Assembly: GCA_017652545.1 (NCBI GenBank)
Contig: JAGCAV010000200.1
Span: forward strand, 1-26,670
Length of the DNA stretch: 26,670 bases
Reading direction: 5' to 3'
Source: Lachnospiraceae bacterium
GTDB taxonomy: Bacteria > Bacillota_A > Clostridia > Lachnospirales > Lachnospiraceae
The notes under the pieces are model-generated. The model saw only the letters and a program-made list of their open reading frames with translations. It did not search any database and had not been told where the DNA came from. Shown here piece after piece: positions 1 to 26,670 of the stretch (the stretch's first letter is position 1; the number at the start of each line of letters is the position of its first letter). A program made the position numbers and the translations under genes.

Positions 1-1
1 C

Positions 2-439
2 AACTACACGATGATGTGGGACGCGTGGGATTCTGTCATGCCGCGCCTGGAACTGTACGGGACGAAGGCGACCCTGACCATTGCGGAGGAGGACCCGAAT
101 GCGGGACCGAACCTGTTCGGCGGTGATACGCTTGTAAAAGACCAGGAGACATATCGCTGGAAGAACATGCCCCGCCTGGAAGGAGATGAGGAAATCCCCT
201 GGGATATTGCACAGGTGAAGCACCCGTTTGGCGCGACAAGCTATGTGACGAATAACCGGGGGATCGGGCTGGTGGATATGGCCCGGGCCATACAGGAAAG
301 GCGCAAAGGACGCGCAGACGGCGCCATGGCACTGCATGCGCTTGAGGTCGGGGAGGCGATCCTTGTATCCGCAAGGGAACATCGGTATATCCGGATCACA
401 TCCACTTTTGAGAGGCCGGAGCCGATGCCGCAGATCTGA
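2..439 (+). CDS. Gfo/Idh/MocA-family oxidoreductase, C-terminal part (5' end outside window)
   Basis: The frame is open from base 2 and ends at TGA 437-439, giving the last 145 residues or so. The segment 'PRLELYGTKATLTI' resembles the C-terminal beta-sheet domain of Gfo/Idh/MocA dehydrogenases, where a 'G.kG.l.i' strand precedes a pendant sugar-site region. The end ('ALHALEVGEAILVSAREHRYI') resembles the usual last helix of these enzymes. The Rossmann half and the EKP motif lie upstream of the window, so cofactor and substrate cannot be read. It belongs to a different subfamily from the three complete oxidoreductases here, which lack the aspartate-rich insert. It converges on the URO-D gene ending at 546. 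Confidence 0.75.
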   Translation, partial: NYTMMWDAWDSVMPRLELYGTKATLTIAEEDPNAGPNLFGGDTLVKDQETYRWKNMPRLEGDEEIPWDIAQVKHPFGATSYVTNNRGIGLVDMARAIQERRKGRADGAMALHALEVGEAILVSAREHRYIRITSTFERPEPMPQI

Positions 440-478
440 AAAGATACACAGAATGATGATCCAGTCAATCAGAAAAGT

Positions 479-510
479 GGCCTGCGGCAAACTGCCGCAG
501 GCCTTTTTTT
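479..510. terminator. Rho-independent terminator shared by convergent genes
   Basis: A perfect 11-bp stem (479-489 with 493-503, loop AAC) is followed by seven T on the plus strand. On the minus strand the stem is followed by ACTTTTC, a weaker U tract, so it may also serve the leftward gene ending at 546. Confidence 0.92.
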
Positions 511-545
511 CAGAACTTTTGAAGTTACAGAAAGGAGCGGCGTGA

Positions 546-1643
546 TCAGTCACCCCGCACATGACGGATGGCACGTACCAGCGCATCCACGTTGGCAGGT
601 GAAACATTGTCCATGATCTCCTGGGCAGGGCCGGCGATATAACCACCGCCCTTTCCGAGAATGTCGATGGTTCTGAGGGTGCCCTCATAGACCTCTTCAG
701 GGGTACCGAAGGCAAGCAGTTTCTGGGTGTCCACACCGCCGTAGAAGATCAGGTCCTTTCCGTATTCACGCTTCAGGAACTCCTGATCCATGACCGGCTG
801 AACAGGTTCGAGCACATCCAGACCGATATCGATCAGGTGCGGGATGAAGGCGGAGATCTTTCCGCAGCTGTGCATCTGCACCGGGATGCCCGCGCTGTGG
901 TAGACATCAAACAGTTCCCTGAGCCTGGGCTTCAGGTAGGTGACGAACACATCTTCAGAGAAGAAGGTGGAAGTCTGTGTCCCGAGGTCATCCCCGTGAT
1001 GCCCCAGCTTGAATCCCCGTTTGACGGTTTCCTTCGCGATCTCGATCTTATAATTCGTCACGATTCTGAAAAGACGGTCGATGATCTCCGGTTCCTCCAT
1101 GAGTGTGATCATGAAGTTTTCAAGCCCCATCATGTCATAGGTCTTCTCCCAGATCCCATTGTAGCCGGACAGGACGCAAAGGACTTTGCCTTCGGAGTTC
1201 TTCAGATCCTCCTGGGCATATCTGAACTGCAGGTCCATGTCATCCAGGGCAGGCGCCCTGAAGTTTTCCAGCACTTCCGGATCATCCGCCACCTCAGCCA
1301 GGGGATGTCCGTAATTGAAGTAGCTGGTTGCGTGGGGATCGTACTCCATGCCCCAGGGATCCACATAATGGCCGTTGGGAAGCTCATGAGCCCTGCCGGA
1401 GGACAGGGCAAGCTGTACCTTCTCCGTGTCATCCATACCGTTGCCGCAGGCATCGTCCGTGGTGTATGTGAAGCGATAGTGGTTTCCAAGATACTCATCG
1501 TATTCCGCTTCATCGGTGATGCCCAGGTAGGCAGCACATTCCATCTTTTTTCTCAGATTTGCGAAATTAACGACGCTCGGAAGATAGTTTGTGTTTTTGC
1601 GCCTGATCACGTCAAGCACAAGCTGTTCTCTGTTTTTTGCCAT
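546..1643 (-). CDS. URO-D superfamily protein (MtaA/methyltransferase-like), copy 1
   Basis: This 365-residue protein has the uroporphyrinogen decarboxylase TIM-barrel fold. The superfamily holds heme-pathway HemE and the cobamide-dependent methyltransferases MtaA/MtbA. Seen here: 'GDDLGTQ' at about 217-223, H258-x-C260 in 'MHSCG' where MtaA/MtbA bind zinc, and 'FYGGVDTQKLLAFGTPEEV' near the C-terminus. The third zinc cysteine of MtaA is not obvious: that region reads 'GPAQEIMDNVSP'. HemE is unlikely because no heme genes are near and the protein is divergent. I chose ATG 1643 because AAGGAGGA lies 10 bases upstream; the frame continues upstream to a GTG without a better site. A methyl-transfer role is inferred from family; the substrate is unknown. 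Confidence 0.8.
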   Translation of the reverse strand: MAKNREQLVLDVIRRKNTNYLPSVVNFANLRKKMECAAYLGITDEAEYDEYLGNHYRFTYTTDDACGNGMDDTEKVQLALSSGRAHELPNGHYVDPWGMEYDPHATSYFNYGHPLAEVADDPEVLENFRAPALDDMDLQFRYAQEDLKNSEGKVLCVLSGYNGIWEKTYDMMGLENFMITLMEEPEIIDRLFRIVTNYKIEIAKETVKRGFKLGHHGDDLGTQTSTFFSEDVFVTYLKPRLRELFDVYHSAGIPVQMHSCGKISAFIPHLIDIGLDVLEPVQPVMDQEFLKREYGKDLIFYGGVDTQKLLAFGTPEEVYEGTLRTIDILGKGGGYIAGPAQEIMDNVSPANVDALVRAIRHVRGD

Positions 1644-1780
1644 GGGTGAAACATCCTCCTTCTCTAATCCCTGGAACGTCCTGTCTGCGAACAGGTTTCC
1701 GCTCAACGAAACAGAGGCATTCTTCGGCTGACCGGGCGGCTGGCACAGTCCGGACGGCACATGTTGAAGACCTCAATACC

Positions 1781-1809
1781 ATCATACAGAAAAAACGCGA
1801 TAATTGCAA
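1781..1809 (-). promoter_or_regulatory. Sigma-A-type promoter for URO-D copy 1
   Basis: On the minus strand, TTGCAA (1809-1804), a 17-base spacer and TATGAT (1786-1781) lie in the 177-base gap between the two URO-D genes. The -35 box sits inside the palindrome ATTGCAAT. This suggests the two genes are not simply one operon. Confidence 0.55.
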
Positions 1810-1820
1810 TAACGCAGGCA

Positions 1821-3155
1821 TCAGCCGTACCTTCTGTCGATTTCTTCCCGCATGATCCGTGTCCATCGGATCAGATGATCCGGATTCCCTCCGATCGTGT
1901 GATTGTCCTTCATGATAAATTCGCATATTCCGCCATAGGTCTCCTCGACCGCCCGGCGGCAGTCACGGCGTACCACATCCTCATTCATGTCCGGCATCGC
2001 CAGCGGCGTCGGCTTCAGCTTGACGCTGGCCACATAGTTCGTCCCCAGCAGCTCCGGGACTGTGTCGAACTTCGCCCACGGCGACACGGAAACATGCCGC
2101 AGATTCGGAATTTCCTTCACGTATTTCCAGCGCGGATCATACGGTTCACAGCACCCGTAGTGTACCAGTCCGAACCGTGATGCCAGTCTCTTGAAATGCG
2201 GAAGGATCAATTCGCCAAAGTGATCCGGATTGACGGAAACCGTTTCCTGGGCCTGCATCATTCCCCACATATCCCGGGTGCGCACCTTTCCCCCAAAGTC
2301 AGAAGCCGGAAGGTCTGTCGTGAAACCCTGACCGCCGGTGCCAAGGTATGTTTCATCATTATTCAGTGACAGAAGTCCCTGCTCTTCAAGCCAGTCAAAG
2401 CGCTTCATGACACCGTCTGTAATAAACGTCATCATGGTGGTCACCCACTCCGGCTCAGCCACGAAATCACACATGAAGTCTTCCATACCCCGAAGTTCCA
2501 CAAAACGATCCAGGAACGAATCGTCCCACTGCCATTTCATATTCAGGCGGCAGTTAAGAATGCCGCCGAAGACTTTGTTCGCATAGTCCAGCAGTTCATG
2601 ACTCTTGTCCCAGTCGACGGAAAGCCGGGGGAAGGAGAGTTTCTGAAAGTCCTCCTCATAGTCTTCAATGGCAGCAGAGATATGATAGGCGCCGCCCTTC
2701 ACGGACGAGTGCTCGATCTTCGGCCGGATCCCGAAGTCGTTGCCTGTCCAGAAGTAAGGGACATTGAAGTTTCTTGTGATCACCCGGTCATCCTGTATCA
2801 TCTCTGCTGAAAAGATGTCTTTCCGGAGCATATTCTCCCAGGTCCTGGCAAGCTGGTTCCTGCAGCGGATGACATCATTGGTCATGACCTCATTCCATCC
2901 GTTCTCCGGATCAACAAATATGACCGGCGTGTTATCCTTCAGGTCATGAAGCGCGGTCCAGCGTCCGGCTTTCTCTTTCATGGCATCGGTATCGGCGATG
3001 CGGGCGACATGTTCAGCCAGTGATCTGAGAAGCGAGATCTCTTCGTCCGTGAAGTCCAGGGTATAATTCATTTCAGATACAGGCGGATGCCTGTACAGGT
3101 ATTGCTCTCTGAAAAGCTCGATTCCCTTAAGGGACTGTTCTGTCTCAAAAGCCAT
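1821..3155 (-). CDS. URO-D superfamily protein, divergent copy 2
   Basis: This 444-residue protein aligns only distantly with the URO-D fold and is longer than copies 1 and 3. The C-terminal half carries 'LVHYGCCEPYDPRW' (H332, C335, C336) followed by 'IPNLRHVSVSPWAKFD' and 'KDNHTIGGNP'. These sit where MtaA-type enzymes have their H-x-C and final metal ligand. The N-terminal third (about 1-170) resembles nothing I recognise and is rich in aromatic and acidic residues. Start ATG 3155 follows AAGGAGGT at good spacing; an upstream extension has no such site. It is the first gene left of a divergent region shared with an AraC gene. The activity is unknown; a corrinoid- or zinc-linked methyl transfer is possible by family. 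Confidence 0.7.
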   Translation of the reverse strand: MAFETEQSLKGIELFREQYLYRHPPVSEMNYTLDFTDEEISLLRSLAEHVARIADTDAMKEKAGRWTALHDLKDNTPVIFVDPENGWNEVMTNDVIRCRNQLARTWENMLRKDIFSAEMIQDDRVITRNFNVPYFWTGNDFGIRPKIEHSSVKGGAYHISAAIEDYEEDFQKLSFPRLSVDWDKSHELLDYANKVFGGILNCRLNMKWQWDDSFLDRFVELRGMEDFMCDFVAEPEWVTTMMTFITDGVMKRFDWLEEQGLLSLNNDETYLGTGGQGFTTDLPASDFGGKVRTRDMWGMMQAQETVSVNPDHFGELILPHFKRLASRFGLVHYGCCEPYDPRWKYVKEIPNLRHVSVSPWAKFDTVPELLGTNYVASVKLKPTPLAMPDMNEDVVRRDCRRAVEETYGGICEFIMKDNHTIGGNPDHLIRWTRIMREEIDRRYG

Positions 3156-3198
3156 GGGTGTACCTCCTTGATAAAATTGTACCCGCAAATACGATTTA

Positions 3199-3227
3199 AT
3201 GATACTATTATGCGACATTATCAGCAA
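3199..3227 (-). promoter_or_regulatory. Promoter for URO-D copy 2
   Basis: Minus-strand TTGCTG (3227-3222), 17 bases, TATCAT (3204-3199). It lies 44 bases upstream of ATG 3155. Confidence 0.5.
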
Positions 3228-3263
3228 GCAGAATCTTACACGGGAGCACAAAGAGAATATTTT

Positions 3264-3453
3264 AGGTCACAAACATGAATTCACCGGGTCTGAACAGCAT
3301 AGTATAATATTGGCAAACATATACAGAAAAACGGTATTACAGGAACGGAACAAAGGAAAATTGACTGTATTGTTTGCCGATTTCGGGACATAACTGATGT
3401 CATCATCATCGGGCATATGACTGTCTGTGAAGTGAAAACAGGTCACAAAAATG
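3264..3453 (+). repeat. Two 14-bp direct repeats AGGTCACAAAnATG in the divergent region
   Basis: The copies at 3264-3277 and 3440-3453 match at 13 of 14 positions (C or A at the variable base). They lie on the same strand 176 bp apart in the 359-base gap between URO-D copy 2 and the AraC gene. One is just upstream of the rightward promoter and one is near the AraC start. This arrangement fits operator sites for the adjacent AraC regulator, an inference. The rest of the gap holds the two promoters and no convincing gene. Confidence 0.5.
3280..3308 (+). promoter_or_regulatory. Promoter for AraC-oxidoreductase-IolE-like operon
   Basis: TTCACC (3280-3285), 17 bases, perfect TATAAT (3303-3308). 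The weak -35 box suits an activator-dependent promoter. The implied leader is about 200 bases. Confidence 0.45.
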
Positions 3454-3514
3454 CATGTGCCCGGATGAAGAGGGCGGTCCGGATCCCGGATCAGAAAAGC
3501 AGAGGTGATCAGAC

Positions 3515-4366
3515 ATGCAAAAAAACAAGGAAGAAACGATTCTGATCAACAGGGAAACCGGCATTCTTCAGAAAAGCGGCAGAGGGTTTCACAGTGCCAA
3601 CGAATTTGCCCGGAAACATCTGATCCATGCGGCCTGGAGCGGGAGATACCTTTGTGACCGGAGCTATCAGGTAAAACGGGAATACCTCGACTATTTTTCC
3701 CTGATCTATGTGATCAGCGGGAAGATGGCTTTTGCTTATGAGGACCGGACAGTAACCGTTTCGGAAAACGAAGCAATCCTGCTTGATTTTCGCAGACCTC
3801 ATCAGTATGGGTCTCTGACTGACCGTGTTGAGAAGTGGGAGCTGATCTTTGAAGGAGATATTTCCGAGGCGTATTATGACCTGATTGCCGGGAACTGGGG
3901 AAATACCTTCAGGGTTCAGGGACGTGTAAAGAGCGTGCTGGAACGAATGATGAAGGAACTGGAGGAACCGCTTCCGGATGATTATGAAATTTCTTTGCTG
4001 TTTCATTCCCTTTTTACCTGGATGATCAGGGATCATCAGCTGACGCTTTCCGGACCGATCAGGAAGGCGCTGGACTTCATGAACGATCATGTCTCGGAAC
4101 GGCTGAAAATCAATGACGTTGCGGATTTTGCAGGCCTGAGCAGAAGCTATTTCTCACGGCTGTTCTGCAGGGAAACCGGACAGACGCCGTATGATTACAT
4201 GATGGAAGCCCGCATCAACAGAGCCAAACAGCTGCTTGCCCTTGACAGGCTTCCGGTTGCGGATGTCGCAGAGCAGTGCGGATTTACGGACACTTCTCAT
4301 TTTATCAGGGTCTTCAGGGAAAGAACCGGCCAGACGCCGGCTTCCTTCCGGAACTTTTTTACATGA
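3515..4366 (+). CDS. AraC-family transcriptional regulator (copy 1)
   Basis: This 283-residue protein has an N-terminal cupin-like sensing domain (about 40-150, with 'VISGKMAFAYEDRTVTVSENEAILLDFRRPHQYG') and a C-terminal AraC DNA-binding domain (about 185-283). The latter shows both helix-turn-helix units: 'INDVADFAGLSRSYFSRLF' and 'VADVAEQCGFTDTSHFIRVF', then the family's 'F+...G.TP..FR' ending. Start ATG 3515 follows AGGTGAT. The oxidoreductase gene begins 39 bases after its stop, so it is likely the first gene of that operon and its local activator, responding to the operon's substrate or a product. Confidence 0.92.
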   Translation: MQKNKEETILINRETGILQKSGRGFHSANEFARKHLIHAAWSGRYLCDRSYQVKREYLDYFSLIYVISGKMAFAYEDRTVTVSENEAILLDFRRPHQYGSLTDRVEKWELIFEGDISEAYYDLIAGNWGNTFRVQGRVKSVLERMMKELEEPLPDDYEISLLFHSLFTWMIRDHQLTLSGPIRKALDFMNDHVSERLKINDVADFAGLSRSYFSRLFCRETGQTPYDYMMEARINRAKQLLALDRLPVADVAEQCGFTDTSHFIRVFRERTGQTPASFRNFFT

Positions 4367-4405
4367 CCTGCACTAATTCACAGAACAGAAGGAGGACAGA
4401 ATACG

Positions 4406-5587
4406 ATGATTAACGGTGCAAAGGTGATTGACCATTCCATCCGCTGGGGTATGGTAGGCGGCGGCAGGGGGAGCCAGATCGGATATATCCATCGATCTTC
4501 CGCAACACGTGACAACAATTTCAAACTGATGGCAGGCGCTTTCGACATTGATCCCGGGAGAGGGATGGCATTCGGCGATGAGCTGGGTCTTTCACCCGAT
4601 CGCTGTTATCCGGATTATCAGACCATGTTTGCCGAAGAAGCAAAGCGGGAGGATGGGATAGAAGCTGTTTCGATCGCGACGCCGAACGGCACGCATTACA
4701 CCATCTGCAAGGCTGCGCTGGAAGCCGGTCTGCATGTTGTGTGTGAGAAGCCGCTGTGTTTTACCACAAAGGAGGCGGAGGAGCTGGTTGCCCTTGCGAC
4801 ACAGCGCCACAGGATCGTCGGCATGACTTATGGCTATTCCGGACACCAGATGATCCAGCAGGCGCGCCAGATGATCAGACATGGAGATCTCGGGCAGATC
4901 AGGATCATCAATATGAGCTTTGCTTTCGGTGCATACAATGTTAAACTGGAGGAGACGAACCAGGCTGCAAAGTGGCGTTTTGACCCGGCTAAGGCAGGAA
5001 TATCATTCGCCATGGCGGATGTCGGCACACATCCCTTCTACCTCATTGAGGCGATGATTCCCGATATGGAGATCAGGAATCTGATGTGCACAAGGCAGTC
5101 TTTTGTGGAGGGAAGACAGCTGGAGGACAACGCGTTCACGGTCATGAACCTGAAAGGCACCGAGCATGTTCAGGAGGGGGCCCAGGTTTACTGCTGGTCA
5201 AGCTCCATCAACTGCGGTGCCAGACACGGTCACAAAATCCGTGTGGTCGGTTCAAAAGCCTCCATCGAGTGGGATGACGAACATCCCAACCAGATGAGTT
5301 ACGAGATCGAGGGGGAGCCGGTTCGCACACTGGAAAGAGGCGCAGGCTATCTGTATCCGGAAGCGCGTGTGGAAGACCGTCTTCTGGGAGGACATGCGGA
5401 AGGCCTGTTCGAGGCATGGAGCAATCTGTACCGGCGGTTTGCGGTTGCCATGGCTGCTGCGGAGAATGCTAAGGCCGAATATGGCGATTTCTGGTATCCC
5501 GATGTTCATGCAGGCGCACAGGGTATGAAATGGCTTGAAAAGTGTGTCGAGTCTGCGGATAAAGGCAGTATCTGGGTGGACTTTTAA
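4406..5587 (+). CDS. Gfo/Idh/MocA-family NAD(P)-dependent dehydrogenase, 393 aa
   Basis: The N-terminal Rossmann domain has 'GMVGGGRGSQIG' at about 15-26. K115 in 'CEKPL' and D205/H209 in 'ADVGTHP' match the catalytic lysine, aspartate and histidine of this superfamily. The long form, with 'AGAFD.DP.RG..FG..LGL..DR.Y.DY', is the one that also holds levoglucosan dehydrogenase and other enzymes oxidising a ring hydroxyl of sugars and cyclitols. Start ATG 4406 follows GGAGGA. It sits between an AraC gene and an IolE-like gene with gaps of about 40 bases, so oxidation to a keto-sugar or keto-cyclitol followed by TIM-barrel isomerisation or elimination is likely. The exact substrate is not readable. 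The other 393-residue oxidoreductase here (15494-16675) is its paralog. Confidence 0.88.
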   Translation: MINGAKVIDHSIRWGMVGGGRGSQIGYIHRSSATRDNNFKLMAGAFDIDPGRGMAFGDELGLSPDRCYPDYQTMFAEEAKREDGIEAVSIATPNGTHYTICKAALEAGLHVVCEKPLCFTTKEAEELVALATQRHRIVGMTYGYSGHQMIQQARQMIRHGDLGQIRIINMSFAFGAYNVKLEETNQAAKWRFDPAKAGISFAMADVGTHPFYLIEAMIPDMEIRNLMCTRQSFVEGRQLEDNAFTVMNLKGTEHVQEGAQVYCWSSSINCGARHGHKIRVVGSKASIEWDDEHPNQMSYEIEGEPVRTLERGAGYLYPEARVEDRLLGGHAEGLFEAWSNLYRRFAVAMAAAENAKAEYGDFWYPDVHAGAQGMKWLEKCVESADKGSIWVDF

Positions 5588-5627
5588 ACAGTGCCGCTGC
5601 AGGATAACAGGAAGGAGGATGAAGAGA

Positions 5628-6560
5628 ATGCCTATGCATATTTGCGGTGCTCCGGCCAGCTGGGGCGTGGATGACCCGAAAAATCCATATCTGCCGCCCT
5701 GGAGAAAGGTGCTGCAGGAAGCGCACCAGGCCGGTTACCGTGCCATTGAACTGGGACCCTACGGCTATCTGCCGATCGATGCCGAAGTGGTGGCGGCGGA
5801 GCTTAAGAAGAATGATCTGGCGATCATTGCCGGCACGATCTTCCACGATCTGGTGGATCCGGCAAATCAGCCGTCTGTACTGGAAGCGGTGGACAATATC
5901 TGCCGTCTGATCACGGATGAGAGGCTTCCGAAGCTGCCGGTGCTGGAAGGGCAGCGGTATCCGACTCCCTATATGACGGTGATGGACTGGGGACATGACG
6001 AGCGCGATTACAACGCCGGTCATCCGGACCGGGCACCCCGGATGAATGATGCCGAGTGGAAACAGTTTATCGGCCATGTCCGCGCCGTCTGTGAACGGGC
6101 AAACAGCTGGGGCGTACGGCCGCTGATCCATCCCCATTCGGGTACCTATATCGAGTATGCGGATGAGATTGAACGGTTTGTGCAGGATATTCCGAAAGAA
6201 ACGGCCGGACTGGTGCTCGATACCGGACATCTGTATTACGGCGGAATGGATCCGGTCACTTTTCTGAAGAAATATGCCGACAGGATGGATTACGTCCATT
6301 TCAAGGATGTGAACCAGGAGGTCTATGAAGCTGTACTGAACAAACACATCCGTTTCTTTGACGGCTGCGGTGAAGGGACCATGTGCCCTGTGGGCACCGG
6401 AGCGCTTGATTATCCGGCCATCAAAAAAGCGCTGGAGGAGATCGGGTACAGCGGTTATATCACCATAGAGCAGGAACGGGATCCGCGCAATCAGGAGACA
6501 TCCCTGCGGGATGTGAAGGCCAGCGTCGATTATCTGAAGAGCGTCGGATACCGGATCTGA
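5628..6560 (+). CDS. IolE-like (inosose dehydratase-like) TIM-barrel protein
   Basis: This 310-residue protein belongs to the sugar phosphate isomerase/epimerase superfamily. It begins 'CGAPASWGVDDP', a variant of the IolE-type 'API.W.nDD' start. Putative metal-site residues lie in 'HPHSGT' (168-170), 'LVLDTGH' (D198), 'DYVHFKDV' (H224) and 'ITIEQERDP' (E281). The tail 'HFKDVNQEVYEAV...G..CPVGTGALDYPAI' matches the IolE family pattern. IolE removes water from 2-keto-myo-inositol, so this enzyme may dehydrate or rearrange the keto product of the gene before it. I chose ATG 5628 (nine bases after AGGAGG) over ATG 5619, which abuts the ribosome site. An IolE-like lyase on a 3-keto-sugar is the main alternative. 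Confidence 0.72.
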   Translation: MPMHICGAPASWGVDDPKNPYLPPWRKVLQEAHQAGYRAIELGPYGYLPIDAEVVAAELKKNDLAIIAGTIFHDLVDPANQPSVLEAVDNICRLITDERLPKLPVLEGQRYPTPYMTVMDWGHDERDYNAGHPDRAPRMNDAEWKQFIGHVRAVCERANSWGVRPLIHPHSGTYIEYADEIERFVQDIPKETAGLVLDTGHLYYGGMDPVTFLKKYADRMDYVHFKDVNQEVYEAVLNKHIRFFDGCGEGTMCPVGTGALDYPAIKKALEEIGYSGYITIEQERDPRNQETSLRDVKASVDYLKSVGYRI

Positions 6561-6568
6561 GCAACAGA

Positions 6569-6595
6569 AGAGAACAGGCATTAGAGAACAGGCAT
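6569..6595 (+). repeat. 13-bp tandem direct repeat
   Basis: AGAGAACAGGCAT occurs at 6569-6581 and again at 6583-6595, one base apart, between the IolE-like stop and the shared terminator. It looks like a small slippage duplication with no evident role. Confidence 0.75.
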
Positions 6596-6625
6596 AAAAC
6601 GAGCCGGGGAACGGATCCCCGGCTC
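6594..6625. terminator. Bidirectional terminator between convergent operons
   Basis: A perfect 10-bp stem (6601-6610 with 6616-6625, loop ACGGA). On the minus strand it is followed at once by GTTTTATG, serving the leftward ABC-iolI-iolN-iolM operon. On the plus strand a T-rich run begins about 13 bases later. Confidence 0.8.
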
Positions 6626-6660
6626 ACGTTGTCTGTGTTCTTTTTTCTTTTATTCCGGCA

Positions 6661-7731
6661 TCATTCCGGGAAAGTCAGCATGACCTTCTTTGCGACTTCC
6701 TTGTTCTGTGCCATCTCCATGGCCTCGGCCAGCTGCTCGAACGGATAGTAGTGGGAGACCAGTGCCTTGAAATCATAGGTGTCCTTGATCTTGGACATGA
6801 AACGGATGGTCCTCGGGAACCAGTTGGTTGTTCCGCCTGAGCCTGCAATGTGCAGGGTCTTCCAGATCGTCTTGCCGATCTCAACCGGGACCTTGCGGCC
6901 GATGGAGTGTCCGATACAGCCGACGCGGGCGGAATGGCCTGCGATATCAAAGAGAGAAGCAATGCCGATGTCGTTGCCGGAGCACTCGATCACGACGGAA
7001 GCGCCTCTGCCCTTTGTCAGAGCCTTGATCTGTTCTTCCACGTCGCCGGCAGTCGGATCGACCACGTAGTCGGCACCGTAGTTCAGTGCGTTCTCACGGC
7101 GTGCTTCAACCGGATCGATCACGATGACGGTAGCGCCGGAGGTCTTGCAGACCATAGCAGCGGAGCAGCCGATCGGGCCGCCGCCGATGATGACACAGTC
7201 ATCGGAAGCATCGGGATCACACTTGTTGCCCCATACGCCCCAGTAACCGACGTTGAAGTTCTCGACAAAGATGCCGATCTCATCATACCAGTCATCCGGG
7301 ATCACATGAGTATAGGCTTCCTCAAGGATCATGTATTCGCCGAAGCCTCCGGGAGAGTCCGGACGGAAACCGACTTCACGCATGTTCAGGCATGCGGAAG
7401 ACATCTTGCCGTCCTTGCAGTTCGCGCACTGATGGCACGGAAGGACGCAGTCGCCGACGACCTTGTCACCAACCTTGACGGAGCTGCATTCACTGCCGAT
7501 CTCTACAGCGGTTCCTACCCACTCGTGACCCGGGGTATAGGGAGCGATGTCATAGCGGCCTTCGGCGGACTTGCCTTCAAAGCACTCAACGTCAGACTGG
7601 CAGATACCACAGGCGCGGAGCTTGATCAGAACCTGGTTGGGTTTCAGAGGCGGAAGCTCGATCTCTTCAATACGAAGATCAAAAGGACCATGCATAAAGG
7701 CAGCTTTACATTTGGTGGGGCGGTTTTCCAT
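6661..7731 (-). CDS. iolM: Zinc-dependent medium-chain dehydrogenase, IolM-like (scyllo-inosose 3-dehydrogenase)
   Basis: This 356-residue protein has every medium-chain dehydrogenase landmark. Catalytic zinc residues are C44 ('CGICQSD'), H69/E70 ('TPGHE') and E157 ('FVENFNVG'). A structural zinc lobe has C99, C102, C105 and C114, with the last spacing one longer than usual. The NAD site is 'GGGPIG' (183-188), with D206 ending the second strand, which favours NAD over NADP. In Thermotoga maritima a dehydrogenase of this class (IolM) oxidises 2-keto-myo-inositol to a diketo-inositol for IolN to open. The IolN-like gene lies 52 bases upstream and a transporter of the matching type heads the operon, so I assign this role by family plus context. 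Start ATG 7731 follows AAAGGA. Another polyol dehydrogenase is possible. Confidence 0.68.
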   Translation of the reverse strand: MENRPTKCKAAFMHGPFDLRIEEIELPPLKPNQVLIKLRACGICQSDVECFEGKSAEGRYDIAPYTPGHEWVGTAVEIGSECSSVKVGDKVVGDCVLPCHQCANCKDGKMSSACLNMREVGFRPDSPGGFGEYMILEEAYTHVIPDDWYDEIGIFVENFNVGYWGVWGNKCDPDASDDCVIIGGGPIGCSAAMVCKTSGATVIVIDPVEARRENALNYGADYVVDPTAGDVEEQIKALTKGRGASVVIECSGNDIGIASLFDIAGHSARVGCIGHSIGRKVPVEIGKTIWKTLHIAGSGGTTNWFPRTIRFMSKIKDTYDFKALVSHYYPFEQLAEAMEMAQNKEVAKKVMLTFPE

Positions 7732-7783
7732 AGTTTTTTCCTTTCTGTGTGTTTTTATCTGTTTGACTGTTTTTGAATGCGGA

Positions 7784-8746
7784 TTAATAAGCCAGTGTGT
7801 AGATATGACGTCCGCCGGGCTCGTTGGGTCCCTTAATAACGGCTTCAATATCTTCACGGTTGCGCTGTGTCATCATGTCGATGGGCGGAAGCGTACCGGC
7901 AGGATATTTCTCCAGAATATCGTTGACAAGCTTTGTCAGGTAATCAAGTGTTCTCTCGACACCGGCCTTGGCCTTATTCCCATCCGCCATTGTGGCATCG
8001 CCGATGACGCCCTCGGGCTGGCAGATGCATTCCATGCCGCAGGAACCGAACGCGTTGTACCACTTGATCGGGCCGGCGCCGTCCTCGGCAGAGGTGTTGA
8101 TGTGTCCCGGCGGGAGAAGAGGCGCCTTGTCGACCTTGATGGCGTCTTCCATATGGATGAATTCCGGGAAGAGCTCCAGACACCAGCTCTGCTCAACTTC
8201 GTCCGCGTGTACGAAAGGAGCGTCGTACGGGCCGCCTTTGTCTTTGGTATACATTTCTTCACCGGCACAGTTCCAGAAGTGGGTATAAAGGATAATGCCC
8301 GGCACCTGCCATTTTTTGCCGAAGGTGTGGATGGCAAGCGGGATCACATAGTCCTGGCCGTGGCCGTTGACGATGATGATCTTGCGGAAGCCGGTGTTCC
8401 AGAAGCCTGCGAGCACATAGGCGATGTAGTCTGCCAGGACCTTCTCCGGGATCATGATCGTGCCCTTCTGTCCGAGGTGGTGATAGGGATGGGAACCGTA
8501 CCAGATGGGCTGCGCTACCGTACAGCCGGTGCGTTCCGCGACCAGCTCACAAAGGCGGGTATCCAGATAGGTATCCTCGCCGTACGGAGCGGACGGTCCG
8601 TGATTCTCGGTGGAGCCGATCGGGAGAAGCAGGACATCGTTTTTCTTGAGCCTCTCAGCGACCATCTTGGTTGTCATGTTCTGATAGTAAATGCCATCCT
8701 GTGCTTCCATGTGGCCGCCTTTTGCAGGCAAATTCCAGTTGCTCAT
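7784..8746 (-). CDS. iolN: Creatininase-family hydrolase, IolN-like (3-dehydro-scyllo-inosose hydrolase)
   Basis: This 320-residue protein shows the creatininase fold. E47-x-H49 in 'GSTENHG' and D58 in 'YGEDTY' keep the exact E-x-H-x8-D spacing of creatininase's metal site. 'VNGHGQD' supplies H129 and 'HADEVEQS' supplies E185. Creatininase's second glutamate (NGHYE) is Q131 here, so it is not a true creatininase. In the T. maritima inositol pathway a creatininase-family enzyme (IolN) hydrolyses the C-C bond of diketo-inositol to give 5-keto-L-gluconate. The neighbouring IolM-like, IolI-like and inositol-type transporter genes make that the best role. Start ATG 8746 follows AAAGGAG. The 240-base upstream gap holds its own candidate promoter. 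Confidence 0.7.
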   Translation of the reverse strand: MSNWNLPAKGGHMEAQDGIYYQNMTTKMVAERLKKNDVLLLPIGSTENHGPSAPYGEDTYLDTRLCELVAERTGCTVAQPIWYGSHPYHHLGQKGTIMIPEKVLADYIAYVLAGFWNTGFRKIIIVNGHGQDYVIPLAIHTFGKKWQVPGIILYTHFWNCAGEEMYTKDKGGPYDAPFVHADEVEQSWCLELFPEFIHMEDAIKVDKAPLLPPGHINTSAEDGAGPIKWYNAFGSCGMECICQPEGVIGDATMADGNKAKAGVERTLDYLTKLVNDILEKYPAGTLPPIDMMTQRNREDIEAVIKGPNEPGGRHIYTLAY

Positions 8747-8802
8747 AGTGATAGAACTCCTTTCTGCATTATGCCTTTGTAAGTGAAAATTTGAACAAAA
8801 AC

Positions 8803-8852
8803 GGTGATAACACCTGTCTGTTTTTGTATATCCTGTCTCTTTATGACGTTAA
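8803..8852 (-). promoter_or_regulatory. Candidate promoter and operator before iolN-iolM
   Basis: Minus-strand TTAACG (8852-8847), 16 bases, TATACA (8830-8825). Ten bases downstream lies GGTGTTATCACC (8814-8803), palindromic except at its centre and close to the expected start site. This suggests iolNM can be transcribed and repressed separately from the transporter genes. Unproven. Confidence 0.42.
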
Positions 8853-8986
8853 TGTATCATGAATGATGGGGCTTTACTATATTATTCTTGCTTGCTTTTG
8901 CCCTGTTTTTCCTTATACCCGGGAATAAATTTGAATTTCTTGCTTTTATCCTGGCCGCGAAAGGTTTTCAGAAAAGAAAGCCGTTT

Positions 8987-9820
8987 TCAGCTGATGAACG
9001 GCGTACAGCACTCCGCGCCAAGACGGATCACATCCTCCGCTTTCATCTCCCAGTACTGGGGACGGAACAGCTCCAGGCAGGCCGGACCATGATATCCGGC
9101 ATCCTGAACCGCGCGGCTGATCCTGTCGACAGGGATGCATCCCATGCCGGGCATGATTCTGTGACAGTGATCCAGGTCTCCGAGCGGAAGGTCTTCGCAG
9201 TCGTTGATATGATAGACAAACAGCTTCCCCTCAGGGATCTTCCGGATCGACTCCAGATCCGCGCATTTATCGTGCATATAGAAGTTGATGCAGTCAACGA
9301 CAAGTCCCACATCATCCCGGTTTACTTCCCGGATGATCTCTGTGGCATGACGCAGGGAGTTGCAGCACCAGCGCCTGTCACCGATCGGCTCGAAGGCAAG
9401 CTTCACGCCGTATGGCTTCGCAAGATCCGCCAGTTCGTTCAGGACACGGATGCTGTCTTTTGTCACTTCATTTTCCGTGTGCGTATTCCAGGCCTTTGTG
9501 GCTGTCGGAACGACAACGAGATACGGATTACCGATCTGCGAGGCCGTGTCGCAGGCAAATAAAAACAGTTCTTTCAGGGCTTCCCACTGCTGCGGGGTAC
9601 AGAAATTGATGTCTTCGATCGAATTGAGAGCAAACGGCTTCAGGTGGTTTTCCGAAAGAAGCGCTTTCAGGTCCTCCATACTGTGATTTTGGAAAAACGC
9701 TTTCAGCATGTCCAGCCTGAGTTCGATGGCATCGTATCCGTATTTTCCGCAGAGAATGATATCATTTTCCACGTCGGAGTTTTGCATGCAGGTTGCTTCG
9801 TTAAAACCGAGTTGCAGCAT
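8987..9820 (-). CDS. iolI: IolI-like inosose isomerase (copy 1)
   Basis: The 277-residue sequence closely follows Bacillus subtilis IolI, which interconverts 2-keto-myo-inositol and 1-keto-D-chiro-inositol. Shared features are the opening 'LGFNEAT', 'ENHLKPFALNS', 'GLVVDCINFYMHD', 'FVYHINDCEDLPLG' and 'LELFRPQYW'. Likely metal ligands are E144, D176, H204 and E250, in the order and spacing of the IolI site. The enzyme is cytoplasmic and brings inositol stereoisomers to a common keto-inositol. Start ATG 9820 was chosen because AAAGGAGA lies just upstream; 36 codons of open frame before it lack a site. It lies downstream of the binding-protein gene after tandem hairpins. A related epimerase of a similar ketose is the main alternative. 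Confidence 0.82.
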   Translation of the reverse strand: MLQLGFNEATCMQNSDVENDIILCGKYGYDAIELRLDMLKAFFQNHSMEDLKALLSENHLKPFALNSIEDINFCTPQQWEALKELFLFACDTASQIGNPYLVVVPTATKAWNTHTENEVTKDSIRVLNELADLAKPYGVKLAFEPIGDRRWCCNSLRHATEIIREVNRDDVGLVVDCINFYMHDKCADLESIRKIPEGKLFVYHINDCEDLPLGDLDHCHRIMPGMGCIPVDRISRAVQDAGYHGPACLELFRPQYWEMKAEDVIRLGAECCTPFIS

Positions 9821-9954
9821 CTGAATTCTCCTTTCCATGTTCATGCGACTGATTTCTGCTCTTCCATATCGTTCTTTCCTGACAGAATAAGCAGGAGAGA
9901 ACAGCATGGAAGAAAAGAGATCTTCCAAAGGGCAGGCGAAATGCCTAAAGCAAC

Positions 9955-10006
9955 GCTTCTCCCCCCTGGAGCAGGGGGGAGAAGCGGGATAAGACGCAAG
10001 CGTCTT
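9955..10006 (-). terminator. Tandem stem-loops after binding-protein gene
   Basis: A perfect 13-bp stem (9955-9967 with 9973-9985) with a 5-base loop is preceded in transcription order by a small hairpin, AAGACGC/GCGTCTT (9991-10006). The large stem is followed by GTTGCTTTAG, a poor U tract. I read this as a leaky terminator or 3'-end protector that keeps binding-protein mRNA above that of the downstream enzymes. Confidence 0.7.
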
Positions 10007-10025
10007 TACATATTACAGATGAAGA

Positions 10026-11078
10026 TCATCCCATGTAATCATCAACATTGGTCGCATCGACAGTCTCGAACGGAACGTCAACGCTCTTGGTCTCAACAGT
10101 GCCATTGAGGCATGCTTCGTAAGCGGAAGCAGCCGCCCACTTAGCCTGAGCCAGACCATTCTGGAATACGGTCATAGCCAGAGTGCCTTTTTTGACTTCC
10201 TGAAGAGCATCCTGGTTGGCATCGATGCCGAGGATCTTGACGTTTTCAGCAAGGCCGGCAGCCTGGTAAGCCTGAAGGGTACCCATAGCGGACTCGTCGT
10301 TGCAGCAGGGGATGCAGGTGACCTGCTCGCCGTAAGCGGTGATCCAGTCCTCAGCATTGTTCATAGCTTTGTCACGCATGTAGTTGGAAAGCTGTGTGGC
10401 AAGGTTCTCATAGTTATAGCCGGCCTCATCCAGGGTCTGGAAAACGCCTTCTTCACGAAGCCTGGTGTGGTCATAGCCTTCCTGGCCCTTCTGATAGCAC
10501 ATGTAAACTGTCTCGGTGTCATCGATGTTGTCGATGATCCACTTGGCTTCCAGCTCACCGGCCTGTCTGTTGTCGGAGCCGACAAAGCCGATGCCGTTGT
10601 TCAGAAGATCTGTGTGGATAAGAGCATTGACGCAGACCAGCGGCATGTTGTATTCCTGGCAGACATCTACGATACCGACGCAGCCGTCAGCGTCTGTCGG
10701 GTCGATGATGATGGCGTCCACGCCCTGGGCGATGAAGTTCTCGGCAAGCTGAAGCTGGATGTTCGGGTCCATTTCACCGTCGCCTTCAAGGATCTTGACA
10801 TTCGGGAAATTCAGCTGGCAATAGTATTTGAAGGTGTTTCTGATCTTGGTCGTGAAGGTGTCTTCATAACCCATGTCGATGTAGCCCCAGGTGAAGCTCT
10901 CTTCGCCTGCTACGGGAATGTCGGCATAAGCTTCTTCCCAGGCGCCAAGGCCGTCGGCAGCTTTCTCGATCTGTGCTTTGGAAACCATGATATCGGTCTC
11001 GGAATCCTCTGCGTGAACGTTCACTGCAAGCAGCATCGTTGCAGCAAGAGCGAGGGTCAACCATTTAGCGTTTTTCAT
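10026..11078 (-). CDS. Sugar/inositol ABC transporter substrate-binding protein (RbsB type)
   Basis: This 350-residue protein begins with a Sec signal peptide: MKNAKW, a hydrophobic stretch to about residue 24, and a likely signal peptidase I site after 'NVHA'. There is no lipobox cysteine, unusual for a Gram-positive binding protein. The mature part is a periplasmic-binding type 1 fold ('LAENFIAQGVDAIIIDPTDADG', 'NNGIGFVGSDNRQAGELEAKWI', 'ILGIDANQDALQEVKKG'). It follows the permease gene by 112 bases, which contain a GAAAAGC/GCTTTTC hairpin (11146-11172). Start ATG 11078 follows AAAGGAG. With IolI, IolN and IolM downstream, the ligand is most likely an inositol or a derivative; ribose or another sugar cannot be excluded. 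Confidence 0.88.
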   Translation of the reverse strand: MKNAKWLTLALAATMLLAVNVHAEDSETDIMVSKAQIEKAADGLGAWEEAYADIPVAGEESFTWGYIDMGYEDTFTTKIRNTFKYYCQLNFPNVKILEGDGEMDPNIQLQLAENFIAQGVDAIIIDPTDADGCVGIVDVCQEYNMPLVCVNALIHTDLLNNGIGFVGSDNRQAGELEAKWIIDNIDDTETVYMCYQKGQEGYDHTRLREEGVFQTLDEAGYNYENLATQLSNYMRDKAMNNAEDWITAYGEQVTCIPCCNDESAMGTLQAYQAAGLAENVKILGIDANQDALQEVKKGTLAMTVFQNGLAQAKWAAASAYEACLNGTVETKSVDVPFETVDATNVDDYMG

Positions 11079-11190
11079 TGTCAAATCTCCTTTCAAGAAA
11101 TAAGTGATAGATTGCTTGTGGACAGGTTACAGGATATCTCCTCACGAAAAGCCGTAAAGCCCATCGCTTTTCATGGTTTGATCATTGAGC

Positions 11191-12156
11191 TCAGCCTCTG
11201 CTTCTGGAACGGCGCACCTGGTTGTCAATGACAACGGCGACAAGGACGAGGAGTCCGAGAACCAGCTTCTGAAGCGATGCGTTGATGTTCTGCAGGTTCA
11301 TGAAGTTCTTGATGATACCGATGATCAGAGAACCGACGATCGTATTGATGATGGTGCCGGTACCGCCGCTCATGGAAGTACCGCCGATGATAACGGCTGT
11401 GATGGCGTCCATCTCATAAGAGATCGCTGCGGCAGGCTGTCCGGAATTCATACGGGACATGAGGACAATACCTGCGATGGATGACATGACGCCCGCGTAC
11501 GCTGCAGCCGTAAACTTCACCAGGCCTACATTGATACCGGAGGCCTTGGCTGCTGCCGTATTGCCGCCGACCGCGTACATGCCCCGGCCGATCGGCGTCC
11601 AGGACAACAGATAGTAGGTGATCACCAGTATGATGATCATGATGATGACCGGGAAGGGAACAGCCCCGATATACCCCTGACCGATGAATGTGAAGGCATC
11701 GCCCAGATTGGAGTAGTTCTGTCCGCCGGTGAATGTCATGATGAAACCTTCCGCAACCATCATGGAAGCCAGTGTCGCGATGAAGGGCGGGATTTCAAAT
11801 CTGACGATAAAGAAACCGTTGAAGCAGCCGAAGAGGAAACCGACGACGACCGCCACAAGCAGGGACAGGAGCAGGTTATGCGTCCTGAGCATGGTGTAGG
11901 CAGCCAGGGTTCCCGTACAGGCCAGCACGCGGGATGCGGAAAGGTCGATCATGCCGCAGATGATCATCAGCTGCTCGCCGCAGGCCATGATCGTGATAAC
12001 CACGATCTGACGGACAATGTTTCTCACGTTCATACCTGACAGAAAGTTCTTGTTAAGAATGGAAAACAGGATGAACATGATCAGGAAAATGATAAAGATA
12101 CCAAACCTGCTGTAAAACTCTCCCAGATTAAATTCTTTTTTCTTGCTATTAGCCAT
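11191..12156 (-). CDS. Sugar/inositol ABC transporter permease (RbsC type)
   Basis: This 321-residue integral membrane protein has about eight to ten hydrophobic segments and the RbsC family signatures 'GMIDLSAS', 'FIATLASMMVAEGF' and 'PIGRGMYAVGGNTAAAKASGI', the last being the loop that docks the ATPase. It would form the channel for the ligand delivered by the binding protein. Its start overlaps the ATPase stop by 8 bases and its ribosome site GGAGGAGA lies within the ATPase's last codons, so translation is probably coupled. The C-terminus is basic (NQVRRSRSRG), consistent with a cytoplasmic end. Confidence 0.93.
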   Translation of the reverse strand: MANSKKKEFNLGEFYSRFGIFIIFLIMFILFSILNKNFLSGMNVRNIVRQIVVITIMACGEQLMIICGMIDLSASRVLACTGTLAAYTMLRTHNLLLSLLVAVVVGFLFGCFNGFFIVRFEIPPFIATLASMMVAEGFIMTFTGGQNYSNLGDAFTFIGQGYIGAVPFPVIIMIIILVITYYLLSWTPIGRGMYAVGGNTAAAKASGINVGLVKFTAAAYAGVMSSIAGIVLMSRMNSGQPAAAISYEMDAITAVIIGGTSMSGGTGTIINTIVGSLIIGIIKNFMNLQNINASLQKLVLGLLVLVAVVIDNQVRRSRSRG

Positions 12157-13648
12157 TTGCCAATTCTCCTCCCAGTGCGTGACTCATGATCCGTTCCTGC
12201 GAAAATTCTTCGCGCATAACTTCGCCCGTGACGCGGCCTTCCGCCATGACGAGCGTTCTGTCGCAGATACCGATGATCTCGGGAAGTTCCGAGGAGATCA
12301 TAATGACACCCGCGCCTCTTTCCGCCAGATCGCACATGATCTTGTAGATTTCATACTTCGCGCCAACATCAATGCCTCGTGTCGGTTCATCCATGATGAA
12401 CACCATCGGTTCCTGCAGCAGCCATTTAGCGATAACGACCTTCTGCTGGTTGCCGCCGGACAGGTTCTGCGCCGGGAAATCCACATTCGGTGTTTTGATA
12501 CGGAGCTTTTCGCGCATTTCTTCCGCATCCTGTCTCTCTTTTTTCTTGTTGAGCAGGAAGCCTTTGTAGCGCTTCAGGTTCGGAAGTCCGATGTTCTCAC
12601 AGATCGAGCGGATCAGGACCAGACCTTCCAGTTTCCGGTCTTCCGACAGATAGATGATACCCTCGTTGATGGCATCCTGGACATGTTTGACATTGACAGC
12701 TTTGCCGTTCAGCAGGATCTCACCCGACTGATGGGGATCCAGACCGAAGATCGCGCGCGCGACCTCTGTCCTGCCCGCGCCGACAAGGCCGGCCATTCCG
12801 AGGATTTCCCCTTTGTGGAGAGTGAAAGAGACGTTGTTGAATTTGCTGGAGGTCAGGCCCTTCACTTCGAAGAGTTTTTCTCCGACCTTGGCGGTCTTCT
12901 CGGGATAGACGTTGTCCATCTTTCGACCAACCATCTTTGCGATGATCTCATCCTGGGTCAGATCGTCGATGTGATGGGAGGAGATCGTCTGGCCGTCACG
13001 GAGGATCGTCAGCCGGTCACCCACCTTCTTCAACTCGTCCAGTTTGTGGGAGATGTAAATAATACTGATCCCCATGGCTTTCAGCCTGTGGATCTGTTCA
13101 TGCAGAACTGCGACCTCGGCTTCCGTGATGGAGGATGTCGGTTCATCCATGATGATGACCTTCGCGTTTACGGAGATTGCCTTGATGATCTCGATGATCT
13201 GCATATCCGATACCGTCAGCGAGCGCATCACTGCTGTGGCATCATACTTGAATCCGAGCTCGTTGATCAGACGCTGTGCTTCCTTCACCATAAACTTCTT
13301 GTCAACTTTTTTGAATTTGTTGACAGGAAGCCTTCCGAGAAAGATGTTTTCCGCAATGGTCAGATCAGGAACGGGATTAAGCTCCTGGTGAATGGTAGCA
13401 ACGCCTTTCTGCTTCATGTAACGGGGATTGTGAGTCGTGATCTTCTCGCCGAACAGATACATTTCACCTTCATCCGCAGTGTACATGCCGTTGATGATTT
13501 TGATCAGCGTAGACTTTCCGGCTCCGTTTTCCCCGACAAGGACATGTACCTCGCCTACATTCACCGTGAAGCTTACGTTATCCAGTGCCTTGACACCGGG
13601 AAACGATTTAGAAATGTTTTTTAATTCAAGTGCAACATTTCCTGCCAT
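12149..13648 (-). CDS. Sugar/inositol ABC transporter ATPase (RbsA type, two nucleotide-binding domains)
   Basis: The 499-residue protein is a tandem ABC ATPase. The first domain has Walker A 'GENGAGKST' (39-47), 'HQELNPVPDLTIAENI' and Walker B 'IIMDEPTSS'. Its signature reads 'LTVSDMQIIEI' rather than LSGGQ-like, as is common for the degenerate half in this family. The second domain has a degenerate Walker A 'GLVGAGRTEVA' but a good signature 'LSGGNQQKV' and 'FIMDEPTRGID'. It powers uptake through the adjacent permease. Start ATG 13648 follows AAGGAGGAG. It is the first gene of the leftward transporter-catabolic operon and has a long structured leader. Confidence 0.95.
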   Translation of the reverse strand: MAGNVALELKNISKSFPGVKALDNVSFTVNVGEVHVLVGENGAGKSTLIKIINGMYTADEGEMYLFGEKITTHNPRYMKQKGVATIHQELNPVPDLTIAENIFLGRLPVNKFKKVDKKFMVKEAQRLINELGFKYDATAVMRSLTVSDMQIIEIIKAISVNAKVIIMDEPTSSITEAEVAVLHEQIHRLKAMGISIIYISHKLDELKKVGDRLTILRDGQTISSHHIDDLTQDEIIAKMVGRKMDNVYPEKTAKVGEKLFEVKGLTSSKFNNVSFTLHKGEILGMAGLVGAGRTEVARAIFGLDPHQSGEILLNGKAVNVKHVQDAINEGIIYLSEDRKLEGLVLIRSICENIGLPNLKRYKGFLLNKKKERQDAEEMREKLRIKTPNVDFPAQNLSGGNQQKVVIAKWLLQEPMVFIMDEPTRGIDVGAKYEIYKIMCDLAERGAGVIMISSELPEIIGICDRTLVMAEGRVTGEVMREEFSQERIMSHALGGELANG

Positions 13649-13671
13649 TTAAGCTCCTCCTTGTTTTTTCT

Positions 13672-13727
13672 CTTTACAGACACAGCAGGCAGCATGTGCG
13701 TGATCCGGATGTCTCCGGTCTGTAAAG
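13672..13727 (-). other. Structured 5' leader upstream of the ABC ATPase
   Basis: A 10-bp closing stem (CTTTACAGAC 13672-13681 with GTCTGTAAAG 13718-13727) encloses CCGGA/TCCGG (13705-13718, sharing one base) and a weaker CACA/TGTG hairpin (13682-13699). This resembles a three-way junction ending about 20 bases before the ribosome site. It has no U tract. It may be a regulatory leader; I recognise no known riboswitch class. Confidence 0.4.
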
Positions 13728-13848
13728 GATGGGCAAAGCTGCAAACAATGCATATCATTAACCTCTGAAGAGAAATGCCCGGTTCAGTCCAGGGGCTATG
13801 CACAATATATGATAAAACCAGAAAGCTGGGTTGAATTCTTAAGGAATG

Positions 13849-13877
13849 ATTATACGGTATAATGTGTGTGAAAATAA
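13849..13877 (-). promoter_or_regulatory. Promoter of the ABC transporter operon with palindromic -10 region
   Basis: ATTATACGGTATAAT (13849-13863) is a palindrome with perfect 7-base arms. Read leftward it gives TATAAT (13854-13849), with a poor -35 TTATTT 17 bases upstream, so an activator is likely needed. The same sequence offers TATAAT rightward without a good -35. The 488-base gap from 13649 to 14136 holds this promoter, the leader above and the terminator below; I see no gene in it. Confidence 0.5.
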
Positions 13878-14065
13878 TGGGGAACGGTTGGATGATATTT
13901 TCGCTTCTGGGCTCAATATATCACACTTTTTGTCTTGCTTCCACAAATTTATAGTCTTTTTTTATTTTCGTTATGATTTTTTCAGAATACTCGGCAGAAT
14001 ACTCAGGCTGGTCAGGTCTGCCATACAGGGATGATTATTCTGAGCATATCATTCGCAGCCGGCAG

Positions 14066-14120
14066 AAAAACAGAACAACGTCAGTGAACAGCAGGTATGT
14101 TGAAACAAGCTGTTCACTGA
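14066..14120 (-). terminator. Terminator for the leftward TIM-barrel gene
   Basis: A 13-bp perfect stem (14079-14091 with 14108-14120) with a 16-base loop, followed leftward by GTTGTTCTGTTTTTC. It lies 17 bases after the stop of the TIM-barrel gene. Confidence 0.72.
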
Positions 14121-14136
14121 CACCGGTATCGTCTGA

Positions 14137-15099
14137 TTATTTGCTGATCGTTGCCCTGAGGGCGTCGATCGAAGTCTCAAGACCGGCTTCGACACTCATT
14201 GTCAGATCTTCCATCTCAAGGGAGACGTAGCCATTGTAGCCCATCATTCTGCAGACGGAGAAGAACTCTTTCCACCACTGCAGGTCACGACCGCAGCCGA
14301 CAGCGACGTAATTCCATGTTCTCTGGGGTGTGCAGGTGACCGGGAGGTTTTCAAAGAGACCGTCGATCCTGGCATTGTGCGCCTCGATCCTGGCATCCTT
14401 GCCATGCACATAGAAGATCTTGTCCCCAAGTGCCCAGGCTGCCTCGATCGGGTCGGCACCCTGAATCATCAGGTGGGAAGGATCCAGGTTCAGTCCGAGA
14501 ACGTCTGAATCTTTGCCGACTGCTTCGCAAAGCTGATTGAAGGTCCTCACATTGTGCACGAGGGTTCCGGGGAATTCTTCAATGGCGATCCGCACGCCTG
14601 CCTCTTTGGCGATACGGCAGGTCTCCGCCCACCATTCTCCGGCGACTTTCCACTGATATTTTACGCCCTCGGCCATATAGTTGAAGCCGTCATACTCGGG
14701 CCAGGAGATCGTGGAGACGAACCAGTTGGGGGTTTTGTCTCCGGGCGCGCCTGCCGGAAGTCCGGACATGGTGACAACGGTATCCACACCCATCTTGCCT
14801 GCCAGGATGATGGTGTCGCGGATGGTCCTGGAGTGGGTGTGTCCCATCGGTGTATCGATCAGGGGATTTCCGGAACAGTTCAGAGCAGAAACAGCAAGAC
14901 CGCGGTTTTTGATCTCAGCCAGGAAAGCCTCACGCTTCGCGTCATCTTTGATCAGTTCTTCGGCGGAAGGGATGAAGTTGCAGCCGCCCCAGCCGCCGGC
15001 GGTCATTTCAATGGCGTCAAGGCCGTAGGCCTTAACTTTGTCGAGCATCTCAATAAACGGGATCTTTCCGAAAACATCGGTACAGATAGAAAGTTTCAT
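14137..15099 (-). CDS. Sugar phosphate isomerase/epimerase-like TIM-barrel protein
   Basis: This 320-residue protein is of the xylose-isomerase-like TIM-barrel superfamily. Probable metal residues occur in 'IAIEEFPGT' (E174/E175), 'LGLNLDPSHLMIQGADP' (D206), 'FYVHGKDARI' (H232) and 'VSLEMEDLTM' (E295). The 'NLDPSHL..QG.DP' and 'HGKD.RI' pattern marks a subfamily usually found beside Gfo/Idh/MocA dehydrogenases, as here (15494-16675 lies just upstream). Relatives act on keto-sugars by isomerisation, epimerisation or beta-elimination; the reaction is not readable. It is less like IolI or IolE than the other TIM barrels in the window. Start ATG 15099 follows AGGAGG. Its promoter carries the 12-mer shared with the iolH-like and LacI-type genes. 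Confidence 0.8.
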   Translation of the reverse strand: MKLSICTDVFGKIPFIEMLDKVKAYGLDAIEMTAGGWGGCNFIPSAEELIKDDAKREAFLAEIKNRGLAVSALNCSGNPLIDTPMGHTHSRTIRDTIILAGKMGVDTVVTMSGLPAGAPGDKTPNWFVSTISWPEYDGFNYMAEGVKYQWKVAGEWWAETCRIAKEAGVRIAIEEFPGTLVHNVRTFNQLCEAVGKDSDVLGLNLDPSHLMIQGADPIEAAWALGDKIFYVHGKDARIEAHNARIDGLFENLPVTCTPQRTWNYVAVGCGRDLQWWKEFFSVCRMMGYNGYVSLEMEDLTMSVEAGLETSIDALRATISK

Positions 15100-15170
15100 A
15101 TATTCAATCCTCCTGCCAAAGGCAGCTGTGATATTCTGTTAATGCGTGCAAATATGTGCAATTATTTGAA

Positions 15171-15217
15171 ATGTGTTCATTTTTATCAAGGATATCATAT
15201 GGTTATGTAAAATGCAA
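15171..15217 (-). promoter_or_regulatory. Promoter with conserved AAATGAACACAT box
   Basis: Minus-strand TTGCAT (15217-15212), 17 bases, TATCCT (15194-15189), six bases, then AAATGAACACAT (15182-15171). An overlapping alternative is TTTACA, 17 bases, TGATAA. The six-base distance from -10 to box equals that at 24096-24119 and 26528-26551. Confidence 0.62.
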
Positions 15218-15306
15218 CATGACATTATTCACAAAAACACAGGCTGACATTTGTGACAAACCACTGTAAGTTTGTGCTTTTTACAAAATGCACATCATAT
15301 TGCCAA

Positions 15307-15318
15307 CAATGAACACAA
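15307..15318 (+). promoter_or_regulatory. Variant copy of the box (10 of 12 matches)
   Basis: CAATGAACACAA lies about 130 bases upstream of the perfect copy and in the opposite orientation. It could be an auxiliary site. Also in this 394-base gap (15100-15493) are TTTGTGACAAA (15250-15260) and ACAAAC/GTTTGT arms (15256-15275). No gene is seen. Confidence 0.35.
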
Positions 15319-15354
15319 CTATTGAAAATCCTGATGCCTCCCCGGAAACAATCC

Positions 15355-15417
15355 GGGAAAACAAAAGCCGACCAGGATCTAAATCAGGATATTATTGACT
15401 TAATCTCTCTGGTCGGC
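15355..15417 (-). terminator. Long-stem terminator for the leftward oxidoreductase
   Basis: GCCGACCAG/CTGGTCGGC (15367-15375 with 15409-15417) closes a long hairpin whose interior pairs imperfectly. Leftward it is followed directly by TTTTGTTTTCCC. It separates the oxidoreductase from the TIM-barrel gene, which has its own promoter. Confidence 0.7.
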
Positions 15418-15493
15418 GTTGTCATTTGTGATACACTGATCAGCGGTCAGTGTTCATTGTTCTCCAAAGGAACGGGTATGTTCCGGTTCAGTC

Positions 15494-16675
15494 TCAGTCG
15501 ACATTCACCCAGACAGCACCCTGATCCGCGGAGTCTGCGCAGGCGTTGATCCACTTGATCCCCTCGATGCCATGGTCGATGTCCGGATAGACCAGGTTCT
15601 TCAGGGTCTCTTCGTCGCCGCGCTCCTTTGCGTCCATCGCGATCGCGAAGCGCTTGTAGAGGTTGGACCAGGAGTCGATCAGTCCGGTGTAGTGAAGGGC
15701 ACCCAGCCGCTCATCCTCGAGTGCTTCCGGATAGAGGTAATCCATGGAGCGGTAGAGGATCTTCTCGGGTTCGCCCTGCACCTGGTAGCGCAGCTCATCG
15801 GGATGCATATCGTTCCATTCAAGAGAAGCTTTGGAGCCGACGATGCGGATGGTCTGGGATGAGTGGTCTCCGGCGTTGACGGCAGATGCCCACATACGGC
15901 CGACAGCGCCGCTCTCATAGCGCATCAGGCAGTAAGCATTGTCCTCAAGCGGATAGCGGGAACCGACAAATGCCTGGCGGTCGCAGAGAACCTGTTTGAG
16001 CTTCTCGCCCGGGCAGATCAGCTGGGACATATAATAGGTGTGTGTGGAGAGATCACCCAGAACGAATGATCTGCCGACTTTGGCGGGATCAACACGCCAC
16101 TTCTGACCCTCAGCCTTTACATCTGCTTCCGCGTCACAGCCGAAGCCGTGTGCGTAACGAAGGTCGATCATGTTGACTTTTCCGATATCGCCGCGCTCGA
16201 TCATGGCCCGCATCTGCAGCAGAAGGTCAAATCCGGAGAAACCATAGGTCACGCAGACGACCTTACCCTTTTCCTCGGCGAGTTTCTTGATTTCAAGTCC
16301 CTGCTCGACTTCGAAGAAAAGCGGCTTTTCGCAGATGACATGAAGACCTGCTTCGAGAGCTGCTTTTGTTGCCTCATAGTGCAGGAAGTTCGGCGTCGCA
16401 ATGTCAACAGCTTCGATGCCGTCCGGACGCTTGGCTTCTTCTGCGAACATGGTCTTGTAATCAGGATACAGACGATCCGGATCCATGCAGAGGTTGATGC
16501 CGAACTGCTTGCCGCGTTCGAAATCCACATCGAAGGCTGCCGCGGTCAGAACAAAGGAAGTATTGTCGCGCATGGCGCCCAGACGATGCTTGTAACCGAC
16601 GTTGCTGGTGGAACCTCCACCGACGATGCCCCAGCGGAAAGGTGCTCTTTTGATGATCTTTTCTCCGATGTACAT
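15494..16675 (-). CDS. Gfo/Idh/MocA-family NAD(P)-dependent dehydrogenase, 393 aa (paralog)
   Basis: It has the same length and architecture as the oxidoreductase at 4406-5587. The Rossmann motif is 'GIVGGGSTSNVG', the catalytic lysine is K117 in 'CEKPL', and D208/H212 lie in 'LGDLSTHTYYM'. Shared stretches include 'YPDY.TMFAEEAKR.DGIEAV.IATPN' and 'IRVVGSKAS.EW'. The stretch after 'RYAHGFG' differs most from the paralog, so the two probably oxidise different stereoisomers or glycosides. Start ATG 16675 follows AAAGGAG. It is divergent from an AraC gene and upstream of a TIM-barrel gene, mirroring the 3515-6560 operon. The cofactor is NAD or NADP; the ring substrate is unknown. Confidence 0.87.
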   Translation of the reverse strand: MYIGEKIIKRAPFRWGIVGGGSTSNVGYKHRLGAMRDNTSFVLTAAAFDVDFERGKQFGINLCMDPDRLYPDYKTMFAEEAKRPDGIEAVDIATPNFLHYEATKAALEAGLHVICEKPLFFEVEQGLEIKKLAEEKGKVVCVTYGFSGFDLLLQMRAMIERGDIGKVNMIDLRYAHGFGCDAEADVKAEGQKWRVDPAKVGRSFVLGDLSTHTYYMSQLICPGEKLKQVLCDRQAFVGSRYPLEDNAYCLMRYESGAVGRMWASAVNAGDHSSQTIRIVGSKASLEWNDMHPDELRYQVQGEPEKILYRSMDYLYPEALEDERLGALHYTGLIDSWSNLYKRFAIAMDAKERGDEETLKNLVYPDIDHGIEGIKWINACADSADQGAVWVNVD

Positions 16676-16773
16676 GTTTTTTCTCCTTTTCTTAAGATGA
16701 CTGATTTTTGCCTGTCTGTTCCTGAAAAAATGTTTTGTCTTGCTTTTTGTTTTTTGTTGTTTTCTTTTTGCTG

Positions 16774-16812
16774 AACTAAGCATATACTAAATACAGACAG
16801 TTGTAACTAAGC
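16774..16812 (+). repeat. Direct repeats AACTAAGC, 31 bp apart, in the divergent AraC/oxidoreductase region
   Basis: Perfect copies at 16774-16781 and 16805-16812 are about three helical turns apart, typical of AraC operator geometry. A minus-strand TTGACA (16823-16818) lies just beyond. The 189-base gap must hold both divergent promoters. Confidence 0.5.
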
Positions 16813-16864
16813 TTACTTGTCAAAAAACTCATCAATCTTGCTTTTTGCGAAGAGAGAAAATGAT

Positions 16865-17776
16865 ATGAAGAGTGTAGACATCGGTGTGCTTCCGCAGTCG
16901 GTCTGTTTTTCATTTATTCCCTCTGAGGAGGCAAAGCAGCTTTTCTTCTATCCGACTTGGTGCGGGCATTATTTCTGTTCATCCAGGTATTATATGAGGC
17001 GGCATTCCTATCCGCCGCTTCTCGTGATCTATATCAGAAGAGGTATTCTGAATGTGGAGTACCGGGGAGAACTGCAGCAGGCAAAAAAAGGGGACGTGGT
17101 TCTGCTTGACTGCCGGGAGCCGCATCATTATTTCGCGGAGAATAATCTGGAATTCTTCTACATGCATTATGACGGATCCAATTCCCACGAGATCACGCAG
17201 CATATTATTGACAGGAACGGCTGGCTGATGCGCCGGGAGGATGCGGATGCCGACGGCTCGCCCCGGTCAGACAGCCGGAATGAAAAGGTCGGCCTTCTGC
17301 TGCAGGATATGGTCTATCTTTACCAGAACAACCATGTGGAGGCTGCATATGAAAGCTCCATGCGGATCTACCGGCTTTTTGATATTCTGCTGTCGCCGAC
17401 CAGGCAGCTGCAGAGAGAGGCGTCTCCGATCGTCGCCTCGATCGAGTATATCCGCGCAAATTACAGAAATCCCATCACACTGGAGGAACTCTCCTCGATC
17501 GCCAGCCTGAGTCCTTACTATTTTTCTCACGCCTTTAAGCGCCAGACCGGATTTGCGCCGATGGAATATGTGATCAACACACGAATCGAGCACGCGAAAA
17601 CGCTGCTTCTGCGCACCGGCAAATCGGTCGAGGAGATCGCTGAGGAGGTCGGCTACGCGACAGGAGGAAGCCTGATCAATCTGTTTGTTAAAAGGGTCGG
17701 GGAGCCGCCGGGCCGGTACAGGAAAAACCACAGAAGTCTGGAACTGCCGGAAAAGGAGCGGGGAGGGGAAAAGTGA
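16865..17776 (+). CDS. AraC-family transcriptional regulator (copy 2)
   Basis: This 303-residue protein has an N-terminal cupin-like domain ('LLVIYIRRGILNVEYRGELQQAKKGDVVLLDCREPHHYF', about 50-100) and a C-terminal AraC domain (about 195-295, with 'ITLEELSSIASLSPYYFSHAFKR' and 'VEEIAEEVGYATGGSLINLF'). An acidic hydrophilic linker sits near 125-145. I chose ATG 16865; a TTG 48 bases upstream is open but lacks a ribosome site, and the site at the chosen start is also weak (AGAGAG). Its stop overlaps the next gene's GTG start by 4 bases (GTGA). It likely controls the divergent oxidoreductase and perhaps its own operon. Confidence 0.9.
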   Translation: MKSVDIGVLPQSVCFSFIPSEEAKQLFFYPTWCGHYFCSSRYYMRRHSYPPLLVIYIRRGILNVEYRGELQQAKKGDVVLLDCREPHHYFAENNLEFFYMHYDGSNSHEITQHIIDRNGWLMRREDADADGSPRSDSRNEKVGLLLQDMVYLYQNNHVEAAYESSMRIYRLFDILLSPTRQLQREASPIVASIEYIRANYRNPITLEELSSIASLSPYYFSHAFKRQTGFAPMEYVINTRIEHAKTLLLRTGKSVEEIAEEVGYATGGSLINLFVKRVGEPPGRYRKNHRSLELPEKERGGEK

Positions 17777-20229
17777 TCGTTATCGATAAGCCCCGGTACG
17801 CAGGGGAATTTGAAATCACGCTTGTCAATTATACGGAAAACAGGGTGTATAACAGTCCCTGTCTGGACATTCTGTATGTATTATATGGGAAAGTGAGGAT
17901 CCGGAGCCTTCAGAATCATCATGTGATCGTGCCGGGACATTTCTGTGTGATCAATCCGCTGGAGCTGTGCTATGCCTATACGGATGAGACCTGTTACGCG
18001 CTGCGCTTTTCCGTTTCGGAAAAGCTGGCAGGCCACAGGGATTCGTACATCGACTGCATGTCCTCCGACCGGCGCATGCCTGATGAGATCTATGACAACA
18101 TCCGCATGGAACTGGCCCGGATCTTTCAGCTTTACTACAGGGATGCCGAAAACAATCGTTTCATTATTTACAGTCATGTCTTCCGGCTGCTGGATATTCT
18201 GCAGAAATACTTTGTGGTCAACGGCGAGATCTTCCGGAAACATGAGGGGAGCCTGGAACTGCTGGAAAAAATGCTGGGTTATATGCAGCGCAACAGTCAG
18301 GAAAAACTGACGCTGAGCGGGATGGCTGAAGCATTTTACCTGTCCACAGGTCATATTTCAAGGCTGTTTCAGAAATATCTTCGGACGACGTTTTCTGATT
18401 ATCTTCGCGAACTGCGTACCATGAATGCCTACAGCCTGCTGCGAAGCGGCGACAGGTCGGTTACACAGATCGCCATGGAGACCGGATTTGGCTCCGTCAA
18501 CCAGATGATCGAGGCTTTTAAACGGCTGTACGGGGAGACACCCGGGAAGATCCGTTCTCTGACATCCGAGAAAAAAGAGCAGGCGGTGCAGGTGGACAAG
18601 GAGATACTGGATACCCTGCTGCGGTACGCCCATGAACTTCCCGAGGCGGTGCCGGAGATCAGACCCGTGGAGCGGACCGTTCACAGGATAGATAAACCGC
18701 TGGATGGAAAGAAATACGCGCCGGGATTTTTCAAGCTCATCTGTGTGGGCTTTGCCAAGGACATTCTCTATGCGCCGATCCAGGAACAGCTGCGCATCTG
18801 CCAGGAACAGATCGGGTTTGAGTACATCCGTTTTCACGGCATCTTCGATGAAGATATGATGGTATACAGAGAGGATGAAAACGGGAACCCTGTCTACTAT
18901 TTCAACTATCTGGATATGGTATATGATTATGTGCTTTCACTTGGCTTTAAACTGTTTGTGGAATTCAGTTATTATCCGAAAGCGCTCTCCTCGGATCCGG
19001 AACCCCTTTTTCATCGGATGAGCTACCCGACAGGGCTGCCAAGGTCCATGGACAGATGGTGCGAACTGGTAAAGAAAACGCTGCGCCACTGCATCAGCCG
19101 GTACGGAATCCGCGAGGTCAGGAGCTGGCGCTTCCGGGCAGGAGAAGCCCTGAATATCTATTTCCGGCGCATGACTTTTGAAGAATACCTGATGTTCTAT
19201 ACCAGGACCAGGCAGGCTGTGAAGGAGGTGGATGACAAGCTGATCTTCGGCGGACTGAACCTGGATTTCGGACAGCTGAATGTCAATGACCAGTCAGACC
19301 TTGACCAGTATCTTGCCCGCCTTTCTGCCGATGGAAATCTTCCTGATTTCTACAGTTTTCAGTGTTTTCACAATGAGTATACCACTGATTATGAGGCATC
19401 CGGGCTTTCGGCGAAAAGCCATATTGTGGAGCCTTTCTCCCTCAGCGAGGATGAGGACTACCTTGCCAACAATCTGCGCAAGGTCCGCAGGATCATCCGC
19501 AGGTATGATGACAGGAACAAGCCGGTCATTCTTGATACCTGGAATGCCACCATGTGGCAGCGTGACCTGCGGAATGATACCTGTTTCAAATCTGCTTTCC
19601 TCTTCAAAAACCTGCTGGAGAATGCCTCTCGCATCAACGCCTTCGGATACTGGGTCCTCAGCGATCTTTTTGAAGAGGTGGCTGCCACACCGCAGCTTTT
19701 TCACGGCGGCTACGGCCTGATGACCTACAATGGGATACCCAAGGCTGCTTTCAACGCCTTTGCGCTGATCCGCAGGCTGGGAGACCGGTTTGTGGAACGG
19801 GGAGACGGGTACTATGTGACCTGCTCATCGGATGAGAGCGTGCAGGTGGCACTGTACAATTACTGTCATTACGACACCCTTTCCAGGCAGCATGTTTTTG
19901 TGGACGGAAACAGCTATGACCGCTATGCGATGTATAAAAACGAGACATCCCGTGTGTTTGACCTTCTTCTGGACCTGCCTGACGGTGAATACCAGGTAGA
20001 AAAATACAGTATTTCGAGGCAGCCTGCCCACGGCAGCGCATATGAAGCCTGGCTGGACATGGGTGCTCCGGAAGGGATCAGCGGGGAACAGCTGGGCTAT
20101 CTGCAAAGAGGCGCGTTGCCCCATTACCGCCGCGAATCGTGTTTTTCAAAAGGAGGGCTGCCTTTGCAGGAGGAACTGGAAGCGCATGAGGTCCGTGTGA
20201 TCCTGATCCGGAAAACGCGGGCGGAGTGA
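17773..20229 (+). CDS. AraC-type regulator fused to a degenerate GH39-like domain
   Basis: This 818-residue protein has three parts: a cupin-like sensor (about 1-130), an AraC helix-turn-helix domain (about 160-270, 'LTLSGMAEAFYLSTGHISRLFQK' and 'VTQIAMETGFGSVNQMIEAFKR'), and a GH39 (xylosidase-like) TIM barrel plus beta domain (about 310-818). In GH39 enzymes the acid/base lies in a WNEP motif; the equivalent stretch reads 'WRFRAGEALN' (452-461). The nucleophile region, usually TEW, reads 'LDTWN' (587-591). Both glutamates appear lost, so the domain probably senses a ligand rather than cleaving glycosides. The GTG start is supported by GGGGAGGGG upstream and the GTGA overlap. This architecture is known in Clostridia as an AraC-GH39 regulator; the ligand is unknown. 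Confidence 0.88.
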   Translation: MIVIDKPRYAGEFEITLVNYTENRVYNSPCLDILYVLYGKVRIRSLQNHHVIVPGHFCVINPLELCYAYTDETCYALRFSVSEKLAGHRDSYIDCMSSDRRMPDEIYDNIRMELARIFQLYYRDAENNRFIIYSHVFRLLDILQKYFVVNGEIFRKHEGSLELLEKMLGYMQRNSQEKLTLSGMAEAFYLSTGHISRLFQKYLRTTFSDYLRELRTMNAYSLLRSGDRSVTQIAMETGFGSVNQMIEAFKRLYGETPGKIRSLTSEKKEQAVQVDKEILDTLLRYAHELPEAVPEIRPVERTVHRIDKPLDGKKYAPGFFKLICVGFAKDILYAPIQEQLRICQEQIGFEYIRFHGIFDEDMMVYREDENGNPVYYFNYLDMVYDYVLSLGFKLFVEFSYYPKALSSDPEPLFHRMSYPTGLPRSMDRWCELVKKTLRHCISRYGIREVRSWRFRAGEALNIYFRRMTFEEYLMFYTRTRQAVKEVDDKLIFGGLNLDFGQLNVNDQSDLDQYLARLSADGNLPDFYSFQCFHNEYTTDYEASGLSAKSHIVEPFSLSEDEDYLANNLRKVRRIIRRYDDRNKPVILDTWNATMWQRDLRNDTCFKSAFLFKNLLENASRINAFGYWVLSDLFEEVAATPQLFHGGYGLMTYNGIPKAAFNAFALIRRLGDRFVERGDGYYVTCSSDESVQVALYNYCHYDTLSRQHVFVDGNSYDRYAMYKNETSRVFDLLLDLPDGEYQVEKYSISRQPAHGSAYEAWLDMGAPEGISGEQLGYLQRGALPHYRRESCFSKGGLPLQEELEAHEVRVILIRKTRAE

Positions 20230-20570
20230 AGACGACATTCCGAACTGTCAGCCGGAAAAACAGCAGAAATATGGCGGGAACGTGTTATAAATTCAATATT
20301 GACCGGGAACAGAATGGAATCCAATGTAAAAATCATGATGTATTAATATATGATTTATGACATATCGGCTTTTCGAAAATCATCCTCTGTGCAGAAGCTT
20401 TGTTTTATGTACTGAAAAGAACAGGCAGCTGCACGGAAACGGATATTTTTGCGGGAATAAACCTGATAAAGTATCCGTAACAGAAACAGATACAGGGCGA
20501 AAACGGGAAAGATGTTATGTCAGGCTGCAACTGCCGCCGGGACGCGGCAGAAGTGAAAGAGAGGAGAAAC
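20230..20570 (+). other. Intergenic leader before the URO-D/iolI/iolG operon
   Basis: This 341-base gap has no credible gene. It holds a TTGACC (20299-20304) without a clear -10 partner, an inverted repeat ACGGATA/TATCCGT (20439-20445 with 20472-20478), and a short hairpin CTGCCGC/GCGGCAG (20531-20537 with 20544-20550) just before the ribosome site GAGGAG. I looked for a cobalamin riboswitch, which would fit a corrinoid methyltransferase, and did not find its conserved core. No terminator is visible after the AraC-GH39 gene, so read-through is possible. Confidence 0.4.
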
Positions 20571-21827
20571 ATGAATTCAAGAGAGAGAGTCAGATGCGCT
20601 TTTGAACACAGGCAGCCGGACAAGGTGGCGGTGGACTTTGGAGGAACAAGCACCTCCATGATCAATGCCCAGGTCGTCGACCAGCTGCGGGACTATTACG
20701 GACTGGAAAAACGTCCGCCGAAGATCAACGACATGTCTACCATGACAGCCTATGTGGAACCGGATCTGGCAGAGGCCATGGGCTGTGACGTTCAGCAGCT
20801 TTACAATTATGCGGACACCTACGGACACGTCAATACACAGTGGAAGGAGTGGGAATATCACGGCACACCGATCCTGATCCCTTCCAACTGCACTATTCAC
20901 GATGACGGAAAAGGCGGATACTTTGTCTATCCTGAGGGAGACGACACCGTGGCGCCTTCCGGACACATGCCCGCCGGCGGTTTCTACTTTGACAATCTGA
21001 CCCGTACACCGGAATTTGATGAAGATGAGGCGAACCCGGAGGACAACGCGGAAGACTATATGCCTGTTTCCGATGACCAGATTGCCTATCACAAGAAGGT
21101 ACTGGAGGAAGTGAAAGGCCTGAACAAGTGGATCAACGTGGGACCGGCCTATACGTGTGCCGGGGATGCCAACAACATCCCGGGACCGAACATCAAACAT
21201 CCCAAGGGAATCCGCAGCATCGCGGAATGGTATACAGCTCCGCTGCTCTATCCGGAATATGTGGAAGAAGTCTTCGCCATCGGCGCGGAGCGCTCCATTG
21301 AAAACCTGAAAAAATACTGGGAGATCTTCGGATCCGACATTGACATGATCGCCATTTGCGGGACGGACTTCGGTACACAGCGCGGCCCCATGATGTCTGC
21401 GGATACCTTCAAGGAATTCTATTTTCCTTTCTATAAGAAGGTAAATCACTGGATCCATGAAAATACAACATGGAAGACCTACAAGCATTGCTGCGGCGGC
21501 ATTTTCCCGCTGATCCCCTATTTCATCGAGGCGGAATTCGACGCGCTTAATCCCGTACAGTGCTCCGCGGAGGGCATGGATCCCAGGAAGCTGAAGGAAA
21601 CCTACGGCAAGGATATCCTGTTCTGGGGCGGCGGGGTGGATACGCAGCGTGTGCTTCCGTTCGGAACGCCGCAGGAGGTGCATGACCAGGTGCTGGAGCG
21701 GCTTGAGATCTTCTCAAAGGACGGCGGTTATGTGTTCAACACCATTCATAACATTCAGGTGAAAACACCTATCGCGAACATTGTGGCCATGATCGATGCC
21801 ATCAGGGAATTCAACGGGGACAAATAA
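20571..21827 (+). CDS. URO-D superfamily protein (MtaA/methyltransferase-like), copy 3
   Basis: This 418-residue protein carries URO-D/MtaA-type features: 'NSRERVRCAFEHRQPDKVAVDFGG' at the start, 'GTDFGTQRGPMMS' (264-276), H306-x-C308 in 'KHCCGG', 'FWGGGVDTQRVLPFGTPQEV' and 'NTIHNIQVKTPIANIVAMI'. H393 sits where MtaA has its third cysteine ligand, so a His/Cys/His zinc site is possible. Acidic inserts near 110-165 make it longer than HemE. It is the first gene of an operon with iolI (83 bases later) and iolG, which ties it to inositol metabolism. Demethylation of an O-methyl inositol is my inference; a non-methyl role is possible. Start ATG 20571 follows GAGGAG. Confidence 0.82.
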   Translation: MNSRERVRCAFEHRQPDKVAVDFGGTSTSMINAQVVDQLRDYYGLEKRPPKINDMSTMTAYVEPDLAEAMGCDVQQLYNYADTYGHVNTQWKEWEYHGTPILIPSNCTIHDDGKGGYFVYPEGDDTVAPSGHMPAGGFYFDNLTRTPEFDEDEANPEDNAEDYMPVSDDQIAYHKKVLEEVKGLNKWINVGPAYTCAGDANNIPGPNIKHPKGIRSIAEWYTAPLLYPEYVEEVFAIGAERSIENLKKYWEIFGSDIDMIAICGTDFGTQRGPMMSADTFKEFYFPFYKKVNHWIHENTTWKTYKHCCGGIFPLIPYFIEAEFDALNPVQCSAEGMDPRKLKETYGKDILFWGGGVDTQRVLPFGTPQEVHDQVLERLEIFSKDGGYVFNTIHNIQVKTPIANIVAMIDAIREFNGDK

Positions 21828-21909
21828 AAGGTTTACCTGCTTTGCACAGAGATTTACAGATGCACATATAAAACAACTCAAAAGACGGAATGAAAAGGAG
21901 GACTATCAG

Positions 21910-22779
21910 ATGAAACTCGGATTTAATGAAGCTAACGACCGTTTCTGCAAGGGACATACCGTTATGCAGGACCTGGAATACTGCGAGAAGTACGGATTTG
22001 ACTTTATCGACATCCAGTCTGAGTGCCTGGACAGGGATCTTGAGGCCGGCAAGGTCACGATCGAGGAGCTGGGTGAATGGTTCAAAACGCATCATCTGAA
22101 GATGCTCTCCTACAATGCGCTGGTCTTTTTCAACATGAAACCCACCCGGGAAGAGAAGGATGAAGTGATCGCCAAACTGGATGAGATCATTCGCCGCTGC
22201 AATATTCTTGGCTGCAAAATGATCGTGGTGGTTCCCAGCATGGATATGAAGGAGCGCGGCCTGAAGCCCTCCAGACAGGAGATCAGGGAGGATGCCGTTG
22301 CTGTCATCCGGGAAATGCTCAAGCACACCGAGCCTCATGGCATCAAACTTTCCATCGAATTCTGCGGCGCTCCGGACATGACCATCAACCGGTTTGACGA
22401 TGCCTGGGAAATCGTAAAGGAAGTGGATCATCCGCTGGTAGGCGTGACACTGGATCAGTTCCATTTCCATGCCATGGCTTCAGACTGGGCCACCCTGGAA
22501 AAGGCGGATGGAAAGAAGATCTTCGTCTGGCATGTGAACGGGTCAGAGGATGTTCCCTGCGGAGCCTATTATAATAATGATGAGATCCGTATGTGGATGG
22601 ATGGCGACGGCGACTGCCTGCCTCATGAGCGTTATGCAAGGACGCTCCGGGAAATCGGTTTTGACGGCGACTGCGCCACGATCGAGATCTTCCGTCCGGA
22701 ATACTATGAGATGGAACAGGAAGAGAACGTGAAAAAGTCCGCACAGGTTCTGAAGGACTTTGTAGCCAAATATTGCTGA
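21910..22779 (+). CDS. iolI: IolI-like inosose isomerase (copy 2)
   Basis: This 289-residue protein closely follows Bacillus IolI: 'KLGFNEAN', 'THHLKMLSYNALVFFN', 'IKLSIEFCGAPDMTINRFDDAWEIV', 'LDQFHFHAMASDWATLEKADGKKIFVWHVN' and 'IEIFRPEYY'. Predicted metal ligands are E150, D182, H208 and E259. It is closer to B. subtilis IolI than copy 1 is, and is about 11 residues longer, with an insert near 'MDMKERGLKPSRQE'. It should interconvert keto-inositols such as 2-keto-myo-inositol and 1-keto-D-chiro-inositol. Start ATG 21910 follows AAAAGGAGGA. It precedes iolG by 33 bases, so the pair can equilibrate inositol stereoisomers. Confidence 0.86.
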   Translation: MKLGFNEANDRFCKGHTVMQDLEYCEKYGFDFIDIQSECLDRDLEAGKVTIEELGEWFKTHHLKMLSYNALVFFNMKPTREEKDEVIAKLDEIIRRCNILGCKMIVVVPSMDMKERGLKPSRQEIREDAVAVIREMLKHTEPHGIKLSIEFCGAPDMTINRFDDAWEIVKEVDHPLVGVTLDQFHFHAMASDWATLEKADGKKIFVWHVNGSEDVPCGAYYNNDEIRMWMDGDGDCLPHERYARTLREIGFDGDCATIEIFRPEYYEMEQEENVKKSAQVLKDFVAKYC

Positions 22780-22812
22780 CATAAAAGATCAAGGATCAAG
22801 GAGGAAAACACA

Positions 22813-23826
22813 ATGCTCAGAGTCGGTCTTGTCGGATGTGGAATGATCGGAAGAGAACACGCAAAACGCCTGCAGTATAAGATCCAGGGCTGCGAGGTCG
22901 TGGCTGTGTGTGATGTAATGGAAGCTTCAGCCGCTGCGGTAGCGCAGATGATCGGTGTGGAGAAGGTATATACCGATGCCAATGCCCTGATTGCTGATCC
23001 CGATGTGGACGCGGTTGTGGTGACAACACCCGGACAGTTTCATAAGGGTCCGGTCCTCGCGGCCATCAAGGCCGGGAAACCGGTCTTCAGTGAAAAACCG
23101 CTGGCAACAACCGCTGCTGACTGCAAGGAGATCGTGGATGCGGAGATGGCTTCCGGCGCTCATCTTGTGCAGGTCGGTTTTATGAGACGGTATGACCGCG
23201 GTTACAGGCAGGTGCGTGAAGCAATCGCTTCAGGTGCATACGGCGTTCCCATGATCGTGAAGTGCACACACCGCGCAGAGGCTGTGGATGACAGCTATAC
23301 GACCCAGATGGCAGTGACGGATACGGCGATCCATGAGATAGATGTTCTGCCGTGGCTGCTCGGCGAAGGAGAAGAGTGGGACGAAGTTCAGGTCAGCTTC
23401 CCCAGGAACACCAAAAACGCGCATGAAGGCCTGCGTGACCCGCAGCTGATGACACTGCGTACAAAGAGCGGGATCATCTGCGTGCTGGAAGTCAATGTCA
23501 ACTGCCGTTTCGGATATGACATCAACTGTGAGGTGGTCTGTGAAGACGGCGTGATCAATCTTCCCTGCCCGTCCTTCCCGACGATCAGGAGCAACTTCGC
23601 TGTTTCCACCGCCATTGAGAAAAACTGGATCCTGCGCTTCATCGACTCCTATGATGTTGAGCTTCAGGACTGGGTTGATCATGTGGCTCAGGGCACCACA
23701 GGCGGTTCTTCCGCGTGGGACGGCTATGTGGCCGCGCTGACAGCGGACGCGCTGGTGGCTTCCCAGGAGAGCGGAAAGCCCGAGAAGGTCGTGACCGGTG
23801 GAAAACCCGAGTTCTATCAGGCGTAA
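22813..23826 (+). CDS. iolG: Inositol 2-dehydrogenase IolG
   Basis: This 337-residue protein matches B. subtilis IolG over its whole length: 'GMIGREH', 'FSEKPLATTAADC', 'LVQVGFMRRYDRGY', 'YTTQMAVTDTAIHEIDVLPWLL', 'NCRFGYDINCEVV' and 'SAWDGYVAALTADA'. GCGMIG (8-13) binds NAD. K95, D170 and H174 correspond to the catalytic K97, D172 and H176 of BsIDH. It oxidises myo-inositol (and in Bacillus D-chiro-inositol) to the keto form in the cytoplasm. Start ATG 22813 follows AAGGAGG. It is last in the URO-D/iolI/iolG operon and is followed by a strong terminator. This is the firmest substrate-level assignment in the window. Confidence 0.9.
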   Translation: MLRVGLVGCGMIGREHAKRLQYKIQGCEVVAVCDVMEASAAAVAQMIGVEKVYTDANALIADPDVDAVVVTTPGQFHKGPVLAAIKAGKPVFSEKPLATTAADCKEIVDAEMASGAHLVQVGFMRRYDRGYRQVREAIASGAYGVPMIVKCTHRAEAVDDSYTTQMAVTDTAIHEIDVLPWLLGEGEEWDEVQVSFPRNTKNAHEGLRDPQLMTLRTKSGIICVLEVNVNCRFGYDINCEVVCEDGVINLPCPSFPTIRSNFAVSTAIEKNWILRFIDSYDVELQDWVDHVAQGTTGGSSAWDGYVAALTADALVASQESGKPEKVVTGGKPEFYQA

Positions 23827-23858
23827 GAGTACTCATATTTAAATAATGAAGTAAGGCA

Positions 23859-23889
23859 GAGCCCGCCGCATCATGCGGCGGGCTCTTTT
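23859..23889 (+). terminator. Rho-independent terminator after iolG
   Basis: A perfect 12-bp GC-rich stem (23859-23870 with 23874-23885, loop TCA) followed by TTTTG. Confidence 0.92.
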
Positions 23890-24073
23890 GTCATTTCGTG
23901 ACCTCCCGTTCGCCGACACCTCTTCGAAAAGTGTTCTTTTTGTCTGTGCATAATGTGAAAAGCAAAAAGGCACAAGCCCTGCGAGAAAAAGAAAAAGAGA
24001 CCATGTACATCAATATTTGTTCTGTTTTTTGAAATTATCCGGTTGTTTTTTTCTGTGGCATGTGTTATTATGG

Positions 24074-24119
24074 TTGCAAACGAACATTATTTGACTATAA
24101 TGAACGCAAATGAACACAT
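24074..24119 (+). promoter_or_regulatory. Promoter with AAATGAACACAT box and phased GAAC repeats (iolH-like gene)
   Basis: TTGCAA (24074-24079), 16 bases, TATAAT (24096-24101), six bases, then AAATGAACACAT (24108-24119). ATGAACGCAA (24100-24109) and ATGAACACAT (24110-24119) are adjacent 10-base direct repeats. A further CGAACATT (24081) sits 20 bases upstream on the same helical face. The 323-base gap from 23827 to 24149 otherwise holds only the iolG terminator. Confidence 0.72.
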
Positions 24120-24149
24120 ATAAACACTGAATAAAGAAGGAGGATCGCT

Positions 24150-25067
24150 ATGAAAATCGCATTTGACGTGGATGTTCTTGCAAAGCAGATGAGCATCAAT
24201 GATATGGTGCACAAGGTGGCGGACTGGGGCTACAAATACATTGAACAGTCTCCCCATCCGAGGATCAACCCGTTCTACAAACACCCGCTGTTTTCCAAAG
24301 AGTGTGAGCAGGAGTACCGCCAGGCTCTGAAAGAGACAGGCGTTGAGATCTCTTCGTTTATCGTGGTCTACCGCTGGTCCGGCCCCACGGAAGAGCAGCG
24401 TCAGCACGCGGTGGCAAACTGGAAGCGGATGATCGAGATCGCTGTCAACATGGGAGTACCGGTCATCAACACGGAATTCTCCGGTGACCCGAACCAGCAG
24501 GAAATCTGCAACGGTATGTTCTTCCGCTCCATGGAGGAGCTGCTTCCCATCATCGAACGGGAAGGCCTGCGTGTGGAGATCCAGTCTCATCCGTATGATT
24601 TCTGTGAACTCAACGACGAGACCTGCGATATCGTGAAATCCTTCAGGTCAAAGAACCTGGGTTATGTGTACAGCACTTCCCACGGCTTCTTCTATGACCA
24701 GGGCAAGGGCGATGTCCGTCATATGCTCAAATACGCCGGTGAGGAGCTGACACATGTGCTGTTTGCGGATACCTGGAACCAGACCAAGGACTGCCGTTAC
24801 ATTCTGAATCCGCCGTGGCTGAATCAGCATGGAAGAGCAGATGTGACCATCCATCAGCATACCGCTATGGGCGAGGGCGAAGTGGACTTTGACGGCATTT
24901 TCGAGACCCTTCGTGAGATGGATTTCGCAAACAGACAGCTGAAAGCGGATGCTCCGAAGGTCGGCGGCGACAGCATCGCCTGCGTATCTTACTTTGGTTT
25001 CCCGGAGAAGATGGAAAAACAGGCGCCTGAAGCCAGAGAGAGGATTGAGAGAGAACTGCTCGGATAA
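24150..25067 (+). CDS. IolH-like sugar phosphate isomerase/epimerase-family protein
   Basis: This 305-residue TIM-barrel protein shares the pattern of Bacillus IolH and its relatives. 'MVHKVADWGYKYIEQSP' follows an IolH-like start, then 'FIVVYRWSGPTEEQRQHAVANWKRMIEIAVNMGV', 'NTEFSGDP', 'FFRSMEELLPIIEREGLRVEIQSHPYDF', 'LTHVLFADTWN' and 'HQHTAMGEGEVDFDGIFETL'. IolH's reaction is not firmly established even in Bacillus, so this entry is a family call, not a reaction. Unlike IolI it has S175/S177-H178 ('YSTSHG') at the usual aspartate ligand, so metal binding may differ. Start ATG 24150 follows AAGGAGGA. Its promoter carries the shared 12-mer, and an MFS gene follows. Confidence 0.66.
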   Translation: MKIAFDVDVLAKQMSINDMVHKVADWGYKYIEQSPHPRINPFYKHPLFSKECEQEYRQALKETGVEISSFIVVYRWSGPTEEQRQHAVANWKRMIEIAVNMGVPVINTEFSGDPNQQEICNGMFFRSMEELLPIIEREGLRVEIQSHPYDFCELNDETCDIVKSFRSKNLGYVYSTSHGFFYDQGKGDVRHMLKYAGEELTHVLFADTWNQTKDCRYILNPPWLNQHGRADVTIHQHTAMGEGEVDFDGIFETLREMDFANRQLKADAPKVGGDSIACVSYFGFPEKMEKQAPEARERIERELLG

Positions 25068-25136
25068 TACGCGGCCGCAGCAGAGCGTTATTCAAAGCTG
25101 TAAGAACAAATGAGTCACTTAAGAATATGAACATTT

Positions 25137-25212
25137 GGGGCGATACTTCCGACTCATTCGAATGAGTGAGACAGGAAGAATCGCCCCTGTTGGCTTGTTT
25201 GCTCAAACAAGC
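25137..25212 (+). other. Two stem-loops between the iolH-like and MFS genes
   Basis: The first hairpin pairs GGGGCGAT/ATCGCCCC (25137-25144 with 25180-25187), then CTTCC/GGAAG, around the perfect palindrome ACTCATTCGAATGAGT (25152-25167). The second is GCTTGTTTG/CAAACAAGC (25193-25201 with 25204-25212). Neither has a long U tract, so I read them as an attenuator or mRNA-processing site rather than a clear terminator. Confidence 0.6.
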
Positions 25213-25234
25213 AGGATAAAAGACGTACAGGACC

Positions 25235-26416
25235 ATGAATGGTATGAAAAGAATGGAAAAAGGGATCGGAAAGAATGAGAAAATACCGAAAAGCGCTCTG
25301 ATCATCTATGCGCTGTTTTTCACATACGCGCTTTCCACCGGGCTGCTCGGCACGTTTATGTCCACGCTGCTGGCGCAGTTCGATGTCTCCGTAGCTGACG
25401 GGGGCACTTTTACATTTGTTCAGTATCTGGGGAGCACGATCGCGACGCTTTTTTCCGGATGGCTTCTGTGCAGATACAGAAAATGGAACCTTGTGATTGC
25501 AGCGGGGGCAGTTCTTGCACTGAGTGATCTGATCGTCCGCGGCGTCTTTTCATTTCCGATGTTTCTGGTGGTCCTTTTTCTGCTGGGCATTTCAGGAAAG
25601 CTGGTGGATGTATCCGGGAACGCGCTGGTTGCCCAGGTTTTTTCCGCAAGGAAAGGGCTGTACATGAATCTGCTTCATGCAACCTTCGGCACCGGCAATT
25701 TTCTTGGACCGATTTTCGCCGGATGGGTCCTGACAGCCGGGATCGGATGGCAGACTTCCTTTGTGGCAACAGGGATTCTGGCTGCCGCGATCGTTGTGCT
25801 GACAGCAGGGCTGAAGCATTCGGGATCTTTGCCTGAGACTGCTCCGGATCAGGCTGAAAAGCTCCAGATCGGCAAATTGCTCTCAGAGCGAAGAGTAAGG
25901 ATGCTGATGCTCTCCCTTTTTTTCTACTGCGGACATCAGATCGGGATCTCCAGCTGGATCCCGCTGTTTATGGAGAGAGAATTTGGCGTTTCCGCCGGCA
26001 CTGCCGGCATTGGTGTATCCGTTTTCTGGCTCGGCCTGATTGCCGGCAGGCTTGCGTGTTCATGGCTGACCGGTTTTGTTGATGTGAAAAAGCTTCTGGC
26101 AGGAGGGCTGATCATTGCCACTGCGGGCTTTGCGGCAGGCATCCTGATCCATTCTCCGGCGGCAGTGATCACCGGCTGCGCGATTGCCGGTTTGTTTGCC
26201 GGTGCCGCCATACCGCTGTGCCTGATCCTCACCTATGATTCATATGCGCTGCTTCAGGGGACTGCTTCCATGCTGATGTTTGTCAGTATCAGCGCAGGAC
26301 AGCTTCTGTATCCCTGGCTGATGGGGATCGCAGCGGAACATGCCGGCCTGATGGCCTCAATGATGATCGATATCTTCTGCATGGCAGGAGCGGCGGTTAC
26401 GGCGATGCTTGTCTGA
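25235..26416 (+). CDS. MFS transporter
   Basis: This protein of up to 393 residues has about twelve hydrophobic segments and a charged central loop after the sixth (around 195-220, 'KHSGSLPETAPDQAEKLQIGKLLSERR'). The A-like loop reads 'SGWLLCRYRKW', a variant of the G-x-x-x-D/R-R/K motif, and 'HATFGTGNFLGPIFAGWVL' resembles sugar-permease MFS members. It would carry a small solute such as a sugar or cyclitol across the membrane. The start is uncertain: ATG 25235, 25244 and 25253 are all in frame, and AGGA at 25229-25232 spaces best with 25244. It lies 167 bases after the iolH-like gene, and a terminator follows it. It may be a second route for the locus substrate. Confidence 0.85.
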   Translation: MNGMKRMEKGIGKNEKIPKSALIIYALFFTYALSTGLLGTFMSTLLAQFDVSVADGGTFTFVQYLGSTIATLFSGWLLCRYRKWNLVIAAGAVLALSDLIVRGVFSFPMFLVVLFLLGISGKLVDVSGNALVAQVFSARKGLYMNLLHATFGTGNFLGPIFAGWVLTAGIGWQTSFVATGILAAAIVVLTAGLKHSGSLPETAPDQAEKLQIGKLLSERRVRMLMLSLFFYCGHQIGISSWIPLFMEREFGVSAGTAGIGVSVFWLGLIAGRLACSWLTGFVDVKKLLAGGLIIATAGFAAGILIHSPAAVITGCAIAGLFAGAAIPLCLILTYDSYALLQGTASMLMFVSISAGQLLYPWLMGIAAEHAGLMASMMIDIFCMAGAAVTAMLV

Positions 26417-26448
26417 ATACAATCATTTTTTGGGCTGACAGCCTTTAT

Positions 26449-26469
26449 GCCGGGAGTTTCCGGCTTTTT
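26449..26469 (+). terminator. Terminator after the MFS gene
   Basis: GCCGG/CCGGC stem with a 6-base loop (26449-26464), followed by TTTTT. A second short stem GGCTGACAGCC lies just upstream. Confidence 0.75.
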
Positions 26470-26504
26470 GCGTGCAGTATTATGACAACAGATGTGAAAA
26501 GAAC

Positions 26505-26551
26505 TTGCTTTTGAACACAGATATGTGTACAATGGTGATAAATGAACACAT
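26505..26551 (+). promoter_or_regulatory. Promoter of the LacI-type gene with AAATGAACACAT box
   Basis: TTGCTT (26505-26510), 17 bases, TACAAT (26528-26533) preceded by GTG, six bases, then AAATGAACACAT (26540-26551). A second near copy, TTTTGAACACAG, lies between -35 and -10 and forms a partial palindrome, ACACAGATATGTGT (26515-26528). This arrangement suggests autoregulation. Confidence 0.68.
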
Positions 26552-26617
26552 CATGGAAATGAGAGCTGCAGGATAGTTTTTTGAGTGTTTTTCATCGGAG
26601 GTCGGGAGGAAACGGAC

Positions 26618-26670
26618 ATGGCCGGTACAATGCAGCAGATCGCAGAACTGACAGGGGTCTCACGGGGGAC
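26618..26670 (+). CDS. LacI-family transcriptional regulator, N-terminal fragment
   Basis: Only 17 codons are in the window: M-A-G-T-M-Q-Q-I-A-E-L-T-G-V-S-R-G. This matches the first helices of the LacI helix-turn-helix ('t..dIAe.aGVS..TVSR'). Start ATG 26618 follows GGGAGGA. The effector domain lies outside, so the inducer is unknown. Because its own promoter and two others here share one box, it is the prime candidate regulator of the iolH-like/MFS operon and the TIM-barrel gene at 14137-15099. Confidence 0.8.
   Translation, partial: MAGTMQQIAELTGVSRG

Follow-up and report, generated by a model that had tools for sequence, protein, structure and literature searches.

A repeated 12-mer in three promoters of a Lachnospiraceae inositol locus as a putative unit of LacI-family operators

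The DNA under study is a stretch of 26,670 nucleotides from a Lachnospiraceae bacterium, referred to as a whole as the window. It contains a TIM-barrel gene (AP_endonuc_2) with weak IolE-like similarity (35 bits vs. a cut-off of 290), an iolH-like gene, three AraC-type genes, one of them fused to GH39, and the beginning of a LacI-type gene, of which 17 codons are covered and whose family placement comes from these first 17 residues. A Pfam scan of 20 window proteins gave no DeoR match. The relevant features are the following, “unit” denoting the octamer described below:

14137..15099, minus strand: TIM-barrel gene, predicted target
15143..15150, minus strand: exact unit TGCACGCA, downstream of the TIM-barrel promoter
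15153-15160: one-mismatch unit TGCACATA, 10 bp from TGCACGCA at 15143-15150
15171..15182, minus strand: 12-mer AAATGAACACAT, exact match, with unit TGAACACA (15172-15179)
15189..15217, minus strand: predicted TIM-barrel promoter, -35 TTGCAT (15217-15212), 17 bp, -10 TATCCT (15194-15189)
15310..15317, plus strand: third exact TIM-barrel unit, TGAACACA, upstream of the promoter
15449-15456: further one-mismatch unit
24074..24101, plus strand: predicted iolH promoter, -35 TTGCAA, 16 bp, -10 TATAAT
24101..24118, plus strand: iolH tandem AATGAACGCA / AATGAACACA, exact units TGAACGCA (24101-24108) and TGAACACA (24111-24118) at 10 bp
24121-24128, plus strand: weaker third iolH unit TAAACACT
24150..25067, plus strand: iolH-like gene, predicted target
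26469..26476, minus strand: unit TGCACGCA, upstream of the lacI promoter
26505..26533, plus strand: predicted lacI promoter, -35 TTGCTT (26505-26510), 17 bp, -10 TACAAT (26528-26533)
26512-26519, plus strand: unit TGAACACA between the lacI -35 and -10
26524-26531, minus strand: one-mismatch unit TGTACACA between the lacI -35 and -10
26540..26551, plus strand: 12-mer AAATGAACACAT with unit TGAACACA (26543-26550)
26618..26670, plus strand: first codons of the LacI-type gene (MAGTMQQIAELTGVSRG...), truncated where the window ends; proposed factor

The word AAATGAACACAT is the only 12-mer present at least three times in the window, with perfect copies at 15182-15171 (minus), 24108-24119 (plus) and 26540-26551 (plus). 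The promoters are laid out as TTGCAT-17-TATCCT-6-AAATGAACACAT (TIM-barrel gene), TTGCAA-16-TATAAT-6-AAATGAACACAT (iolH) and TTGCTT-17-TACAAT-6-AAATGAACACAT (lacI), and all three are among the eight matches, on both strands of the window, to the loose pattern TTGCNN-N16/17-TANNNT. A previous sequence-only reading is reproduced here in its coordinates and strands, and in its geometry (12-mer six bases past the -10, TTGC-type -35 at 16-17 bp) at all three sites. It had also judged the repeat unlikely by chance. Dinucleotide shuffles of the window hold a mean of 0.11 12-mers with at least three copies, and 11 of 100 shuffles hold some such word, so the triple copy alone is only moderately surprising. 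What is decisive beyond copy number is that the 12-mer sits in three promoters and that its core is conserved in other genomes. The same reading had suggested searching relatives for the promoter pattern with the 12-mer; the exact word is found in 0 of 80 related loci and 0 of six relative genomes; judged from these comparisons, the word itself is local, and the conserved entity is its inner octamer. Of the proposed single operator at +1, the shared operator is supported, but a lone site is too simple a picture: each 12-mer is probably part of an operator with several units, others of which lie between the lacI -35 and -10 and flank the TIM-barrel promoter.

The conserved part of the 12-mer is the 8-bp TGAACACA, a form of TGYGTKCA that in most relatives reads TGCGTGCA. 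Exact TGMACRCA units number eight in 3,307 intergenic bp of the window, all in the three promoters, vs. three in 23,363 coding bp (Fisher 6e-6, counted with 26619 as the lacI border, one base from the gene start at 26618); the eight compare with a shuffled mean of 0.26, and none of 2,000 shuffles reaches that number. These window statistics are partly circular, because the degenerate form was defined once the window and its relatives had been inspected.

Motif support in other genomes is not circular in this sense, because it was found de novo. Expectation maximization (EM) on 30 regions upstream of LacI-type orthologues (29 close orthologues plus the hinge-bearing L098) gave TGCGTGCtTT as top motif, with a log-likelihood of 70.7 vs. 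23.8-31.4 in six mononucleotide shuffles, for which the number of restarts was halved; on 28 regions, excluding L098_lacI and the near-copy L096_lacI, it gave TGCACGCAAT, with 65.3 vs. 31.5-37.7 in 12 dinucleotide shuffles at equal restarts. At widths of 18 and 20 the core was unchanged and its flanks were more scattered (122.0 and 132.4 vs. shuffle maxima of 68.5 and 73.4). Eleven of the 30 best sites score below 10 bits, and the exact 8-mer occurs within 300 bp in 5 of 15 close lacI regions, so a clear unit is not a feature of every lacI promoter. Seven duplicate or partial LacI loci (L081, L087, L094, L122, L126, L130 and L134) were left out of the EM, spacing, palindrome and hinge counts.

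The five loci with a close lacI carry 11 intergenic units in 6,244 bp, the 14 that have hinge-bearing paralogues carry 25 in 27,457 bp, and the 61 that have neither lacI type carry 15 in 94,599 bp. A unit lies at most 300 bp upstream of iolH in 3 of 5, 0 of 14 and 1 of 59 of these loci, respectively (78 of the 80 were testable, L002 and L024 having less than 200 bp upstream; in L011 the iolH upstream region is common with lacI). Seven-base units are found 58 times in 5,379 bp of 19 regions beside iol or lacI genes that we picked, with at least one in 18 of them. In the L009 orthologue locus, the lacI promoter carries TATATAA followed by TGAACACAaaTGAACACA, the layout of the window iolH promoter, and the lacI-iolH gap has no unit. 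Broadly, the close LacI clade has inositol-gene neighbours with units in their promoters: IolC, IolE, IolG and MMSDH pass NCBIfam cut-offs, a truncated IolD reaches 619 of 715 bits, below its cut-off, and the remaining neighbours were called from N-terminal sequence. From the adjacency of gene and sites to inositol catabolism genes, the LacI-type gene is predicted to be an IolR by role.

The orthologue L009/P0121 combines PF00356 (LacI HTH) with PF13407 (sensor domain), placing it in the LacI/GalR family. The 29 close LacI proteins form one clade (support 99/98), with variable, mostly basic linkers of 11-26 residues. In the LacI family a hinge helix with conserved Ala/Leu lies between the DNA-binding and sensor domains and usually commits the repressor to palindromic sites. 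A hinge-helix signature, scored with a pattern of our own, is present in 0 of these 29 (near-copies L135 and L096 both included) vs. 28 of 29 distant relatives; it is likewise found in 0 of 117 scorable proteins among 120 matches listed of 497 homologues, P0144, P0152 and P0212 being left out because no linker could be located in them with the pattern. In the AlphaFold2 model of L009 the linker is helical at 49-63 (pLDDT about 72) and not disordered. The missing signature is a deviation inside the LacI family, as HTH and sensor domain still place the clade there. The window protein probably lacks the hinge as well, judging from homologues P0125, P0127 and P0128, which share its 17 residues.

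Exact units show a preferred spacing when iol and lacI regions are pooled. Head-to-tail pairs at 10-11 bp number seven vs. 0.66-0.71 expected, with 0 of 2,000 placements as high, and six vs. 0.62 without the window regions; the seven are non-independent, as L119 shares a genome with L126, whose locus in turn matches that of L134. Helical phasing gives p = 0.0035 at 10.5 bp and p = 0.0085 for the best of periods 9.5-11.5. L011_lacI and L096_lacI were left out of this test, and L098_lacI also of its repeat control. With one mismatch allowed, direct spacing of 10-11 bp, found in 2 + 4 of 29 lacI promoters, is not prominent beside 15 bp spacing (5) and inverted 23 bp (5); in the window lacI promoter itself the units are inverted, not tandem. 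The even palindrome with central CG is the operator form expected in the LacI/GalR family. Units inverted at 10 bp occur in 0 of 29 close-clade lacI promoters vs. 6 of 29 distant ones, and six hinge-bearing paralogues keep palindromes upstream, CG-centred in L058, L059, L061, L069 and L078 and CA-centred in L107. Direct 10-bp repeats are also present in a hinge-bearing Oscillospiraceae/Butyricicoccaceae group (L017, L033, L034, L064 and L065). Such repeats therefore do not depend on hinge loss, and a simple rule by which loss of the hinge brings tandem sites is weakened.

Taken together, AAATGAACACAT is probably a unit of multi-unit operators of an autoregulated, CytR-like LacI-family IolR repressor, whose gene starts at 26618. 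At each of the three promoters (TIM-barrel, iolH and lacI) units overlap or adjoin the -10/+1, and a repressor bound there should therefore block RNA polymerase; a ligand from the inositol pathway would release it. The operators would consist of half-sites that either follow each other head-to-tail with 10 bp spacing or keep helical phase, rather than of CG-centred palindromes, a geometry that fits the missing hinge signature. The DNA and its translations show the units and where they lie, that they recur with the LacI clade, that iol genes are neighbours and that relatives lack the hinge signature; binding and repression by this protein are what we infer from them. The sequence-only reading had found a non-palindromic box odd for LacI; the oddity is real and goes with the missing signature, and hinge loss may itself have relaxed the spacing. 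A broader proposal, which we hold tentatively and consider somewhat less likely true than false, is that a LacI clade of gut Lachnospiraceae-like bacteria underwent a single hinge loss and passed from CG palindromes to octamer half-site arrays of free orientation in helical phase, so that the CytR design would have arisen a second time, independently and over a whole regulon, here with no CRP partner known.

The linker of CytR is flexible and unstructured. This LacI-family regulator of Escherichia coli uses octamer half-sites, direct or inverted, on one helix face (PMC3454398, PMC5934615), which is the likeness to the present case. CytR is nonetheless no orthologue (identity of 26% over 176 residues, on a very long separate branch), it responds to nucleosides and not inositol, the octamers differ, and most CytR sites lie between CRP sites, a partner not known for the present locus. 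Control of inositol genes by LacI-type proteins has itself been described, with seven LacI groups, by Ravcheev et al. (PMC4052901); the motifs there are palindromic, from a search for 14-24 bp palindromes, unlike the non-palindromic units of this locus. A further comparison is with L058, L059, L061, L069 and L078, which share the VSRGTVDR signature and the half-site TGCGTRCA but keep the hinge-helix signature and an even, CG-centred palindrome upstream.

In Bacillus subtilis, a DeoR-type IolR, of another protein family, represses inositol genes via repeated boxes, and tandem repeats would suit such a protein. That the units belong to another regulator, either a DeoR-type IolR or an AraC protein of the window, is improbable, although 10-bp head-to-tail repeats are unusual for LacI, the family motifs being described as palindromes by Ravcheev et al. 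(PMC4052901), and the window has its three AraC-type genes. Units recur upstream of the SRGTVDR lacI and fall near background at iolH loci lacking it, and no window AraC gene has an exact unit upstream. An AraC operator, the other factor offered by the sequence-only reading, is rejected because the units go with lacI, as far as these comparisons tell; its proposal that the LacI-type protein acts on a local regulon is backed by the comparison of genomes. Chance placement of three copies of an AT-rich word near promoters would agree with the shuffles noted above, but is hardly credible given the identical -10 offset at all three copies, the extra units in these same promoters and the recurrence beside the same gene in other genomes.

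A more serious alternative, still unlikely, keeps the same LacI as factor, and so overlaps the preferred reading: an ordinary dimer would bind degenerate palindromes, the octamer being a near-palindrome (TGC-GT-GCA), the tandem superficial and the missing hinge irrelevant. The symmetric ends of TGCGTGCA, the same half-site in the CG-centred palindromes of the five paralogues and the CA-centred one of L107, the direct repeats of the hinge-bearing group and the mixed spacings of close lacI promoters all suit it. Against it, the near-symmetry is lost in TGTGTTCA, the form of the window and of L009, while the 10-bp tandem is kept, the 10-bp inverted form is confined to the distant promoters in the count given above, and the close clade lacks the hinge signature.

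If the CytR-like reading is true, these proteins would form a natural series that runs from readers of palindromes with a hinge to readers of tandem sites that lack it, all with a constant recognition signature, allowing tests of how linker and operator geometry co-evolve in the LacI family; furthermore, the operator could be used to find inositol regulons of gut Clostridia that palindrome-limited searches could miss. At genome scale, DNA similarity to 24000-26670 was found in 5 of 145 genomes, always within the first 1,070 bases and never for the MFS-lacI part. LacI searches returned, at E <= 1e-55, 1 of 391 genomes sampled across the class (G004 itself) and, at E <= 1e-60, 24 of 397 in the family. 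A tandem-pair search of 16 genomes gave 18 matches vs. four for the reversed pattern; many fall within reading frames, and five adjoin lacI or iol genes, one of these a hinge-bearing lacI. Against the operator reading, inspection by eye places the unit of L088, L139 and L146 inside a stem with an A- or T-run, possibly a terminator.

The three perfect copies of AAATGAACACAT lie where the sequence-only reading had placed them, and the spacing of the 12-mer to the -10 and the TTGC-type -35 likewise agrees with that reading. It is the sole 12-mer occurring at least three times in the window; shuffles gave a mean of 0.11 words with at least three copies, and at least one such word in 11 of 100. The exact 12-mer was found in none of the 80 loci retrieved for the neighbouring iolH gene and in none of six relative genomes, and therefore the finding rests on the conserved part of the word. 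By comparison with relatives, the 12-mer is a local form of an octamer, written TGYGTKCA. Most relatives have it as TGCGTGCA/TGCACGCA; the window and the close orthologue locus L009 have TGTGTTCA/TGAACACA. Exact units in the window are 8 intergenic, all within the three promoters, vs. 3 coding (Fisher 6e-6), counts that are partly circular, as the degenerate unit was defined after inspection of window and relatives; the occurrence in two of the three promoters of TGCACGCA, the predominant form in relatives, does not follow from the 12-mer itself. The units are positioned as follows:

TIM-barrel promoter (12-mer at 15182-15171, minus strand): units at about +1, about 30 bp downstream of that, and about 130 bp upstream
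iolH promoter (12-mer at 24108-24119, plus strand): two exact units as a 10-bp tandem, and a weaker third
lacI promoter (12-mer at 26540-26551, plus strand): units 5' of the -35, between it and the -10, and at about +1

The product of the gene from 26618 begins MAGTMQQIAELTGVSRG and belongs to a LacI subfamily that carries the VSRGTVDR signature and has members at 19 of the 80 loci (among which L081 repeats L001). Its first 17 residues are identical in three database proteins (P0125, P0127 and P0128), which are themselves about 74% identical to the L009 protein. LacI searches matched 24 of 397 genomes from the family at E <= 1e-60; in a class-wide sample of 391 genomes, one matched at E <= 1e-55. 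In an NCBIfam scan of ten proteins, neighbours reached the cut-off for IolC (two), IolE, IolG, class II aldolase and methylmalonate-semialdehyde dehydrogenase; IolD, cut off by the locus end, scored below it, and more iol neighbours were identified by eye from N-terminal sequence only. The window gene at 22813 has a strong but sub-cut-off match to an inositol dehydrogenase model (429 of 540 bits), and the iolH-like gene, for which no NCBIfam match above cut-off was found, is called after database names.

The unit recurs beside the genes of this regulator in relatives. De novo search of 30 regions 5' of lacI returned TGCGTGC as top motif (70.7 vs. 23.8-31.4); under stricter conditions, 28 regions yielded the reverse complement, TGCACGCAAT (65.3 vs. 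31.5-37.7 in 12 dinucleotide shuffles with equal restarts). Intergenic density is 1.76 units per kb in five loci with a close lacI, 0.91 in 14 with hinge-bearing paralogues and 0.16 in 61 with neither, compared with 0.10-0.28 in coding DNA; units stand 5' of iolH in 3/5, 0/14 and 1/59 loci of these groups, respectively (in L011 this region is common to the divergent lacI). The L009 lacI promoter is laid out like that of iolH in the window, and 18 of 19 regions that we picked beside iol or lacI genes hold units (58 in total, 7-base form). On the contrary side, the exact 8-mer lies within 300 bp in 5 of 15 close lacI regions, the best EM sites are under 10 bits in 11 of 30, no unit lies between lacI and iolH in L009, and a unit falls, by eye, within a possible terminator stem in L088, L139 and L146.

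Spacing was assessed in 48 regions, 33 of which contain the 84 exact 7-base units. Seven head-to-tail pairs fall at 10-11 bp, all at 10, against 0.66 expected, although not all are independent (L119 and L126 come from one genome; L126 and L134 are matching loci); helical phase gave p = 0.0035 at 10.5 bp and 0.0085 when the best among several periods was allowed. Both signals persist without the window's regions or without the L134 locus (phase p = 0.0105 and 0.0165; 6 pairs each). In lacI promoters alone, with one mismatch permitted, spacings are mixed and 10-11 bp is not prominent. Units inverted at 10 bp occur in 6/29 distant vs. 0/29 close promoters; hinge-bearing SRGTVDR paralogues use the same half-site as a palindrome, CG-centred in L058, L059, L061, L069 and L078 and CA-centred in L107.

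By a pattern of our own, a hinge-helix signature C-terminal to the DNA-binding domain is found in 0/29 close vs. 28/29 distant proteins, and in none of 117 scorable proteins among 120 listed database homologues. The close proteins form one clade (support 99/98). L099 (G076), a distant SRGTVDR LacI also without the signature, joins it with modest support (90/78). Camas et al. (PMC2978694) report that every structural study shows a hinge residue inserted into a central CG, with rare exceptions, a CytR paper being among the citations; CytR octamers are bound in direct or inverted order at variable spacing (PMC3454398). The analogy to the LacI of the window and relatives is close, but identity is just 26% over 176 residues. 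Simple cause and effect from hinge loss is weakened because hinge-bearing paralogues (L017, L033, L034, L064 and L065) have 10-bp direct repeats 5' of lacI and AlphaFold2 models the L009 linker as a helix with moderate confidence (49-63, pLDDT ~72), like the L058 hinge (50-57, pLDDT block 59). In L033 and L064 these repeats lie well upstream of a likely promoter; such repeats may be an activating site or another gene's operator.

The sequences establish where the units lie and that they recur; beyond this, we infer that, with ligand absent, the repressor would bind phased units spanning -10/+1 in the promoters of the TIM-barrel gene, iolH and lacI, blocking all three, that lacI would be autoregulated, and that an inositol-pathway compound would release the repressor. 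In the open-access literature searched, LacI-type IolR groups (PMC4052901) and CytR turned up, and neither a hinge-less inositol regulator of this kind nor its tandem operator is described among the papers listed.

Elsewhere in the window, 17773-20229 (plus strand) encodes one 818-residue protein that joins an AraC-type HTH to a domain of glycoside hydrolase family 39. Two uroporphyrinogen-decarboxylase-fold proteins (546-1760 and 20571-21827) stand among TIM-barrel and Gfo/Idh/MocA genes, and 1821-3251 resembles them with no Pfam match; as a guess, proteins of this fold perhaps remove methyl groups from a methylated cyclitol or sugar.
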